Source: Burkholderia cepacia (GTDB lineage: Bacteria; Pseudomonadota; Gammaproteobacteria; Burkholderiales; Burkholderiaceae). Taken from it: a stretch of 64,000 nucleotides of DNA. The first letter of the stretch is position 1; each line of letters opens with the position of its first letter. Shown here one piece after another: positions 1 to 64,000 of this stretch. Made by a program: the position numbers and the translations under genes. Below the pieces are notes generated by a model. The model saw only the letters and a program-made list of their open reading frames with translations. It had not been told where the DNA came from and did no database searches. The DNA lies in assembly GCF_029962485.1 (NCBI RefSeq), contig NZ_CP073638.1:1736001-1800000 (forward strand), read 5' to 3'.

Positions 1-921
1 GCCTTCCTGATCGGCGGCTACGTGATCGCGCTGCTCAAGCATGCGAGCGCGTTCACTCTGCCGGTCGTCGGGCAGGTGCATGCGTGGCAGGTTACGTTCC
101 TGATCGTCGGGCTGCCGGGGATTCTCGTTGCACTGCTGTTCGCCGCGACCGTGCGCGACCCGCAGCGCAAGGGGCTCGCACAGGATCGCTCGGGCGCCGT
201 GCGGCGCGTGTCGATGCGCGATTCGCTGCGCTTCGTCGGCACGCATCGCGCGACCTTCTCGTGCCACTACCTCGGCTTCTCGTTCTACGCGATGACGCTG
301 TACTGCCTGCTGAGCTGGACGCCCGCGTTCTATATCCGACGCTTCGGGATGACGGCCGTCGAAGCCGGCTACACGCTCGGCATCGTGCTGCTGGTCGCGA
401 ATACGGCCGGCGTGTTCTGCGGCGGCTGGCTCAACGACTGGCTGCTGCGACGCGGCCGTGCCGATGCACCGATGCGCGCCGGCGCGATCGGCGCCGCCTG
501 CATGGTGATTCCCGCGACGCTGTTCACGCAGCTCGACTCGCTGCCCGCGTCGCTCGCGATGCTCGTGGTCGCGATGTTCTTCGCGTCGTTCCCGATGCCG
601 ACGTCGACCGCCGCGATGCAGACGCTCGCGCCGAACCAGATGCGCGCGCAGATCTCCGCGCTGTTCCTGCTCGTGTCGAACCTGATCGCGCTCGGGATCG
701 GCACGACCGTCGTCGCACTGTTCACCGACCGCGTATTCGGCGCACCGGCCGCGGTCGGCCATTCGATGTCGATCGTCAACGTCGCGGCAGCCACGCTCGC
801 CGCGCTGCTGCTCGCCGCCGGCTGCCGGCACTACCGCCGCAGCCTCGATCGCGAACGCGGTCACGCATCGGCAGCGGCACCGCTGGCAGCCGATGCGGGC
901 GACGCGATCGCCGCGCGCTGA
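1..921 (+). CDS. MFS transporter, C-terminal part (5' end outside window)
   Basis: The frame is open from the first base, so the gene begins upstream; 306 residues and the TGA stop are visible. At least eight hydrophobic helices alternate with short basic loops such as RDPQRKG and LLRRGRAD, as in the second two thirds of a major facilitator permease. It ends about 150 bp before iacF, in the same direction, at the edge of an indole-3-acetate cluster. In Paraburkholderia phytofirmans an MFS protein is part of the IAA cluster and is linked to handling of dioxindole-3-acetate. A role in importing IAA or an intermediate is inferred from that context, not from the residues. A GTG at 22 is in frame but is an internal valine, not the start. 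Confidence 0.85.
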   Translation, partial: AFLIGGYVIALLKHASAFTLPVVGQVHAWQVTFLIVGLPGILVALLFAATVRDPQRKGLAQDRSGAVRRVSMRDSLRFVGTHRATFSCHYLGFSFYAMTLYCLLSWTPAFYIRRFGMTAVEAGYTLGIVLLVANTAGVFCGGWLNDWLLRRGRADAPMRAGAIGAACMVIPATLFTQLDSLPASLAMLVVAMFFASFPMPTSTAAMQTLAPNQMRAQISALFLLVSNLIALGIGTTVVALFTDRVFGAPAAVGHSMSIVNVAAATLAALLLAAGCRHYRRSLDRERGHASAAAPLAADAGDAIAAR

Positions 922-1023
922 GCACACTTGCGCCATCCGACTACTATCCATCCCACTGATTCCGGCATCGCTTTTTAATCGATTTGATTTATGCGATGCC
1001 CATCCCTATTCTCGATCGCATGA

Positions 1024-1045
1024 CGGCGCGGTGTCTGCCGCGCCG
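1024..1045 (+). terminator. GC-rich hairpin between MFS gene and iacF
   Basis: CGGCGCGG at 1024-1031 pairs perfectly with CCGCGCCG at 1038-1045 around a 6-base loop, followed by a short pyrimidine stretch (ctttcct). It could end the MFS transcript or act as a leader hairpin for iacF, whose ATG is 28 bases on. There is no real T-tract, so a terminator role is only possible. Confidence 0.35.
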
Positions 1046-1072
1046 CTTTCCTCGTACCCCACGGAATTTCCC

Positions 1073-2062
1073 ATGCAAGCGAACCGCCACCAGGTCCGGA
1101 TCGACGCGCTGATCGACGCGGCGCAGGACATCCGCTGTTTCCGGGTTTCGCGCGTCGACGGCCAGCCGTTCGATGCGTACGAACCGGGCGCCCATATCGA
1201 CGTCACCGCCCCGTCCGGCATCACGCGCCAATACTCGCTGTGCGGCAACCCCGACGAACGTGGCAGCTACCTGTTCGCGGTGAAGAAGGAAGCGCAGTCG
1301 CGCGGCGGCTCGCGTTCGCTGCACGACGACGTGGCCGTCGGCGCCGAGCTGTCGATCGGCACGCCGCGCAACCTGTTTCGTCTGACGGATGACGCGAGCG
1401 AGCACGTGCTGATCGCGGCCGGCATCGGCATCACGCCGCTGCTGTCGATGGCGTACGCGCTGCACAAGCGCGGCGCGCGCTACCGACTGCACTACTTCGC
1501 ACGCAGCCGCGAGCATGCGGCCTTTGTCGATGAACTGTCGGCCGAGCCGTTCGCGTCGCGCGTGACGTTCCACTACGGCGTCGAGCCCGATGGGCTCGCG
1601 GTTGAACTCGACCGCTGCGTCGCGTCGGTCGATGCGCACGCGCATGTTTATACGTGCGGCCCGGGACCGTTCATGGATGCGGTCGTCGCGGCGGCCGCGA
1701 CGCGCGTGCCCGAAGACTCGATCCATCTCGAACGTTTCGCTGCGGAACCCGCCGCCGCCGATGCGGGCCAGGCCGAAGCCGGCGCCGGCCCGGCCGACGG
1801 CTTCGAAGTCCGGCTGCAGCGCAGCGGGCAATCGGTCCGCGTGACGCCCGACACGTCGATCGTCGACGCGCTCGCGCGGATCGGCATCGAAGTCGATACG
1901 TCATGCGGCGAAGGCGTGTGCGGCACCTGCATGGTGCCCGTCATCGACGGCGAACCCGATCATCGCGACCATTGCCTCAGCAAGGCCGAACGCGCGAGCA
2001 ATACGGTGATCTGCTGCTGCGTGTCGCGGGCACGCTCGGCGGTGCTGGTGCTCGATCTCTGA
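1073..2062 (+). CDS. iacF: Ring-hydroxylating dioxygenase reductase (FMN, NAD, plant-type 2Fe-2S), IacF-like
   Basis: This 329-residue phthalate-dioxygenase-reductase-type protein passes electrons from NADH to the Rieske oxygenase IacC/IacD. The order of modules is an FMN-binding barrel with RQYSLCG (residues 52-58), an NAD domain with GIGITPL (117-123) and a YTCGPGPF segment (193-200), then a C-terminal 2Fe-2S ferredoxin with Cys278, Cys283 and Cys286 in CGEGVCGTC and the fourth cysteine near 314-316. The reading frame is open far upstream, but the ATG at 1073 gives the normal family N terminus; a clear Shine-Dalgarno is not obvious before it. It lies apart from iacC because the LysR gene on the other strand sits between them. 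The assignment to IAA catabolism rests on the whole cluster. Confidence 0.85.
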   Translation: MQANRHQVRIDALIDAAQDIRCFRVSRVDGQPFDAYEPGAHIDVTAPSGITRQYSLCGNPDERGSYLFAVKKEAQSRGGSRSLHDDVAVGAELSIGTPRNLFRLTDDASEHVLIAAGIGITPLLSMAYALHKRGARYRLHYFARSREHAAFVDELSAEPFASRVTFHYGVEPDGLAVELDRCVASVDAHAHVYTCGPGPFMDAVVAAAATRVPEDSIHLERFAAEPAAADAGQAEAGAGPADGFEVRLQRSGQSVRVTPDTSIVDALARIGIEVDTSCGEGVCGTCMVPVIDGEPDHRDHCLSKAERASNTVICCCVSRARSAVLVLDL

Positions 2063-2106
2063 TGCTGTCGGCACGAGCAGCGCCCGTTCAGGACGTCTCG
2101 TGCCGC

Positions 2107-2168
2107 TGAACCGCCCAACGAGTTCGAGCCGGCAACGCGCGCATCCACGCGTTGCCCTCGCCCTCATC
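2107..2168. repeat. Degenerate copy of the 3' end of the adjacent LysR gene
   Basis: A stretch around 2111-2168 repeats, with scattered mismatches, the last coding part of the LysR gene at about 2191-2243; both contain GCGCATCCACGCGTTGCC. On the minus strand both read GNAWMR in the same local context. It looks like a short tandem duplication just beyond the LysR stop codon that has since decayed. Confidence 0.6.
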
Positions 2169-2170
2169 GG

Positions 2171-3091
2171 TCAAGCGTTGTCGAAGCGCTCGACGAGTTC
2201 GGTCAGCAGCGTGCGCATCCACGCGTTGCCTTCGTCTTCATGGAAATGCTCGTGCCAGTGCATCGTCACCGGCGCGGGCGGCAGCGTGACAGGCAAGTCG
2301 TACAGGCGGAATGCGTTGTCGCGGTTCAGGATCTGCGCGAGCCGCTTCGGCAGCGTCGCGTAAAGATCCGTGACGGACAACACACTCGGCAGCGCGACGA
2401 AGTGCGGTACTTCCAGCGCGATATTGCGGCCCACGCCCTGTGCACGCAATGCGTCGTCGAGCGCGTGATGGCTGTGCTCGACCGACTTCACGTTGACGTG
2501 CGCTGCGCGCACGAACTGGTCGAGACTCAGCGCGGCCCCGCTCGGCAACCCGCGCCGGCGGCCCGTCATGCACACGTAGGTTTCCTCGAACAGCACCTGG
2601 TGGCGCGTGCGCGGCATCAGCTCCGGCAGGTTGCCGATCGCGAAATCCAGCCGGCTCGCGCGCAGCGCCTCCTCGATCTCCTCCACCGGCAACGGCTGCA
2701 CGCTCAGCGTCACGCGCGGCGCGCGCTCGCGCAGCGCCTGACAGATCGCCGGCAGGTACGCCATCTCGCCCGCGTCCGACAGCGACAGCCGGAAGGTGCG
2801 CGTGCTGGTTGCCGGATCGAAGCGCTCCGCGTAGCGCAGCGCGACGCGCACCATGTCGAGCGCCTTGCCGACGATCCCCGCGAGTTCGAGCGCGACCGGC
2901 GTCGGCTGCATACCCGAGCGCGTGCGCACGAACAGCGGATCGTCGAACAGCGTGCGCAGCCGGCCGAGCGAATAGCTGACGGCCGGCTGCGACAGCGCGA
3001 GCCGCTCACCGGCCTTCGTCAGGCTGCGTTCCTCGACGATCGCCTGGAACACGCGCAACAGGTTCAGATCGAGATGATCGACCGACGTCAT
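2171..3091 (-). CDS. iacR1: LysR-type regulator of the IAA cluster (IacR1-like)
   Basis: This is a 306-residue LysR regulator with an N-terminal winged helix (residues 5-65, including LSQPAVSYSLGRLR and DDPLFVRT) and a periplasmic-binding-like effector domain. The ATG at 3091 is chosen because GGAGG lies 6 bases ahead; an upstream ATG at 3115 would add eight unlikely residues. The gene sits on the opposite strand between iacF and iacC and diverges from iacC, the usual layout for a LysR protein controlling the neighbouring catabolic operon. In P. phytofirmans a LysR regulator of this cluster appears to respond to dioxindole-3-acetate; the same ligand here is inference. Confidence 0.85.
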   Translation of the reverse strand: MTSVDHLDLNLLRVFQAIVEERSLTKAGERLALSQPAVSYSLGRLRTLFDDPLFVRTRSGMQPTPVALELAGIVGKALDMVRVALRYAERFDPATSTRTFRLSLSDAGEMAYLPAICQALRERAPRVTLSVQPLPVEEIEEALRASRLDFAIGNLPELMPRTRHQVLFEETYVCMTGRRRGLPSGAALSLDQFVRAAHVNVKSVEHSHHALDDALRAQGVGRNIALEVPHFVALPSVLSVTDLYATLPKRLAQILNRDNAFRLYDLPVTLPPAPVTMHWHEHFHEDEGNAWMRTLLTELVERFDNA

Positions 3092-3230
3092 CGTTGCCTC
3101 CATTATTTGCCGCATTTATTGACTGGCCAATTTTAGATCAATTTGACGGATATGTAGTGGGAGACGAGACTGGGTACTCGATACCGCGCATGACGCGGCC
3201 CGATTTCGCGACTCTTTCCCCACGACGACG
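3092..3230. promoter_or_regulatory. Divergent promoter region iacR1 / iacC
   Basis: This 139-bp gap between the divergent starts is AT-richer than its flanks. It holds TTGACTGGCCAA at 3119-3130, a TTG-N6-CAA dyad, followed by a run of A/T-rich sequence. A LysR operator controlling both genes is expected here; the dyad is the best candidate seen. Confidence 0.45.
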
Positions 3231-4514
3231 ATGAGCGACATTTCCTACCAGACGATCGACACCAGTGCGTTGCACGGTCTCGCGCAACCCGACCGCATCG
3301 CGCCGGCGATGTATCACGATCCCGCGCTGTTCGAAGCCGAGCTCGACCGCATCTTCTACCGCACCTGGATCTGGGTCGCGCACGAGAGCGAGCTGCCGAA
3401 CCCGGGCGACTTCATCACGACGACGATCGGCCGCCAGCCGGTGATCGTCGTGCGCGACAAGACCGGCGAGATCAACGTGCTGCAGAACCGCTGCCGCCAT
3501 CGCGGCGCGACCGTGTGCGAATCGCACAAGGGCAACGCGAAGGGTTTCACGTGCCCGTATCACAGCTGGTCGTACGCGCTCGACGGCACGCTGCGCGCGC
3601 TGCCGTACGGCGACGGCTACGAAGGCGTGTGCGAGAAAGGCGACCTGCCGCTCGTGAAGCTGCGCGTCGGCGTGTACCAGGGGCTGATCTTCGCGAGCTT
3701 CAACGACGCGATCGAACCGCTCGAGGATTTCCTCGGCGGTGCGAAGCCGTGGATCGACCTGTTCATGAAACAGGGCGCCGGTTACCCGATCAAGGCGAAC
3801 GGCGAGCACAAGTTCAAGTTCAAGGGCAACTGGAAGATCCAGCTCGAGAACACGACCGACCTCTACCACTTCCCGGTCGTGCACAAATCGTGGATGAAGT
3901 CGATCGACGACGAGACGGCCGCCGCGATCACGAGCTTCATGACGAGCGAGGACGCGTTCTGCCGCGGGCTCGGCAACGGCCACAGCCTCGCGGTGCTGAT
4001 GCCCGAGCTGATCGACCTCGACGAAGACGACGGCGCGCCGCTGCCCGAGCGCTTCGCGCCGCTCGCGGCGAAGCTTGCCGAGCGCCATTCGCCGGAGGAA
4101 GTGCGCCGTATCGTGCGCTCGCTGATGGGCGTCGGCTTCAACCTGAACCTGTTCCCGAACCTCGCGCTGTCGATGGCGTTCTTCCGCGTGCTGCGGCCGA
4201 TCGCCGCGAACGAAACCGAAATCCGCCACGTCGCGCTCGCGATGGACGGCGGCCCCGACGAAGCGAACCGCGAGCGGCTGCGCATTCACGAGCACTTCCA
4301 GGGCCCGTTCGGCTTCGGCAGCCCCGACGACGCGGAAGCGTGGGAACGCGTGCAGCGCGGCGCGCATGCGGGCCCCGATGTGCCGATCCTCGTGAACCGC
4401 GGGCTGAACCGCGAGACGACCGCCGCGAACGGCGAAAAGACCGCCCATGCGACCGACGAGACCGGCATGCGCGAGGCCTACCAGCAATGGCGCAAGATGA
4501 TGGAGCAGCAATAA
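3231..4514 (+). CDS. iacC: Rieske non-heme iron oxygenase alpha subunit, IacC-like
   Basis: This is the 427-residue catalytic large subunit of an aromatic ring-hydroxylating dioxygenase. The Rieske centre is explicit: Cys88-Arg-His90 and Cys108-Pro-Tyr-His111. The mononuclear iron site follows with Asp210, His213 and His218 in NTTDLYHFPVVH. In the IAA pathway IacC/IacD acts on the oxidised indole intermediate on the way to catechol, fed with electrons by IacF. The next gene, iacD, starts inside its stop codon (TAATG), as expected for two subunits made together. The family call is very safe; the substrate follows from cluster content (iacA, iacB, iacE, iacG, iacH and iacI are all present). Confidence 0.9.
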   Translation: MSDISYQTIDTSALHGLAQPDRIAPAMYHDPALFEAELDRIFYRTWIWVAHESELPNPGDFITTTIGRQPVIVVRDKTGEINVLQNRCRHRGATVCESHKGNAKGFTCPYHSWSYALDGTLRALPYGDGYEGVCEKGDLPLVKLRVGVYQGLIFASFNDAIEPLEDFLGGAKPWIDLFMKQGAGYPIKANGEHKFKFKGNWKIQLENTTDLYHFPVVHKSWMKSIDDETAAAITSFMTSEDAFCRGLGNGHSLAVLMPELIDLDEDDGAPLPERFAPLAAKLAERHSPEEVRRIVRSLMGVGFNLNLFPNLALSMAFFRVLRPIAANETEIRHVALAMDGGPDEANRERLRIHEHFQGPFGFGSPDDAEAWERVQRGAHAGPDVPILVNRGLNRETTAANGEKTAHATDETGMREAYQQWRKMMEQQ

Positions 4515-5014
4515 TGGACGACCGCAACGCCCTCTTTTCCGAGCAGACCTTTGCCCGCGCGGTCGAATTCGTGTGGCGCGAAGCCGAGATGCTCGACCGC
4601 CGCGACTACCGCGCATGGCTCGACCTGTGGGATCCGGCCGGCCATTACGTGGTGCCGATCGATCCCGACACGACCGATTTCGCGGCGACGCTGAACTACG
4701 TGTTCGACGACCAGGACATGCGCGAGAAGCGCGTGCAGCGGATGGTGTCCGGCTACTCGGCATCGGCCGCCGACGCGGCACGCACGGTGCGCACCGTGTC
4801 GCGCTTCACGCTGGAAAGCGGCAGCGCCGACACCGTCGAGCTGAAATCGGCGCAAGTCGTCGTCGCGTACAAGCGCGGCGTCGCGACGCTGTTCGCGGCT
4901 GACGTCACGCACAAGCTGCGCGTCGATGCCGAAGGCGAGATGCGGATCGCCGAGAAGGTCGTGCGCCTGATCGACTCGACCGAAGCACTCAGCGCGATCG
5001 GCTTCCTGCTGTAA
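4514..5014 (+). CDS. iacD: Ring-hydroxylating dioxygenase beta (small) subunit, IacD-like
   Basis: This 166-residue protein has the length and fold pattern (an NTF2-like alpha-plus-beta cone) of dioxygenase small subunits. The N-terminal EFVWREAEMLDRRDYRAWL and the following LWDPAGHYVVP are typical of the family. It has no metal centre and packs against IacC to form the hexamer. The ATG overlaps the iacC stop by one base and a GGAG sits inside the end of iacC, so the two are translationally coupled. The C-terminal KVVRLIDSTEA is also family-typical. Confidence 0.88.
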   Translation: MDDRNALFSEQTFARAVEFVWREAEMLDRRDYRAWLDLWDPAGHYVVPIDPDTTDFAATLNYVFDDQDMREKRVQRMVSGYSASAADAARTVRTVSRFTLESGSADTVELKSAQVVVAYKRGVATLFAADVTHKLRVDAEGEMRIAEKVVRLIDSTEALSAIGFLL

Positions 5015-5079
5015 GCCGTGGCCGGTTCACCGCCGCACGTGCGAAGGTGAACCGGTGACCTTCACCTTTGCGGACCACC

Positions 5080-5466
5080 ATGCCCACACTCGAAGTTTTC
5101 CTGCCGGCCGGCCATGACGACGCGCGCAAGGCCGAGCTGATCGCGCGGCTGACCGGTGCGACCGTCGACGCGATCGGCGCACCGATCGAATCCGTACGCG
5201 TGCTGCTCACCGAACTGCCCGCGACGCATATCGGCCTCGGCGGCCGCAGTGCCGCCGATGGCGCGCCGCCGTCGCTGCCGGTGATCGTCGCGATCCTGAT
5301 CGCCGGCCGCACCGACGAACAGAAGCGCGCGCTGATCGCCGCGTTGTCCGATGCGGGCGCGAACGTGCTCGATGCACCGCTGCAGGCCACGCGCGTGATC
5401 ATCAAGGACATCCCGAATACCGACTTTGGCATCGGCGGCCAGACCGCGCGGGCACTGGGGCGCTGA
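5080..5466 (+). CDS. iacY: Tandem 4-oxalocrotonate-tautomerase-like protein of the IAA cluster
   Basis: This 128-residue protein contains two tautomerase-like units of about 60 residues each. The first begins directly after the initiator Met with Pro2 (MPTLEVFLPAG), the position of the catalytic N-terminal proline. The second starts near residue 67 with LPVIVAILIAGR. Both end in the family-like GIGG or GLGG turn. Only the first unit can have a free proline amine, so the second may be structural. A tautomerase-family protein and an MFS protein of the P. phytofirmans IAA cluster are needed to remove dioxindole-3-acetate, and this gene fits that role. It lies 65 bp after iacD in the same direction. 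An alternative start at 5068 is less attractive because it would bury the proline. Confidence 0.78.
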   Translation: MPTLEVFLPAGHDDARKAELIARLTGATVDAIGAPIESVRVLLTELPATHIGLGGRSAADGAPPSLPVIVAILIAGRTDEQKRALIAALSDAGANVLDAPLQATRVIIKDIPNTDFGIGGQTARALGR

Positions 5467-5510
5467 TCGTGCGCCGCGCGTCGCTGCCCGGCCGTGACGC
5501 GACGCAGCGG

Positions 5511-6987
5511 CTACGCGTGCGTGCCGGTGAGCGGCAACCTCACGCGGCAGTCGAGCCCGCCGCCGTCGGCCGGGCTCGCCGCGATCCGCCCGCCGTGACG
5601 CGTGACGATGCTCTTGCACAGCGACAACCCGATGCCGTTGCCGCCGGCCTTCGACGACGAGAATCCGTCGAACAGCCGGTCGTGCGCACCGTCTGCAATG
5701 CCCGGACCGTTATCGATCGCACGCAGCTCCGCCTGCCCGGCGATGTCTGCCGTACCGAGCGTCAGCGTACGCGGCGTGCGCTCGCAACTGGCGAACGCCT
5801 CGATCGCATTGAACGCGAGATTCAGGATCACCTGCCCGATCAGCACGCGCTCGCAGCGGATCGGCAGCGGCGTGCCGGCCTGCACGATCGCGACCGTCAC
5901 GCCGGCCTCCTTCGCGCGCAGCTCGATGAAGTAAGCGACATCGGCAAGGATGTCGCGCAGGTCGGCAACCGCGACGACCGGTTCGCGCTTCACGATGAAT
6001 TCGCGCACGCTCTTGATGATCAGCGCCGCATGCTCGGCCTGCCGGTCGGCGCTGCGCAGCCCCCAGATCGCGTCGTCGATGGTGCCATTGCCGTTCAGCC
6101 GCCGCACCGCGCCTTCGATGAAGTTGCGCACGGCCGCGAGCGGCTGGCTCAGCTCGTGCGCGATCACGCTCGCCATCTCGCCCATCGCGTTGTAGCGGCC
6201 CGCGTGTTCGAGCAGGCGCGCTTCGGCGCGGCGTGCATCCTCGATCGCGACTTCGTCGCTCACGTCGCGGAACTGCACGAGCAGCCCGTCGAGATCGCCT
6301 TCGATCTCGACCTGCCGGCACAGGATGCGCAGCCAGCACGACGAGCCGTCGCGCCGCATCCGGTAGCGCTGCGGCGCGGACGGGTACGCCGACGGCGCAT
6401 CGCGCAGTTGTGCGACAAGGCGGTCGCGATCGCTCTCGGAGCAGTAGTCGAGCACCTCGCCGAGCGGTTCGTCGGCTGCGAGCCCGAGCACGCGCCGCCC
6501 CGACTCGCTGATGAACTGCACGCCGCCGTGCGGCCGTCACGACCGCGATGCCTTCGTCGAGATCCTGCATGAATTCGCGCAGCCGCGCCTCGTAGCGGCG
6601 CAACTGCTGGCGGACCGCCTCTTCCGCGCTGATGTCGCGAAACTGCACCATCACGACGTCGTGCCCGCGCAGCGGCACGTAGGTCGCGGTGGCCTCGGAC
6701 AGCATGTCGACGCCCGTACGCGATCGATAGCACCATTCGTACACCTGCGGCCCGTCGACGAGCGCGCGATCCCATGCGCTCACCGCGATCTCGCGCTGGT
6801 ATTTCGGCTCGGGACGCGTCATGTCCGGCGCCTTCAGCGGCAGCAGTTCCTCGACGGAAAAGCCGAGCGCGATGCACGCGGCGCGATTCGCCCACACGAT
6901 CGCCTTCGTCTGCGCGTCGTGCAGCAGCACGCAGGTCGTCAGCGCGTCGAGCAGCCGGTGGAAATCGTCTTCGTCGGGGAAACTCAT
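5511..6987 (-). pseudogene. iacS: PAS-PAS sensor histidine kinase IacS-like, interrupted by a frameshift
   Basis: The gene is read as two overlapping frames. The 5' part from ATG 6987 (MSFPDEDDFHRLLD) encodes a first PAS domain and the linker up to GIAVVTA. The 3' part from about 6521 encodes a second PAS domain, an H-box with IAHELSQPL, and a complete ATPase domain (NLAFNAIEAF, DNGPGIAD, GIGLSLCKS). Removing one base near 6530 joins the two frames into 491 codons, and the total span becomes an exact multiple of three. The kinase would pair with the FixJ-like regulator at 11415-12050. In P. phytofirmans such a two-component system responds to IAA. Whether the insertion is real or a sequencing error cannot be told from the sequence; no other damage is visible. 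Confidence 0.8.
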
Positions 6988-7228
6988 GATCGGATCCGGA
7001 TGAAGGCGCGCGGCGTCGCGCGGCCGGAAACCCAACATAGCACCGGTGCACGCCGATCGCATCTGAAGATTTCTTTAGGCCGGCACGGAACCTCACCAGT
7101 CGCGCGGCCCAACGCACCAATTGCTGCGTGTTTTCGGCGTTTCTAGACTGGTTGCATCGTCGTGTTGCCACCCAGGACAGCACGCATGCCGCCCCGCATC
7201 CGAACCCTTATCCGCCCAGGAGACAACC
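6988..7228. promoter_or_regulatory. Divergent promoter region iacS / iacA
   Basis: This 241-bp gap lies between the start of the kinase gene and the start of iacA. It includes a TTTCTTTAGG stretch and TTTCTAGACTGG about 85 bp before iacA. It should hold the promoter for the iacABIHE operon and the response-regulator site. No consensus sigma-70 pair stands out. Confidence 0.4.
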
Positions 7229-8422
7229 ATGCCGCAAGCCGCCCTCGCGATCGAACCCGCGCCGTCCTCCCAGCCCGTGGCAGGCGCCGCTGCCGCGCAG
7301 TTGTCGCCGCTCGACGCGGTGCTCGAAACCGTCGCCTTGCGCCGCGAAGAATTCGACCGCCTGTCGCACGTGCCGCGCGACGTGATCGCGCTGTTCAAGC
7401 AGGCCGGCATCTATCGCGCGGGCACGCCGCGCCGCTTCGGCGGCGATGCGCTCGCGCCGACCGCGTTCCTCGACATGATCGAACGGATCGCGACCGCCGA
7501 CGGCTCGGCTGCGTGGGTCGCGAGCTTCGGCTCCGCGAACGTCTATCTCGCCGCGCTGCCGCTCGAGACCCAGGCCGAGCTGTACGCGAGCGGCCCCGAC
7601 CAGGTGTTCGCGGGCGGCCTGTTTCCGGTGCAGCCGGCGCCAGCCGCGCCGGGCGGCTGGCGCGTGAACGGCACGTGGAAATTCGCGAGCGGCTGCAAGG
7701 GCGCCGACTGGCTCGGCGTCGGCATCGCCGTGCCGGGCGCGCAGGACGCCGCGCCGAACAAGCCGCGCACGGCCGTGTTCCGCGCAGCCGACGTCGAGAT
7801 CGTCGAGAACTGGAGCGTGGTCGGCATGCAGGGCACCGGCAGCCATGACCTGCGCGTGAACGACCGCTTCGTGCCCGAAGCGTGGACCTTCGTGCGCGGC
7901 GGCGAACCAACCGTCGACGAGCCGCTGTACCGCTACCCGACCGTCGCGTATGCGGCGCAGGTGCTGGCAGTCGTGAACCTCGGCCTCGCGCGCGCCGCGC
8001 TCGATGTCGTGAACCGGATGTCCGGTGGCCGGCAGACGACGACCGGCGCGCCGCGTCTCGCCGATCGCGCGTACTACCGCATCGAGCTCGCGAAGGCCGA
8101 GGCGCAACTGCGCTCGGCACGCGCGTTCTTCTACGATGCGACCGACACCGTATGGCAATCGATCCTCGCCGGCAACCCGGTGACGCCCGACCAGGTCAGC
8201 CTGCTGCGGCTCGCGGCAACGCAGATCGCACGCGAAGGCGCGAGCGTCGTCGAACGCGCGTACCGCCTCGGCGGCACGGCGGCGATCTATCGCACGCATC
8301 CGCTGCAGCGGCTGCTGCGCGACGCGATGGTCGTCACGCAGCACGCGTTTCTCGGCGAGGGCAACTTCGACGGCGCCGGCGCGGTGTTCACCGGCGTGAC
8401 GCCGTTTCCCGGCTATCTGTAA
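7229..8422 (+). CDS. iacA: Flavin-dependent monooxygenase of acyl-CoA dehydrogenase fold, IacA-like
   Basis: This 397-residue acyl-CoA-dehydrogenase-like protein belongs to the group D flavin monooxygenases (HpaB/DszC type). IacA catalyses the first oxidation of the indole ring of IAA, using reduced flavin from IacG. The N-terminal helical domain, the beta-barrel segment NGTWKFASGCKGADWLGVG and the C-terminal helical domain ending in THPLQRLLRD are all present. A true dehydrogenase would have a catalytic glutamate and bind CoA; the gene set here argues for the monooxygenase role. The ATG at 7229 is preceded by AGGAGA at optimal spacing; the frame is open further upstream but without a ribosome site. 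It is the first gene of the iacA-B-I-H-E run. Confidence 0.9.
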   Translation: MPQAALAIEPAPSSQPVAGAAAAQLSPLDAVLETVALRREEFDRLSHVPRDVIALFKQAGIYRAGTPRRFGGDALAPTAFLDMIERIATADGSAAWVASFGSANVYLAALPLETQAELYASGPDQVFAGGLFPVQPAPAAPGGWRVNGTWKFASGCKGADWLGVGIAVPGAQDAAPNKPRTAVFRAADVEIVENWSVVGMQGTGSHDLRVNDRFVPEAWTFVRGGEPTVDEPLYRYPTVAYAAQVLAVVNLGLARAALDVVNRMSGGRQTTTGAPRLADRAYYRIELAKAEAQLRSARAFFYDATDTVWQSILAGNPVTPDQVSLLRLAATQIAREGASVVERAYRLGGTAAIYRTHPLQRLLRDAMVVTQHAFLGEGNFDGAGAVFTGVTPFPGYL

Positions 8423-8535
8423 CCGGCGTCGACCGAATTGTTTTTCAACGCGCATGACGCCGATGCCGATGTCGATGTCGAACCACCGTCGCCGGCCGGT
8501 TCATGCGCCTGACCCTTTCCCCTGGAGAACCTGAT

Positions 8536-8913
8536 ATGTCCGACTCGAATCCGCTGCCGCTGCGCGTCCTGTTCTGCTGCGGCGTGTCGCAGAACTTCTT
8601 CGACCTGCCGCGCGAGAAGATCGGCGAAGTGTGGCAGGCGTACGGTGCGATGCTCGCGGCCGTCGAAGCGATGCCCGGCGTGCGCGTGCTCGGCGTGATG
8701 GACGACGACCGTCTCGTGGTCGGCCAGGCCGACGGCGCGCCGTGGACGTTCTACATCATGGCCGACGTCGCCGATTTCGACACGACGGTCGCCGTGTGCA
8801 ACCTGTACCGCACGACGCCGGTCGGCGAATACAACCTGTGGCGCTACGGCAAGATCGAAGCACGCGTCGGCCGCGCGCTGACCGTGCCGCCGGCCGCGAA
8901 GCCCGCGGCGTGA
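8536..8913 (+). CDS. iacB: IacB-like small protein of IAA catabolism
   Basis: This 125-residue protein has the length and position of IacB, a conserved member of IAA clusters without a settled enzymatic role. It starts RVLFCCGVSQNFFDLP and contains a central WTFYIMADVADFD strand pair followed by NLYRTTPVGEYNLWRYGKIEAR. No cofactor motif is seen. The ATG at 8536 follows GGAG by 8 bases. It lies 113 bp after iacA and 8 bp before iacI, so it is probably cotranscribed with both. The call rests on the combination of sequence pattern and neighbourhood. Confidence 0.75.
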   Translation: MSDSNPLPLRVLFCCGVSQNFFDLPREKIGEVWQAYGAMLAAVEAMPGVRVLGVMDDDRLVVGQADGAPWTFYIMADVADFDTTVAVCNLYRTTPVGEYNLWRYGKIEARVGRALTVPPAAKPAA

Positions 8914-8921
8914 GGCACGCG

Positions 8922-9443
8922 ATGGCCGACCTGTCACCGGATCCGATCGACGCGCTCGTGCAGCGCATGGCGGCGCTCGACGCCGAGCGCGCGGTGCGCG
9001 CGACGATCACGCGCTACATGGCGCTGTGCGACGTGCCCGAGAATGCCGGCGACGGCCCGTCGCTCGCCGGGCTGTTCACCGCCGACGCCGTGTGGGAAGG
9101 CATCGGCCCGCAATACGCGCAGAAGTTCGGCCGCCTCGCAGGCACGGACGCGATCGTCGCGATGCTGGGGCGCTACCTGCCGCCTGACCCGCATTTCTCG
9201 GCGAACCTGCACTTCCTGACGTCGGAGTCGATCGAGATCGGCACCGGCAACGCAAGCGCGCGCGGCCGCTGGATCATGCTGCAGGCGTCGCGCTACGCGG
9301 ACGGCACGGCTGAACTGATCGCCGCGCGGCTGACCGTCGATTTCGCGCCGGCCGCCAGCGGCGCCGCATGGCTGATCCGTCATTTCCGCACCGAACGCGT
9401 GCTCGACGGCCCGTGGCCGCTCGCCGCCGCGCCACGGTCCTGA
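8922..9443 (+). CDS. iacI: SnoaL/NTF2-like protein, IacI-like
   Basis: This 173-residue protein has an NTF2/SnoaL-like pattern: an N-terminal helix pair (DAERAVRATITRYMALCD), a cone-forming segment GLFTADAVWEGIG, and beta strands that end in AWLIRHFRTERVLDG. IacI is the small member of the IAA cluster of this type. Its exact step is not established from sequence. The start at 8922 has a GAGG overlapping the end of iacB and the genes are 8 bp apart. The frame is open upstream within iacB, but only this ATG is consistent with the family N terminus. Confidence 0.75.
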   Translation: MADLSPDPIDALVQRMAALDAERAVRATITRYMALCDVPENAGDGPSLAGLFTADAVWEGIGPQYAQKFGRLAGTDAIVAMLGRYLPPDPHFSANLHFLTSESIEIGTGNASARGRWIMLQASRYADGTAELIAARLTVDFAPAASGAAWLIRHFRTERVLDGPWPLAAAPRS

Positions 9444-9474
9444 TGCATTCCACCGCTTTCGCACGATACCGACC

Positions 9475-10599
9475 ATGACAGGCTTCATCGACACCTTCAC
9501 GCTCGGCGGCCCCGGCCCCACGATCGCGATCAAGGACACGATCGACATCGCGGGCCATCCGACCCGCGCGGCGAGCCGCGCGCTCGCCGACGCGCCGCCT
9601 GCCGCCCGACACGCGGACGTGGTCCGCCTGTTGCTCGACGCCGGCTGGCAGATCGCCGGCAAGGCGAACATGCATGAACTCGCGTTCGGCATGACGGGCA
9701 TCAACGACTACACCGGCACGCCCGTCAATCCGCAAGATGCCACCCGCATTCCCGGCGGCTCGTCGAGCGGGTCCGCATCGCTCGTCGGACTCGGCGCCGT
9801 CGACGCGGCGCTCGGCACCGATACCGGCGGCTCGATTCGCGGGCCGGCCGCGTGCTGCGGCGTGGCCGGGCTGAAGCCGACATTCGGCCGCGTGTCGCGG
9901 CGCGGTGTCGCGCCCGCCGATACGACGCTCGATTGCGTCGGGCCGTTCGCGCGCGATATCCGCACGCTCGTCGCGGTGATGGCCGCGATCGCGCCGGGTT
10001 TCGATCGTGCGCAAGCGGCGGCGTCCGCGGCAGGCTGTACCGTCGCGCACCTCACCGTCGAAGCCGATCCGGCGATCGCCGCCGCGCTCGATGCGGCCGT
10101 TCGCGCATCGGGCCTGCATTCGCACGCCGTCGTACTCGACGACATGCCGGCCTCGTTCGCGGCCGGGCTCACCGTGATCAACGCGGAAACGTCGCGCGCG
10201 TTCGGCCATCTGGTCGAAACCGGCCGGCTCGGCGCCGATCTCGATGCACGCCTGCGCGCGGCCGCGGCGACGACACCCGCGGCACTCGCGGAAGCCGAAG
10301 CCGTCCGCGCACGCTTCACCGCGCAGGTCGATGCGGCACTCGACCATGCGGACGTGCTGGTGCTGCCGACGCTGCCCGCGCTGCCGATCACGCTGCAACA
10401 GGCACGCGACGGCGTGTCGGTCATCGCGATGTCGTCGCTGATCCGGCCGTTCAACCTGAGCGGCCATCCGGCGCTCAGCCTGCCGCTACCGCTGGCCGGT
10501 TCGCCGCTGAAGGCCGGCCTGCAGATCGTCGGGCGCAAGGGCGCGGACGAACGGGTCTGCGCGATCGCGGCGCACTTCGAAGCGGCACTCGCCGCATGA
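9475..10599 (+). CDS. iacH: Amidase-signature hydrolase, IacH-like
   Basis: This 374-residue amidase-signature enzyme has the Ser-cisSer-Lys triad: Lys20 in IAIKD, the GGSSSGS loop at 94-100 (cis-Ser about 97) and nucleophile Ser120 in DTGGSIRGPA. The family hydrolyses C-N bonds of amides. IacH is the amidase of the IAA pathway and could open an amide-containing intermediate or release IAA from conjugates; which one is not decided by the sequence. It is shorter than many amidases (about 450-500 residues), mostly in the C-terminal half. It sits 31 bp after iacI and its stop overlaps a possible upstream start of the next gene. Confidence 0.82.
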   Translation: MTGFIDTFTLGGPGPTIAIKDTIDIAGHPTRAASRALADAPPAARHADVVRLLLDAGWQIAGKANMHELAFGMTGINDYTGTPVNPQDATRIPGGSSSGSASLVGLGAVDAALGTDTGGSIRGPAACCGVAGLKPTFGRVSRRGVAPADTTLDCVGPFARDIRTLVAVMAAIAPGFDRAQAAASAAGCTVAHLTVEADPAIAAALDAAVRASGLHSHAVVLDDMPASFAAGLTVINAETSRAFGHLVETGRLGADLDARLRAAAATTPAALAEAEAVRARFTAQVDAALDHADVLVLPTLPALPITLQQARDGVSVIAMSSLIRPFNLSGHPALSLPLPLAGSPLKAGLQIVGRKGADERVCAIAAHFEAALAA

Positions 10600-10658
10600 A
10601 TCACGATGCGGGCGCCGCGTCCTTCGGCGCGCACCCGCGAACCAGGGAACTACGCACC

Positions 10659-11402
10659 ATGTCAGATCGAGTCGTCCTCGTCACCGGCGCCGCGCGCGGG
10701 CTCGGCGCCGTCATCGCCGAGCGCTTTCATGCAGCCGGCTACCGCGTCGCGCTCGCCGATATCGCCGCCGACGCCATTCACGCGCATGCGCGCGACCTCG
10801 ACCCGAGCGGCGAACGCGCGATCGCGCTGCCGCTCGACGTCACGTCGAAACGCGATTTCGAAGCCGCGCGCGATGCGCTCGTCGCGCGCTGGGGCACGAT
10901 CGACGTGCTCGTCAACAACGCGGGCGCCTCGAAGGTCGTGCCGGCGATGGAGATCACGGCCGAACAGTTCGACCAGGTGATCGACGTGAACCTGCGCAGC
11001 GTGCTGTTCGGCTGCCAGGTGTTCGGCCGGTATTTCGCGGAGCGTGGCGCGGGCCGCATCGTCAACATCGCATCGCTCGCCGGGCAGAACGGCGGCTCGG
11101 CGACCGGTGCGCACTACGCGGCCGCGAAAGGCGGCACGCTGACGCTGACCAAGGTATTCGCACGCGATCTCGCCGCGCAGGGCGTGACCGTCAACGCGAT
11201 CTCGCCGGGCCCGCTCGACCTGCCGATCGTGTATGAAAGCGTCGCGCCGGAAAAGCTGCGCCAGGTGCTGGCGAGCCTGCCGGGCGGCAAGCTCGGATCG
11301 GCCGCATTCGTTGCGGATGCAGCCGTATTGCTCGCGTCGGGCGACGCGCATTTCGCGAACGGCGCATGCTGGGACATCAACGGCGGGTTGTACATGCGCT
11401 GA
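10659..11402 (+). CDS. iacE: Short-chain dehydrogenase/reductase, IacE-like
   Basis: This is a 247-residue classical SDR. The cofactor motif TGAARGLG lies at 9-16, NNAGA at 86-90, and the catalytic Ser139, Tyr153 and Lys157 (YAAAK) are all present. IacE works with IacA in the conversion of IAA to dioxindole-3-acetate. The ATG at 10659 gives the usual MSDRVVLVTG start with an AGGGA about 11 bases ahead. An in-frame ATG at 10596 overlaps the iacH stop (ATGA) and could add 21 residues. It is the last gene of the iacABIHE run and converges on the response-regulator gene 12 bp away. Confidence 0.85.
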   Translation: MSDRVVLVTGAARGLGAVIAERFHAAGYRVALADIAADAIHAHARDLDPSGERAIALPLDVTSKRDFEAARDALVARWGTIDVLVNNAGASKVVPAMEITAEQFDQVIDVNLRSVLFGCQVFGRYFAERGAGRIVNIASLAGQNGGSATGAHYAAAKGGTLTLTKVFARDLAAQGVTVNAISPGPLDLPIVYESVAPEKLRQVLASLPGGKLGSAAFVADAAVLLASGDAHFANGACWDINGGLYMR

Positions 11403-11414
11403 GCGCGGCAGTCC

Positions 11415-12050
11415 TTATCGCGACGATTCCCCGTCGTCGCCCCACACGACCATCACGTCGCGCACAAGCGCGGCGATCGACGTCGCGCCGAGCTTCTCCT
11501 TGATACTCGCGCGATGCACGTCGACGGTCTTCACGCTGATCGACAGATCCGACGCGATCTGCTTGCTGCCCTTGCCGTCCACCACGCCGCGCAGCACTTC
11601 CTTCTCGCGCGCGGTCAGCGCATCGAGCCGCTGGCGCAGCTCGCGGTGACGCTGGCTCACCGCATGCCGCTGCTGCGCGAGCCGCAGCGCGCGCTGCACG
11701 CGTTCGAGCATCTGCTGCGAGTTGTACGGTTTCTCGACGAAATCGATCGCGCCGTTCTGCAGCGCACGCACCGACATCGGAATGTCGCCGTGCCCGCTGA
11801 CGAAGATCACCGGCAGCGTCGCGCCGCGCGCATTCAGTTCGGCCTGCACGTCGAAACCGCTTTTCTCCGGCATCCGCACGTCGAGCACCAGGCACGCGGG
11901 CAGGTTCACGTCGAAGCGCGCGAGAAAGTCGGCGGCGTTCGCGAACCCTTCGGACGCGATGCCGACCGATTCGAGCAACCACGCGAGCGACGTCCGCATG
12001 CCGCTGTCGTCGTCGACGATGTATACGATCGGTACGGGTGACGTCGTCAT
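11415..12050 (-). CDS. iacR2: FixJ/NarL-type response regulator, IacR2-like
   Basis: This 211-residue response regulator has a receiver domain with acidic cluster VDDD (12-15), phospho-acceptor Asp57 in LVLDVRMP, and Lys in DFVEKPY, followed by a LuxR-type helix-turn-helix (LTAREKEVLRGVVDGKGSKQ and the SVKTVDVHR recognition part). It resembles FixJ/StyR regulators, which activate sigma-70 promoters after phosphorylation. Its likely partner is the frameshifted PAS kinase at 5511-6987; together they match the two-component system of the Paraburkholderia IAA cluster. It diverges from iacG across a 353-bp region. If the kinase is truly broken, this regulator would depend on another phosphodonor. 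Confidence 0.85.
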   Translation of the reverse strand: MTTSPVPIVYIVDDDSGMRTSLAWLLESVGIASEGFANAADFLARFDVNLPACLVLDVRMPEKSGFDVQAELNARGATLPVIFVSGHGDIPMSVRALQNGAIDFVEKPYNSQQMLERVQRALRLAQQRHAVSQRHRELRQRLDALTAREKEVLRGVVDGKGSKQIASDLSISVKTVDVHRASIKEKLGATSIAALVRDVMVVWGDDGESSR

Positions 12051-12403
12051 CGCGGGTGTCTCGCTGAATATCGGTATGGGTATCGCACGCGCTGCGCGAG
12101 AGGCCGGTGGCCGGCGTGCCGCGCGCGTCGTTCGCTGGGGGTGTGCGGCACATCATAACGAGCCGAAAACCCGCTGAAAACCCCTTCACGTGCCGCACGA
12201 ACGCGTAATCGCGGTTTTTTTCGGGCGATGCGTCGCGCATCTAGGTAGAACCTTTAGACACGTTGGCGAGAACGCCATCTTCATCGTCAATCGTGCGAAT
12301 GGTCGGCCGCATTTTCGCGACGTACGCTTGGGTCACCGTCGGCGATCCGGCGCTGCACCGGCAGCGCTGTGCGACCGCCGCTTTCGTCCAACCAGGAGCG
12401 CCC
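12051..12403. promoter_or_regulatory. Divergent promoter region iacR2 / iacG
   Basis: This 353-bp region has no gene I can support. It contains a perfect dyad AGGTAGAACCT at about 12244-12254, embedded in CTAGGTAGAACCTTTAG, roughly 150 bp before the iacG ATG. That is a reasonable position for an activator site. The rest, including a T-run near 12213, shows nothing else recognisable. Confidence 0.45.
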
Positions 12404-12949
12404 ATGTCTTCCACGACCGATATCCAGCGACCGGCGCGCGTCGAACCGACCGACGCGCAGAAGGCCTTCCGCCAGGCGATGGCCCACCTCGGCGCGGCCG
12501 TCAACGTCATCACCACGGCCGGGCCGCACGGCCGCTGCGGGATCACCGCGAGCGCCGTGTGCTCCGTCACCGATACGCCGCCGACGCTGCTCGTGTGCAT
12601 GAACCGGTCGAGCGCGATGCACGCGACCTTCGAGCGCAACCGTCACGTCTGCATCAACGTGCTGCCCGCCGAGCACGAGTTGCTCGCACGGCATTTCGCG
12701 GGGCTCACCGACTTGCCGATGGAGCGGCGTTTCGACCTGCCCGTGTGGGAGCGGGGCGAACAGGACGTACCCGTGCTGCGCGACGCGCTCGCGAGCCTGC
12801 AGGGCACGATCGCCGAGATGAAGGAAGTCGGCTCGCATTCGGTGATGTTCATCGAGGCGACGTCGATTCGCGTGCGCGACGACGGCGACAGCCTCATCTA
12901 CTTCAGCCGCGCGTTTCATCGCGTGTCGCGCACCGCGTGCGTGCGGTGA
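12404..12949 (+). CDS. iacG: Flavin reductase, IacG-like
   Basis: This 181-residue protein belongs to the flavin reductase family with a split-barrel FMN-binding fold. The segments AVNVITTAG, GITASAVCSVTDTPPTLLVCMNRSS and FERNRHVCINVLP are typical of HpaC-like reductases that supply FADH2 or FMNH2 by diffusion. It would reduce flavin for the IacA monooxygenase. The ATG at 12404 has AGGAG seven bases upstream; the frame is open upstream but without a ribosome site. It is transcribed divergently from the response regulator and converges on the MFS gene 11 bp downstream. Confidence 0.88.
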   Translation: MSSTTDIQRPARVEPTDAQKAFRQAMAHLGAAVNVITTAGPHGRCGITASAVCSVTDTPPTLLVCMNRSSAMHATFERNRHVCINVLPAEHELLARHFAGLTDLPMERRFDLPVWERGEQDVPVLRDALASLQGTIAEMKEVGSHSVMFIEATSIRVRDDGDSLIYFSRAFHRVSRTACVR

Positions 12950-12960
12950 CGTTCGCGTGA

Positions 12961-14253
12961 CTACGCGGGCGTTCGCAACGCGCGCTGCCCGGCCGCAAGC
13001 GCCGCGCCGGCAAACAGCGTCAGCGCCGAATACACGAGCCCGCGCGCGAGCCCCGCGCTGTCCGACACCCAGCCGATCGCGACCGGCCCCGCGATCTGGC
13101 CGAACGCAAAGACCGTCGTGAACGCGCTGATCCCCTTCGCCCAGCCGTCGGGCGGCAGGTTGTGCCGCACGAAGGCCGTCGTCGACGCGACGGCCGACAG
13201 GAACGTCGCGCCGAACAGCACGCCCGACACGAACGCAGCGGCCGGATGCACGAACATCGCAGGCATCAGCGTCGCGATGCCGAGCAGCGCGTTGAGCACC
13301 GCGAGCGCCTGGCCGCCGCGCATCCGGTCGAGCAGCCCCGACCACAACCGCGCCGACACGACGGTTGCGACGCCGAGCATCACGTAGAACGCGGAGACCA
13401 CCGTGCCGCTCATGCCCGCGCCGCGCAGCAGCGCGACGATGAACGTCATGTAGCCGATATAGCCGACACCGAACAGGCCGTAGCCGGCCAGCGCGAATGC
13501 GAAGCGCGCCGGGCTCGCGGTCGCGGCCGGCGGCGTGCCGTCGCGCTGCCTGGCCGGTGCCGCATGCACATGCTCGATGCGGCGCGCGGCCGACACGGCC
13601 ACCGCCGAGAACAGCACGCATGCGACCGCGAGCGCGAACCATGCCGGCTGCCAGCCGTGCACGCCATGCGTAAGCGTGGCCGGCACGAGCAGCGACGACG
13701 CGACGATGCCCCAGCCCGTGCCGCCGTAGTAGAGCCCCAGCAGCAACCCCGCGTCGCGCGGCGACGCCGACGCGAGCCGCGCGGCCAGCACACCGCCGCT
13801 GATGAAGATCAGCGCGCTGCCGACACCCGTTGCCAGCCGCTGCACGAGCAGCGCGTGCATGCCGGACGTGAGCCCGCATGTCGCCATGAGCACCGCGGTC
13901 AGTGCGCAGCCGGCCGCCAGCAGCGTGCCCGCGCGCCAGCGTCGCGACAGCAACGGAAACGCGAGCGCGCCGATCAGGTAGCCGGCCGCGTTCGCGGTGT
14001 TCAGCGCGCCGGCCTGCGCGAACGTCCAGCCGAGATCGGCCTTCATCGGCGGCAGCAGCAGCGCATACGAAAAGCGCGCGAGGCCGAGCGCGATCGCGCT
14101 GCCGAGCGACAGGCAGATCGCGAGCCGCCACGCGGCCATGCGATCGGGATCGGTTGCGCCGGCGTCCGGCCGCGAGGGGCCGGCACGCTCCGGTTGCGGC
14201 GCTGCGCGCATCGGGTCGTCTCCATCGTTGTTCGGTTTCGAGGCTTCCGCCAT
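12961..14253 (-). CDS. YbfB/YjiJ-family MFS transporter
   Basis: This 430-residue permease has twelve predicted transmembrane helices, with an N-terminal cytoplasmic tail of about 45 residues rich in Pro, Asp and Glu. Segments such as LGLARFSYALLLPPMKADLGW and NTANAAGYLIGAL are typical of the YbfB/YjiJ subgroup, whose substrates are mostly unknown. The ATG at 14253 is chosen because the reading frame upstream encodes low-quality Arg/Pro-rich sequence. It lies at the end of the IAA cluster, convergent with iacG, so export or import of IAA or a metabolite is plausible but not proven. It could equally be an unrelated neighbour. Confidence 0.78.
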   Translation of the reverse strand: MAEASKPNNDGDDPMRAAPQPERAGPSRPDAGATDPDRMAAWRLAICLSLGSAIALGLARFSYALLLPPMKADLGWTFAQAGALNTANAAGYLIGALAFPLLSRRWRAGTLLAAGCALTAVLMATCGLTSGMHALLVQRLATGVGSALIFISGGVLAARLASASPRDAGLLLGLYYGGTGWGIVASSLLVPATLTHGVHGWQPAWFALAVACVLFSAVAVSAARRIEHVHAAPARQRDGTPPAATASPARFAFALAGYGLFGVGYIGYMTFIVALLRGAGMSGTVVSAFYVMLGVATVVSARLWSGLLDRMRGGQALAVLNALLGIATLMPAMFVHPAAAFVSGVLFGATFLSAVASTTAFVRHNLPPDGWAKGISAFTTVFAFGQIAGPVAIGWVSDSAGLARGLVYSALTLFAGAALAAGQRALRTPA

Positions 14254-14387
14254 CGTCGGACGATCATACTTGAGCTGCCGCACCACCGGCGTGCTTCGGC
14301 GGCAGAAACCCGACGGCAGCCGCGCCCGGATCCGGTTCCACCACGCAACGGCCGGAAGGCCCGGTGAAACGACAACCGCTCGCAGCG

Positions 14388-14933
14388 CTACCGCCCCAGT
14401 CCGGCGGCAAACGCCTCGAGCAGCGCCCGCCCCTCGCGCCATTCCGCCAGCCCGGAAGCTACGTTCAGGTGGCCGCGCGCGCCAATCGGAAGCGGCGTCG
14501 CGCCGCGTTCCGTTGCCCACTCGAGCGCGCGCCCCGACGGATCGTACGGGTCGTCCGAACTCGCGACCGCAAGCACCGGCAAGCCGTTGAAGCGACCGTT
14601 CGGCAGTCGCGCGAACGCGTGGGCGGCCACCGGGAAACGCGGTCCCTGCGGATCAGGCACGGCCACGAGAAACGCGCCGCACACCGCACGCGCCGACACG
14701 GCATGCCAATGCGCGAACAACAGGCAACCCAGCGAATGACAAATGACCAGCGGCGGAGTCCGGGCGTTTGCAACGGCCGCATCCAGCGCCGCCATCCAGT
14801 CGGTCAGGTCGGGCGCATCCCATGAAGCCGGCGCGATGCGCACGGCGTCGGGCAGCGCTGCTTCCCAGTCACTCTGCCAATGCTCCGGTTCCGAGTTGCC
14901 GATACCCGGCACGATCACGATTGATCGATCCAT
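14388..14933 (-). CDS. RBBP9/YdeN-family alpha/beta serine hydrolase
   Basis: This 181-residue protein has the small alpha/beta hydrolase fold of RBBP9/YdeN. It opens with SIVIVPGIGNSEPEHWQSDW, in which the GIGNS and HWQ elements are diagnostic. The nucleophile is Ser67 in CHSLGC, the acid is Asp127 or Asp128 in SSDDPYDP, and His155 lies in ARGHLN. The substrate is unknown. Two adjacent ATG codons (14936 and 14933) follow GGAGG; the second has better spacing. It is divergent from the Lrp-type regulator that begins 115 bp away, which may control it. Confidence 0.85.
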   Translation of the reverse strand: MDRSIVIVPGIGNSEPEHWQSDWEAALPDAVRIAPASWDAPDLTDWMAALDAAVANARTPPLVICHSLGCLLFAHWHAVSARAVCGAFLVAVPDPQGPRFPVAAHAFARLPNGRFNGLPVLAVASSDDPYDPSGRALEWATERGATPLPIGARGHLNVASGLAEWREGRALLEAFAAGLGR

Positions 14934-15048
14934 CATCACCTCCGTGAAAGGAAGCCCGAAGTGTGGCCCCGCGCTCGTCCGCCCGGAATGGCAAGTCATC
15001 GGTTATTGAGACAAAATGCCGATGAATCAACGGTACTGGAGGACGGCC

Positions 15049-15504
15049 ATGCCGGACGAAGCACTGGATCGCCTGGATCTTGCGATCCTGGAAGCCCTGC
15101 AGGAAAACGCGCGGACGCCGCTGTCGGAAGTGGGCCGGCGTATCGGGCTGTCGCAGCCGGCGACCTCGGAACGCGTCAAGCGGCTGGAAGAGCGCGGCAT
15201 CATCGCCGGCTACGGCGCGCGGATCGATCCGGCTGCGTTGGGCCTGGGAATGATGGCCATCATCCGGCTGAAAACGACGCACGAACACATCAAGCCCGCG
15301 CTGCGCGCGTTTGCGGAGATGCCGCATGTCATCGAAGTCCACCGCATGACCGGAGACGATTGTTTTCTGCTGAAGGTGCTGGTGCCGACACCGGGCCAGC
15401 TGGAGACCCTCGTCGACGCGATTGCCCGTTTCGGGGCGGTCACGACTTCACTGGTGTTGCGATCCGAACCGGCCAAGACGATCGGAAAGGCGCTGCTCGG
15501 ATGA
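15049..15504 (+). CDS. Lrp/AsnC-family transcriptional regulator
   Basis: This is a 151-residue Lrp/AsnC regulator. The N-terminal winged helix (ILEALQENARTPLSEVGRRI, then LSQPATSERVKRLEERGII) is followed by a RAM effector domain with RMTGDDCFLLKV and a C-terminal SLVLRSEP. The ATG at 15049 follows GGAGG by 7 bases; ATGs at 15016 and 15022 lack such a site. It is divergent from the hydrolase gene and lies just before the AT-richer region that precedes the peptide/M29 unit, so either neighbour could be its target. Confidence 0.9.
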   Translation: MPDEALDRLDLAILEALQENARTPLSEVGRRIGLSQPATSERVKRLEERGIIAGYGARIDPAALGLGMMAIIRLKTTHEHIKPALRAFAEMPHVIEVHRMTGDDCFLLKVLVPTPGQLETLVDAIARFGAVTTSLVLRSEPAKTIGKALLG

Positions 15505-15865
15505 CGTACGCATGCGGACCGGCCGCGTGGCGCCAATCCGGGTATTGCATCGATCACAATAATCCGGGCAATTGAATTGGCGATTAAAAATTGCTGAATG
15601 CATTGCATCGATACAGATTCAATCCGTCGGAAATGGCGTCGAATCCGTGATGTGTTTTATTCGTTCTTTTTCGACGCAAGAATCACAAACGTCCGGTGTT
15701 TAGCACGCCCTGGCTAAAATCCTTGCAACGCATTGCATTCATAAAATCGTCAGACTAATATCGACGCCACTTGTCCGGCATTCACAAAATACCGAACGAG
15801 GAGCGGGAATATTTTTTACCGCGCTTTCATGTTGAATCACTCATGTTCACCACAGGAGAATTGAC
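15505..15865. promoter_or_regulatory. AT-rich upstream region of the peptide operon with repeated ATTGCATCGAT
   Basis: This 361-bp stretch is clearly AT-richer than the surroundings and has no long reading frame. ATTGCATCGAT occurs exactly at 15544-15554 and 15602-15612, and a near copy ATTGCATTCAT at 15732-15742. These could be operator half-sites, for example for the adjacent Lrp-type protein. A Shine-Dalgarno (AGGAG) is at its right edge. I see no confident sigma-70 promoter pair. Confidence 0.5.
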
Positions 15866-15988
15866 ATGCAGGACACCCAGCAGATCGAATTGCTTGACTG
15901 GATGCAGGAAGACACGCACCCCGAGGCCGTCGACATGATGGTCGAGGACGCCGTAGTGCCGTTCGGCACCGCGCTCTGGCCAGTCTGA
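15866..15988 (+). CDS. 40-residue peptide, candidate precursor or leader peptide
   Basis: This short gene encodes 40 residues with a strong AGGAG eight bases before the ATG. The first 29 residues are acidic and leader-like (MQDTQQIELLDWMQEDTHPE, then AVDMMVEDA), and the last eleven are neutral and hydrophobic (VVPFGTALWPV). There are no Cys or Lys residues. The 123 bases use GC-rich third positions as real genes here do. It is followed by a perfect hairpin and then by an M29-like aminopeptidase gene 58 bp downstream in the same direction. The layout of a small precursor, a hairpin and a processing enzyme is what is seen in many ribosomal peptide pathways. That is inference; a regulatory leader peptide is the main alternative. 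Confidence 0.6.
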   Translation: MQDTQQIELLDWMQEDTHPEAVDMMVEDAVVPFGTALWPV

Positions 15989-16005
15989 GCGGGCCACCCG
16001 TTCTC

Positions 16006-16029
16006 GCGGAAGGGCCGAGGCCCTTCCGC
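16006..16029 (+). terminator. Perfect hairpin between the peptide gene and the M29-like gene
   Basis: GCGGAAGGGCC at 16006-16016 is the exact reverse complement of GGCCCTTCCGC at 16019-16029, giving about 10 pairs around a tetraloop. No T-tract follows. It sits 17 bases after the peptide stop and 17 bases before the next ATG. It could be a partial terminator or RNA-stabilising element that makes the peptide message more abundant than the enzyme message. Confidence 0.6.
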
Positions 16030-16046
16030 CGCTTCCGGAGATACGC

Positions 16047-17000
16047 ATGCTGAACCTGCACCGCGCGCTCGGGTTTCACCCCGCGCTACGCGACAAGCTG
16101 GCGCGCGGCGAGTCGGGAAAACTGCTGGTCGGCCATGACACCCGCAACCGCGACATCGCGTTGCGCGCGTTTTCCGCCCTGCCCGCATCGCTCGACGCCA
16201 CGACCCTCTGCCTCGAAAGCACCGCCCCCGCCGACATCGCCGCCGCGCTCCACGAAGCCGACCTGTTCGTGCTGCTGTACGACTCGTCGTGCCTGCCGAC
16301 ACCGTCGCCGAGCGGTCCGCCGTTCCTCGCCGCGATCCGCCCGGCGATCGTCGCGCACTGGAGCAAGTCGGTTTTGTTCAAGGATTACGGCCCGCACCTC
16401 GACGAGGCGTTCGCCGAATCGCTCGACGACATCGCCGCGCGCAACGGCCGGCTGATCGACGCGGCCGCACACGCATCTCAGATCCGCTTCATCGATGAAG
16501 CCGGCAACACGCTGACGGGCTCGCTCGCGCCGGACCAGAAATGGACGAGAGTGGACGGCATGGGCAATCTCGACGTCGTGCCGGGCGAGATCGCGACGCA
16601 CGTGACCGACCTGAACGGCTCGGTCGTGTTCAGCGGCACGTTTCTCGGCACCGTGCCGTTCGCGATCAAATACAAGGTGGCCGAGCGACTCGCGACGCTG
16701 CAGGTCGAGAACAGCACGATCGTCGATTTCGATACCGACGATGCGGGCTTCCGGCGCGATTTCTCGACCTATCTCGACCGCCACGCGAATCACCGGCGCA
16801 TCGAGGAATTCGGCATCGGCACGAACCTCGGCATACGCGGGCTCTACGGCCGCAACGCGGGGTTCGAGGAACGCCATCCGGGCCTGCATCTCGGGCTCGG
16901 CGGCGGCGAAAACGGCAGCCACCATCTCGACCTGATCTTCGCGCGCGGCACGCTCGCGCTCGACGAGCGGATCGTGTTCGACGGCGCGTTCGCCGTCTGA
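16047..17000 (+). CDS. Compact M29 (aminopeptidase T)-like metalloprotein
   Basis: This 317-residue protein resembles family M29 aminopeptidases but lacks about 90 residues, mostly N-terminal. The metal ligands seem intact: Glu181 in VVPGEIATHV, Glu254 in EEFGIGTN, His281 in HLGLGGG, and His293 and Asp295 in SHHLDLIF. The GSVVFSGTF segment matches the strand that follows the first ligand in the family. M29 enzymes remove N-terminal residues using two metal ions. The gene has its own CGGAGA ribosome site and follows the 40-residue peptide gene and hairpin, so the peptide is a natural candidate substrate or partner. No other modifying enzyme follows; the next gene is on the other strand. Confidence 0.75.
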   Translation: MLNLHRALGFHPALRDKLARGESGKLLVGHDTRNRDIALRAFSALPASLDATTLCLESTAPADIAAALHEADLFVLLYDSSCLPTPSPSGPPFLAAIRPAIVAHWSKSVLFKDYGPHLDEAFAESLDDIAARNGRLIDAAAHASQIRFIDEAGNTLTGSLAPDQKWTRVDGMGNLDVVPGEIATHVTDLNGSVVFSGTFLGTVPFAIKYKVAERLATLQVENSTIVDFDTDDAGFRRDFSTYLDRHANHRRIEEFGIGTNLGIRGLYGRNAGFEERHPGLHLGLGGGENGSHHLDLIFARGTLALDERIVFDGAFAV

Positions 17001-17020
17001 CGAGGCAGGTGCTTGCGTGC

Positions 17021-17530
17021 TCAGGCTTCGGCGGCAGGCGTGTCGCCGAGCCACTTGAACATCACGAGGCAGTCGACGAAGCCGAGCCGCGCATGACGGT
17101 ATGCGCGCGGCAGCCGGCCGACGATCTCGAATCCCAGCTTCTGCCACAGCGCGACCGCGACCTCGTTCGTCGCGACCACCGAGTTGAACTGCATCGCGAG
17201 GAAACCGCGCTCGCGTGCGACCTGCTGCGAGTGCTCGCACATCAGTCGCGCGACGCCGCGACCGCGCGCGGCCTCGCTCACCATGTAGCCGCAATTGCTC
17301 ACGTGCTTGCCGGGCCCCGCCGCGTTCGCCTTCAGGTAGTACGAGCCGAGCACCACGCCGTCCTCTTCGGCGATCCACGTGCAGAGCGGTGCGGTGAGCC
17401 ACAGTGCGCGCGCCGCTTCCGGTGTCGGCGCCGGATCGAAAGCGTAGGTTTCCTGAGCAGCGACGATGGCGCGATAGGTCGGCCAGAAGCGCGGGAAATC
17501 GTCCTCGGTCATCGGGCGAATCGTGATCAT
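17021..17530 (-). CDS. GNAT-family N-acetyltransferase
   Basis: This is a 169-residue GCN5-related acetyltransferase. It begins ITIRPMTEDDFPRFW, has the acetyl-CoA loop EAARGRGVARLM, and ends with the WQKLGFEIVGRLPRA element common to the phosphinothricin-acetyltransferase-like subgroup. The acceptor is unknown. It converges on the M29-like gene (20 bp apart) and lies upstream-to-downstream after the AraC gene on the same strand, with a 55-bp gap, so it may be cotranscribed with that regulator. Confidence 0.88.
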   Translation of the reverse strand: MITIRPMTEDDFPRFWPTYRAIVAAQETYAFDPAPTPEAARALWLTAPLCTWIAEEDGVVLGSYYLKANAAGPGKHVSNCGYMVSEAARGRGVARLMCEHSQQVARERGFLAMQFNSVVATNEVAVALWQKLGFEIVGRLPRAYRHARLGFVDCLVMFKWLGDTPAAEA

Positions 17531-17585
17531 GCGGGTTCTCTCGTGATGGGGATGTCAACAGGCAAGCGATCGATCGTACCGCGAT

Positions 17586-18617
17586 TCATTGACGGTCGCT
17601 TTCCCGTTGCGCCGCGCTGCGATACGCGCCCGGCGGCACGCCGTACCAGCGCTTGAATGCCTGCGAAAAACTCGACAGGTCGCTGAAGCCGAGCCGCTCG
17701 GCCACTTCCGCGAGCGACAGCCGCGCATCGCCGAGCAGCGTCTCGGCCATCGCGCCGCGTGCCTGCGCGAGCAACGCGCGAAACGTCGTGCCCTCCTCCT
17801 GCAGCCGGCGCTTGAGCGTGCGCGGGCTCGTGTTCATCAGCCGCGCCATGTCCTCGAGCGAGAACGGCGCGCTCCCTGGCGTCGAGCCCAGGTACTGGCG
17901 CACCATCTCCGACGTGCCCACGCGCGCGCGCCGCGCTTCGACGAGCTGGCCGCACATCTGCTCGCACATCGACACCGTCAGCGGATTCGCGTGCGGCAGC
18001 GGCCGGTCGAGAAACGCGCGGTCGAACGCGAGACTGTTCGCGCGCGCCGAGAACGCCGGCTCGATACCGGCGATGCGCGGCGCGGCAAGCGACGGCGAGC
18101 GCGCGGCCTGCAGCGTGAAACTCGACAACGTGAAATCGCCGCTGGCGATTTCCTGCAGCAGCACGGCCGCGGCCGTCATGTCGCGTTCGACGAGGAACCG
18201 GCTCAGGTCGCCGTCGAGCTCCGGCGCACCGAAGTTGAGTACGCCCGTATCGGGCGCCTCGCGGTACGTGATGACGGTATACGCATACGTGAGCGGCAGG
18301 AAGCGCATCGCCAGCGCGAGCGCGTCGCGCCCGGTCGCGCTCGCGATCAGCCCGTAGCCCCACACGCCGTACGCGGAGAAGTGATAGCGCAGGCCGACCT
18401 CGAACCCGAGGCCCTGCGCACGGCCGAGCGCGCGCAACAGGTTGCCGGTCAGCCGCAGTTCCTGCGCGGCCGTCACCTCGACTTTCGGATCGTCGAGTTG
18501 CGCGTCCGCGAGCCCCGTGCCGGCCAGCAGCGCCTTGTGCGACACGCCGCGTTCGTCGCCGAAATCGACCAGCAGCCGGGCGCTGGCCGGACTCCGGGTG
18601 AAGTCCCAGAAGCTCAT
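17586..18617 (-). CDS. AraC-family regulator with Arabinose_bd-type N-terminal domain
   Basis: This 343-residue regulator has an N-terminal ligand domain of the type found in OruR/ArgR-like and alkane regulators (YHFSAYGVWGYGLIAS, LPLTYAYTVITYREA) and a C-terminal AraC double helix-turn-helix (LMNTSPRTLKRRLQEEGTTF and LGFSDLSSFSQAFKRWYGV). The ATG at 18617 is chosen for its normal MSFWDFTRS start; the ORF extends a further 21 codons upstream without a ribosome site. It is divergent from the GMC dehydrogenase and BVMO-esterase genes, and is therefore the likely activator of that small catabolic operon. Regulators of this class often respond to hydrophobic alcohols, alkanes or fatty compounds. 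Confidence 0.87.
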   Translation of the reverse strand: MSFWDFTRSPASARLLVDFGDERGVSHKALLAGTGLADAQLDDPKVEVTAAQELRLTGNLLRALGRAQGLGFEVGLRYHFSAYGVWGYGLIASATGRDALALAMRFLPLTYAYTVITYREAPDTGVLNFGAPELDGDLSRFLVERDMTAAAVLLQEIASGDFTLSSFTLQAARSPSLAAPRIAGIEPAFSARANSLAFDRAFLDRPLPHANPLTVSMCEQMCGQLVEARRARVGTSEMVRQYLGSTPGSAPFSLEDMARLMNTSPRTLKRRLQEEGTTFRALLAQARGAMAETLLGDARLSLAEVAERLGFSDLSSFSQAFKRWYGVPPGAYRSAAQRESDRQ

Positions 18618-18761
18618 GCGGAGAAACCCTCGAAGCGCCGATTTGGCCCAAATACTAAAACAATTGTCCCCAAGCAGCATTGGTGTTTTCCCATGCGGCC
18701 CGCACCATCGGCGTCATCCAGTCGTCGTCCGAACGACGCCATCGCCCCAGGAGGAGACACC

Positions 18762-18824
18762 ATGCGACCGAGTCGCCCGACCGATCCCGCCGCCTGCGCC
18801 CGCATGGCGGCGCGCGTCGCCTGA
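18762..18824 (+). CDS. Possible 20-residue leader ORF
   Basis: An ATG preceded by an excellent AGGAGGAG opens a 20-codon frame (MRPSRPTDPAACARMAARVA) that stops 32 bases before the GMC dehydrogenase ATG. The ribosome site is stronger than that of many real genes in the window. It may be a translated leader coupled to the operon, or the remnant of a former gene start. Nothing in the peptide itself suggests a function. Confidence 0.35.
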   Translation: MRPSRPTDPAACARMAARVA

Positions 18825-18856
18825 TCCATCGACTACCGAAGAAAGGAGACGATTCC

Positions 18857-20572
18857 ATGAGCAAGACTTTCGACTACATCGTCGTCGGCGGCGGGTCGGG
18901 CGGCTGCGTCGTCGCGGGGCGCCTGACCGAGGACCCGGCCGTGACCGTCTGCGTGCTCGAGGCCGGCGGCCGCGGCGACAGCGCGGTCGTCAACGTGCCG
19001 ACCGGCGCGGTCGCGATGATGCCCACGCGCCTGAACAACTGGGCGTTCGACACGGTGCCGCAGCCGGGGCTCGGCGGGCGCATCGGCTACCAGCCGCGCG
19101 GCAAGGCGCTCGGTGGATCGTCGGCGATCAACGCGATGGTCTATATCCGCGGCCATCGCGTCGACTACGACGGCTGGGCCGCGCTCGGCAACGAAGGCTG
19201 GGCGTACGACGACGTGCTGCCGTACTTCCGCCTGAGCGAGCACAACGAGCGCTTCGACGATGCATGGCACGGCCGCGACGGCCCACTGTGGGTCAGCGAC
19301 CTGCGCACCGGCAACCCGTTCCATGCGCGTTACCTGGAAGCCGCGCAACAGGCCGGCCTGCCGCTCACCGACGATTTCAACGGTGCGCGACAGGAAGGTA
19401 TCGGGATCTACCAGGTCACGCAGAAGCACGGCGAACGCTGGAGCGCGGCGCGCGCGTACCTGCTGCCGCATCTCGGCCGCCGCGACAACCTGACGGTCGA
19501 GACGCACGCGCAGGTACTGCGCATCCTGTTCGACGGCACGCGCGCGATCGGTGTCGAGGTGCGGCAGCACGGCGAAGTCCGCACGCTGCGCGCGCGGCGC
19601 GAAGTCGTGCTCGCGGCCGGCGCGCTGCAGACGCCGCAGTTGCTGATGCTGTCGGGCGTCGGCCCGGGCCGCGAACTCCAGCAGCTCGGCATCGCGGTGC
19701 AGGCCGACCTGCCCGGCGTCGGCCGCAACCTGCAGGATCATCCGGATTTCATCTTCGGCTATCGCACACGCAGCGTCGACACGATGGGCGTGTCCGCGCG
19801 CGGCGGCCTGCGGATGCTGCGCGAGTTCGCGCGCTTTCGCCGCGAACGGCGCGGGATGCTGACGTCGAATTTCGCGGAAGGCGGCGGCTTCCTGAAAACG
19901 CGTGCCGATCTCGCCGCGCCGGACATCCAGCTGCATTTCGTCGTCGCGCTCGTCGACGATCATGCGCGCAAGCTGCACGCCGGCCACGGGCTGTCGTGCC
20001 ACGTGTGCCTGCTGCGGCCGCGCAGCCGCGGCTCGGTCACGCTGAACAGCGCCGATCTGCTCGCGGCGCCGCGCATCGATCCCGCGTTCTTCGACGATCC
20101 GCGCGATGTCGACGACATGGTCGCCGGCTTCCGGATCACGCGCCGGCTGATGGAAGCACCGGCGCTCGCGAGCTGGATCACGCGCGACCTGTTCACCGCG
20201 AACGTGACGACCGACGACGAGATCCGCGACGTGCTGCGGCGACGCACCGACACCGTTTATCACCCGGTCGGCACCTGCCGGATGGGTCACGATGAAATGG
20301 CCGTCGTCGATCCGCAACTGCGCGTGCGCGGCGTGCAGGGGCTGCGCATCGTCGATGCGTCGGTGATGCCGACGCTGATCGGCGGCAACACCAACGCGCC
20401 GACGATCATGATCGCCGAGAAGGCCGTCGACCTGATGCGCGGCGTGCGCCGCGTGCCCGCGCGGCCGCATGCCGAAACCGACGATCCGTCGACGGCGCGC
20501 GACGCCGTTCTTGCCCCCTGCGCCACGCACGATGTCGTCCAGCCCGAGGAAACCCGCCATGCTGTCGCCTGA
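18857..20572 (+). CDS. GMC-family FAD-dependent alcohol dehydrogenase/choline dehydrogenase-like
   Basis: This 571-residue glucose-methanol-choline oxidoreductase has the FAD fingerprint VVGGGSGG (9-16), the GMC signature region GKALGGSSAINAMVYIRG, and the C-terminal catalytic HPVGTCRMG with His469 and GNTNAPTIMIAE with Asn511. The closest general type is AlkJ-like alcohol dehydrogenase, which feeds electrons to the respiratory chain rather than to oxygen. The C-terminal 40 residues are an extra Arg/Pro/Asp-rich tail. AAAGGAGA precedes the ATG. The next gene begins inside this gene, so the two proteins are coupled: this enzyme could supply the ketone or aldehyde used by the Baeyer-Villiger domain downstream. 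Confidence 0.9.
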   Translation: MSKTFDYIVVGGGSGGCVVAGRLTEDPAVTVCVLEAGGRGDSAVVNVPTGAVAMMPTRLNNWAFDTVPQPGLGGRIGYQPRGKALGGSSAINAMVYIRGHRVDYDGWAALGNEGWAYDDVLPYFRLSEHNERFDDAWHGRDGPLWVSDLRTGNPFHARYLEAAQQAGLPLTDDFNGARQEGIGIYQVTQKHGERWSAARAYLLPHLGRRDNLTVETHAQVLRILFDGTRAIGVEVRQHGEVRTLRARREVVLAAGALQTPQLLMLSGVGPGRELQQLGIAVQADLPGVGRNLQDHPDFIFGYRTRSVDTMGVSARGGLRMLREFARFRRERRGMLTSNFAEGGGFLKTRADLAAPDIQLHFVVALVDDHARKLHAGHGLSCHVCLLRPRSRGSVTLNSADLLAAPRIDPAFFDDPRDVDDMVAGFRITRRLMEAPALASWITRDLFTANVTTDDEIRDVLRRRTDTVYHPVGTCRMGHDEMAVVDPQLRVRGVQGLRIVDASVMPTLIGGNTNAPTIMIAEKAVDLMRGVRRVPARPHAETDDPSTARDAVLAPCATHDVVQPEETRHAVA

Positions 20573-23009
20573 TCCCTCCCGTTCCGCCGGCTCCGCCGCG
20601 CCGCTTGCCGCGATCATCATCGGCGCCGGCTTCGCCGGCATCGGCATGGCCGTCGCGCTGCAACGCGCCGGCATCCACGATTTCGTGATCGTCGAACGCT
20701 CGCACGACGTCGGCGGCGTATGGCGCGACAACAGCTACCCGGGCGCCGCGTGCGACGTGCCTTCGCACCTGTACTCGTTCTCGTTCGAACCGAATCCGGC
20801 CTGGTCGCGCGTGTTCGCACCGCAACCGGAAATCCATGCGTACCTGCAGCATTGCGCGCGCAAGTACGGCCTCGCGCGCCACCTGCGCTTCGGCGCCGAA
20901 GTCGAGCACGCGCGCTACGACGAAGCCCACGCGCTGTGGCACGTCACGCTCGCCGACGGCACGACGCTCGGCGCCGCCGTGCTCGTCAGCGGCACCGGCC
21001 AGTTGAGCCGTCCGGCGATGCCCGACCTGCCCGGCATCGACACCTTCCGCGGCCGGGCATTCCACTCCGCGCACTGGGATCACGACTATTCGCTCGCCGG
21101 CAAGCGCGTGGCCGTGGTCGGCACCGGCGCGTCGGCGATCCAGTTCGTGCCTGCGATCGCCGGCAGCGTTCGGCACCTGGCCGTGTTCCAGCGTTCGCCG
21201 GCCTACGTGATACCGCGCCCCGACCGCGCGTATCGCCCATGGGAGCAGGCGCTGTTTCGCCGGATGCCGTGGGCGATGAAACTGCATCGCGCATCGATCT
21301 ACCTGCGCTACGAATCGCGTGCGATCGCGTTCACGCGCCTGCACGGGCTGATGAAAGTCGCGGTCGGCCGGCCGTTCCGCAAGCTGCTTGCGCGCGACGT
21401 GCCGGACCCGGCGCTGCGCGCACGGCTCACGCCCGACTACCCGATCGGCTGCAAGCGGCTCCTGCTGTCGAGCGACTACCTCGCGACGATGAGCCGCGAG
21501 CACGTCGAACTCGTCACGCAACGGATCCGGCGCGTGACCGAGGACGGGATCGAAACCGCCGACGGCGTCCATCATCCGGTCGATGCGATCGTCTACGGCA
21601 CGGGGTTCGCGGCGACCGAGTTCCTGTCGCCGATGCGCATCACGGGCCGCGACGGGCTCGACCTGAACGACGCGTGGCGACGCGGTGCGCAGGCCTATCT
21701 CGGGCTCACCGTGCCCGGCTTCCCGAATTTCTTCATGCTGTACGGCCCGAACACCAACCTCGGTCACAACTCGATCGTCTACATGCTCGAAAGCCAGATC
21801 GCGCACGTGATGCGCTGCGTGCGGGCGATGCGGCGCGACGGCGCGCGCGAGATCGACGTCGACGCGCGCCGCTACCGGCGCTTCAACGCGCACGTGCAGC
21901 AGCGGCTCGCCGGTTCGGTGTGGAGCGGCTGCAAGAGCTGGTACGTCGATGCATCGGGGCACAACAGCACGAACTGGCCGGGCTTCACGCTGACCTACCG
22001 GTGGATCACGCGGTTCACCGGCATGGCTGCGTACCGCTTCACGCGTCCGTTGCCCGAGCCGGCCGCGCCGACGCGCGGCGCGGTGGTCGCACCACCTGCC
22101 GGCGGGCTGGAGGCGCTCGCCGCCGCGTCGCTGCGCGGCTTCCTGCGCGTCGCGTTCCGGCCGCTGATCGGGCCGCCGTTCGGGGCGCGCATGCAGCGCC
22201 GTGTCGTCGCGCTGCTGTCGCCGCTGATGCCCGGCGTGGGCGGCACGCTGCGCTACCGCCTGTCCGCGCACGGCGTGCCGGTCGAAGTCGTCGCGCCGAA
22301 GCGCGGCGATACGGGTGGTGCGATCCTGTATCTGCACGGCGGTGCGTTCTGCCTTGGCGGGCCGCATACGCATCGCGGCGTGACGACGCGGCTCGCGAAC
22401 GATGCGGGCCTGCCGGTGTGGGTGCCCGATTACCGGCTCGCGCCCGAACACCCTAGCCCGGCCGCGCTCGACGATGCGCTGGCCGTGTACGACGCGATGC
22501 GCGCGCAGGGTCATGCGCCGCACCGGATCGTGATCGCCGGCGACTCGGCCGGCGGTGCGCTGGCACTCGCGCTCGCGATCGCGCTACGCGAGCGCGGCGA
22601 CCCGGCCGCCGCCGCGCTGCTGCTGATCTCGCCCGTGACCGACCCCGCGCTCGGCGGTGCGACACTCGCCTCGCGCCGCCACGACGATCCGATGATCCGG
22701 CGCGGCTGGCTCGAACAGGGGCTGCGCTGGTACCACGGCGCCGGCTCGGCCGTCGCGCGCGGCCCGCTCGACACCGACCTGCGCGGCCTGCCCCCGATGC
22801 TGGTCCAGGCCGGCGACCAGGAGGTGCTGCTGTCGGACGCACAGCGGCTGGCCGATCACGCGAGCGCGTGCGGCGTGCCATGCCGGCTGGAGATTCATGC
22901 GGCGCGCTGGCACGTGTTTCATCTGCAGGCGTTTTACTTGCGCTCGGCGCGCGATGCGTTGCGGACGCTGGCGGCGTTTGCGTCGGCACGGGTGGCTGCA
23001 ACGGCATGA
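20559..23009 (+). CDS. Baeyer-Villiger monooxygenase fused to an alpha/beta-hydrolase (esterase)
   Basis: This 816-residue protein joins two enzymes. Residues 15-500 form a class B flavin monooxygenase: FAD motif GAGFAG (22-27), the BVMO fingerprint FRGRAFHSAHW (163-173), and NADPH motif GTGASA (188-193). Residues 560-810 form a hormone-sensitive-lipase-type hydrolase: oxyanion HGGAF (593-597), nucleophile Ser663 in GDSAGG, Asp753 and His785 in WHVFH. A BVMO turns a ketone into an ester and the hydrolase would cleave it at once. GAGGAAA precedes the ATG at 20559, which lies 14 bases inside the GMC gene; earlier in-frame ATGs at 20469 and 20532 are possible. Alternative: the hydrolase half may act on a separate substrate. 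Confidence 0.87.
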   Translation: MLSPDPSRSAGSAAPLAAIIIGAGFAGIGMAVALQRAGIHDFVIVERSHDVGGVWRDNSYPGAACDVPSHLYSFSFEPNPAWSRVFAPQPEIHAYLQHCARKYGLARHLRFGAEVEHARYDEAHALWHVTLADGTTLGAAVLVSGTGQLSRPAMPDLPGIDTFRGRAFHSAHWDHDYSLAGKRVAVVGTGASAIQFVPAIAGSVRHLAVFQRSPAYVIPRPDRAYRPWEQALFRRMPWAMKLHRASIYLRYESRAIAFTRLHGLMKVAVGRPFRKLLARDVPDPALRARLTPDYPIGCKRLLLSSDYLATMSREHVELVTQRIRRVTEDGIETADGVHHPVDAIVYGTGFAATEFLSPMRITGRDGLDLNDAWRRGAQAYLGLTVPGFPNFFMLYGPNTNLGHNSIVYMLESQIAHVMRCVRAMRRDGAREIDVDARRYRRFNAHVQQRLAGSVWSGCKSWYVDASGHNSTNWPGFTLTYRWITRFTGMAAYRFTRPLPEPAAPTRGAVVAPPAGGLEALAAASLRGFLRVAFRPLIGPPFGARMQRRVVALLSPLMPGVGGTLRYRLSAHGVPVEVVAPKRGDTGGAILYLHGGAFCLGGPHTHRGVTTRLANDAGLPVWVPDYRLAPEHPSPAALDDALAVYDAMRAQGHAPHRIVIAGDSAGGALALALAIALRERGDPAAAALLLISPVTDPALGGATLASRRHDDPMIRRGWLEQGLRWYHGAGSAVARGPLDTDLRGLPPMLVQAGDQEVLLSDAQRLADHASACGVPCRLEIHAARWHVFHLQAFYLRSARDALRTLAAFASARVAATA

Positions 23010-23016
23010 TGATCTG

Positions 23017-23056
23017 GCGGCGATACGCGGCGATCGGCGCATCCGCGTATCGCCGC
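23017..23056 (+). terminator. Strong hairpin after the BVMO-esterase gene
   Basis: GCGGCGATACGCGG at 23017-23030 pairs perfectly with CCGCGTATCGCCGC at 23043-23056 around a 12-base loop. It starts eight bases after the stop codon. There is no T-tract directly after it, although a T-rich stretch follows about 45 bases later, so it is a probable transcript-end structure rather than a textbook intrinsic terminator. Confidence 0.5.
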
Positions 23057-23192
23057 GCATCGCTTGCAACGAAGCGACACCGTCTTGCGAAAACCGGCCG
23101 TTTATTTTTTTCCGTCGCGCGCGGCCGTCATGATCTCCGCAAGCCCCGGCGCGCCGCCGGGGCGACAACCACCCCACTCAGGCGGACACATC

Positions 23193-23747
23193 ATGAAAAG
23201 AAGGCACACCCTCAACGCACTCGCACTGCTCTGTTGCGTCGGCATCCAGTGCGCGACGTCGGCGTTCGCCGACGAGCCGAAGAAAGTCGCGTTCGTCGAC
23301 ACGGGCAACACCGGGCGCAGCGTGATGGCCGAAGCGATCGCGGGCCAGTTGATCGCGCAGCGCCATGCGCACATCGCCGTGATCTCGCGCGCGGTCGACG
23401 AGGATCCGTACGACGAAAAACCGGAAGAGAACGGCGTGATCCTGATGAAGCGGCGCGGCATCGACACGTCCGCGCATCGCTCGGTGCAGTTGAACGCAAA
23501 CGACATCAAGCATTCCGACGTGATCCTGACGATGACCGACAAGCACAAGGAGAAGGTGCTCGCGCTCTATCCGTCGGCCGCCGGCAAGGTGTTCACGCTC
23601 GCCGAGTATGCGTCCGGGAAGCACCTCGACGTGCCCGATGCCTGGGGCAAGCCGATGGATTTCTACGAGGCGGTGACCGCGCAGCTCGACACGTACATCC
23701 CGGCCGCGCTCGACAAGGTCGCGACGGCCGCGCCGGCGAAGCAGTAA
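23193..23747 (+). CDS. Exported low-molecular-weight phosphatase-like protein lacking the catalytic Cys
   Basis: This 184-residue protein has a Sec signal peptide (MKRRHTLNALALLCC, cleavage near AFA-DEP at 26/27) and a low-molecular-weight tyrosine phosphatase/arsenate-reductase-like domain. The P-loop normally reads C-x5-R-S; here it is DTGNTGRS, with Asp36 in place of the nucleophilic Cys and Gly41 in place of the second Cys. Arg42 and Ser43 remain. The later ILTMTDKHKEKV and VPDAWGKPMDFYEAV match the family in position. Without the cysteine it cannot form the phospho-enzyme, so a binding or structural role in the periplasm is more likely. It stands alone between two transcription units. 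Confidence 0.78.
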   Translation: MKRRHTLNALALLCCVGIQCATSAFADEPKKVAFVDTGNTGRSVMAEAIAGQLIAQRHAHIAVISRAVDEDPYDEKPEENGVILMKRRGIDTSAHRSVQLNANDIKHSDVILTMTDKHKEKVLALYPSAAGKVFTLAEYASGKHLDVPDAWGKPMDFYEAVTAQLDTYIPAALDKVATAAPAKQ

Positions 23748-23843
23748 CGCACGAAGGCCTGTCGGCTCGCCGGAAGCACGGCGTGCCGGCAGGTCTGCTG
23801 TTCGCGAACGTCCTCCTCGCTCTGGTTCGCCCATCCTTTTATG

Positions 23844-23861
23844 TAGCTTATAAGCTATAAT
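23844..23861 (+). promoter_or_regulatory. Palindrome overlapping a consensus -10 box
   Basis: TAGCTTATAAGCTA at 23844-23857 is a perfect 14-bp palindrome. The perfect -10 hexamer TATAAT (23856-23861) overlaps its right end. It lies 35 bp before the antitoxin-like gene, as expected of an autoregulatory operator. The -35 element is not clear. Confidence 0.65.
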
Positions 23862-23895
23862 TGCGTTCAAGATCGAACTGGAACCGGAGGCAATC

Positions 23896-24225
23896 ATGAC
23901 CAAACTCAAAGGCGCGGTATCGCACCACGACGCGGAAGTTGCCGAACTCGGCGCCGACCGCGAACTCGCAGTGGCCTATCTGCGCGTCGCGATGGAATCG
24001 CTCGACGATCCCGACAATCGTGCGGCCGGCCTGCTCGCGCTGCGCACGGTCGCGGAAGCCTACGGCGGGCTCGGCGCGGTCGCGGCCGAAGCCGGCATCA
24101 GCCGCGAATCGCTGTATCGCACGCTGTCCCCGAACGGCAACCCGACGCTGAAGACCCTGCTCGCGGTGCTCAAGACCGTCGGCCTGCGCCTGTCCGTCGT
24201 CCCCGCGCAGCCCGCGCACGCATGA
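23896..24225 (+). CDS. HigA-type addiction-module antidote protein without an adjacent toxin
   Basis: This 109-residue protein matches the probable-addiction-module antidote family. The central AYLRVAMESLDDPDNRAAGLL and the helix-turn-helix GLGAVAAEAGISRESLYRTLSPNGNP, followed by TLLAVLKTVGLRLSV, are typical. In standard pairs a RelE-like toxin gene precedes it with a few bases or overlap. Here only 148 non-coding bases lie upstream and the next gene downstream is a membrane protein on the other strand, so it is an orphan. GGAGG precedes the ATG. The palindrome over the -10 box suggests that it still represses its own promoter. Confidence 0.82.
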   Translation: MTKLKGAVSHHDAEVAELGADRELAVAYLRVAMESLDDPDNRAAGLLALRTVAEAYGGLGAVAAEAGISRESLYRTLSPNGNPTLKTLLAVLKTVGLRLSVVPAQPAHA

Positions 24226-24240
24226 GCGCCCCCTTCCCGC

Positions 24241-26259
24241 TCACGGCCTGACCATCCACACGAGCAGCATCTCGGCCGGCGCGGCCGTCATCCCCGCCGG
24301 CGGACGCTCGATCGTCGGCTCGACCGCCAGCGCCTGCGCGATCGCTGCCGCGTCGTCGATCGTCGTCGTGCGCACGATCGTCATCAGGCGCGCCGGCCGG
24401 TGCAGCGCCTCGCGATACAGCGCGCCGTACCACAGCGGCCGCATGCCGAGCGCGTCCTGCAGCACGTACGGATAGCGCCACAGCCGCAGTACGAGGCGAC
24501 TGTCCGGGTGGGCCGGATCGACGCGCACGAACACCCGGCGGGTGCTTTCGCCGTGCGTGTAGCGCGGCAGCACGGGCAGCGTATCGGCCGGCGCCTGCGG
24601 CAACAGCCAGCGCAGCGCGGTGGCCGGCGACCACGGCGTCGCGCGCTGCCAGCCGGCCTGCGCGAGATGCCGGTCGAGCGTGTCCGATGTCGCACTCCAT
24701 TGCAGCGGCAGATATTCCTCGCGGTCGCCGCCGATCTCGGTGCGCCGCGTCGGCACGCGCTGCCACCCGCCGCGCAACCACTGGTCGACGGTCATCGCGA
24801 CCACGTCGCCGACATGCGGGCGCGCCGCGCGATCGAGCTGCCATTGCGCAGGGATCGTCCATACGCCGGCCGTCGCGAGCACCACGAGCACCGCGACGAG
24901 CGCACCCCGCGGCTGCACATGCTCGCGCACGCGCCAGTACGCATACGCGCCGGCGAGCAGCGCGAACCAGGCCAGCCCGAGGCTCCATCCGCCGAGCAGC
25001 CCCGACAGCCAGGTATCGCCGACGTACAGCCGCGCGAAACCGCCGAGCACGATCCACAACACGACCGCCGTCACGACCGGAATGCGCCACAGCGCGGGCC
25101 GGTCGCGCGTGATCACCCAGCCGAGGCCGCTGCTCGCGAGGATCGCAAACGCGGCATCCGCATCGGGCAGCGGTACGTGCGGCGCGCCGGGCGGCAGGCT
25201 CGCGGGTGTCGCGCCCGGCACGAGCGCGCCGAACGCCGGTACGAGCACGACGGCGACACCGACCGTCGCGAGCCACCACGCGGCAGTCAGCCAGCAGCGA
25301 TGGATCATCAGCCAGACCAGAAACGCGGCCGCGACGATCAGCCCCGTATCGTGCCCGTGCAGCACGGCAAGCGCACTCATCGCGGCGTCGACGGGCGGGG
25401 TGCGCAGGTTCTGCAGGAACGCATACAGCGCGATGTCCGCGTGCATCAGCGGATCGTTCGCGACGACGTCCTGCACGATCCCCGCGAACAGCCACACGCA
25501 GCCGACGAACAGCAGCGCGAGCACGGGCACCGCGCCCGGCAGGCCGCGCACATAAGCGATCGCGTCGTGCAGCCGCGCGCCGAAGCGCGGCCAGCGGCGC
25601 GCGCATGCGTGCACGGCTTCGACGAGCGCGCGGCGCAGCAACGGCCAGCCGCGCCGCAGCGCGACGCGTACGCCGATCCACACGAGCGCGACCAGGGCGG
25701 CCACGACCAGCAGGATCGCGGCAACCCGCACGCTGATCGCCGCGGCCAGCGCGGCCGACGCGCCGAACAGGATGCCCGGCGCGACATGTACGGGCGCCCA
25801 CACGAGCGCCGACACGACGTTGACCGGATAGAACGACCGGCGCGGCAGCGTCGCGCAGCCGACGACGACCGGCACGACCGCACGCACCGGTGCGAGGAAG
25901 CGGGCGAGCACGATGCTCTTCATCCCGTGACGCAGCACGAACTCCTCGCCGCGCGCGTACGCGTTCGCATAGCCAAAGCGCGCCCACACGTTGCGGATCA
26001 TCCCGCGATAGTGCCGCCCGAGCTCGTAGCTGATCCCGTCGCCGACCACCGCGCCGACGGCCGCGACGCCGATCGTCGTCCACCCGTCGAGCGCGCCGGC
26101 GCCGATCAGCGCACCGGCCGCGAACATCACCGCGCCGGCCGGCACCACCGTGCCGATCAGCGCGATCGCCTCGGCGCACGCCGTCACGAACACGATCGCC
26201 AGCACGAGCAGCGGATGCGCGCCGATCGCGCCGATCCACGCGTGGATCGTGTCGCTCAT
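24241..26259 (-). CDS. DedA - PAP2-like - LssY C-terminal fusion membrane protein
   Basis: This 672-residue protein has three parts. Residues 1-200 are a DedA-family membrane domain (YELGRHYRGMIRN, ARFLAPVRAVVPVVVG). Residues 240-450 are a second multi-helix domain resembling PAP2 phosphatases. Residues 480-672 are a soluble LssY-like domain (QWLRGGWQRVPTRR, VFVRVDPAHPDSRLVLRLWR). The PAP2 motifs are degraded: the PSGH position reads PDADAA near 364 and the last motif reads ARLYVGDTWLSGLLGG near 405-420, without the expected His and Asp. It probably does not dephosphorylate lipids, but may bind or move them. It runs alone on the minus strand and converges on the orphan antitoxin gene. Confidence 0.8.
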   Translation of the reverse strand: MSDTIHAWIGAIGAHPLLVLAIVFVTACAEAIALIGTVVPAGAVMFAAGALIGAGALDGWTTIGVAAVGAVVGDGISYELGRHYRGMIRNVWARFGYANAYARGEEFVLRHGMKSIVLARFLAPVRAVVPVVVGCATLPRRSFYPVNVVSALVWAPVHVAPGILFGASAALAAAISVRVAAILLVVAALVALVWIGVRVALRRGWPLLRRALVEAVHACARRWPRFGARLHDAIAYVRGLPGAVPVLALLFVGCVWLFAGIVQDVVANDPLMHADIALYAFLQNLRTPPVDAAMSALAVLHGHDTGLIVAAAFLVWLMIHRCWLTAAWWLATVGVAVVLVPAFGALVPGATPASLPPGAPHVPLPDADAAFAILASSGLGWVITRDRPALWRIPVVTAVVLWIVLGGFARLYVGDTWLSGLLGGWSLGLAWFALLAGAYAYWRVREHVQPRGALVAVLVVLATAGVWTIPAQWQLDRAARPHVGDVVAMTVDQWLRGGWQRVPTRRTEIGGDREEYLPLQWSATSDTLDRHLAQAGWQRATPWSPATALRWLLPQAPADTLPVLPRYTHGESTRRVFVRVDPAHPDSRLVLRLWRYPYVLQDALGMRPLWYGALYREALHRPARLMTIVRTTTIDDAAAIAQALAVEPTIERPPAGMTAAPAEMLLVWMVRP

Positions 26260-26361
26260 CGCACGCCCCGTGGCGAAACGATCCGGCAGGCGAACACCGG
26301 ATCGGCGATGGCAGGGGGAATGGTCATGGCGGAGTGCGCGCGGTCGCGCCGGCGTAAGCGG

Positions 26362-26814
26362 TCAATCTAACTCGTGCTGCCGCGCATCGACCTCGAGCGG
26401 CGCATCGTGGTAGCCGACCGTCGCGATCTCCTGCAGATAGCGCGCCAGAAATGCGCCGATCGACCCGGCGGCCTCGTACTGATGCACGTGACGGAATTCG
26501 TGGGTCAGCAGGCGGCGCGTGTCCTGCCCGCGCAGCACGTACACCGCATGGCCGAGCGTCAGGCCGATCGTCCCCGGCGACAGCAGCCCCGTGTCGCGGG
26601 CGATCGCAGCCAGCGACGGCGTCTCGGGGAACGGCATGCGATCGACGATCACGACTCGGATCCGTTCCGGCCGGGCAACGCCCACCGTGCGTGCATCGTC
26701 GGCCTGTGCCGCCGTCAGCGGCGTGCCCTGCGCGATCCCGCGCGCCGCCTCCGCTTCAGCCCACGCGACGGCGGCAGGCAACGCGGACGGCAGGATATCG
26801 GCAAGGTCAATCAT
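26362..26814 (-). CDS. Small HExxH zinc-peptidase-like protein
   Basis: This is a 150-residue protein with the zinc motif His105-Glu106-x-x-His109 in LLTHEFRHVHQYE, followed by helices containing FLARYLQEIATVGYHDAPLEVDA, where a downstream glutamate could be the third ligand. The pattern resembles the DUF4157-like group of small gluzincin-type domains. No signal peptide is visible. GGGGAG lies 7 bases before the ATG at 26814. The substrate is unknown. It lies 102 bp upstream of the DedA gene on the same strand. Confidence 0.7.
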   Translation of the reverse strand: MIDLADILPSALPAAVAWAEAEAARGIAQGTPLTAAQADDARTVGVARPERIRVVIVDRMPFPETPSLAAIARDTGLLSPGTIGLTLGHAVYVLRGQDTRRLLTHEFRHVHQYEAAGSIGAFLARYLQEIATVGYHDAPLEVDARQHELD

Positions 26815-27136
26815 CGCAGTGCTCCCCGGTGGGTGTAGTGGCATCGGGCACCAGTTTAGTCCCGATTCGTAGCGGTTCGAGGCGCGGTTCGCGTCGCGCC
26901 GCGCCGGTCCATCCCAGGCATGGCGATGATCAGGGAATACCCTTATCTTCGCGTACTACCCGCCGTGCCCTTTCCCGTCGATTATTTCGTTTCAGTACAC
27001 ATTCCGCGACCAGCTATCTCGAAAATTTCCCGGATGAGTACCGTTTTCGGATTCGACGGAATATATTGGTCAGAAGAACAGCCGCGGCGATAACCGGACA
27101 AGCAGTTCGCGGCGTGATCCCGAAGAGGACCGCTAG
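26815..27136. promoter_or_regulatory. Divergent region before the MASE4 two-component operon
   Basis: This 322-bp gap separates the peptidase gene from the response regulator. It is AT-richer in the right half (around 26980-27070) and holds a GAGGA-like ribosome site (27124-27129) before the regulator. I see no further gene or clear operator. Confidence 0.35.
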
Positions 27137-27784
27137 ATGATCAGGGTAATTCTGGCTGACGATCACGCAGTCATGCGGGACGGACTGCGTTACATCCTGG
27201 AGATGGCCGGCGGTTTCGAGATCGTCGGCGAGGCGAGCGACGGCTCGGCCACGCTCGCGCTCGCCGAACGCGCCGCCGCCGACGTGCTGCTGCTCGACCT
27301 GTCGATGCCCGCGCCGACCGGCATCGAGCTGATCCGGCTGATCAAGAGCCATGCGCCGTCGCTGCGCACGCTCGTGCTGACGATGCACGCCGAGGCGCAG
27401 TACGCCGCGCGCGCGTTCAAGGCCGGCGCCACCGGCTACCTGACGAAGGACAGCGCGACCGCCGAGCTCGTCGAAGCGGTCGGCAAGGTCGCGGCGGGCG
27501 GCATCTACGTGAGCCCGTCGGCAGCCGAAAGCCTCGCGCGCACGCTGCGCGCGCCGGCACTGACATTGCCGCACGAGCGGCTGTCCAACCGCGAACTCGA
27601 CGTGATGCGCCGCATCGTCGCCGGCCAGACCGTCACGCAGATCGCTTCCGAACTCGCGCTGAGCGCGAAAACGGTCAGCACATACAAGACACGGATCCTC
27701 GAGAAGATGGAATTGCCCCACGAAGCCGCACTGGTCCGCTACGCGGTGCGCCACGACCTCGACCCCGGCGCCAACGACGCATGA
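27137..27784 (+). CDS. NarL/FixJ-family response regulator
   Basis: This is a 215-residue response regulator. The receiver domain has ADDH at 7-10 and phospho-acceptor Asp54 in LLLDLSMP, with Lys near 104 in YLTKDSA. The C-terminal LuxR helix-turn-helix is LSNRELDVMRRIVAGQTVTQ plus SAKTVSTYKTRI. The gene overlaps the histidine kinase gene by four bases (ATGA), so the two form one operon and a cognate pair. Its targets cannot be seen. Confidence 0.92.
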   Translation: MIRVILADDHAVMRDGLRYILEMAGGFEIVGEASDGSATLALAERAAADVLLLDLSMPAPTGIELIRLIKSHAPSLRTLVLTMHAEAQYAARAFKAGATGYLTKDSATAELVEAVGKVAAGGIYVSPSAAESLARTLRAPALTLPHERLSNRELDVMRRIVAGQTVTQIASELALSAKTVSTYKTRILEKMELPHEAALVRYAVRHDLDPGANDA

Positions 27785-29574
27785 CGGCCGCCTTCCGCTT
27801 CCCGCCCGCGCCGCCGGACGACGACGATCCGGACGCGTCGCGCCTGTTCATGTCGTCGCTGCCGCCGGGCCGGCGCGAACGGCGGTTCGCGCTCGCGACC
27901 GTGCTCGTGTCGGCCATGATCTTCGCCGCGCTCGCGCCGTTCGCGGGCATGCCGCTCGCGCCGGGCTGGGCGTTCATTCCCGTGTACCAGTCGGCGATCG
28001 TCGTCAACGACATGGTGACGGCCGGCCTGCTGCTCGGCCAATACGCGATCCTGCGCCAGAAGCCGCTGCTCGTGCTCGCGGGCGGCTACCTGTTCACGGG
28101 CTTCATGGCCGGCACGCACATGCTGACCTTTCCCGGGCTGTTCGCGCCGCACGGCCTGCTCGGCGCCGGCGACCAGACCACCGCGTGGCTGTACCTGTTC
28201 TGGCACGGCGGCTTTCCGCTGGCGGTTTCCGCGTATGCGCTGCTGCGTGCGACCTTGCGCGCCCGCCCGATCCCGACCCCGCAGCGCCGTGCGGCGATTC
28301 CGGTGGTGTTCTGCATCGCGTCGGCGGTCGCCGCGACGGTCGCGCTCGCGCTGCTCGCGACGGCCGGCCACGACCTGTTGCCACGCATCATGAACGGCAA
28401 CCGGATGGCCGCAACGATGACGAACGCGATCACGGTCGTCTGGGGGCTGAACCTGGTCGCGCTGATGCTGATGTGGTGGCAGCGGCGCCGCCATTCCGTG
28501 CTCGACTTGTGGGTGATGACGGTGCTCGTCGCGTGGCTGTTCGACATCGCGCTGTCGTCGATGCTGAATCACGGGCGCTACGATCTCGGCTTCTATGCGG
28601 GGCGCGCGTACGGCCTCGTCGCGTCCGGCGTCGTGTTGTTCGCGATGCTGTTCGAGAACGGCCGGCTGCATGCGCAAACCGTGCGAGCACTGGCCGGTGC
28701 GCGCTATCAGCACCTGCTCGTCGTGCAGAAAAGCGCGCAGCTGAACGACGCGAACGAACGCCTCGAACAGCGCGTCGCCGCGCGCACCGCGCAACTGAGC
28801 GCGTCGAACCGCGACCTGCGGCGCGAAGTCGAGGAGCGCGTGCGCGCGGAGCGGGCGCTGCAGGCGTCACGCGAAGAATTGCGCGAGATTGCTGCGATCA
28901 GCGCCAGCGCGCGCGAAGCCGAGCAGCGCCGCATCGCGCGCGAACTGCACGACGAACTCGCGCAGTCGCTCGCGGCGCTGAAGAACGATCTCGAATGGCT
29001 GATCGACCGCGTGCCGCAGGACGACGCGCAACTCGCGCGCAAGATCGCGGCGATGCATACGCTCGCGCGCGGTGCGGTGGCCGCGACGCGGCGCATCGCG
29101 TCCGACCTACGTCCGCTGATGCTGGATGACCTCGGGTTCGCCGCGGCGATGCAATGGCTCGTCGAGGATTTCCGGCACCGGCATGGGATTGCGTGCTCGC
29201 TGCACGTCGAGCCGCCCGAGCTGCAGCTCGACGAGCCATATGCGACGGCCGTGTTCCGCATCGCGCAGGAAGCGCTCGCGAACGTCGCACGGCATGCGGC
29301 CGCGTCGCATGCGGACGTCGAACTCGTGCACGGCGGCGATGCGATAGCGCTGACGATTCGCGACGACGGCGCGGGATTCGATCCCGGCGTGCCGCGCAAG
29401 TCAGGGTCGTTCGGGCTGGTGGGATTGCGCGAGCGCGCGTATCTGGTGGGCGGCACACTGCGGATCGCGACGACGCTCGGCGAAGGCACGACGGTCGAGG
29501 TCGAAATTCCGCTGACGCATGCGCCGGTTGCGGTCGCGCACGGCGGGGATGGGGGTTCGCGGATCGATCGCTGA
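27781..29574 (+). CDS. NarL-type sensor histidine kinase with MASE4-like membrane domain
   Basis: This 597-residue kinase has an N-terminal membrane sensor of about eight helices (residues 40-300) resembling MASE4, then a long coiled coil (VVQKSAQLNDANERLEQRV onward), a HisKA_3 dimerisation domain with the phospho-acceptor His390 in RRIARELHDELAQSL, and an HATPase domain (ALANVARHAA, DDGAGFDP, GLVGLRERAYLVGG). It phosphorylates the response regulator encoded just upstream. The ligand is unknown. The last 25 residues are a Gly/Ala/Asp-rich tail. Confidence 0.9.
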   Translation: MTAAFRFPPAPPDDDDPDASRLFMSSLPPGRRERRFALATVLVSAMIFAALAPFAGMPLAPGWAFIPVYQSAIVVNDMVTAGLLLGQYAILRQKPLLVLAGGYLFTGFMAGTHMLTFPGLFAPHGLLGAGDQTTAWLYLFWHGGFPLAVSAYALLRATLRARPIPTPQRRAAIPVVFCIASAVAATVALALLATAGHDLLPRIMNGNRMAATMTNAITVVWGLNLVALMLMWWQRRRHSVLDLWVMTVLVAWLFDIALSSMLNHGRYDLGFYAGRAYGLVASGVVLFAMLFENGRLHAQTVRALAGARYQHLLVVQKSAQLNDANERLEQRVAARTAQLSASNRDLRREVEERVRAERALQASREELREIAAISASAREAEQRRIARELHDELAQSLAALKNDLEWLIDRVPQDDAQLARKIAAMHTLARGAVAATRRIASDLRPLMLDDLGFAAAMQWLVEDFRHRHGIACSLHVEPPELQLDEPYATAVFRIAQEALANVARHAAASHADVELVHGGDAIALTIRDDGAGFDPGVPRKSGSFGLVGLRERAYLVGGTLRIATTLGEGTTVEVEIPLTHAPVAVAHGGDGGSRIDR

Positions 29575-29621
29575 TCGAGGCGGCAATATCGGCGAATGCC
29601 GGCTGCCGCGTCGATCACGCA

Positions 29622-29921
29622 TCAGTGGTAGTCATCTTCCCGTTGATGACGTACGGCAAGAATCGTGACTTGCTCGGCCGCTTCAATCTCGAACAGCAGG
29701 ACATAGCCCGATGTGCCGAAGGACACGATCAGCTCGCGCAAAAACGGATTTCCAGCGTCGATCTTGCGGCATGTGAAGGGAAACATTCGCAGCATGGCGA
29801 CACCTTGTTCGATCGCATCGGCAGCCCGCGCCGCTGCGTCGATATCGCGTTCGAGCAGGTATCGATACATCCGTATCAGATCCTCACGGGCCGCGCGTGT
29901 ATATCGGACCCGATAGATCAA
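29622..29921 (-). CDS. RelE/ParE-superfamily toxin
   Basis: This 99-residue protein has the RelE/ParE fold pattern: YRVRYTRAAREDLIRMYRYL, an alpha-hairpin containing RAADAIEQGVAMLRMFPFTCRK, and the C-terminal strand pair GYVLLFEIE and VTILAVRHQREDDYH. The last segment with His-Gln-Arg is characteristic of ParE-type toxins. It overlaps its antitoxin by four bases (ATGA), with the antitoxin translated first, as usual. Whether it blocks gyrase or cuts mRNA cannot be decided. Confidence 0.88.
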   Translation of the reverse strand: MIYRVRYTRAAREDLIRMYRYLLERDIDAAARAADAIEQGVAMLRMFPFTCRKIDAGNPFLRELIVSFGTSGYVLLFEIEAAEQVTILAVRHQREDDYH

Positions 29922-30193
29922 TCAGCCGCCTTCCCTGCTCGCGCAGCCTTCAGCATGCCCTCGAGTTCGGCCTGCACGTCGACAGCATCGACGTATTCAC
30001 CGGTTCGGCGCGCCTCGTCGCGCGATGCAAGGCCACGGGTGACAAACTCACGCTGCAGTCGGCGACGCGCGATACCATCGCGCAGCGCCGACTCCATGAA
30101 CGCAGACAGCGTCTCGTTTTCCTCAAGGACCGACTCCGCCGCCTCCCGCAATTGCGGATCGACACGTAGCGCCGGCATGGTCGCGGTTTTCAT
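29918..30193 (-). CDS. Ribbon-helix-helix antitoxin of the RelE/ParE pair
   Basis: This is a 91-residue antitoxin. The N-terminal ribbon-helix-helix (MPALRVDPQLREAAESVLEE, then LSAFMESALRDGIARR) binds DNA and the acidic/basic C-terminal half would wrap the toxin. The ATG at 30193 is preceded by GGAG; an upstream in-frame ATG at 30205 lies inside the operator palindrome and is unlikely. It is the first gene of the pair and should repress its own promoter through the palindrome 9 bases upstream. Confidence 0.87.
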   Translation of the reverse strand: MKTATMPALRVDPQLREAAESVLEENETLSAFMESALRDGIARRRLQREFVTRGLASRDEARRTGEYVDAVDVQAELEGMLKAARAGKAAD

Positions 30194-30201
30194 CGAACAC
30201 T

Positions 30202-30227
30202 CCATGCATTACATATGTAATGCATGG
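30202..30227. promoter_or_regulatory. 26-bp perfect palindromic operator of the toxin-antitoxin operon
   Basis: A perfect 26-bp inverted repeat with centre CATATG spans these positions; the left arm is CCATGCATTACAT and the right arm is its exact complement. It lies directly before the antitoxin start. Ribbon-helix-helix antitoxins bind such sites as a pair of dimers, so this is very likely the autoregulatory operator. Confidence 0.8.
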
Positions 30228-30306
30228 TAGCACGCCCTCTTTTACGCGTGCAGTCGGCCATTCGGCCTAACCAACGTATCCGGGACCACAATCCGGCCGC
30301 ACCGCC

Positions 30307-31617
30307 TCACACCCGCGCCGCCACCATCCCCCGCTCCGAGCGCGTCCACGCGACCAGCGCGCCGATCCCGAGCAGTGCGAGGCACACGATCGGCACGATC
30401 ATCGGCCCAAACGCGGTGCCCGTCACCTTGCCCGCGAACGGCATCAGGTTCTGGCTGAAGAAGCCGCCGAGGTTGCCGATCGAGTTGATCGCCGCGACAC
30501 TCGCCGCCGCCCGCGCGCCGGTGAAATAACGCGGCGGCATCGACCAGAAGCACGGATACAGCAGCGGAATGCACGCGCCGCCCAGCACGAGCGCGATAAA
30601 GCGCAACGGCGTCGACGGCAGCACGAGGCTCATCAGGAAACCGAGCGCGCCGAGCGCCGCGACGATCGCGATCGTGCGCAGGATGCTCTTCGCGCGGCGC
30701 AGTTTCCCCGGCAGCCACACCAGCAGCAGCACGGCAAGCGCCCACGGCAGCATGCTCAGGAAGCCGTTGGTCGTGCTCGACACGCCGAACGATTTCACGA
30801 GCGTCGGCAGCCAGTACGTAACACCGTACAGCGACGTCGACATCAGCATGTAGGTTGCCGCGAACAGCATCACACGCGGATCGAGCAGCGCCTTCCACGG
30901 CTGGCCGTGTTCGGCCTGCGCGGGCTTCTCACGCTCCAGCGCGGCCTCGACGATCTGTTTCTCGCGGTCGTCCAGGAAACGGGCGTCGCGCACCGATGCG
31001 GGCAGCACGCGGAACACGACGATCGCGACGATCACGGCCGGGATGCCCGTTGCAATGAACACCCACTGCCAGCCCGCCAGCCCCCACACGCCGTTCAGGC
31101 TCAGCAGCACGCCGCCGACCAGCGAGCCGAGCATGTTCGCGAGCGCGCTGCCGAGCGTGAAGATGCCGAGCACCTTCGCGCGGTAGCTCTGCGGGAACCA
31201 GAGCGTCAGGTAGTAGATCACGCCCGGATAGAAGCCGGCCTCGGCGATGCCGAGCACGAAGCGCAGCGCGCAGAACGCGGGCATCGACGTCGTGAAGCCC
31301 ATCAGCACCGTGATGAGACCCCACGTCAGCATGATCCGCGCGAGCCACACGCGCGCGCCGTAGCGATGCAGCGCGAGCGTGCTCGGCACCTCGAACAGCA
31401 GGTAGCCGATGAAGAACAGCGAGGACGCAAGCCCGAACGCGGCCTCCGTCATCCCGAGGCTGTGCACCATCTGCAGTTTCGCGAAACCGACGTTCTGCCG
31501 GTCGATGAACGCGATCAGGAACATCACGACGAGGATGGGCAGCAGGCGCCGCGCCATCTTCGACATGATGCGCTGCTCTTCGGCGGACGCGGGGTCCAGG
31601 GTGTCGGTAGCGTTCAC
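30307..31617 (-). CDS. MFS transporter of the anion:cation symporter (ACS) type
   Basis: This 436-residue permease has twelve helices and the ACS-family signature region FIDRQNVGFAKLQM in helix 1, LFEVPSTLALHRYGARVW in loop 2-3 and AEAGFYPGVIYYLTLWFP in helix 4-5. Members carry organic acids such as tartrate, phthalate or sugar acids. The GTG at 31617 is chosen as start because AGGAGCC lies 8 bases ahead and the upstream extension is poor. It is 111 bp downstream of the solute-binding protein gene on the same strand, so both may be expressed together and controlled by the nearby two-component system. Confidence 0.85.
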   Translation of the reverse strand: MNATDTLDPASAEEQRIMSKMARRLLPILVVMFLIAFIDRQNVGFAKLQMVHSLGMTEAAFGLASSLFFIGYLLFEVPSTLALHRYGARVWLARIMLTWGLITVLMGFTTSMPAFCALRFVLGIAEAGFYPGVIYYLTLWFPQSYRAKVLGIFTLGSALANMLGSLVGGVLLSLNGVWGLAGWQWVFIATGIPAVIVAIVVFRVLPASVRDARFLDDREKQIVEAALEREKPAQAEHGQPWKALLDPRVMLFAATYMLMSTSLYGVTYWLPTLVKSFGVSSTTNGFLSMLPWALAVLLLVWLPGKLRRAKSILRTIAIVAALGALGFLMSLVLPSTPLRFIALVLGGACIPLLYPCFWSMPPRYFTGARAAASVAAINSIGNLGGFFSQNLMPFAGKVTGTAFGPMIVPIVCLALLGIGALVAWTRSERGMVAARV

Positions 31618-31728
31618 TTCAGGCTCCTTGCGTGAATCGGTTGCATGTCGGTTGCGTATCGGTTGAATCTGCGCGGCGCACGGCACGCGCGCGGCGCAGG
31701 ATGTCTCGTTGGATGGAGGCGGCGACGT

Positions 31729-32745
31729 TCAGCCCGACCGGTAGGCGTCGAGCATCGGCGCGAACATCTCGTGCCACGCGCGCGGCTTTGCCTTGATCGT
31801 GCCGGCGAGGTAAAGGAATTCGACGTAGTCCATCAGTTGGTTCGGAAGCACCGAGAAGCGCGTGTCGGGCGCGGCGAGCATTTGCATCACATCGTCGTGC
31901 GACACACCGACACCCGACGACGCCGCATACAGCGCGGCCGCCGCGCGCGGATCCTGCACGATCAGGCGGTTCGCTTCGTCAAGCGCGGCGATGAAGGCCA
32001 CCGCCAGCGCGGGCTCCGTATCGACGAGCCGCTTCGGCGCGAACACGACGTCGAGCGTCAGCGGGCCGAGCACGTCGACCGAATTCACGACGCGATGAAT
32101 GCCCGGCTGCCGCAACTCGAGCGTCGAGAACGGTGGCGACGTGAAGTGCGCGGTGACGCCGCTCTCTCGGCGGATCAGCGCCTGCATCGCCTGCGGATGC
32201 GGCAGGTTCACGGTGATCGAATCGAGCTGCGCGAAATGCTTCGGGCCGAGCTGCCGGCTCGCAACCATCTGCAGCACGACGGCCGACAGCGACGTGCGAA
32301 TGCCCGGCACCGCGATCCGGTCGGACGGCGTGAAGTCGCGCAGCGACGTCAGGCCCGGACGGTTCGCGTTCAGCGACAGCGACGTGGTCGACAGCCCGCT
32401 GATGCCGATCACCTCGACGTTCGGAATGCCGCGCGCCCGCGCCCACAGCTCGATGAAGCCCGGCGCGCCGGCGCCCGCGAAATCGAGCGTGCCAGCCATC
32501 ATCGCGTCGTTGACGGAATTGCCGCCGTCGAGCAGCACCCAGTCGACCGCGACGTCGCACACGCCGTGGCGCGCTGCGTGCTGCTCGAACAGCCGCTGCT
32601 TCTCCATCACGAGCAGCGGCAGGTACAGCACGCCATAGCCTTTGGAAATCCGCACCGTGCGCGGCTTCGCCCGCACGAGCGCCGGTGCGGCGAGCACGCC
32701 GAGACCGGAGGCGATCAGTGCGCGGCGGCGCGGCGACGTCGTCAT
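31729..32745 (-). CDS. NMT1/SsuA-type periplasmic solute-binding protein
   Basis: This is a 338-residue ABC-type substrate-binding protein of the SsuA/TauA/NMT1 class. The N terminus has a twin-arginine-like SPRRRALIASGLGVLAAP signal with cleavage near VRA-KP. The mature part has RISKGYGVLYLPLLVMEKQ and the AGTLDFAGAGAP element that marks the ligand cleft. Members bind sulfonates, nitrate or pyrimidine precursors. No ABC permease or ATPase is next to it; an MFS permease follows instead, so the protein is an orphan in this window. The start at 32745 is preferred over 32781 because it leaves a regular signal peptide. Confidence 0.82.
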   Translation of the reverse strand: MTTSPRRRALIASGLGVLAAPALVRAKPRTVRISKGYGVLYLPLLVMEKQRLFEQHAARHGVCDVAVDWVLLDGGNSVNDAMMAGTLDFAGAGAPGFIELWARARGIPNVEVIGISGLSTTSLSLNANRPGLTSLRDFTPSDRIAVPGIRTSLSAVVLQMVASRQLGPKHFAQLDSITVNLPHPQAMQALIRRESGVTAHFTSPPFSTLELRQPGIHRVVNSVDVLGPLTLDVVFAPKRLVDTEPALAVAFIAALDEANRLIVQDPRAAAALYAASSGVGVSHDDVMQMLAAPDTRFSVLPNQLMDYVEFLYLAGTIKAKPRAWHEMFAPMLDAYRSG

Positions 32746-32983
32746 GCGCACGCCGCCATGCGTCGGACGGCAAACGGCCACGCGAAGGCCGCCGGCGCGC
32801 CGCGTCGCGCGTTCGTCGCTCCCGTGACATGCTGCATGTTGCCGTCTCCTTGAATAATTCTGGTATTAATGCCGTCCTTGCCTGCTGCTTCCGGCTCGAC
32901 ACAGGTTATCGACCGAGTCTGAGAAAATGCTGACATCCCGCCCTCGGGAAAACCCCTAATCCACCTACCTGCAAAACGGCACC

Positions 32984-33649
32984 ATGCGCATTCTCGTCGT
33001 GGAGGACGATGCCGAAATCGGCGCGGCGATCCGCAGCCGCCTGGCGCGGCTCGGCCACGCGGTCGATCTCGAAACCGACGGCGCGACCGCGCACGGGCTG
33101 CTGCGCGTCGAGCGCTTCGACCTCGTCGTGCTCGACGCGAACCTGCCCGGCATGGACGGCTTCACGGTATTGCGCCACCTGCGCGCGTCGGGCAGCACGA
33201 CGCCCGTGCTGCTCGTCACAGCGCGCTCGGCGATCGACGATCGCGTGAGCGGCCTCGGTCTCGGCGCCGACGACTATCTCGTGAAGCCGTTCGACTATCG
33301 CGAACTCGACGCGCGCGTGCAGGCGCTCCTGCGCCGCAACAGCGGCCACGCGAACGACGTGCTGACGCTCGGCGGCCTCGCGATCGACCGTAGCAGCCGC
33401 CTGGCGGAACTCGACGGCCAGCCGCTGTCGCTATCGCGCCAGGAGTTCGCACTGCTCGAAATTCTTGCGAGCCGGCCACAGCGCATCTTCTCGAAGGATG
33501 AACTGCTGAACCAGCTCTTCAGCTTCGGCAACGAGCCGACCACGAACGCGGTCGAGCAGTACGTGACGCGCGTGCGCAAGAAGCTGCAGGGCAGCTCGGT
33601 CGAGATCCGCACCGCGCGCGGGATGGGGTATCAGATTGTCGCGCATTGA
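32984..33649 (+). CDS. OmpR/TctD-like response regulator
   Basis: This 221-residue OmpR-family regulator has a receiver domain with EDD at 7-9 and Asp51 in VVLDANLPGMDG, Lys in YLVKPFDY, and a C-terminal winged helix (LSLSRQEFALLEILASRP, TNAVEQYVTRVRKKLQ). It resembles TctD/QseB-type regulators that control uptake of organic acids. It overlaps the kinase gene and diverges from the solute-binding protein gene across 238 bp, which makes that gene and the MFS gene the natural targets. Confidence 0.92.
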   Translation: MRILVVEDDAEIGAAIRSRLARLGHAVDLETDGATAHGLLRVERFDLVVLDANLPGMDGFTVLRHLRASGSTTPVLLVTARSAIDDRVSGLGLGADDYLVKPFDYRELDARVQALLRRNSGHANDVLTLGGLAIDRSSRLAELDGQPLSLSRQEFALLEILASRPQRIFSKDELLNQLFSFGNEPTTNAVEQYVTRVRKKLQGSSVEIRTARGMGYQIVAH

Positions 33650-35057
33650 CTGGTTCCCGAAGACGCTGTTCGGGCGCACGCTGCTCTTCATCGCGCTCGT
33701 CGTCGCGACCGGCGCGCTCGCGCTCGCGGCGATCGCGCGATATTACGCGGGCGTCGCGGCCGAACGCGCGTACGACCAGTTGCTTGCGGGCGCATCGATC
33801 CAGGTCGCGGAGAATCTCTACGTCCAAGGCGGCGTGCTCGCGCTGAATCCGCCGGTGGCCGCGCTGTCGACGCTGTCGCGCTACGACCTCGTCTATTACA
33901 AGGTCGTCGATTCGCGCGGCGTCGTCGTGGCCGGCTACAACGATCTCGCAAGCCCCGCGACGCTCGCCGCCGCGAAACAGGGCCCCGCGTTCGCGAATGC
34001 GGTCTACCAGGGGCACCGGATCCGCACCGCGACGATCGCGCGCTACATGCCCGAGGAAAGCACGCCGGGCTGGGCGCTCGTGACAGTCGCGCAAACCACC
34101 AACGCACGCCAGCAGCTCACGAACGACATGAGCATCAAGGTGTGGACGCTGATCCTGTTGATGAGCGTGCTCGCGATCGGCGCAAGCGGCCTCGCGATCC
34201 GGCGCGGCCTGCGCCCGCTCGCGCAGATCGGCACGATTATCGCCGCGCGCGATCCGGCCGACCTGCGGCCGGTGGCCGTCGATACGCCGAGCGAGATCGA
34301 TGCCATCATCGGGTCGATCAACGGGCTGATGCACCGCCTGGCCGAACGCATCAACGCAATGCAGCGCTTCATCGCCGATGCCGCGCATCAGATGCGCACG
34401 CCGCTTGCGCGGCTCGACGCGCAGATCGAGCTGCTCGACGGCGAATCCGATCCCGCGCGTCACGCGGCGCGGCTCGATGCGCTGCGCGCGACCTCCTCGG
34501 ACGTCGGCCGGCTCACCGGCCAGTTACTCAATCACGCGATGGTGATTCATCGCACCGAGGCCGTGCCGCTGCAACCCGTCGAACTCGTCGCGCTCGCGAA
34601 AGAGGTGCTCGGGCGCACGATTCCGCTCGCGGGCGAACGCGATGTCGCCGTTGCGTTCGCGAGCGATGCGCCGCTGGCATGGATCGACGGCGACGCGATC
34701 AGCCTGCAGGAAGCGCTGTCGAACGTGCTGCACAACGCGCTGCTGCACGGCCATGCCGATGACATCGTCGTATCCGTCGCGACCACGGGCAATGCCGACG
34801 GCGCGGTCACGCTGACCGTCACCGACAACGGCAGCGGGATTCCGCGCGAGCACTGGGATGCGGCACTGCAGCCGTTCGTGCGGATCGCGCCGGACGGCAG
34901 CGAGCGGCGCACGGGGTCGGGCCTCGGGCTCGCGATCGTGCAGGAGGTGATGAAGGCGCACGGCGGGCGCATCGGGTTCGCGTTTCCCGATGGGGGCGGG
35001 TTTGCGGTGGTGCTGACGTTTCCGCGCGCGGCGGGAAGCGGCGCGGAAAAGGCATAG
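33636..35057 (+). CDS. TctE-like sensor histidine kinase
   Basis: This 473-residue kinase starts at a TTG, 14 bases inside the response-regulator gene. It has an N-terminal helix (residues 12-33), an extracytoplasmic sensor segment of about 130 residues with the TctE-like YDLVYYKVVDSRG, a second helix near 170-185, a HAMP-like linker, a phospho-acceptor His251 in FIADAAHQMRTPLARL, and an ATPase domain (ALSNVLHNALLHG, DNGSGIPREHW, SGLGLAIVQ). TctE-type kinases sense tricarboxylates or related acids. It forms an operon with the regulator upstream. Confidence 0.9.
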   Translation: MSRIDWFPKTLFGRTLLFIALVVATGALALAAIARYYAGVAAERAYDQLLAGASIQVAENLYVQGGVLALNPPVAALSTLSRYDLVYYKVVDSRGVVVAGYNDLASPATLAAAKQGPAFANAVYQGHRIRTATIARYMPEESTPGWALVTVAQTTNARQQLTNDMSIKVWTLILLMSVLAIGASGLAIRRGLRPLAQIGTIIAARDPADLRPVAVDTPSEIDAIIGSINGLMHRLAERINAMQRFIADAAHQMRTPLARLDAQIELLDGESDPARHAARLDALRATSSDVGRLTGQLLNHAMVIHRTEAVPLQPVELVALAKEVLGRTIPLAGERDVAVAFASDAPLAWIDGDAISLQEALSNVLHNALLHGHADDIVVSVATTGNADGAVTLTVTDNGSGIPREHWDAALQPFVRIAPDGSERRTGSGLGLAIVQEVMKAHGGRIGFAFPDGGGFAVVLTFPRAAGSGAEKA

Positions 35058-35075
35058 GCCGGCTCCGAGCCGGCC
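35057..35075 (+). terminator. Palindromic hairpin after the kinase gene
   Basis: A 19-base perfect dyad GGCCGGCTC-C-GAGCCGGCC starts in the kinase stop codon. It can form a 7-pair stem around a 5-base loop. No T-tract follows. It separates the kinase from a convergent hypothetical gene and is a possible transcript-end structure. Confidence 0.4.
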
Positions 35076-35091
35076 CGTGTGCGGCAGACGC

Positions 35092-35538
35092 TTAATCGTC
35101 GTTGTCGTCGTCGAGCCGGTTGCGCTCCGCATGCCGCGCCACCAGCCGATCCAGCTCGTCATACTGACGATCGCAGAACAACCGGCACAACGTGTCGACC
35201 TCCGCGCGCGTGTCGACGTCGATCGTGTCGACGTGCTGTTCCGGCTTTTCCTTGCCGAGACCGAACAGTCCCTTCTTCATCCGCGTGGAAACCGCATTCA
35301 ACTGGAAGCCGTCTGCATGCGCGTCGCTCAGCGCGGTCACCCATAACTCCCGCTGATCGTCAGCATGCTGCAGTACAAGGGCCGGCAACGGGCCTTCCTG
35401 CGTATCGTCCCATTCGGCATGCTGCGCCGCCCACGGGAACGAGTCGAATGCACGCGTGAACGACGCGTAGTCGGTCGCACCCTGAGAGTCGAGTTGATTG
35501 TAGTCGTAGCCGGTTTTCTGAATGGAATACGTCAACAT
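35092..35538 (-). CDS. Hypothetical acidic protein (148 aa)
   Basis: I do not recognise this family. The protein is acidic, with no signal peptide or membrane helix. It contains DYASFTRAFDSFPWAAQHAEW near the start, a LPALVLQHADDQRELWVTALSDA strand region, a MKKGLFGLGKEKPEQH loop and an Asp-rich tail ending in DDDNDD. Small acidic proteins next to effector islands are often immunity proteins, and this one is 0.8 kb from the DUF6402-like gene, but no such partner lies next to it. It is convergent with the TctE-like gene. Confidence 0.55.
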   Translation of the reverse strand: MLTYSIQKTGYDYNQLDSQGATDYASFTRAFDSFPWAAQHAEWDDTQEGPLPALVLQHADDQRELWVTALSDAHADGFQLNAVSTRMKKGLFGLGKEKPEQHVDTIDVDTRAEVDTLCRLFCDRQYDELDRLVARHAERNRLDDDNDD

Positions 35539-35597
35539 GGCGCGGTAGCCCCCGTGGCATTCAAGATCAGGAGAGCATCAATCTACCCTGAATTTCG

Positions 35598-35954
35598 GTG
35601 TCCATCATTATTTTCCCCACGGCTCACGAACGTGCCTTCGCCGCGCTCGATCGCTGGTATCTCGACTATGCCGAAACCGCCACGCCCGGGATGCTGTCCG
35701 AATCGATTCCCTTTGCGTTCACCGACGGCGACAACGGATACATGACGCGCAAAGAGATGCTGATCCATGTCGTTACGCACGGTGGCTATCATCGCGACGA
35801 AGCCGGAAGACTGATGATCCAGGCAGCCGCGCGTTCGGGGCAGGACATCAAGCTGCCGTGGGACACCTACGCCGTTCATCTGCACCGGACGGAGCCCGCG
35901 TGCAGGCTTCAGGGCAAGACCGAAGCGGCGAACGCGGCAATCGCCGGGCGATAG
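35598..35954 (+). pseudogene. DinB-family protein fragment, N-terminally truncated
   Basis: The 118-codon frame encodes the C-terminal two thirds of a DinB/YfiT-like four-helix protein. The recognisable parts are YMTRKEMLIHVVTHGGYHRDEAG, with the metal-binding histidines, and DIKLPWDTYAVHLHRTEPA. The usual N terminus with the first helix and first metal-ligand His is missing, and the frame begins at a weak GTG. It lies next to a decayed livF fragment at the edge of the island, so it is best explained as a gene broken by the same rearrangement. Its original function is unknown. Confidence 0.6.
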
Positions 35955-35970
35955 GTGGGCGCCCCGCCCG

Positions 35971-36220
35971 CTACGCCGCCACCGCTTCCCCGCCCAGATA
36001 CGCATCGCGCACGCGCTCGTCGTCGAGCAACGCCTTCTCGGGCCCTCCGAGCACCACACGCCCGATCTGCAGCACGTACCCGTATGCGCGATCTCCACCG
36101 CGAGGCTCGCGTTCTGCTCGACCATGAACACCGTCACGCTCTGCCGGTTGATCGCGCCGATCTGTTCCAGCACCTTGTCGACGTAGAGCGGCGACAGCCC
36201 CATCGTCGGCTCGTCCATGC
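35971..36220 (-). pseudogene. Decayed second copy of the 3' end of livF
   Basis: This 250-bp segment repeats the last 250 bp of the intact livF at 38018-38267 at roughly nine bases in ten by eye, including the end of the coding region and the stop codon. It reads MDEPTMGLSPLYVDKVLEQI before losing frame: one A is missing at the HYG position after EIAH. Homology stops abruptly at 36220, where the unique island sequence begins. It is a displaced or duplicated gene end and not functional. Confidence 0.85.
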
Positions 36221-36374
36221 GGAACGATGACCCGCTCTATTTCGCTACGGGAACAGGTATTCGCATTTTCTCAATCGGGCAAATGTTACAAAAGCGTGAC
36301 AGTATTTGTGCGATTTCCACGATTGTGCTCGAATCGCGCTGCACTTTGCTCACGACATGAGGAAACGCAACCAA

Positions 36375-37571
36375 ATGGAAATCGAAGGTCAGAAGTTGCC
36401 GTATCACAAACCGAACAAGCTGCTTTGGAGATGGGCACGCTGCGAAGGTGACGAGGGATGCAGAATAGCCCGTGGATTGCGTCTCTCGATAGGCCGACTG
36501 CCGCCCATTCCCGATTCAAAGCCACCGGCGAAAAAACCGATGAGGTCACAGAAGACAGCCCGCCCGGACCCTGCCATGAAGATGCTCGACGACATCGAGC
36601 GCATGGCAAACGCCTACTCCAGATTAAAAAAATGGCTCGACACCCCCTCCCCACCGAAGCCGTCGACTCCTGAGCCGAAAAGAAATGATGCAACGGTCGA
36701 GCCGTTTGACATTCAGGAAATACCCGGTGCAATGCGAAAACTAATGATGCCGGTATCAGCGACACTCATGGACAAGTGGTTTTCCGGCCGCTTGAATTAT
36801 TCCCCGACCGTTGAAGACGAGCGAAACGGTATCAATCAAGATGGTGTTCCATATCCCCCGGACATGATCGACACGACGACGGTCAAGCTGGAGTGGGTGT
36901 TGAAATACGCCAGAGCGAAAGAACGGTTCGACCACCTCACTTCGTCGGCGATCCATAGCAATGCCGCGACACGCGTGATGCGCGATCGTTTGCTACCGTA
37001 CAAAAACCGCTATCCGATCCTTTCCGTCTCCGACGTATGCGGCGACGACATCCAGTCGATCCATCGCCACTTTCATGTTCAATACGCCCGGGTAGAAGGA
37101 ACGTTCGAACAGAAAGCATTGCAGTACCTGAAGCGCCTCATCGAATCCAATGGCATTCCCGACGATCTGACGGGCGCACTTGGATCATTCAATTTATACG
37201 CGGCCATCGAGCGTGCAGAGATTAGCCTTGACGGGACCATGGCTGCGGTCACGCACATATCCGTCTACGTCAAGGACAACTACACCTTTGGAAGCGAACC
37301 AGGCGAACCGTCTCAGTATTTGGGCCACTGGAACGCACGAAGCGTAAATCTCGTCCCCGCGACGCTTGCGACAAGTGCGGCCGGTCAACCGTGGATAGAT
37401 TATCCGGTTGGTGTCGGCGACCTACGCAAGAAGGACAATTTTCTCTACCCGGTTCGAAATCAAGATTTCAGAGCCTGGCAAGCAAGGCATCGCCGCGGAG
37501 GCGATTTCTTCATCTATTCCGATCGACGGATCATTCGCCTTCAATACCCAATCTATCTGTACCTGTCATGA
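36375..37571 (+). CDS. DUF6402-like protein, putative contact-dependent or type VI effector
   Basis: This 398-residue protein resembles the DUF6402 family, seen in Burkholderia and relatives near type VI secretion genes. The N-terminal 95 residues are Pro/Lys/Arg-rich and look like a linker. The domain region includes HISVYVKDNYTFGSEPGE, QYLGHWNARSV and the C-terminal FRAWQARHRRGGDFFIYSD. A GAGGAAA lies ahead of the ATG at 36375; earlier in-frame starts at 36306 and 36357 are possible. The gene is AT-richer than its neighbours and has ordinary reading-frame quality. Four bases overlap with the next gene. The toxic activity, if any, is unknown; no VgrG, PAAR or Hcp gene is in the window. Confidence 0.6.
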   Translation: MEIEGQKLPYHKPNKLLWRWARCEGDEGCRIARGLRLSIGRLPPIPDSKPPAKKPMRSQKTARPDPAMKMLDDIERMANAYSRLKKWLDTPSPPKPSTPEPKRNDATVEPFDIQEIPGAMRKLMMPVSATLMDKWFSGRLNYSPTVEDERNGINQDGVPYPPDMIDTTTVKLEWVLKYARAKERFDHLTSSAIHSNAATRVMRDRLLPYKNRYPILSVSDVCGDDIQSIHRHFHVQYARVEGTFEQKALQYLKRLIESNGIPDDLTGALGSFNLYAAIERAEISLDGTMAAVTHISVYVKDNYTFGSEPGEPSQYLGHWNARSVNLVPATLATSAAGQPWIDYPVGVGDLRKKDNFLYPVRNQDFRAWQARHRRGGDFFIYSDRRIIRLQYPIYLYLS

Positions 37572-37951
37572 CACTTGCTTCGAAACACTTCATGCGCGTC
37601 GCAATTGCCGTGGCACTGGTCATCATGCTCATTCCCTATATGTGGCGAGCGGATGTCCGAAAAAGAACGACCGAGCTGAACAAGTGCCATACGGAGCGAT
37701 CTCGTGCGGACAATGGACGCTACACGGCAACGTATTGTTATGGGCCGGGTGAAGATGTCGTGCTGCGCCTGTACCGCTCAAGCAGCATGAACTTGCTGGC
37801 CGAGCGCCTGTTCAGCTATCCGCGGGACGAACCGGTCAGACTAACTTGGAACCGGGACGCAGTCGTGTACGACACCGCCGCCTCAGACGGTGACGGCATC
37901 ATCACGCTTCCCCCCTCGTTGATCGACCGCTTGCGGGCAAAGCTCCCTTAG
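37568..37951 (+). CDS. Membrane-anchored partner, putative immunity protein
   Basis: This 127-residue protein has one N-terminal hydrophobic helix (residues 8-26, HFMRVAIAVALVIMLIPYMW) and a soluble part of about 100 residues with one Cys pair (CHTERSRADNGRYTATYC). The soluble part would face the periplasm. I do not recognise the family. Its ATG overlaps the stop of the DUF6402-like gene (ATGA). That coupling and the membrane anchor are what is expected of an immunity protein for a periplasm-acting effector. The pairing is inferred from layout only. Confidence 0.6.
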   Translation: MTLASKHFMRVAIAVALVIMLIPYMWRADVRKRTTELNKCHTERSRADNGRYTATYCYGPGEDVVLRLYRSSSMNLLAERLFSYPRDEPVRLTWNRDAVVYDTAASDGDGIITLPPSLIDRLRAKLP

Positions 37952-38016
37952 CGGTCTCATGCGATCGTTGCTCGGCATGGAACATACATGTTGTCCATAG
38001 CCTTGCATGTCGCCAA

Positions 38017-38781
38017 TTACGCCGCCACGGCCTCCCCGCCCAGATACGCATCGCGCACGCGCTCGTCGTCGAGCAACGCTTTCGCGGGCCCTTCGAGTAC
38101 GACGCGCCCCATCTGCAGCACGTACCCGTAATGCGCGATCTCCAGCGCGAGGCTTGCATTCTGCTCGACCATGAACACCGTCACGCCCTGCTTGTTGATC
38201 GCATCGATCAGTTCGAGCACCTTGTCGACGTAAAGCGGCGACAGCCCCATCGTCGGCTCGTCCATGCAGATCAGCTTCGGCCGCGCCATCAGCGCACGCG
38301 CCATCGCGAGCATCTGCTGCTCGCCGCCCGACAGCGTGCCGGCACGCTGCGTCAATCGCTCGCGCACACGCGGAAACAGGTCGAGCACACGCTCGTAGTC
38401 ATCGGCCACGGCCGCGCGATCGCCACGCGTGTACGCACCCATCAGCAGGTTCTCGCGCACGCTCATGTCGCCGAACAGCCGCCGCGCCTCGGGCACGGCC
38501 GCAATGCCGCGCCGCACGCGCTGCGGCGTCGCGAGCGCCGTCACGTCGTCGCCGTCGAAGCGCACTACGCCGTGCTTCGGCCGCATCAAACCGAGAATCA
38601 GCTTCATCGTCGTCGACTTTCCGCTCGCGTTGCCGCCGAGCAGGCTGACGATCTGCCCGCGGCCGACTTCGAAGTTCACGTCGAAATGCACCTGCACGGG
38701 CCCGTAGAACGTGTCGAGATGTTCCAGTTTCAGCAGTGCGTCGGTCATATTCGTTCGCAATCCGGAAGAAGCGGCGCTCAT
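38017..38781 (-). CDS. livF: Branched-chain-amide-type ABC transporter ATP-binding protein LivF
   Basis: This 254-residue ATPase has Walker A GGNASGKST, signature LSGGEQQ and Walker B LICMDEPTMGLSP, followed by the H-loop region in MVEQNASLAL. Note GGNASGKST in place of the common GPNGAGKTT, with Ala and Ser replacing two Gly residues but the Lys-Ser kept. It pairs with LivG. The ATG at 38781 overlaps the livG stop (ATGA); a second ATG at 38748 gives a more compact N terminus. The 3' end of the gene has a decayed duplicate 2 kb away, across the effector island. Confidence 0.88.
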   Translation of the reverse strand: MSAASSGLRTNMTDALLKLEHLDTFYGPVQVHFDVNFEVGRGQIVSLLGGNASGKSTTMKLILGLMRPKHGVVRFDGDDVTALATPQRVRRGIAAVPEARRLFGDMSVRENLLMGAYTRGDRAAVADDYERVLDLFPRVRERLTQRAGTLSGGEQQMLAMARALMARPKLICMDEPTMGLSPLYVDKVLELIDAINKQGVTVFMVEQNASLALEIAHYGYVLQMGRVVLEGPAKALLDDERVRDAYLGGEAVAA

Positions 38782-39635
38782 GCGGCCGCCTGGGTCGTGC
38801 GATCGGCCGGCGCGCCGCCCGCATGGCGGCGGCCAAGGTACGCCTCGATCACGCGCGGATCGTGCCGCACGTCGCGCGGCGCGCCTTCGGCGATCTTCAC
38901 GCCGTTGTCGAGCACCATCACGCGGTCGGACACGCGCATCACGAGTTCGAGCTTGTGCTCGATCAGCAGGATCGTCAGGCCGCGCGCCTTCAGCGACTGG
39001 ATCAGTTGCAGCATCTCGGCCGTCTCCGTCTCGTTCATCCCGGCCGTCGGTTCGTCGAGCAGCAGCAGGCGCGGATGCAGCGCCAGCGCGCGGCCGATCT
39101 CCACGCGCCGCCGGTTCGCATACGACAGGCTGTGCGCCGGATGATCGATGCGCGGCGTGAGCCGTTCGCCGAACCCGGCGACGATCGCGCGCGCCTCGTC
39201 GCGCAAAGCGGCTTCCTCGCGCCGCACCGACGCCGGCCGCACGAGCGCACGCAGCACTTCGGCGGCCGCGCCAAGCGCGGGCCAGCCGGGCCGCGCCGCG
39301 CGCAGCCGCGCATGCGCACCGATCAGCACGTTGTCGAGCACGCTCAGGTTGCCGAACACGCGACCGTGCTGGAACGTGCGCGCAATCCCGAGCGCCGCGA
39401 GGCGTTCGGGCGCCGTGCCCGTGATGTCGCGGCCGTCGAAGGTCACGCGGCCGGCATCGGGCCGGTCGGCGCCCGCGATCAGGTTGAACAGCGTCGACTT
39501 GCCGGCCCCGTTCGGGCCGATCACGCTCAGCAGTTCGCCGTCGGCGAGCGTGAGGCTCGCGCCGTCGAGCGCGGTCACGCCGTCGAAGCGGCGCGTCAAA
39601 CCCTGCACTTCAAGCAAAGGTCCAGTGGTGGTCAT
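38778..39635 (-). CDS. livG: Branched-chain-amide-type ABC transporter ATP-binding protein LivG
   Basis: This is a 285-residue ATPase with Walker A GPNGAGKST, ABC signature LSYANRRRVEIGRAL and Walker B LLLLDEPTAGMNETE, then the switch His in LIEHKLELVM. LivG-specific features are the Q-loop segment ARTFQHGRVFGNLSVLDNVLIG and the C-terminal extension. It couples with LivF and overlaps it by four bases. It lies 13 bp after the permease gene in the same operon. Confidence 0.92.
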   Translation of the reverse strand: MTTTGPLLEVQGLTRRFDGVTALDGASLTLADGELLSVIGPNGAGKSTLFNLIAGADRPDAGRVTFDGRDITGTAPERLAALGIARTFQHGRVFGNLSVLDNVLIGAHARLRAARPGWPALGAAAEVLRALVRPASVRREEAALRDEARAIVAGFGERLTPRIDHPAHSLSYANRRRVEIGRALALHPRLLLLDEPTAGMNETETAEMLQLIQSLKARGLTILLIEHKLELVMRVSDRVMVLDNGVKIAEGAPRDVRHDPRVIEAYLGRRHAGGAPADRTTQAAA

Positions 39636-39648
39636 CGCATTCCTCTCC

Positions 39649-41460
39649 TCACACCGTACCGAGCAGGCCCTGCGGCCGGAACCGGACGAGCAGCAACAGC
39701 ACGAGGCCGTAGATCAGCATCCGGTAGTCGGCCGCCCAGCGGAACAGTTCGGGCAGCCCGATCAGTGCGATCGCGCCCGCGATGCCGCCGAGCACGTTGC
39801 CGAGCCCGCCGAGGATCACCATCGTCAGCGCGAGGATCGACACCTGCGAATCGAAGGTCTGGTGATTGATGTAGCTGTACAGGTGCGCGGCAATGCCGCC
39901 GCTCACCCCGGCCGCGACACCGCCGACCGCGAATGCGATCGCCTTGTAGCGGTTCGGCGCGATGCCGTGCGCACGCGCGGCGACGTCGTCCTCGCGCACC
40001 GCGCGCAGCGTGCGGCCGAGATGCGAACGCAGCAGCCGCACCTGCACGAGCGCGAACGCGACGAGCACCGCGAACGTGAACCAGTACGCGGCGCGCGCGG
40101 TGCTCGCCCACGGCAGCGGCGCGATGCCGGTGATGCCGAGCGGGCCGCGCGTGAGGCCATCCCAGTTCAGGATCACGAGGCTCACCACTTCGCCGATGCC
40201 GAGCGTCGCGATCGACACGTAGTGCCCGCGCAGCCGGAACGCCGGGTAGACGAGCAGCGTGCCGAGCACGGCCGTGATGATGCCCGCGCACGGGATCGTC
40301 ACGGCCGGCGACCAGCCGAGATCCGACGACAGCAGCGCGGACGCATACGCGCCGATCACGAGCAGCGCCGCGTGGCCAAGGGAAATCTGCCCGACCGTGC
40401 CCGCGACGAGCGTGAGGCTCAGCGCGAGCAGCCCGTACAGCCATGCGTTGGTGAGCGTCTGCAGCACGTAAGGCGACGCGCCGAGCCACGGCAGCACGGC
40501 CGCCAGTGCGATCAGCGCGACGAGCACCGGACGCGGTACGCGCACGGCCTTCGCGGCCGCGAGGAAGGTGCCCGTCATCGGCTCGGGAGGCAGCGCGCGT
40601 TTCGCGCTGAACAAACCGTTCGGCCGCCACACGAGGAACACGATCAGCAGCCCGAACGCGAACAGGTCGCGATAGCTCGTGCCGAACAGCGCGACGCCAT
40701 AGCTTTCGACGAGACCGAGCAGCAGGCTGCCGGCGATCGCACCCGGCACGTTGCCGAGTCCGCCGATCAGCAGCGCGACGACGCCCTTCAGCGTGGCCTG
40801 GAAGCCCATCGCCGGATCGATGCTGTTGTAGTACATGCCGACCAGCAATCCGCTCACGCCGCCGAGCGCGCACGCGATCGCGAACACGGTCTGGTTCACG
40901 CGGTCGACGTCGACGCCCATCTGCAGCGCCGCGTCGCGATCCTGCGCGGTCGCGCGCACGGCCCAGCCGAGCCGCGTGAAGCGCAGGAAGCCGTACAGCA
41001 GCGCGGCCGCCGCGATGCCGATGCCCGCGATCAGCAGGTCGAGCGAGCCGAGCGTCGCACCGGCGATCCGCACGTGCCAGTCGGGCAGCGGCGTCGGCAC
41101 CGCGCGCGGGTCCGCACCGAAGGCGAGCTGCGCGAGCTGGTCGAGGATGAAGCTGATGCCGATCGTCGCGAGCAGCGGCGCGATGCGCGCCGCGTGGCGC
41201 AGCGGCCGCAGCCCGATCCGCTCGATCGCGACGCCGAGCGCGCCGCAGCCGACGACGACGGCCGCCAGCGCGACTGGCAGCGGAAGCCCGAAGCGCGTCA
41301 GGCACAGCCAGCCGATGAATGCGCCGACCATGTAAACCGAGCCATGCGCGAAGTTGATCAGGTGCGACACGCCGAAGATCAGCGCGAGCCCGACCGCGAG
41401 CAGCGCGTAGATGTTGCCGACGATGAGGCCGTTGAGCGTGTAGTCGAGCCAGGAAGCCAT
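39649..41460 (-). CDS. livHM: Fused ABC permease LivH-LivM
   Basis: This 603-residue membrane protein joins both permease subunits. The first half (1-300) matches Liv[38 protein letters not shown] and [16 protein letters not shown]. The second half (about 310-603) matches Liv[39 protein letters not shown] and [17 protein letters not shown]. Fusion halves normally separate are seen in some Burkholderiales. The ATG at 41460 is used because the frame upstream is unlikely. Substrates of this class include branched amino acids, amides, urea and aromatic acids. Confidence 0.9.
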
Positions 41461-41498
41461 CACGATGCGTCCGTCACTTGCATGCGGTTCATGCGGAA

Positions 41499-42692
41499 TC
41501 AGCGTGCGGCGAGCTGCGGTTTCGCGCCGTCCCACAGCGCCCACTGCCCCTGCTTCACGACGAGATACACGGTGCGCGCACCGGCGACACGACGCGTCTG
41601 CGGATCGAAGCGCACCTTGCCGAAGATCACGCTCGGTACATCGCTGACCTTCGCGAAGCCGTCGTGCGCGGCCTGGCGCGTCGTGCCGTAGCGGCGCAGC
41701 ACCTCGGCCGACAGGATCAACGCGTCATAGGCGCGCGCGACGAACGAATCGGGATCGGTATGGAATTTCGCGCGATAGCGCTGCACGAACGCCTGTACTT
41801 CGGGGCGCGGCTCTGCCGGGAAGAAGTTCGATTCCGTAAAGACGCCTTCGACGGCCGTGCCGCCCAGTTCGAGGAATTTCGGCGAATACACGGAGCCGAC
41901 CGCCGCGATCGGCAGCGCGACGCCCGACGTGCGTGCCTGCCGCACGATCTGCGCGCCGTCCGCGTAGTACGAGATCAGCACGATCGAATCGGGCTTCGAC
42001 GCGCCGATCCGCACGAGCGTCGAGCGGAAATCCTTCTCCGCCGGCTGGTAGCCTTCGGCCGCGACGACCTGCGCGCCGAGCCCGGCCACCGCCTTCGCGA
42101 AGATGTCCTTGCTGGTGCGGCCCCAGTCGGTGTTCAGGTACAGCACCGCGATCCGCTTGAAACCGAGTTCCTTCACCGCGTAGCGCGCCAGCAGCGGCTG
42201 CTCTTCGGCCTGGCTCAGCGCGGTGCTCCACAGATAGTCACCGCCCTTCGTGAAATCCGGATGCGAATTCGTGAAGCCGAATTGCACCAGTTGCCCGCGC
42301 TGGTAGATCGGCGACGCGGCCATCGACGTCGCGCTCGAGAAGTCGCCAAGCTCGATCGCGATGCGCGGATCGGCGACGAACTTCTGCGCGATCGCGACTG
42401 CCTGGCGCGGATCGCTGCGGCTGTCCTGGAAGTCGATCGCGAGCGGCCGGCCGTGTATGCCGCCGCTGCCGTTGATCTCGTCGAGCGCGAGATCGAAGCC
42501 GCGCTTCCATTGCTCGCCGTATTGCGCGTCCTGGCCCGTGAGCGGTCCGCTCACGCCGACCACCACCGGCTCGCCCGACACGCCCGCCGCGAGCGCGCCG
42601 CCCGTCGACAAGCCCCATGCGGCAGCGAGCGCCGCCACCGTGCCCAGCACGCGCCGCCATGCGCCGCGTACGTCGTTCCCCGAAACGTTCAT
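41499..42692 (-). CDS. ABC transporter periplasmic substrate-binding protein, LivJ/LivK type
   Basis: This 397-residue protein has an N-terminal signal peptide (cleavage near ALA-AGV, residue 37) and the two-lobed type-I periplasmic-binding fold: [36 protein letters not shown], and a second-lobe [14 protein letters not shown]. It is the first gene of the operon SBP-livHM-livG-livF. The ligand is unknown; the neighbouring divergent operon of a LysR regulator, a flavin monooxygenase and AhpD-like proteins suggests a compound that is oxidised. A purine-rich GGTGGGGG precedes the ATG at 42692. Confidence 0.88.
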
Positions 42693-43047
42693 GCCGCCCC
42701 CACCTTCAGTCAGTCGAAAAGAGTGAGGGCATGTAACCATCCGGTTCAGGGCGATCCAACGAAGTTTTGCGCATATCGATATCGCGTGCCGCGCGAAGCG
42801 GATCGCGCTCGCGAACGGTCATCCGTTCGACCCGCTTGGCACGCGCCATCGACACACATCGCATCGCGTTGATTCGATTGGTGTTTCCTTCGCGTCGCCA
42901 CGCGCAACCGATGCGCGGGCTTGTGCAACCGCACGCTGCAGCAATCGCACGCTTCGCAGTTTTCGCGCTGTCGATAGCAAAAATCATTATATGAATCACG
43001 CATGCTCGCACTTCTACAATGCGTAAATCGCATCATCGGAACGCGTC
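42693..43047. promoter_or_regulatory. Divergent promoter region between the ABC operon and the LysR gene, with a LysR box
   Basis: This 355-bp region is non-coding and AT-richer near 42960-43000. ATGCG-TAAAT-CGCAT at 43019-43033 is a perfect 5-5-5 dyad that contains the T-N11-A LysR pattern, located 15 bp before the LysR ATG. It is a strong candidate autoregulatory site that could also act on the divergent ABC operon. Confidence 0.6.
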
Positions 43048-44061
43048 ATGGAGCTGCATCAACTCGAAGCCTTTTCCGCGGTCATGTCGGCCGGCAGCGT
43101 GACCGGCGCAGGCGAGCTGCTCGGCCGCTCGCAGCCTGCCGTCACGCGGCAGATCCAGGAGCTCGAAGCCGATCTCGGTTACGCGCTGTTCGACCGGCAC
43201 GGCCCGCGCGTCACGCCGACGCGGCGCGCGTTCCTGCTGTACGAGGAAGTCGAACGCTCGCTGGTCGGCCTGCGCGCGATCGAGGCACGCGCACGCGCGC
43301 TCGGCGATGAAACGGCTGAACCCGTGCGCATCGCGGCCACGCCCTCGCTCGCGGCCACACTCGTGCCCGCCGCGCTTGCCGCGCTGCCCGACGACGCACA
43401 CGCGCCGCACTATCAATTGCGCAGCGAATCGGCCGAGCATGTCGTACACGAAGTGCTGGCCGGCACGGCCGACGTCGGCGTCGTCACGCTGCCGATGGCG
43501 CATGCCGGGCTCGACGTGCACTGGATCGCGCAAACGCCGTGCGTCGCCGTGCTGCCCGCCGGCGATCCGCTTGCGGCGAAGCCGCGCATCGCGCTGCGCG
43601 ATCTCGCGCGCCGCCGCATCGTGACGGTCGCGAACCGGCACCGGCTGCGCCAGCGGATCGACGCGGCGTTCGCGGCCGCGCGCGTCGATGCACGCGTGTT
43701 CATCGAAACCAATGCGTCGCTGAATGCGGTGATGGCCGCGCGTGCGGGTATCGGGATCGGCATCGTCGATCCGGCGACGGGCGTCGCGCTGCCGGTGGAC
43801 GGCGTCGTCGCGCGGCCGCTCGACGTCGACATCCCGTTCGCGTTCGGCGTCGCGACGCCGGCCGGCAAGCCGCGCACGGCAGCCGTCGATGCGCTGCTCG
43901 ACGCGCTGCATCGCACGACACGCACGCTGCTCGACGACGTGATCTTTCACGACGCAGCCGCGCACGACGCGCTGCTGCGCGGCGACCGGCTACGCAGCGA
44001 GCGGGCGACACGCCCACCTCGCACGACACGTGCGCGCCGCACGCGCCCGGAGGCCGCATGA
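43048..44061 (+). CDS. LysR-family transcriptional regulator
   Basis: This is a 337-residue LysR regulator with the N-terminal winged helix (LEAFSAVMSAGSVTGAGELL, RSQPAVTRQIQELEADLGYA) and an effector-binding domain. The C-terminal tail after residue 300 is Arg/Thr-rich and longer than usual. It is divergent from the ABC transporter operon and its stop overlaps the start of the flavin monooxygenase gene (ATGA), so it is both regulator and first gene of the operon. This layout suggests control of both transcription units. Confidence 0.9.
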   Translation: MELHQLEAFSAVMSAGSVTGAGELLGRSQPAVTRQIQELEADLGYALFDRHGPRVTPTRRAFLLYEEVERSLVGLRAIEARARALGDETAEPVRIAATPSLAATLVPAALAALPDDAHAPHYQLRSESAEHVVHEVLAGTADVGVVTLPMAHAGLDVHWIAQTPCVAVLPAGDPLAAKPRIALRDLARRRIVTVANRHRLRQRIDAAFAAARVDARVFIETNASLNAVMAARAGIGIGIVDPATGVALPVDGVVARPLDVDIPFAFGVATPAGKPRTAAVDALLDALHRTTRTLLDDVIFHDAAAHDALLRGDRLRSERATRPPRTTRARRTRPEAA

Positions 44062-45482
44062 CGACACAGCTCGACGCACTCGAAGCCCGGCTCGCGCAGG
44101 ATCTGCGCTGGCTCGACCTGCCCGCGCCGTCGTGGGTGCCGCCGCGCGAAGCGGACGGCACGCGCGTGCTCGACGTCGCGATTGTCGGCGGCGGCATGGC
44201 GGGGCTCGCGGCGTCCGCCGAACTACGCCTGCTCGGCATCGACAACCAGTGCGTGATCGATCGCGCGCCGGCCGGCTACGAAGGGCCGTGGGTCACGTTC
44301 GCGCGAATGGACACGCTGCGCTCGCCGAAGCAGCTCGCGGGCCCCGCGCTCGGCCTGCCCGCGCTGACGTTCCGCGCCTGGTTCGAAGCGCAGTACGGCC
44401 GCGATGCATGGGAGGCACTCTACAAGATTCCGCGTACGCAATGGATGGACTACCTGCGCTGGTATCGGCGCGTGCTCGACCTGCAGGTGCGCAACGACAC
44501 CACGCTCGTCGCGCTGCGCGCGCGCGACGACGGGCTGCTCGCGCTCGACGTGCGCGGCAACGGCGAAGCGCAGACGCTGCTCGCGCGACACGTCGTGCTC
44601 GCGACCGGCCGTGACGGGCTCGGCGGCCCGTATGTGCCCCCCGTCGCGCACCGTGTGCCACGCACGCGCTGGGCCCATTCGTCGGAGCCGATCGACTTCG
44701 CGGCGCTCGCGGGCAGGCGTGTGGGCGTAGTCGGCGCGGGCGCGTCCGCGTTCGACAACGCGGGCACCGCGCTCGAAGCCGGCGCCGCGCGCGTCGACCT
44801 GTTCTTCCGCCGCGCGGACATTCCGCGCATCAACAAGCTGACCGGCATCGGCAGCCCGGGGCTCGTGCACGGCTATGCCGATCTCGACGACGCGACGAAG
44901 TGGCGCTTCATGCACTACGCGTTGACGTCGCAGACGCCGCCGCCCCGCGACAGCGTGCTGCGTGTGTCACGCCACGAACATGCGCACTTTCATGCGGGCA
45001 GCCCGATCGAGACGCTTGCCGACCACGCGGACGGCCTCGACGTCAAGACGCCGCGCGGGCGCTACACCGTCGACTTCCTGATCTTCGCGACGGGCTTTCA
45101 TTCGGACTGGACGACGCGCGAGGAATTTACGTCGTTCGGTTCGCAGGTGCGACGCTGGAAGGATCGCTATCGCCCGGAACCTGGCTTGTGGCTCGACGAA
45201 CTCGCGGAGTCGCCCGATCTCGGCCCCGCGTTCTCGTTCCAGGAGCGCGAGCGCGGTGCGTGCCCGGCCGTCACGCGAATCCATTGCTTCAACCATGCGG
45301 CGAGCCTGAGCCACGGCAAGCTGTCCGGCGATATCCCCGCCATCAGCGCGGGCGCGAAGCGGCTGGCGCGCGGTATCGCAAGCCGGCTGTTCGATGCCGA
45401 CCGCGATCGCCACTACGACGCGCTCGTCGCGTATGCGAATGCCGAGCTGCAAGGCGACGAATGGCACGACGCCGATGCATGA
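44058..45482 (+). CDS. FAD/NAD(P)-binding monooxygenase-like oxidoreductase
   Basis: This is a 474-residue flavoprotein with two dinucleotide motifs, VGGGMAGLAA near residue 44 for FAD and VGAGASAFDN near 230 for NADPH. The general pattern is that of flavin-containing monooxygenases, and the DFLIFATGFH element (about residue 343) is the family's ATG motif. It lacks the full BVMO fingerprint seen in the enzyme at 20559. GGAGG precedes the ATG, which overlaps the LysR stop. Its partners downstream are two small AhpD-like proteins, a combination that suggests oxidation with peroxide or radical by-products. The substrate is unknown and may be what the neighbouring ABC transporter imports. Confidence 0.85.
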   Translation: MTTQLDALEARLAQDLRWLDLPAPSWVPPREADGTRVLDVAIVGGGMAGLAASAELRLLGIDNQCVIDRAPAGYEGPWVTFARMDTLRSPKQLAGPALGLPALTFRAWFEAQYGRDAWEALYKIPRTQWMDYLRWYRRVLDLQVRNDTTLVALRARDDGLLALDVRGNGEAQTLLARHVVLATGRDGLGGPYVPPVAHRVPRTRWAHSSEPIDFAALAGRRVGVVGAGASAFDNAGTALEAGAARVDLFFRRADIPRINKLTGIGSPGLVHGYADLDDATKWRFMHYALTSQTPPPRDSVLRVSRHEHAHFHAGSPIETLADHADGLDVKTPRGRYTVDFLIFATGFHSDWTTREEFTSFGSQVRRWKDRYRPEPGLWLDELAESPDLGPAFSFQERERGACPAVTRIHCFNHAASLSHGKLSGDIPAISAGAKRLARGIASRLFDADRDRHYDALVAYANAELQGDEWHDADA

Positions 45483-45527
45483 GCCCGCGTCCATCGATCA
45501 CTCAGATGAAGAAAGGAAACCGAAACG

Positions 45528-46058
45528 ATGACTGATTCCGTCACGCCGGCCGTTGAGCCGGATACGATCGACGCGGTGGCCGGCCTGCGCGACGGCGATG
45601 CCGTCGCCGCGCTGCGCCGCGCGCGCCACAAGGTGCTGCTGCACACGCAGCTGAGCGAAGCCGCGCTGTTCGACCCTGCATTGCGCGATCTTTCGCTGGT
45701 CGAGCGGCTGCATGCGGCACGCTATGTCGCGCGGAAATCGAATGCGCACGCACTGGCCGACACCTATCGCGCCCGCCTGCTCGACGCAGGCGGCACGATC
45801 GACGACATGGGACAGGCCGATGCCGACGCGTTCGACGCGCTGCCTCACCGTCTCGGCGCAATCCTCGCGCATTCGAAGCGCCTGACGCTCGCCCCTGTCG
45901 ACGCACGCGCCTCCGATCTCGACGCACTGAAGTCGGCCGGCCTCACGACACCCGCGATCGTCGCGCTGTCGCAGCTCGTGGCGTTCGTCGCGTATCAGTT
46001 GCGCATTGCCCTTGCCGCGCAGGCGCTTCAGGCGCGTGCCGCCAAGGAGGCTGCATGA
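45528..46058 (+). CDS. CMD-domain protein, Avi_7170-like
   Basis: This is a 176-residue helical protein of the carboxymuconolactone decarboxylase/AhpD-like fold. It lacks the CxxC motif, which the partner encoded next carries. Recognisable elements are LSLVERLHAARYVARKSNAH near residue 60 and a C-terminal ALSQLVAFVAYQLRI helix. Such proteins occur in pairs with a CxxC-bearing AhpD-like protein. It overlaps that gene by four bases (ATGA). A structural or heterodimer role is likely. Confidence 0.75.
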   Translation: MTDSVTPAVEPDTIDAVAGLRDGDAVAALRRARHKVLLHTQLSEAALFDPALRDLSLVERLHAARYVARKSNAHALADTYRARLLDAGGTIDDMGQADADAFDALPHRLGAILAHSKRLTLAPVDARASDLDALKSAGLTTPAIVALSQLVAFVAYQLRIALAAQALQARAAKEAA

Positions 46059-46648
46059 CGACGACCGCTCATGGCTTCACGTCCGACACGCTCGGCTGGC
46101 ACGCGTGGCTCGACACGGTATCGCTCGATGCCGCGACGCCCGATCAGCTGGCGGTGCTCGAAGCAAGCCACCCGCAAGCGAAGACGTCCGACTATTACCT
46201 GCTGCTCGTCCACCTTCCCGAGATCCTGCGGCAACGCTCGGGCGTGTTCAACGCAATCATGTACGGCCCCGGCGGGCTGTCGCGCGCGGAGCGCGAACTG
46301 GCCAGCACGGCCGTGTCGCGCGTAAACGGCTGCGTGTATTGCGCGTCGGTGCACGCGCAGCGCTTCGCGCAGCTCGCGAAACGCACCGATGCGATCGAGC
46401 AGGTATTCGACGATCCGGCGACGGCCGGTACGACGGCACGCGAACGCGCGATCATCCGCTATGCGATCGCGCTAACGGAACGGCCCGACGCGATCGACGA
46501 AAGCGCCATTACCGCACTCGAAGCCGAAGGGCTGACGCATGAAGAAATTCTCGACCTGTCGCACGCGGTCGCGATCTTCGCGTGGGCGAATCGGCTGATG
46601 CTGACGCTGGGCGAACCGGTGTTTCCGGAACCGGCGACCCGCGCCTGA
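46055..46648 (+). CDS. AhpD-like alkylhydroperoxidase-domain protein, Avi_7169-like
   Basis: This is a 197-residue AhpD-like protein with the redox motif Cys93-x-x-Cys96 in NGCVYCASVH and the conserved proton-relay His100. The flanking LSRAERELASTAVSRVNG and LTHEEILDLSHAVAIFAWANR are typical of the family. AhpD-like domains reduce peroxides or act as decarboxylases with dithiols. It forms a unit with the CMD protein and is the last gene of the LysR-oxygenase operon, perhaps detoxifying hydroperoxides generated by the flavoprotein. Confidence 0.85.
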   Translation: MTTTAHGFTSDTLGWHAWLDTVSLDAATPDQLAVLEASHPQAKTSDYYLLLVHLPEILRQRSGVFNAIMYGPGGLSRAERELASTAVSRVNGCVYCASVHAQRFAQLAKRTDAIEQVFDDPATAGTTARERAIIRYAIALTERPDAIDESAITALEAEGLTHEEILDLSHAVAIFAWANRLMLTLGEPVFPEPATRA

Positions 46649-46685
46649 CGGCACGAAACGGAGCGTGACGCAGGCGCCGCCCGCG

Positions 46686-47117
46686 TCACGCCTTGTGCGT
46701 CGACAGCAGGATACTCGTCTCGGTATTCGCGATCCCGTCGATCAGCCGGATCGCACCGAGCACGCGATCGAAGTGCTCGAGCGAATCGGCATGCAGCTCG
46801 GCGACGAGATCCCAGCGGCCGTTGGTGCTGTGGATCGACGCGACGTTCGGATGCCCGCGCAGCACCTTCACCACTTCCGCGCCGCGATTGCCCTGCACGG
46901 CGATCGACATCAGCGCGCGGATCCGGTGGCGTTCCGCCGCCGGCTTGAGCCGCACCGTATAGCCAACGATCACGCCGTTTTTCTCGAGCCGCGTCAGCCG
47001 GTTCTGCACGGTCGCGCGCGCGACGCGCAATTCCTTCGCCAGCGCGACGACGGGCAGTCGCGCGTTGTCGCGCAGCAGTGCGATGAGTTGCCGGTCGACG
47101 TCGTCGAGCGTGATCAT
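46686..47117 (-). CDS. Lrp/AsnC-family regulator of the ornithine/citrulline operon
   Basis: This 143-residue regulator has the Lrp winged helix (LIALLRDNARLPVVALAKEL, RATVQNRLTRLEKNGVIVGY) and a RAM domain (TNGRWDLVAELHADSLEHF). GGAAGG lies ahead of the ATG at 47117; the frame is open upstream but the extension does not look like Lrp sequence. It is divergent from the ornithine cyclodeaminase gene over 295 bp and is the likely amino-acid-responsive regulator of that operon. It converges on the AhpD operon. Confidence 0.9.
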   Translation of the reverse strand: MITLDDVDRQLIALLRDNARLPVVALAKELRVARATVQNRLTRLEKNGVIVGYTVRLKPAAERHRIRALMSIAVQGNRGAEVVKVLRGHPNVASIHSTNGRWDLVAELHADSLEHFDRVLGAIRLIDGIANTETSILLSTHKA

Positions 47118-47412
47118 GAACGGGCCTTCCTGTTGAGCGTGAGCCGGCCGCCAGCGTGCCGGAGACTGCGCATTCCGACCAGCACAAACTGAACAAACTG
47201 CCGGAATCGGCTGGCGATTTGCCAAGTCTATCGATAAATCTGCCACTTTTGCCGTCTTTTTGTTGGCTCGACTCACGGAAATAATGACTCCATCGATCGG
47301 CAGAACACGCCGCGCCGCGCTTTTCAGGAAGCCCGAGGCCCGCGCCGAAGCACCGCCCGGTCGACCAGAACGCCAGGACACCCGTACCGGCACTGAATAT
47401 GGAGACAGACCG

Positions 47413-48492
47413 ATGACCCGCTTCCTCGACGTTCCCGCCACCGCCCGCCTGATCGCCAAAACCGGCGTCACGACGTTCCTGCGCGAACTCGTCGACACGC
47501 TGCGCGCCGATTACCTGCACTGGGCCGACTTCGACAAGTCGCCGCGCGTCGCGTGCCATTCGCGCGACGGCGTGATCGAGCTGATGCCCGTCGCGAACGC
47601 GTCGCTGTTCGCGTTCAAGTACGTGAACGGCCACCCCGTCAACGCGGCGCGCGGCATGCACACGGTGATGGCGTTCGGCGCGCTCGCCGAAGTCGATACC
47701 GGCTACCCGCTGCTGCTCGCCGAACTCACGCTCACCACCGCACTGCGCACGGCCGCCACGTCGGTGCTCGCCGCGCAGCTGCTCGCACGGCCCGATTCGC
47801 GCAAGATGGCGCTGATCGGCAACGGCGCGCAGAGCGAATTCCAGGCGATCGCGTTCCACACGCTGCTCGGCATCGACGAAATCCGCGTGTTCGACGTCGA
47901 TCCGCTCGCGACCGACAAGCTCGTGCAGAACCTCGCCGCCTATCCCGGGTTGCGCGTCGTGCGCGCCGCATCGACCGCCGACGCCGTGCGCGGCGCCGAC
48001 ATCGTGACGACCGTCACCGCCGACAAGGCGTACGCGACGATCGTCACGGCCGACATGATCGAGCCCGGCATGCACCTGAACGCCGTTGGCGGCGATTGCC
48101 CCGGCAAGACCGAACTCGAAGCGGGCGTGCTGCATGCAGGCCGCGTGTTCGTCGAATTCGAGCCGCAGTCGCGCATCGAAGGCGAGATCCAGCAGATGCC
48201 GGCCGACTTCCCCGTCACCGAGCTGTGGCGCGTGCTGCAAGGCGAGACGACTGGCCGCGAACGCGCGGACGAAGTCACCGTGTTCGATTCGGTCGGCTTC
48301 GCGCTCGAGGATTACTCGGCGCTGCGCTACCTGTATGCGCTCGCGCAGCAGCACAACGCGGGCGTCGAGATCGCGCTGATTCCGCCGGCCGTCGATCCGA
48401 AGAACCTGTTCGCGCTGATCGACGACCCGGCTGCGATCGCGCAGGGTCACGCGGCGTTCGTGACCGAAGCCGTCGCCGCGTTCGCACGCTGA
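47413..48492 (+). CDS. ocd: Ornithine cyclodeaminase
   Basis: This 359-residue protein is of ornithine-cyclodeaminase size and sequence. It has the substrate region MPVANASLFAFKYVNGHP, the catalytic-type TALRTAATSVLAAQLLARP, NAD motif IGNGAQSEFQ (about residue 138), and C-terminal DSVGFALEDYSALRYLY. It converts L-ornithine to L-proline and ammonia with NAD. GGAGA precedes the ATG at 47413. It forms an operon with the citrulline hydrolase-like gene, so arginine or citrulline nitrogen could be routed through ornithine to proline. It differs clearly from the shorter ornithine cyclodeaminase relative at 62888. Confidence 0.9.
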   Translation: MTRFLDVPATARLIAKTGVTTFLRELVDTLRADYLHWADFDKSPRVACHSRDGVIELMPVANASLFAFKYVNGHPVNAARGMHTVMAFGALAEVDTGYPLLLAELTLTTALRTAATSVLAAQLLARPDSRKMALIGNGAQSEFQAIAFHTLLGIDEIRVFDVDPLATDKLVQNLAAYPGLRVVRAASTADAVRGADIVTTVTADKAYATIVTADMIEPGMHLNAVGGDCPGKTELEAGVLHAGRVFVEFEPQSRIEGEIQQMPADFPVTELWRVLQGETTGRERADEVTVFDSVGFALEDYSALRYLYALAQQHNAGVEIALIPPAVDPKNLFALIDDPAAIAQGHAAFVTEAVAAFAR

Positions 48493-48551
48493 CCGTCATC
48501 CGCGGGCGGCCCGTGCGCCGCCCGTTTTCCTGCCTTTCGCTCCAGCCTTCC

Positions 48552-49553
48552 ATGAATCTCGTATCGATCCAGGCGCCGGCCGCCGTCGTGATGATCCGGC
48601 CGCACCGCTTCCTGCCGAACCCGCAGACCGCGGCCGACAATGCGTTCCAGCGCACGGCCAGTGGCGGCTCGGGCGACACGCCCTCGGTATCCGAGGCCGC
48701 GCGCGACGAAGTCACGGCCGCCGCGCAGACGCTCGCCGATGCGGGTGTGCGCGTGCATGTATTCGACGATCACGGCGAGCGCGACACGCCCGACTCCGTG
48801 TTCCCGAACAACTGGTTCTCGACGCACCCGGGCGGCCACGTCGCGCTGTTTCCGATGTATAGCGCGAACCGCCGCCGCGAGCGACGCGCGGACGTGATCG
48901 AGATGCTGAAGGCCGAATATCGCGTCCAGGACGTGATCGACTACTCGGGCCTCGAATACGACGACGTGTTCCTCGAAGGCACCGGCGCGATGGTGCTCGA
49001 CCACGTCGCGCGCATCGCTTACACCGCGCGTTCGCGCCGCGCCGATCCGGTCGCACTCGAACGCTTCTGCACGAACTTCAATTTCGAGCCGATCTGCTTC
49101 GATACCGCCGATGCGAGCGGGCGGCCGATCTATCACACGAACGTGATGATGAGCGTCGCGACCGAGTTCGCGATGGTCGGCCTCGACCTGATCGCCGACA
49201 GCCGGCGCCGCGGCGAGATCGCGCAACGCCTGACCGAAACGGGGCGCGCGGTGATCGCGCTCGATCAATCGCAAATCGAAAATTTCGCAGGGAATACGCT
49301 GGAATTGTCGGGCAAGGACGGGCGTGTGCTTGCGCTGTCGCGACGTGCGTTCGATTGCCTCACACGGGACCAGCGCGCGGTGATCGAGCGCTCCGCACGG
49401 CTGCTGCCACTTGACGTGCCGACGATCGAACTGGCCGGCGGGTCGGTGCGCTGCATGCTCGCGGGGATTCATCTCGCGCGGCGAACCAAAGCGCCGGACT
49501 CGGCCGCCGTGGAATCGGCCGCACCGTTGCATGAAGCGGTGCCGCAGGTCTGA
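48552..49553 (+). CDS. ctlX: Citrulline utilization hydrolase-like, amidinotransferase family (CtlX)
   Basis: This is a 333-residue member of the guanidino-group modifying superfamily, CtlX type. The active-site Asp-rich loop PDSVFPNNWFSTHPGG, the catalytic His region DASGRPIYHTNVMMSV, and the nucleophilic Cys in GGSVRCMLAGIHL are visible. Such enzymes hydrolyse citrulline or arginine side chains to ornithine and ammonia. The gene follows the cyclodeaminase by 59 bp in the same direction, and the two reactions connect. A strong terminator follows. The exact substrate (citrulline or arginine) is not decided by the sequence. Confidence 0.85.
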   Translation: MNLVSIQAPAAVVMIRPHRFLPNPQTAADNAFQRTASGGSGDTPSVSEAARDEVTAAAQTLADAGVRVHVFDDHGERDTPDSVFPNNWFSTHPGGHVALFPMYSANRRRERRADVIEMLKAEYRVQDVIDYSGLEYDDVFLEGTGAMVLDHVARIAYTARSRRADPVALERFCTNFNFEPICFDTADASGRPIYHTNVMMSVATEFAMVGLDLIADSRRRGEIAQRLTETGRAVIALDQSQIENFAGNTLELSGKDGRVLALSRRAFDCLTRDQRAVIERSARLLPLDVPTIELAGGSVRCMLAGIHLARRTKAPDSAAVESAAPLHEAVPQV

Positions 49554-49575
49554 CCGACGCTCGATCGTGCAAACG

Positions 49576-49611
49576 AAAACGGCTGCCGATGCAACGGCAG
49601 CCGTTTTTTTT
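49576..49611 (+). terminator. Bidirectional rho-independent terminator
   Basis: AAAACGGCTGCCG at 49576-49588 pairs perfectly with CGGCAGCCGTTTT at 49595-49607 around a 6-base loop, followed by T to 49611, and preceded by an A-run on the other strand. It sits after the ctlX stop and faces the convergent Hsp70 operon, so it can terminate both. Confidence 0.9.
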
Positions 49612-49690
49612 GAGGTCGTCGAACCCGCGAGCGTCGACAGCATCGCGGCATGCTCAGGTATCCGGACGATACCGTCACACCCCGCACCGT

Positions 49691-52492
49691 TCACCCAGCC
49701 AGCAGCTTCAACCCGGCCGGCAGCGTCTCGCCGAACACGCGCACCGTGTCGGCTTCGTCGAACGCGATCGCCTCGCGCACCATGTCGATCCAGGCCGAGG
49801 ACGCATTCGCCGCCGACAGGCGCTTGATTACGGCCTCGCGCGTATCGTCTGGCAAATCGCGTGAACGGTCGCCCGTCATCCGCGCAATCTGCGCAGCCGC
49901 GAACGCAGCCGGTTCGACCTGCTTCCAGTCGAGCGCGAACAACGCATCGAGCCAGCCATTGACGACTTCCGCCGGCACGACACTGTGCGCGCTGCCATAG
50001 AACGGCCGGCGCGCGCCGATACGCCCGAGTGCCCATGCGCACAGCGCGCGCTCGGCGGGCTTCTGCAATTGCGCGATCAGGCGTTCGGCCAGTTCGACCT
50101 TGCGCTCGACGGGCAGCCGTTCGAGCGACGCGGACAGCCGCGTCATGTCGGCCGGGCCGACCTTGCCCGGATCGAACGGCAGCTTGCGCCGCTTGTCGTC
50201 GGACGGTTCGAGGAACGCGATCGCGTCGCGCACCTGCGTCTGCGCATCGTCGTCGAGGCCGCCGGCCACGCGCCGCCACAGCGTCCACCACTCGGACCAC
50301 ACCTGTCCGTCGGTCACGTATTGAATGCCATCGTCGAACAACGGCCACAGCTGCTCGATGCGCCATGCATCGAGCGGATGACCGAAACCCGGACGCAGGC
50401 AATAACCCGCGAGGTTCAGCCACGCGCGCTCGTGATCGGCCGAACGGCGACGACGACGTGCACGTGCGAGCAACGCGTCGAACAGTTCGCGCGCGAGCGC
50501 GACGTCCCAATCCTCACGCGCGCCGAGCACCTGTTCAAGTTGCGCGCGCAACCGGCGCGTGTCTTTCGGCGTGACATCGGCGGCCTTGCTGCCGAACGAG
50601 CGCTCGATCAACTCGATCGCCTGGTCGAGCCGCGGATGCCGCGCGGGCCCCGCATCGTCGCCGTGAACAGGTGCATCGCCGCGCAACTGAAATTCGAGCC
50701 GCCAGCGGCGCGCCGCGTCGTCGGTCGCGATGCAGTGCATTTCGAGCGTGCCGACTTCGGTCAACGACGCGGTGAGCTTCACCGGCGTTTCGCGCGTGTC
50801 GCTGCCCGCCTTCGCATCGACGACCGTCGCGATCGGCGGCAGCCGCACGAAATCGCCGCCGTCGAGATCGACGAGATCGCCGGGTTGATACTGGGTCTCG
50901 GCCACCGTCGACACGAGGTGGAAACGCACGGGCTGACCGAGCTGCAGCGCGAACGTGCGTTCGTCGAGCCGGATCTCGCGGCCCTCTTCCGCACCACGCG
51001 GCAGCAGGCAGACGCCGCGCGCGGCGGCATCGGCCGCGCCGTCGTCGAGCACGAGGAAGTAGCTGCGCGCGGAGCCGCCGCCGATGCGCGGCGCATGCCC
51101 GGCGCGCGCCAGCCCGTACGCGACCGCGCCACGTGCGACGGCCACGTCCGGATGCGCGTTGTGCAGCACGTCGAGCCGCGCGCCGCGCCACGCGCCGAGC
51201 GTCTGCGCGAGGCGGCCGGCGAGCGCGCCCGCACGAAACACGCCGCCGTTGAGCAGCAGCGTGTCGGGCAGCGGGCCTTCCGCATGACGATTCAGGAACG
51301 CGGCAACGTGGCGCGTGACGGCCGCGTCGCTCGCATACGGCAAGCCGAATTCGACGATCGCCGCACGCGCACGGCGCGGCAGCTCGCCCGCTTCGACCTG
51401 CGGAAAGAAACCGTCGACGACGATCTGTTCAACTTCCTCGCGCGTCAGCTCGGCCGAGCGCGCGCCGCCCACGAGCTTGCTGCCCGTGCCGAGCAGCGTG
51501 ACGGTGACGGACGCCGGCGCATCGTCGCCGAGCAGCCGCTCCTTCGCCGCGCGGCAACGCTCGACGAGCTGCGACAGGCTCGCGGCCGACAGCCGCGTGC
51601 CGGGCTCGGTCAGCCGCGTCTCGACCAGGCGCGCGAGCGCGAGGTCCATGTTGTCGCCGCCGAGCATCAGGTGATTGCCGACGCCTACACGTGTGAAGGT
51701 CGGCTCGCCGTCGTCGCCCGGCGCGACATCGACGAGCGTGAGGTCGGTCGTGCCGCCGCCGACGTCGCAGATCAGCACGCGCCGCGCCGTGGCAAACGTG
51801 TCGCGCAGCGTGTCGCGCTGGCCATACAGCCAGTCGTAGAACGCGGCCTGCGGCTCTTCCAGCAGCCGCAGCGCGGGGAGCTTCGCGCGCCGTGCGGCCT
51901 CGACCGTCAATGCGCGCGCGCCGTCGTCGAACGACGCGGGCACCGTCAGGATCACGTCCTGCTTCGCGAGCGGCGCATCGGGAAAGCGCGCGTCCCACGC
52001 GTCGCGCACATGCGCGAGATAGCTCGCGCTCGCGTCGACCGGCGACACCTTGTCGACGCCGTCGGCCGCGCCCCACGGCAGGATCGCCGCGAGCCGGTCG
52101 ACCGCTGCGTGCGACAGCCAGCTCTTGGCGCTCGACACGAGCCGGCCCGGCACCTGCGCGCCGAGCGTGCGCGCGTAGCGGCCGATCACGGCCGGCGGCG
52201 CGTCACCCGTGCCGCTGTCACGAACGATTGACCGGCCGTCACGGCCGCCGCCCGAACGGGCGGCCGCGTCGCGCGCGCCGGCCGCTTGCCACGGCAGCCG
52301 CAGCGCGTCCGGCGGCAGTTCGCCGGCCGCCGGGTGATAGCGCACCGACGGCAGCAACGGCTGCGCGGCCACCGCACCGGGGCCGACCAGCTGCTCGACG
52401 TCGAACACGCGGATCGCGTCGGAACCGGCCTCGACGTACGCGACGACCGTATTGCTCGTGCCGAGGTCGATGCCGACCGTATAACGCTTCAT
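49691..52492 (-). CDS. Large Hsp70-like protein with C-terminal DUF3731-type extension
   Basis: This is a 933-residue protein. The N-terminal 400 residues are an Hsp70/actin ATPase: GIDLGTSNTVVAYVE (phosphate 1), DVGGGTTDLTLV (phosphate 2), and a following GGDNMDLALA. A middle beta-domain is followed by a helical 300-residue extension (AWLNLAGYCLRPGFGHPLDA, IGARRPFYGSAHSVVPAEVV), characteristic of DUF3731-like proteins. It lacks the EEVD-type C terminus of cytosolic DnaK. It is the third gene of the DUF2760-Hsp70-Hsp70 operon, five bases after the second Hsp70. A specialised chaperone role is probable; the client is unknown. Confidence 0.87.
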   Translation of the reverse strand: MKRYTVGIDLGTSNTVVAYVEAGSDAIRVFDVEQLVGPGAVAAQPLLPSVRYHPAAGELPPDALRLPWQAAGARDAAARSGGGRDGRSIVRDSGTGDAPPAVIGRYARTLGAQVPGRLVSSAKSWLSHAAVDRLAAILPWGAADGVDKVSPVDASASYLAHVRDAWDARFPDAPLAKQDVILTVPASFDDGARALTVEAARRAKLPALRLLEEPQAAFYDWLYGQRDTLRDTFATARRVLICDVGGGTTDLTLVDVAPGDDGEPTFTRVGVGNHLMLGGDNMDLALARLVETRLTEPGTRLSAASLSQLVERCRAAKERLLGDDAPASVTVTLLGTGSKLVGGARSAELTREEVEQIVVDGFFPQVEAGELPRRARAAIVEFGLPYASDAAVTRHVAAFLNRHAEGPLPDTLLLNGGVFRAGALAGRLAQTLGAWRGARLDVLHNAHPDVAVARGAVAYGLARAGHAPRIGGGSARSYFLVLDDGAADAAARGVCLLPRGAEEGREIRLDERTFALQLGQPVRFHLVSTVAETQYQPGDLVDLDGGDFVRLPPIATVVDAKAGSDTRETPVKLTASLTEVGTLEMHCIATDDAARRWRLEFQLRGDAPVHGDDAGPARHPRLDQAIELIERSFGSKAADVTPKDTRRLRAQLEQVLGAREDWDVALARELFDALLARARRRRRSADHERAWLNLAGYCLRPGFGHPLDAWRIEQLWPLFDDGIQYVTDGQVWSEWWTLWRRVAGGLDDDAQTQVRDAIAFLEPSDDKRRKLPFDPGKVGPADMTRLSASLERLPVERKVELAERLIAQLQKPAERALCAWALGRIGARRPFYGSAHSVVPAEVVNGWLDALFALDWKQVEPAAFAAAQIARMTGDRSRDLPDDTREAVIKRLSAANASSAWIDMVREAIAFDEADTVRVFGETLPAGLKLLAG

Positions 52493-52497
52493 CGCGC

Positions 52498-54339
52498 TCA
52501 GGCGGCGCCGCGCACGTCGAACTCGACCTTCCAGCGCTCGTTCGTGCCGCTCGGGATCGCCTCGAGTTCGAGCGTGCCGGCTTCGGTCACGCGCGCATGC
52601 AGCTTCACCGGCACGACTTCGCCGACGGTGCGCCCTTCGGCGGGCAGCGTCGCCTGGATTTCTTCAAGCTCCTGCAGCTCTTCCGCCGACCAGTAGTCGA
52701 GCAGCGTGCCGACCTGGTCCTGGCGGCGCACCGACGACCCGAAGAAGCGGAACTGCACCGGTTCGCCGACGACGAGGCCGAATTCCTGCGGCGGAAGCGC
52801 CGCGTCCGAACCTTCCTCCATCCCGAACGGCGCGACGCACAGCGCCTGCACCGGCGGTTCGAGCCCCGGCACCGCGGGCATCGCCGATTCGATCGCGACG
52901 TAGTACGCACGTGCCGTGCCGCCGCGAATGCGTACGCCACGGCCGCGCTTCACGTAGCCGTAGTACGCGGCGCCGCGCGCGACCGCGAGGTCGAGATCGG
53001 CGCCTTCGAGCAGGCGGGCGGGCGGCGCGCCTTCGGACGCGAGCCAGCTGTTGAGCGTGTCGAGCACGCGCTGCGTGAGCAGCGTCGACTTGAACACGCC
53101 GCCGTTGAACAGCACGGCAGTCGGATGCAGGAACGTCGCGCCCTGCGGCAGCGTGCGCTGCACGCCTTCGAGCGCGTCGAGCGCCGCGACCTGGCGGCCG
53201 AGGAACGCCGCGAGATGGCGCGTGATGCCCGCGTCCTGCGCATACGGCAGGCCGAGCTGCGTCAGGCCGACCCGTGCGCGGCTCACCGGGCGCGCAGCCG
53301 CATCGACCTGCGGGAAGAAGCCTTCGAGGATCGTCTGCGTGAGTTCGGCGCGCGTGAGTTCCGTGCGGATCGAGCCGCCGATCAGCTTCGAGCCGCGGCT
53401 CGGCACGACGAGCGGCACCGCGTCGGTCGTCGGGTCGGACAGCAGCGTTTCCTTCGCGGAGCGGCACGCGTAGGTCAGCGCGCGCAGTTGCCACGGATCG
53501 GCCTGCGTGCCCTGCTGCGCGAGCTTGCGCGCGACCACGTGCGCGAGCGCGAGGTCCATGTTGTCGCCGCCGAGCAGGATGTGCTCGCCGACCGCCACGC
53601 GATGCAGTTCAAGATTGCCTTCGCGCTCCACCACCGCGATCAGCGACAGGTCGGTCGTGCCGCCACCGACGTCGACGCACAGGATCAGGTCGCCGACCTG
53701 CACCTGCTTGCGCCAGCCGCCCTGGCTCTTCTGGATCCAGCTGTACAGCGCGGCCTGCGGCTCCTCGAGCAGCGTCATCCGCGAGTAGCCGGCAGCGCGG
53801 GCGGCCTCGGCCGTCAGTTCGCGCGCGGCCGGGTCGAACGACGCGGGAATCGTGACCGTCACGTCCTGATCGGCGAACGGCGCGTCGGGATGCGCATGGT
53901 CCCACGCTTCGCGCAGGTGCGTCAGGTAGCGGATCGAGCTTTCCAGCGGCGACACGCGCGACACTTCCGGCGGCGCATCGCTCGGCAGGATCGCCGCGCG
54001 GCGGTCGACGCCCGGGTGGCACAGCCAGCTCTTCGCGCTCGATACGAGGCGGATCGGCGTGCCGGCGCCGCGCGTGCGCGCCATTTCGCCGACCGCGAAG
54101 GCGCGCGAGGCCGTCCAAGGCAGCGTCAGGTCACCCTGCGTCAGTTCGCTTTCATGCGGCAGGTAGAGAAACGACGGCAGCAGGTCGCGCGATTCCAGCG
54201 CGCCGGGCGCGGTCAGCTGCGCGATCGGCAGCACCTGCTGCGCGATCTTTTCGCCGTCGCTCGCGCTGCTGTCGACATACGACAGCGCACAGTGGGTCGT
54301 ACCGAGGTCGATACCGATCGAATAGCGCGGATCGCTCAC
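52498..54339 (-). CDS. Hsp70-like chaperone of the DUF2760 operon
   Basis: This is a 613-residue Hsp70-like protein. The ATPase domain has GIDLGTTHCALSYVD, CVDVGGGTTDLSLIAV and LGGDNMDLALAHVV; the substrate-binding half follows with SVRRQDQVGTLLDY. The GTG at 54339 overlaps the DUF2760 stop (GTGA) and has GGAGGTGG six bases ahead. The reading frame extends over 300 codons upstream in poor sequence, so this is clearly the right start. It shares the AKSWL element with its neighbour, and the two Hsp70 proteins diverged from one ancestor. They likely act together with DUF2760. Confidence 0.9.
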   Translation of the reverse strand: MSDPRYSIGIDLGTTHCALSYVDSSASDGEKIAQQVLPIAQLTAPGALESRDLLPSFLYLPHESELTQGDLTLPWTASRAFAVGEMARTRGAGTPIRLVSSAKSWLCHPGVDRRAAILPSDAPPEVSRVSPLESSIRYLTHLREAWDHAHPDAPFADQDVTVTIPASFDPAARELTAEAARAAGYSRMTLLEEPQAALYSWIQKSQGGWRKQVQVGDLILCVDVGGGTTDLSLIAVVEREGNLELHRVAVGEHILLGGDNMDLALAHVVARKLAQQGTQADPWQLRALTYACRSAKETLLSDPTTDAVPLVVPSRGSKLIGGSIRTELTRAELTQTILEGFFPQVDAAARPVSRARVGLTQLGLPYAQDAGITRHLAAFLGRQVAALDALEGVQRTLPQGATFLHPTAVLFNGGVFKSTLLTQRVLDTLNSWLASEGAPPARLLEGADLDLAVARGAAYYGYVKRGRGVRIRGGTARAYYVAIESAMPAVPGLEPPVQALCVAPFGMEEGSDAALPPQEFGLVVGEPVQFRFFGSSVRRQDQVGTLLDYWSAEELQELEEIQATLPAEGRTVGEVVPVKLHARVTEAGTLELEAIPSGTNERWKVEFDVRGAA

Positions 54340-54932
54340 AGTTCCACCTCCGCCGGTGCGACCACCGAGGCGTCGTGGCTGCCCGTCAGCTTCGGCAGGC
54401 GCACGTCGGCCACGCGCCAGCCGCGATGGCTGACCGTGCCCGTGAACGGCGCGGAGCCGACCACGTTGCCCGTCACGCGCACGGCCGTCGCGTCGAAGCC
54501 GGCCGGCAGCGTCACACGGCTGCCTTCGGCCTCGTCGCGCACCGGCACGATCGTGAAATGTTCGCGCAGCGTGGCGCGGCAGCCGTCGTGCACGAGGCGT
54601 GCGGCGGCGCCGATCTCGGCGTCCGCGTAGCCGGCGATGTCTTCCTCGACGAAATCGATGAAGCGCGCATCGCGCTGCAGCAGGCCGAGCAGTTGCAGCG
54701 CGGCCTGCGGGCTCGCTTCGCGCAGCTCGGGCGCCGGCGCCTTCACGGGTGCGGGTGCGGGCGCCGGTGCAACGGGCGCGGCGGCCGGGGCCGCGGTCGG
54801 CACGACCGGTGCCGGGGCGCCATCGCGCACGCGCAGCACGCCGGCCGCGAACTCGCGGTTGCCGAGCACGGAGAAAAACGTGCCGACGGCCAGCGACAGC
54901 CGGCCGAAGAAGGACAGGTTGGATTCGGGCAT
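54336..54932 (-). CDS. DUF2760 family protein
   Basis: This is a 198-residue protein of the DUF2760 family, found next to Hsp70 genes in beta-proteobacteria. The N terminus ESNLSFFGRLSLAVGTFFSVLGNREFA is amphipathic, then comes a Pro/Ala linker of about 30 residues and a globular domain containing LGLLQRDARFIDFVEEDIAG and GWRVADVRLPKLTG. It has no enzymatic motif. AGGAGT precedes the ATG at 54932. It is translationally coupled to the next Hsp70 and may be a co-chaperone or adaptor. It has no signal peptide. Confidence 0.85.
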   Translation of the reverse strand: MPESNLSFFGRLSLAVGTFFSVLGNREFAAGVLRVRDGAPAPVVPTAAPAAAPVAPAPAPAPVKAPAPELREASPQAALQLLGLLQRDARFIDFVEEDIAGYADAEIGAAARLVHDGCRATLREHFTIVPVRDEAEGSRVTLPAGFDATAVRVTGNVVGSAPFTGTVSHRGWRVADVRLPKLTGSHDASVVAPAEVEL

Positions 54933-55192
54933 GGGGTCTGGACTCCTGTGGGCTCGCGACATGGCGAGCGTTCTTGCCTGGGCGCCCGGCGGCAGCGTGC
55001 GGATTGCGCACTGGCGCCGCCCGGCGCGTGATTCGGTCGCGCCCTCGCGGGTGCGGAAAACCCGTATTTTGCCCTGTGGCGGGCGAACCGGGCAGAAGTT
55101 GGGGGACAGAACATCGCGACGCGGCGGTTTTGGCCGCGCCGGATCGTGACGGATTGCACGTCAGGCACGATCGATCGCGATGCTGCGCCGCG

Positions 55193-55633
55193 TCAGCGCG
55201 TGTAGCCGCGCAGCACTGCCTTCGCTTCGAAATCGCGCGACAGCATACCGAGCGTGACTTCGCCGAAGCGCGCCAGCAGCGACGCTTCGGCATCCTTCAG
55301 GGTCGCCGACAGATGCGCGTTGACCGCCTGTTCGACCAGGCATTCGGGCTCGTCCTCGGGCACCAGGTCGGAGAACAGCGGCGGCTCGCCCACTGCGCGA
55401 TAGACGTCGAGCAGCGTGATGTCGTCGAGCGCGACGCTCAGCACCCAGCCGCCGCCGTGACCTTTCTCCGACTGCACGTAGCCGCAGTCGCGCAAGCCGC
55501 CGAGCAGGCGCCGCACGACGACCGGATTCGTGGCCAGCATCGTCGCGATCGTCTCCGACGTCAGCGGGCCGTCGGCCTGGTCCATGTGGATCAGCGCATG
55601 CAGCATGCGCGACAAACGGCTGTCGGTTCTCAC
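55193..55633 (-). CDS. Rrf2-family transcriptional regulator
   Basis: This is a 146-residue Rrf2 regulator. The N-terminal winged helix is TDSRLSRMLHALIHMDQADG, then LTSETIATMLATNPVVVRRLLGGL with the wing EKGHGGGWVLS. The GTG at 55633 follows AAAGGAGAG, a much better site than the ATGs at 55714 and 55672. The three-cysteine cluster of IscR/NsrR is absent; only scattered Cys residues remain (DCGYV and PECLV), so it is not an obvious iron-sulfur sensor. It is divergent from the dithiol-oxidase-like flavoprotein and should regulate it. Confidence 0.88.
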   Translation of the reverse strand: MRTDSRLSRMLHALIHMDQADGPLTSETIATMLATNPVVVRRLLGGLRDCGYVQSEKGHGGGWVLSVALDDITLLDVYRAVGEPPLFSDLVPEDEPECLVEQAVNAHLSATLKDAEASLLARFGEVTLGMLSRDFEAKAVLRGYTR

Positions 55634-55663
55634 GGCCAGTGCTCTCCTTTCTCGGAACTCCTG

Positions 55664-55702
55664 AAGTTGCATGAATGATACCACCGCCCTATCATGTAAC
55701 TT
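55664..55702. promoter_or_regulatory. Inverted repeat operator between Rrf2 and flavoprotein genes
   Basis: AAGTTGCATGA at 55664-55674 and TCATGTAACTT at 55692-55702 are inverted copies with one mismatch, separated by 17 bases. A further TTTCATGAGTT follows at about 55710. This dyad lies in the 140-bp divergent gap and is the most likely binding site of the Rrf2 protein. Confidence 0.65.
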
Positions 55703-55773
55703 TTCGTGTTTCATGAGTTGGCCGCCAGCGGAGCACGTGTGTCATTCACGCAGGTTCGGAAAGGAGTTGATGG

Positions 55774-56688
55774 ATGGATACCCATCATGAAGTGATCGTG
55801 GTCGGCGGCAGCTTTGCAGGACTGTCGGCCGCGATGCAGCTCGCACGCGCACGCCGACGCGTGCTCGTGATCGACGCGGGCCGGCCGCGCAACCGGTTTG
55901 CCGAGCACGCTCACGGCTTTTTCGGGCAGGACGGCAAGCCGCCCGCGCAGATCGTCGCGGAAGCTTCCGCGCAGCTCGCCGCGTATCCGACGGTGCGGCG
56001 GATCGAAGGCGAGGTGCGCACGGCCGGGCGCGATGCCGACGGGCGCTTTCACGTGACGCTCGCCGACGGCAGCCGCGCGAGCGCCGACCGGCTGATTCTC
56101 GCGACCGGCATCCGCGACGAACTGCCCGCGCTGCCGGGGCTCGCCGAACGCTGGGGCATCAGCGTGCTGCATTGTCCGTATTGCCATGGATACGAGGTGA
56201 GCGGCCAGCGGCTCGGCGTGCTCGCCACGCATCCGCTTTCCGTGCATCAGGCGATCCTGATTCCCGACTGGGGCCCGACGACGTGGTTCACGCAGGGGGT
56301 GGTCGACGCGAACGAGGAAGAAGCCGCGTTGCTCGCCGCGCGCGGCGTGCGCATCGAGCACTCGCCCGTCGTCGAGATCCTCGGCGATGCGCCGCGGATC
56401 GACGCGCTGCGGCTCGCCGACGGGCAGGTCGTGCCGATCGATGCCTTGTTCGTCGGCGCGCGCACCGGCATGGCGAGCGACCTCGCACAGCAGCTCGGCT
56501 GCGCGTTCGACGAAGGGCCGCTCGGCAATGCGATTCGCGTCGATACGTGGAAGCAGACGAGCGTCGCCGGCGTGTATGCGGCCGGCGACGCGTCGAGCCT
56601 GATGACCAACGCGACGTTCGCGTCGGCGTCGGGCGTTGCGGCCGGCGTCGGTGTGCACCGGTCGCTGATCTTCGGGCTGCACGCGTAA
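55774..56688 (+). CDS. Thioredoxin-reductase-like flavoprotein, GliT/HlmI-like dithiol oxidase type
   Basis: This is a 304-residue flavoprotein with the FAD motif VGGSFAGLSA (10-19), the redox pair Cys134-Pro-Tyr-Cys137 in HCPYCHGYE, and the C-terminal GVYAAGDASS. The CxxCHGYE element is shared with dithiol oxidases such as GliT and HlmI. The second Rossmann motif of NADPH-dependent thioredoxin reductases is not recognisable: the expected GGGxSA position reads ATHPLSVH. It therefore probably oxidises dithiols with oxygen rather than reducing thioredoxin. It is divergent from the Rrf2 regulator. The substrate is unknown. Confidence 0.85.
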   Translation: MDTHHEVIVVGGSFAGLSAAMQLARARRRVLVIDAGRPRNRFAEHAHGFFGQDGKPPAQIVAEASAQLAAYPTVRRIEGEVRTAGRDADGRFHVTLADGSRASADRLILATGIRDELPALPGLAERWGISVLHCPYCHGYEVSGQRLGVLATHPLSVHQAILIPDWGPTTWFTQGVVDANEEEAALLAARGVRIEHSPVVEILGDAPRIDALRLADGQVVPIDALFVGARTGMASDLAQQLGCAFDEGPLGNAIRVDTWKQTSVAGVYAAGDASSLMTNATFASASGVAAGVGVHRSLIFGLHA

Positions 56689-56713
56689 GCGCAAGGCGGC
56701 GTGCAGCCGGATG

Positions 56714-58159
56714 TCACGCGATGCGCGGCGCGGCGTCCACCGCCGGTTGCTCGCCGACTTCCGTGCTGCACTCTTCCAGCGACATCCGCCGCGTCTCGCG
56801 TCCGTTCAGCCACCACAGGCCGGCCGCGAGCGGCCCCGGCAACGCGAGCACCAGCAGCACGACCAGCGCGGCCGACGGCGAGCCCGACATCGCATAGACG
56901 TTGGTCAGCATCAGCGGCGCGATCACCGCGCCGAGCCGGCCGATCGCGACCGATACGCCGAGCCCCGTCGCGCGAATCCGCGTCGGCAGGATCTCCGACG
57001 ACACGACATAGCCCGAGATGTACGCCCACGTGACGCCGAACTGGATCAGGCAGTAGCCGAGCACCATGCCGGGCAGCGCGTGCATCGCGTAGATGAACAC
57101 GATCGCCGCGACGGTGAACGTGTAGCTGACGAACAGCGACGCGCGCCGCCCCCACGCCTCGACGAGCACCGCCGCAACGATGCCGCCCGCGAGCGCCGCG
57201 GCGTTGCCGATCATGTAGTAGAGCGGCATATCGGTCGACGGCACCTTCATGTAAGGCAGGATCACGAGCGCCATCAGCGACAGCACGCCGTACACGACGG
57301 CCGCCTGCGAGAAGTTCAGCGCTCCGGCCAGTGCGCAGCGCGCGCGATACGCGCCGAACAGCTCGCCGACGTTGCGCCAGAACGCGGGCGCCTGATGCGC
57401 GAAACGGGTCGGCACATAGCGTTTCGTCAATTGTGCACGATCGGCCGGTGCGTGCGAATCGCGCGCCGCGCTCGCGACGATCTGCTCGACGATCGCATCG
57501 GCCTCCGCCACGCGCCCCTGCTGGATCAGCCAGCGCGGCGACTCCGGAATCACGCGGCGAATCCAGAAGAACACCAGCGCCATCGTCGTGCCGAGGCCGA
57601 AGCCCACACGCCACGCCCACTCGGCCGGCAACTGGTTCAGCACCAGATACGACACCGCCGCCGACAGCAGCGCGCCGACCGGAAAGCCCGACAGGATCAG
57701 CGCGTCGGTGCGGCCGCGATGGCGCTTCGGGATGAACTCGCCCATCGTCGCGGTCACCGCCGAATATTCGCCGCCGACGGCCAGCGCCGTCATCGCGCGG
57801 AAGAACAGGAACGACGCGTAGTTCCACGACAGCACGGTCGCGACGCTGAAGAACGCGTACCAGAGCAGCGTCGCGAGGAACAGGCGCTTGCGGCCGTAGC
57901 GATCGGCCAGATAGCCGAACGCGATCGCGCCGACCAGCATCCCGAACACCCAGATGCTGACCGCGAGCGAGCCCTGCGCGGCGCTCAGGTGCCAGTGCGA
58001 CTTGAGCACGCCGAACACGCTGCCGATGATGTTGGTTTCGAACGAATCGAGCGCCCAGCCGACGCCGAGCGCGACCAGCATCAGCGTGTGGAAGCGTGTC
58101 CACGGCAGGTTGTCCAGACGCGCGAGCGCGTCCGTTTCGATCGGGTGAGACGGTTTCAT
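56714..58159 (-). CDS. MFS transporter, metabolite:H+ symporter type
   Basis: This is a 481-residue, twelve-helix permease. The signature DRYGRKR after helix 2 (LADRYGRKRLFLATLLWY) and VPESPRWL-like IPESPRWLIQQGR after helix 6 mark it as a sugar/aromatic-acid-type MFS symporter. The central loop carries a long His/Ala segment. It is the last gene of a minus-strand group with the iron alcohol dehydrogenase 16 bp upstream, so it probably imports the compound handled by that enzyme. Confidence 0.9.
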   Translation of the reverse strand: MKPSHPIETDALARLDNLPWTRFHTLMLVALGVGWALDSFETNIIGSVFGVLKSHWHLSAAQGSLAVSIWVFGMLVGAIAFGYLADRYGRKRLFLATLLWYAFFSVATVLSWNYASFLFFRAMTALAVGGEYSAVTATMGEFIPKRHRGRTDALILSGFPVGALLSAAVSYLVLNQLPAEWAWRVGFGLGTTMALVFFWIRRVIPESPRWLIQQGRVAEADAIVEQIVASAARDSHAPADRAQLTKRYVPTRFAHQAPAFWRNVGELFGAYRARCALAGALNFSQAAVVYGVLSLMALVILPYMKVPSTDMPLYYMIGNAAALAGGIVAAVLVEAWGRRASLFVSYTFTVAAIVFIYAMHALPGMVLGYCLIQFGVTWAYISGYVVSSEILPTRIRATGLGVSVAIGRLGAVIAPLMLTNVYAMSGSPSAALVVLLVLALPGPLAAGLWWLNGRETRRMSLEECSTEVGEQPAVDAAPRIA

Positions 58160-58175
58160 GATGGAAGGTTCCTCG

Positions 58176-59312
58176 TCAGTGAAGCGCCAGCCCGGGTTGT
58201 GCCGGGCTGAAGTCGAGATGCGGAAAACGCGCGCGCGTGCCGATGAAGTTGCGGCCGCGCGCGCCGTCGAATGCGTGGTCCACGATCCGCGCCCATTCGT
58301 GCGCGCCGATCCCGTAGGCGGCCGGGTGGCTCGCGACGCCGAGCGCGCCGAGCAGCGCGTCGAGCTGTGCCGGCGCCGACGCCGTGTCGCCGAAGATCTC
58401 GCGCAGCGCGGCGTCGCATGCGTCGTCGACGCCGAGCGCTGCCTGCATCACGGCCGGCAGGCAGAACGAGCACGCGATCCCGTGCGCGACGCCGCGCGTC
58501 AGCGTGATCGCGTACGAGATGTTGTGCGCGAGCGCCGTATGCGTGTTCGAAAACGCCAGCCCCGCACGCAGCGCGCCGAGCGCCATGTCGCTGCGCGCGC
58601 CGAGATCGTCGGGACGTGCGCTCACGCGGCCGAGGCCGTCGATCAGTTCGCGCGCCGCCTGCACGGCCAGGCCGCGCGTCACGGGGTTCGCATGGACGTT
58701 CCAGATGCTTTCGAGCGCGTGCGACAACGCGTCGAGGCCGCTCGCGAGCGTCGGCTGCATGGGCAGGCCGACCATCAGGCGCGGATCGACGATCACCGTT
58801 TCCGGGTAGAGATCGAGCCGCGACAGCGACAGCTTGCGTGCGTTGTGCGGATCCCAGACGGTCGCCCAGTGCGTCACTTCGCTGCCGGTGCCGGCGGTGG
58901 TCGGAATCGCGACGATCGGCAGTGCGCGCCGCGCCGCCTGGCCGTCGCCTGCGTCGCCGGACAGGATGCGCAGCACGCGGTCGAAATCGCCGTGCTCGGC
59001 GGCGAGCACTTTCGCCGAATCGATCACCGAGCCGCCGCCGAGCGCGACCAGCACGCCGGGCTTGTCGCGCAGCGCGGCGAGCTGCCCGCACGCGCGCCGC
59101 AGCATCGGCAGCGACGGGTTCGCCTCGACGCAGTCGATCCGCGCGAGCGCCGGCCCGAGCTGCGCTTCGACACGATCGGCGAGCCGCGCGAACACTGCGT
59201 CGGGATATGTGACGATCGCGTAGCTGCGGCCGGCGAGTGCGTCGTTCAGATCGGCCAGCGCGTCGACGCCGAAGCGGATCCGGACGGGATTGTGGAAGCG
59301 CCAGTCGCTCAT
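58176..59312 (-). CDS. Iron-containing alcohol dehydrogenase
   Basis: This is a 378-residue group III alcohol dehydrogenase. It has GGGSVIDSAK for NAD, TTAGTGSEVTHWA, and the metal-binding HALESIWNVHANP and LAHNISYAITLTRGVAHGIA with their histidines. The ATG at 59312 gives the usual MSDWRFHNPVRIRFG start; the frame is open further but reads poorly. It is in an operon with the MFS permease and lies downstream of a LysR gene on the same strand. The physiological alcohol or aldehyde is not known. Confidence 0.9.
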   Translation of the reverse strand: MSDWRFHNPVRIRFGVDALADLNDALAGRSYAIVTYPDAVFARLADRVEAQLGPALARIDCVEANPSLPMLRRACGQLAALRDKPGVLVALGGGSVIDSAKVLAAEHGDFDRVLRILSGDAGDGQAARRALPIVAIPTTAGTGSEVTHWATVWDPHNARKLSLSRLDLYPETVIVDPRLMVGLPMQPTLASGLDALSHALESIWNVHANPVTRGLAVQAARELIDGLGRVSARPDDLGARSDMALGALRAGLAFSNTHTALAHNISYAITLTRGVAHGIACSFCLPAVMQAALGVDDACDAALREIFGDTASAPAQLDALLGALGVASHPAAYGIGAHEWARIVDHAFDGARGRNFIGTRARFPHLDFSPAQPGLALH

Positions 59313-59501
59313 GCCGCCGCTCCCGCGCGACACGGCGCGCCATGCACGCGCACGGCCGGATAATCTGCATGACGAATCAAGTTGAAAGGCCAATCTGCTG
59401 CGGAATTCATGCTCGTCCCTGAGTGGAATGGGGATGAGCAGCAGGTTAGGCATCCGCGATGACGCGTTCATGATCGAAAATCCCGGTCGTCGACTATGAA
59501 T

Positions 59502-59520
59502 CGATCGAATTTTTCGATCG
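59502..59520. terminator. CGATCGAA inverted repeat after the LysR gene
   Basis: CGATCGAA at 59502-59509 and TTCGATCG at 59513-59520 form an 8-pair stem around TTT. It lies about 35 bp beyond the stop of the minus-strand LysR gene, so it could terminate that transcript; it could also be an operator for the alcohol dehydrogenase. Confidence 0.4.
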
Positions 59521-59555
59521 ATCGCCGCCGTGGGCCGGCACGGGAGGGGCCGCCG

Positions 59556-60431
59556 TCACGCGTCGAGCGGCCGGCACCGCGCGACCGCATCGAAGAACGA
59601 TGCGACCAGCCGGCTGTCGCGCCGCTCGCTCAGGCAGCACACGTGGATATGGGTTTCGACCGGGTCGCCGTCGATGCGCAGCGGCCGCAGCCGCTCGTCG
59701 GGCACGTATTCGGCCTGCGACACGGTGCCGACGCCGAGCCCGCGCGCGACGGCTTCGCGCAGTGCCTCGCGGCTGCCGATGTCCATCGCGATGCGCGGCG
59801 TCAGGCCGGCCGCCTCCATCGCGTCTTCGAGCGCACGGCGCGTCGTCGAGCCCGGTTCGCGCATCAGCAGCGGCTCACCGGCCAGTTCGCGCAGCGTGAT
59901 CGCATCGCGCTTCGCGAACGGATGCGTCGCGCGCACGAACGCGATCACCGGAAAGCTCGCATAGCGCTGCGTGAAGTAGCGCGCATCCTCGAACGCGCGC
60001 GCCACCACGCCGACGTCGCACACGTACTGGTCGAGATCGCGCAGCACGGTCTCCGAATTGCCGAGCGCGACCGACAGGTGCATGTGCGGATGAATCGCGT
60101 GATACGCCTCGATCATCTCGGTCACGTGGAACGGCCCGACTGCGCCGATCTTCAGCGAGCCGCGCTGCAATGCGCCGCTGTCGCGCAGCAGCGCAGCCGC
60201 ATCGCTCTCGTCGCTGCAGATGCGGCGCGCGATCGGCAGGAATTCGAGCCCGACCGCCGACAGCTCGACGCGCCGGCCGCGCCGGTGGAACAGCTCGACG
60301 CCGTGTTCGTGTTCGAGCGTCTGGATCTGTGACGTGATCGTCGTCTGGCTGGTGGACAGCGCGCGGGCGGCCGCGGTGAAGCCGCCGTGCTGGACGACGG
60401 CGATAAAGCTGCGAAGCTGGGTGAGGGTCAT
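59556..60431 (-). CDS. LysR-family transcriptional regulator
   Basis: This is a 291-residue LysR regulator with a winged helix (LRSFIAVVQHGGFTAAARAL, TSQTTITSQIQTLEHEHGVE) and an effector-binding domain. It precedes the iron alcohol dehydrogenase and MFS genes on the same strand, separated by about 240 bp with an inverted repeat, and is the likely regulator of that pair. It is divergent from the LysR gene at 60594, with 162 bp between them. Confidence 0.92.
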   Translation of the reverse strand: MTLTQLRSFIAVVQHGGFTAAARALSTSQTTITSQIQTLEHEHGVELFHRRGRRVELSAVGLEFLPIARRICSDESDAAALLRDSGALQRGSLKIGAVGPFHVTEMIEAYHAIHPHMHLSVALGNSETVLRDLDQYVCDVGVVARAFEDARYFTQRYASFPVIAFVRATHPFAKRDAITLRELAGEPLLMREPGSTTRRALEDAMEAAGLTPRIAMDIGSREALREAVARGLGVGTVSQAEYVPDERLRPLRIDGDPVETHIHVCCLSERRDSRLVASFFDAVARCRPLDA

Positions 60432-60557
60432 GACGGACGGTCGATCGATCGGGAAATTCGTGCCGAATGCCGGACGGCATCGGGAAATTCAATGTATCGG
60501 CCGAATGTGACAAGCGCGTTCCTGCCACGTCGATGGCTTCACCGCATGAAGTGCGGT

Positions 60558-60583
60558 TTAATGCCTGACATCACCTGCATTAA
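60558..60583. promoter_or_regulatory. TTAATGC / GCATTAA dyad before LysR gene
   Basis: TTAATGC at 60558-60564 and GCATTAA at 60577-60583 are perfect inverted copies 12 bases apart, ending 10 bases before the LysR ATG. A related ATTAA-N7-TTAAT dyad lies at 61550-61566 upstream of the target gene. The shared motif suggests a site for this LysR protein. Confidence 0.6.
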
Positions 60584-60593
60584 GAGAATTGAA

Positions 60594-61520
60594 ATGCTCG
60601 ATCTCGACGACCTGCGACTCGTCCGCGCGATCGGCGCGTCGCGCTCGCTGGCCGCTGCCGCACGCCTGCTCGATCTCACGCCGCCCGCGGTCACGATTCG
60701 CCTGCAGCGGATGGAAGCGCGCCTGCACGCCCGGCTCGCGGTGCGGCAGCCGAAAGGAATTGCGCTGACGGACGAAGGACAGCGGCTGTACCAGGAAGCC
60801 GTCGAGATTCTGGAGCGCGTGGAGGCGCTGCCGGTCAGCATCGCGGGCGACCACGGCGACGTGCAGGGCACGCTGCGCGTCGTCGCCCCGCTCGGCTTCG
60901 GGCGCAAGTACGTCGCGCGGATCGTGCGCGACGTGCAGCGTGCGCATCCGAAGCTCGAAATCTCGCTGCATCTGTCGGACAGCCCGTTGACCAGCGCACC
61001 GGGGGCCGACGTGGTCGTCCACGTCGGCAGCCTCAAGTCGTCGTCGTGGGTCGGCTTTCCGCTCGCGCCCAACGAGCGCTTCCTGTGTGCGAGCCCGGCT
61101 TACGCACGCCGCATCAAGGACCTGAACCATCCGTCCGATCTCGCGCGATACGACTGCCTGTGCCTGCGCGAGAACGACGAGGACATCCCGCGCTGGCGGT
61201 TCTCGCCCGATGGCGACGTCCAAGGCGAGTCGCGGCGGCCTGCCGTTATTCGCGTCACCGGCGCGCTGTCGTCGAACGACGGCACCGTCATCACCGAATG
61301 GGCATTGGCCGGGCTCGGCATCGTCGAACGCTCCGAGTGGGACGTCGCCCCGCTGCTGGCGAGCGGCAAGCTCGTCCGGTTGTTGCCGGGCTGGCGCCTG
61401 CCGCCCGCGCCGGTGACGGCACTGTTGCCGTCTCGAACCGGCCGTTCCGCGCGGCAACGGGTCTTTCTCGACGCCGCACGGCAGTTTCTCGATCCGCCGC
61501 CGTGGCGCGCCAACGCATGA
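60594..61520 (+). CDS. LysR-family transcriptional regulator
   Basis: This is a 308-residue LysR regulator. The winged helix reads VRAIGASRSLAAAARLLDL and TPPAVTIRLQRMEARLHARL, followed by an effector-binding domain resembling regulators of amino-acid and organic-acid genes. AAGAGA precedes the ATG at 60594. It is followed in the same direction by the dehydratase/aldolase-family gene 128 bp downstream, which is the natural target. The frame is open for 69 codons upstream without a start site. Confidence 0.9.
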   Translation: MLDLDDLRLVRAIGASRSLAAAARLLDLTPPAVTIRLQRMEARLHARLAVRQPKGIALTDEGQRLYQEAVEILERVEALPVSIAGDHGDVQGTLRVVAPLGFGRKYVARIVRDVQRAHPKLEISLHLSDSPLTSAPGADVVVHVGSLKSSSWVGFPLAPNERFLCASPAYARRIKDLNHPSDLARYDCLCLRENDEDIPRWRFSPDGDVQGESRRPAVIRVTGALSSNDGTVITEWALAGLGIVERSEWDVAPLLASGKLVRLLPGWRLPPAPVTALLPSRTGRSARQRVFLDAARQFLDPPPWRANA

Positions 61521-61549
61521 GTCGCGCCGTGGCCCGATCGATTCAACAG

Positions 61550-61566
61550 ATTAAATGACGCTTAAT
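61550..61566. promoter_or_regulatory. ATTAA-N7-TTAAT dyad before the PLP enzyme gene
   Basis: ATTAA at 61550-61554 and TTAAT at 61562-61566 form a dyad in the 128-bp gap before the gene at 61649. The core TTAATGG resembles TTAATGC of the dyad at 60558-60583. It is a candidate operator for the upstream LysR regulator. Confidence 0.5.
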
Positions 61567-61648
61567 GGCAAATTAGTCCCGCGTTAAACCCGGCGCTTGC
61601 CAACCGCCCTACTGTGTCCACGTCGACAATCTCCCCATCGAACGCATC

Positions 61649-62779
61649 GTGGACATTCAAACCCTCAACACCCCGGCCGCCTTGATCGATGTCGGCCGCA
61701 TGCGCGCCAACATCGACCGCATGCAGACGCATCTCAATGCACTCGGCGTCACGTTCCGCCCGCACGTCAAGACCACCAAATGCCGGCATGTCGTCGACGC
61801 ACAGATCGCGGCCGGCGCGCAGGGCATCACGGTGTCGACGCTCAAGGAGGCCGAACAATTCTTCGCGGGCGGCGTCCGCGACATCGTCTATGCGGTCGGC
61901 ATGGTGCCCGCCAAGCTTGGCCACGCGCTTGCGTTGCGCCGGCAAGGCTGCGACCTGAAGATCGTCGCCGACAGCTTGCCGGCCGCCCATGCCATCGCCC
62001 GGTTCGGGCGCGAACACGGCGAGTGTTTCGACGTGTGGATCGAGGTCGACGTCGACGGCCACCGCTCCGGTATCCCGCCCGACGCCGGCCTGCTGATCGA
62101 CGTCGGCCGCGCACTGGTCGACGGCGGGATGACGCTTGGCGGCGTGCTGGCCCATGCGGGCTCCAGCTACGAGTACGACACGCACGAAGCACTGGTCGCG
62201 ATCGCCGAACAGGAGCGCAGCCGCACCGTGCGGGCCGCGGAGCGCCTGAGAGCCGCCGGGCTGCCCTGCCCGGTCGTGAGCATCGGCTCGACGCCCAGCG
62301 CGCTGTCGGCGCAACGCCTCGACGGCGTGACCGAGGTGCGCGCCGGCGTTTACGTGATGTTCGACCTCGTGATGCACAACATCGGCGTATGCGAACTGTC
62401 CGATATCGCGCTGTCGGTGCTGACGACCGTGATCGGACACCAGGAAGAGAAAGGCTGGGCGATCGTCGATGCGGGCTGGATGGCGATGAGCCGCGACCGC
62501 GGCACGCAGCGCCAGGCGCGCGATTTCGGCTACGGGCAGGTCTGTACCGAAGGCGGCGATGTGCTCGGCGACTACGTGATGAGCGCGGCCAATCAGGAGC
62601 ACGGGATCGTGTCGCGCACGGGCACGCCGGACACGGGCATCGCGCAGCGGTTTCCGATCGGCACGCGCCTGCGCATCCTGCCGAATCACGCGTGCGCCAC
62701 CGGCGCGCAGCACCCGGAATATCAAGCCCTCAGCGCAGACGGCGTCGCGCAGGCCTGGCCGCGCTTCTACGGATGGTAG
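61649..62779 (+). CDS. Fold-type III PLP enzyme, D-threo-3-hydroxyaspartate dehydratase / D-threonine aldolase family
   Basis: This 376-residue protein is an alanine-racemase-fold PLP enzyme of the D-serine dehydratase-like/D-threonine aldolase family. Lys41 in FRPHVKTTKC binds PLP. His347 and Cys349 in PNHACATG are the metal ligands seen in the D-threo-3-hydroxyaspartate dehydratase of Delftia. The family uses a divalent metal and acts on D-beta-hydroxyamino acids. The GTG at 61649 starts the protein at MDIQTLNTPAAL; no better start exists. It is followed by an ornithine cyclodeaminase-family gene and controlled by a LysR protein. A D-3-hydroxyaspartate substrate is likely; other D-hydroxyamino acids are possible. 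Confidence 0.85.
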   Translation: MDIQTLNTPAALIDVGRMRANIDRMQTHLNALGVTFRPHVKTTKCRHVVDAQIAAGAQGITVSTLKEAEQFFAGGVRDIVYAVGMVPAKLGHALALRRQGCDLKIVADSLPAAHAIARFGREHGECFDVWIEVDVDGHRSGIPPDAGLLIDVGRALVDGGMTLGGVLAHAGSSYEYDTHEALVAIAEQERSRTVRAAERLRAAGLPCPVVSIGSTPSALSAQRLDGVTEVRAGVYVMFDLVMHNIGVCELSDIALSVLTTVIGHQEEKGWAIVDAGWMAMSRDRGTQRQARDFGYGQVCTEGGDVLGDYVMSAANQEHGIVSRTGTPDTGIAQRFPIGTRLRILPNHACATGAQHPEYQALSADGVAQAWPRFYGW

Positions 62780-62887
62780 GCAACACGCGTCATCGACATC
62801 GTCTTGCGCATACGTTGACTATTTGTCTAAATCTGGACACACTTTAAACCTTGCCGTTTCACCGTGCGCCGGAAAGGCGTATCCGAC

Positions 62888-63859
62888 ATGCCGACAGACG
62901 CCCGACTCCTCCTTCTCGACCGCGATGCCGTCGAACCCGCCCTTCAGGCCGAGCAGGTGATGGCGGCGGTCCGCGAAGCCTTCGTGCTGCACAGTCAGCG
63001 GGCCGGACGCGTGTTCCCGGTGGTGCGCGAGAAACTGCACACCGGCGGCGTGTTCGGCATCAAGTCGGGTGACGTCGCGGGCCAGGACCTGCTTGGTTTC
63101 AAGGCTGCCGGGTTCTGGCCCGGCAACCGGCGCCTCGGCGGCGAGCCGCATCAGGCCACCGTGGCGCTGTTCGATCCGGCCACGGGCCGCCCGCTGTGCA
63201 TCATGGACGGCAACGCAATCACCACGGCCCGGACCGGCGCCGCCGGCGGCCTCGGGCTGCAACAGCTGGCCCGCCGCGACAGCGCGCGAATCTGCGTGTT
63301 CGGCACGGGCGTGCAGGCGCGCGTCCAGCTCGACTACGCGCTCAGGCTGCTGCCGCAACGGTGCACGGTGCAATACGTGAACGTCAGCGGCGAGCCCGAC
63401 CCGGTGTTCGAATCGGCCTTCCTGTCGCGATGCACGATCGGCGTGGCACGCGACCGGAACGACGCGGTAGCTCACAGCGACTTGGTGATCACGGCAACGC
63501 CCGGTGGCGGCGCGCTGTTCGACGCGGATGCCGTGCAGCCGGGCACGCATCTCACTTGCGTGGGCGCCGATACGGCAGGCAAGCGCGAACTCCCGGCCGG
63601 CCTGCTCGAACGCGCGCGCATTTTCGTCGACGATCACGATCAGGCGCGCAGCATCGGCGAGTGCCAGTGGGCGCCGGATTTGCCGCGCACCGAAATCGGT
63701 GACATCCTCGCCGGTGCGGCATCGGTCGACCGTGCCGCGCACGAGATCACCGTCTTCGACATGACAGGGCTCGCGCTTCAGGACCTGACCGTCGCGCGCT
63801 TCCTGTATCGGCACGCCCTCGACAACGGCACCGGAACCGCCGTTCCGTGGCCGTGGTAA
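62888..63859 (+). CDS. Ornithine cyclodeaminase/mu-crystallin-family enzyme
   Basis: This 323-residue protein belongs to the ornithine cyclodeaminase/mu-crystallin family but is shorter than the true cyclodeaminase at 47413. It has the substrate region GIKSGDVAGQDLLGFKAAGFWPG, the catalytic ITTARTGAAGGLGLQQLARRD, NAD motif VFGTGVQAR (about 138) and C-terminal VFDMTGLALQDLTVARFLYR. Relatives include ketimine or iminosuccinate reductases, L-lysine cyclodeaminases and 2,3-diaminopropionate synthesis enzymes. AAAGG precedes the ATG at 62888, and a possible -35 TTGACT lies at 62815. Paired with a D-3-hydroxyaspartate-type enzyme, it may reduce an imino acid. This is inferred from the pairing. Confidence 0.82.
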   Translation: MPTDARLLLLDRDAVEPALQAEQVMAAVREAFVLHSQRAGRVFPVVREKLHTGGVFGIKSGDVAGQDLLGFKAAGFWPGNRRLGGEPHQATVALFDPATGRPLCIMDGNAITTARTGAAGGLGLQQLARRDSARICVFGTGVQARVQLDYALRLLPQRCTVQYVNVSGEPDPVFESAFLSRCTIGVARDRNDAVAHSDLVITATPGGGALFDADAVQPGTHLTCVGADTAGKRELPAGLLERARIFVDDHDQARSIGECQWAPDLPRTEIGDILAGAASVDRAAHEITVFDMTGLALQDLTVARFLYRHALDNGTGTAVPWPW

Positions 63860-63882
63860 GCAACCCTCCTCGTTCAACCGCC

Positions 63883-64000
63883 ATGCGTCTGACCAAAGTT
63901 TCCGCCCTCTCCTTCGATCTCGACGACACCCTGTGGCCGTTCGGGCCGTCGGTCATACGAGCCGAGGCGATGCTGCGCGCATGGTTGATCGAGCACGCTC
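63883..64000 (+). CDS. HAD-superfamily hydrolase, 5' end only
   Basis: The last 118 bases begin a new gene. The 39 visible residues start MRLTKVSALSFDLDDTLWPF, in which DLDDT carries the nucleophilic and acid Asp of motif I of haloacid-dehalogenase phosphatases. The gene lies 23 bp after the ornithine cyclodeaminase-family gene in the same direction and is probably cotranscribed. The rest lies outside the window, so the substrate class is unknown. Confidence 0.8.
   Translation, partial: MRLTKVSALSFDLDDTLWPFGPSVIRAEAMLRAWLIEHA

What the first reader, a model, noticed from the sequence alone, without database searches (positions are those of the whole stretch)
15505..17000. Peptide-hairpin-M29 unit: a possible undescribed ribosomal peptide or peptide-signal system
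A 40-residue peptide with an acidic leader-like part and a hydrophobic C-terminal VVPFGTALWPV, a strong ribosome site, a perfect hairpin and a compact M29-like aminopeptidase with intact metal ligands form one unit. It is preceded by an AT-rich region with repeated ATTGCATCGAT. No known modifying enzyme is present, so M29-like trimming or cyclisation could itself be the maturation step. I know of no named system with this pair.
Basis: partly seen in the sequence, partly recalled or inferred. Interest (0 to 1): 0.75.

Follow-up and report, generated by a model that had tools for sequence, protein, structure and literature searches.

The report
Conserved peptide and metal-enzyme pair
A tiny 40-residue protein with an almost unchanging tail sits beside one dedicated metal-enzyme-like gene in several genera of bacteria, which looks like a minimal two-gene system for making a small peptide product of unknown purpose.

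Summary
The 40-aa ORF (15866-15988) and the 317-aa M29-like gene (16047-17000) are a conserved two-gene cassette. Peptide relatives lie beside the gene in 78 of 80 loci from six genera. Presence and absence agree: in 199 genomes of one genus (inferred Pseudomonas) 72 have both, 126 neither, 1 a gene remnant; in 61 relatives of the host 32 both, 28 neither, 1 a partial gene. The C-terminus VVPFGTA(L/M)W is nearly invariant; the last 1-2 residues vary. The protein has the M29/NicX/CgnB fold, and CgnB's six metal ligands match invariant residues. Closest known: CgnB/CgnE of crocagin biosynthesis, whose authors already noted single-copy homologues with intact metal sites and putative precursors (PMC10070186); the dioxygenase, second copy, Tyr-Trp core and cationic leader are absent here. 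Best reading: a minimal RiPP-type precursor/maturase pair, product and chemistry unknown. A cis-acting leader ORF is unlikely: one genome has the reverse order.

The parts
15699..15718 (.). conserved palindrome TTTAGC-N8-GCTAAA, candidate operator
   Evidence: TTAGC-N4-12-GCTAA occurs upstream of the peptide in 21 of 29 Burkholderia loci L031-L059; inside a highly conserved block of about 15697-15790
15733..15761 (+). possible promoter inside the conserved block (TTGCAT, 17 nt, TAATAT); by eye only
   Evidence: sequence mostly conserved in 30 Burkholderia sequences; the consensus scan found no sigma-70 promoter at 15400-17100, so weak
15854..15858 (+). ribosome binding site AGGAG of the peptide gene
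   Evidence: conserved
15866..15988 (+). 40-aa precursor-like peptide: acidic leader (about residues 1-29) and conserved core VVPFGTALW with tail PV
15953..15979 (+). core codons for V30 to W38 (VVPFGTALW)
   Evidence: in 57 distinct relatives V31, G34, T35 and W38 are invariant; V30 and P32 56, F33 53, A36 52 of 57 (the motif used itself demanded Thr). The second cassette of G016 (L119), not among the 57, has I31 and A34
16006..16029 (+). hairpin between the two genes, 11-bp arms; likely partial terminator or processing element (inference)
   Evidence: analogous hairpins of other sequence in relatives
16047..17000 (+). 317-aa M29-fold, CgnB-like protein with six conserved metal ligands (E181, E254, E275, H281, H293, D295)

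Best explanation
A minimal two-gene RiPP-type cassette. The 40-aa ORF is a precursor peptide: an acidic leader followed by the near-invariant core VVPFGTA(L/M)W and a 1-2 residue tail. The adjacent 317-aa protein is its dedicated maturase, a short member of the M29 aminopeptidase fold that keeps the two-metal site seen in CgnB. It binds the precursor core and changes it covalently at the metal site; the hairpin between the genes keeps precursor mRNA in excess. Shown: pairing, co-occurrence, purifying selection, predicted fold, ligands. Inferred: that the protein acts on the peptide, and what it does. Favoured chemistry (about 0.25): the metal pair eliminates water from the invariant Thr of GTAxW, and the Trp three residues on closes a ring, as proposed for CgnB on beta-hydroxy-Tyr; Thr already carries the beta-hydroxyl that crocagin needs the oxygenase CgnC to install, which would explain why no oxygenase is linked. 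Cleavage alone, nearly as likely, is given as a rival. The fixed core suggests a product with one conserved task (signal or cofactor-like) rather than a diversifying antibiotic.
Against: CgnB changed its peptide only together with CgnC in vitro, and no oxygenase is conserved beside this cassette. Leader and enzyme are both acidic (-9 and -12), so the charge match of crocagin is not repeated in bulk. Sequence similarity to CgnB is below detection with my profile. The invariance of Thr and Trp may serve binding, not chemistry. The cassette is rare outside some genera: 8 of 398 genomes of the phylum match the protein, one of them a distant M29-like, and 4 of 369 of the class, one of them a true M29 and one a broken copy.
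Confidence: 0.6

Rival explanations
1. The M29-like protein only trims or releases the peptide (peptidase), and either the product is otherwise unmodified or an unlinked enzyme elsewhere modifies it.
For: All M29 metal-ligand motifs are kept. No second enzyme is conserved beside the cassette in the 24 loci compared.
Against: Shorter than M29 peptidases (317 aa against 363 for the one compared and 408-418 for solved ones), no Pfam M29 match (1 of 23 homologues at E 0.071), and CgnB/CgnE showed no aminopeptidase activity (PMC10070186).
Confidence: 0.22
2. The peptide is a small partner (inhibitor, chaperone or regulatory subunit) of the M29-like enzyme, whose real substrate is something else.
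For: Strict pairing and a nearly fixed C-terminus fit a peptide that docks in the active site.
Against: Tail length and identity after Trp vary; a hairpin separates the genes and may favour excess peptide, less expected for a 1:1 subunit.
Confidence: 0.14
3. The ORF is a cis-acting leader peptide (TnaC-like arrest or attenuation; TnaC recalled, no call) that controls the downstream gene through the hairpin.
For: Short ORF ending in Trp-Pro-X, followed by a hairpin, then an enzyme gene.
Against: In Xenorhabdus kozodoii (L077) the peptide ORF lies about 190 bp downstream of the enzyme gene and none is upstream. The residue before the stop varies and Trp is followed by one or two residues. Conservation spans the whole peptide.
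Confidence: 0.04

Closest known systems
CgnB and CgnE of crocagin biosynthesis (Chondromyces crocatus; Pfam PF26231 CgnE/B; PDB 6ZSV, 6ZSU)
   Same: M29-like fold of about 300 aa; CgnB-type six-ligand two-metal site; gene next to a short precursor with a Trp at or near the C-terminus; many homologues carry precomputed PF26231 or the name CgnE/B in source databases. PMC10070186 reports that genomes with one homologue keep the metal site intact and that RiPPER found putative precursors beside them.
   Different: Single gene; no gene of the CgnC, CgnD or CgnL kind is conserved beside the cassette and no second homologue is in this genome. Precursor of about 34-46 aa (some annotated longer) with acidic leader and FGTAxW core instead of 21 aa, cationic leader and Ile-Tyr-Trp. 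Sequence too far for my profile to find CgnB at E<=1.
M29 aminopeptidases (AmpT 2AYI, AmpS 1ZJC, PepS 4ICR/4ICS)
   Different: About 50-100 residues shorter, not recognised by Pfam M29, paired with one peptide family.
NicX, 2,5-dihydroxypyridine dioxygenase (7CN3)
   Different: NicX holds one iron with His265, Ser302, His318, Asp320 (PMC7910607, passages); this family keeps a Glu-rich two-metal set. No direct residue alignment with NicX was made.
PQQ and mycofactocin precursors (recalled, no call)
   Same: Small ribosomal peptide with a nearly fixed C-terminal core and few partner genes.
   Different: No radical SAM or other oxidative enzyme conserved beside the cassette; product unknown.

Membership tests
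CgnB/CgnE peptide-binding proteins | M29-like fold of about 300 aa without the long N-terminal dimer region of the aminopeptidases | tested here: met
CgnB/CgnE peptide-binding proteins | Intact two-metal site of the CgnB type (E, E, E, H, H, D) | tested here: met
   E181, E254, E275, H281, H293, D295 invariant in 23 homologues; matched to the ligands in PMC10070186 by spacing and motif, no bound metal shown
CgnB/CgnE peptide-binding proteins | Detectable sequence homology to CgnB or CgnE | tested here: inconclusive
   hmmsearch with 23 homologues finds no PDB chain at E<=1, but PF26231 is precomputed for many homologues; the Pfam copy used here returned PF26231 for none of 23, so it seems not to hold that model
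Crocagin biosynthetic gene cluster | Linked CgnC-type dioxygenase and a second, metal-less homologue | tested here: not met
   Flanking genes in the window are hydrolase, AsnC, GNAT, AraC; no neighbour besides the peptide is conserved between genera; one significant homologue in the whole genome
Crocagin biosynthetic gene cluster | Precursor with cationic leader and C-terminal X-Tyr-Trp core | tested here: not met
   Net charge -9, core VVPFGTALW with tail PV
M29 aminopeptidase | Match to Pfam Peptidase_M29 (PF02073) | tested here: not met
   No match for P0001; 1 of 23 homologues at E 0.071
M29 aminopeptidase | Aminopeptidase activity | not testable with these tools
   needs an assay
NicX-type iron dioxygenase | Mononuclear iron site His, Ser, His, Asp | not tested
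   ligands known from passages of PMC7910607; no residue alignment with NicX made
RiPP system | Conserved short precursor ORF genetically linked to a dedicated processing protein | tested here: met
   linkage met; that the protein processes the peptide is inferred
RiPP system | Post-translationally modified product derived from the precursor | not testable with these tools
   needs mass spectrometry
TnaC-like regulatory leader peptide | ORF lies upstream in cis of the gene it controls | tested here: not met
   upstream in 77 of 80 loci, but downstream in L077

The most novel reading that the evidence does not exclude
A new, very small RiPP class found in several proteobacterial genera in which one M29-fold two-metal protein alone matures a near-invariant core, for example by dehydrating Thr and closing a ring onto Trp. 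The fixed product would serve one conserved task, such as a signal or cofactor, rather than varying like an antibiotic.
Probability: 0.25. Interest if true: 0.85.

Novelty: new variant of a known kind. Interest (0 to 1): 0.62.

Why it matters
Crocagin work left open what the single-copy, metal-containing CgnB-like proteins do without CgnC. This family gives a clean, answerable case: two genes only, both found in 104 of the 260 genomes examined in the host's relatives and in one further genus, one almost invariant core and near-exact co-occurrence. If the pair makes a modified peptide, it would be among the smallest RiPP pathways and would show that an old peptidase fold has become a peptide-modifying enzyme. 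The fixed core in Pseudomonas, Burkholderia, Photorhabdus, Xenorhabdus and Chromobacterium suggests a shared, unrecognised small molecule.

Tried and rejected
Rejected: arrest or attenuation leader (order reversed in L077). Rejected: involvement of the Lrp/AsnC gene upstream or of the GNAT gene downstream; AsnC is found near the cassette in 15 of 29 and GNAT in 26 of 29 Burkholderia loci, and neither in any of the 51 loci of other genera. Other cross-genus matches among neighbours (24 of 80 loci): an amino-acid permease in Pseudomonas and two Xenorhabdus loci, a 219-aa Xenorhabdus ORF matching one Burkholderia locus and the response regulator of L059 matching two Xenorhabdus loci (probably the same pair), a 169-aa ORF of L077 matching one Burkholderia and one Xenorhabdus locus, and a short ORF of L102 matching one Burkholderia locus; I take them as common families or chance and did not follow them. 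CsrA, which crocagin A inhibits in vitro, as an internal target: 0 of 41 genomes of the same order, this one included, with 3 of 14 control genomes positive; other bacteria as targets are not excluded. NicX-like chemistry (opening of the Trp ring) is not excluded by the fold. ATTGCATCGAT repeat: not conserved, little above chance. Rfam and tRNA scans of the window: nothing. No sigma-70 promoter or intrinsic terminator by consensus scan at 15400-17100. PDB sequence search: three weak matches to Pal lipoproteins, taken as chance, none with the profile. Plasmids: 3 records, all Burkholderia, of 3.2-3.5 Mb, probably second chromosomes filed as plasmids. Peptide folded alone: helices 9-14 and 19-28, mean confidence 64, so little weight. 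Literature: no held paper contains FGTAMWP, FGTALWP, VVPFGTA or VPFGTAMW; four searches with M29/RiPP/aminopeptidase terms gave none; 'crocagin' 23 papers and 'CgnB' 13, judged by listing except those cited. The supplements of PMC10070186 could not be read, so this exact family may be listed there.

Limits: the 80 loci are the best 80 of 210 hits. The two loci without a peptide lie at contig ends: L071 has only 184 bases before the gene match and no peptide in the rest; L081 ends 5 bases after the match and has no peptide in the 5 kb upstream, so there a downstream peptide is only a guess. The genomes are related, and no correction was made for that. The hairpin scan took the best of many windows in 22 loci that I chose; 21 are at -16 kcal/mol or lower and L082 at -8.4; z-scores of 12 segments range from -0.52 to -4.46. 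The regex used for conservation demands Thr and Trp or Phe; of 74 peptides P0196 (truncated) and P0165 (one core residue differs, Thr and Trp kept) did not match, and the L119 variant with I31 and A34 was not in that set.

Full report
Observation. The window lies on the second contig of a 7.7 Mb three-contig genome. Its closest matches are Burkholderia species of the cepacia complex type (the species is not given, inference). The peptide ORF, ribosome site, hairpin and M29-like gene are at the stated coordinates. Pfam and NCBIfam have no match for either product at E 0.01.

Conservation and pairing. A scan of genome contigs gave 210 relatives of the 317-aa protein, best 80 kept: Burkholderia, Paraburkholderia, Photorhabdus, Chromobacterium, Xenorhabdus and Pseudomonas, at 45-97% identity. 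An ORF with the motif [VIA][VI]x[FVL][GA]T[AS]xW lies immediately upstream on the same strand in 77 of 80, downstream in 1 (L077), and is missing in 2 at contig ends (L071, L081; for L081 the 5 kb upstream are present and lack it). A profile search with 13 peptides found 74 relatives, including Vibrio aquimaris, Piscirickettsia litoralis and, by matching contig length, Dongshaea marina. Presence and absence agree. In 61 relatives of the host genome, 33 have the protein and 32 the peptide; the odd one is an 82% complete draft of 1100 contigs with a partial hit. In 199 genomes of the genus of G189 (inferred Pseudomonas), 73 and 72; the odd one is a 28-position remnant. All 72 pairs there have the peptide first on the same strand, 73-105 bp before the gene match. 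Genome G016 carries two pairs, the second with the variant core AVIPFATALWA. The relatedness of the genomes was not corrected for. The cassette is patchy and rare overall: the protein profile matches 8 of 398 genomes drawn from the phylum and 4 of 369 from the class; among these are one distant M29-like (G449), one true M29 (G494) and one broken copy (G474).

The peptide. In 30 Burkholderia sequences the variable columns at codon positions 1/2/3 are 7/6/23, so the ORF is very probably translated and under purifying selection. In 57 distinct relatives V31, G34, T35 and W38 are invariant, V30 and P32 56, F33 53 and A36 52 of 57; position 37 is Met or Leu; after Trp come PL, PV, P, PF, A, AL, AV, S, PI, L, SM, PS, PQ or SV (the motif used presupposes Thr). 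The leader is conserved too (L9 46, W12 50, T17 49, A21 47, M25 52 of 57) and acidic.

The hairpin. Between the two genes a hairpin recurs: GCGGAAGGGCC and GGCCCTTCCGC in the window, other sequences in Pseudomonas, Paraburkholderia, Photorhabdus, Chromobacterium and Xenorhabdus, some followed by T-runs like terminators (21 of 22 chosen loci at -16 kcal/mol or lower). By shuffling, 4 of 12 segments have 0 of 200 shuffles as stable; the window itself has 15 of 200. I read it as a device that keeps the precursor message in excess (inference).

Neighbours. In 24 of the 80 loci compared by ORF content, only the M29-like gene is shared throughout; the remaining cross-genus matches are an amino-acid permease (Pseudomonas and two Xenorhabdus loci), a response regulator (one Burkholderia and two Xenorhabdus loci) and two further single matches that I did not follow. 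Within Burkholderia the GNAT gene follows in 26 of 29 loci and the AsnC gene precedes in 15 of 29; neither is near the cassette in the 51 loci of other genera. The cassette therefore looks autonomous.

Known context. The crocagin authors showed that CgnB, CgnC and CgnE make the tetracyclic core from CgnA, that CgnB and CgnE bind the precursor and show no aminopeptidase activity, and propose that CgnB's metal drives an elimination from beta-hydroxy-Tyr. They also found about 100 genomes with homologues, those with a single copy keeping the metal site, and used RiPPER to find putative precursors beside single copies. So the general idea is published; the supplementary list could not be read. The main text names neither Burkholderia, Pseudomonas nor Photorhabdus, and the core sequence occurs in no held paper.

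Mechanism. Pairing, co-occurrence and fold make a precursor/maturase relation the best reading. The chemistry is inference. I favour, by a small margin, elimination at the invariant Thr followed by ring closure with Trp, because it would let a CgnB-type protein act without an oxygenase; simple cleavage is about as likely. A cis-acting leader is largely refuted by the reversed order in L077, where the peptide gene follows the enzyme gene by about 190 bp and is itself followed by a terminator-like hairpin (by eye). Crocagin A inhibits CsrA in vitro (PMC10070186), but CsrA was found in 0 of 41 genomes of the same order, this one included, so an internal CsrA role is unlikely here.

Verdict. Real, conserved, and only loosely anticipated by the published work I could see: a new variant of the CgnB-like/RiPP kind, with unknown product.

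Noticed in passing
window 20469-23009 (+): One 846-aa ORF matches a flavin monooxygenase (FMO/Baeyer-Villiger type) in its first third and an alpha/beta hydrolase (GESAG-type lipase) at its end: an apparent natural fusion that could oxidise a ketone and hydrolyse the ester.
   Followed up: no
window 24241-26259 (-): 672-aa ORF combining a DedA-like part, a PAP2 phosphatase-like part (weak) and an LssY C-terminus.
   Followed up: no
window 15699-15718: Palindrome TTTAGC-N8-GCTAAA in a highly conserved upstream block, present in 21 of 29 Burkholderia loci; the regulator is unknown.
   Followed up: partly
L077 4965-6266: Xenorhabdus kozodoii has the gene order reversed: enzyme first, peptide about 190 bp after it.
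   Followed up: yes
L119 4671-5872: Second, divergent cassette in a genome that also has a main one (G016): protein 45% identical, peptide core AVIPFATALWA.
   Followed up: partly
L129 4487-5309: Decayed copy of the enzyme gene with internal stops in a genome of about 1.7 Mb of the same class; no peptide motif in the fetched 9 kb.
   Followed up: partly
L120 4969-6162: A different M29-like protein (397 aa, PF02073 below cut-off) beside an ORF of 60 aa; similar distant matches occur in two genomes of the genus of G189.
   Followed up: no
peptide relatives P0125, P0130, P0132, P0133, P0156, P0160, P0173: These roughly 40-62-aa peptides carry the name 'Mercuric reductase' in UniRef, evidently an automatic misnomer.
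   Followed up: no
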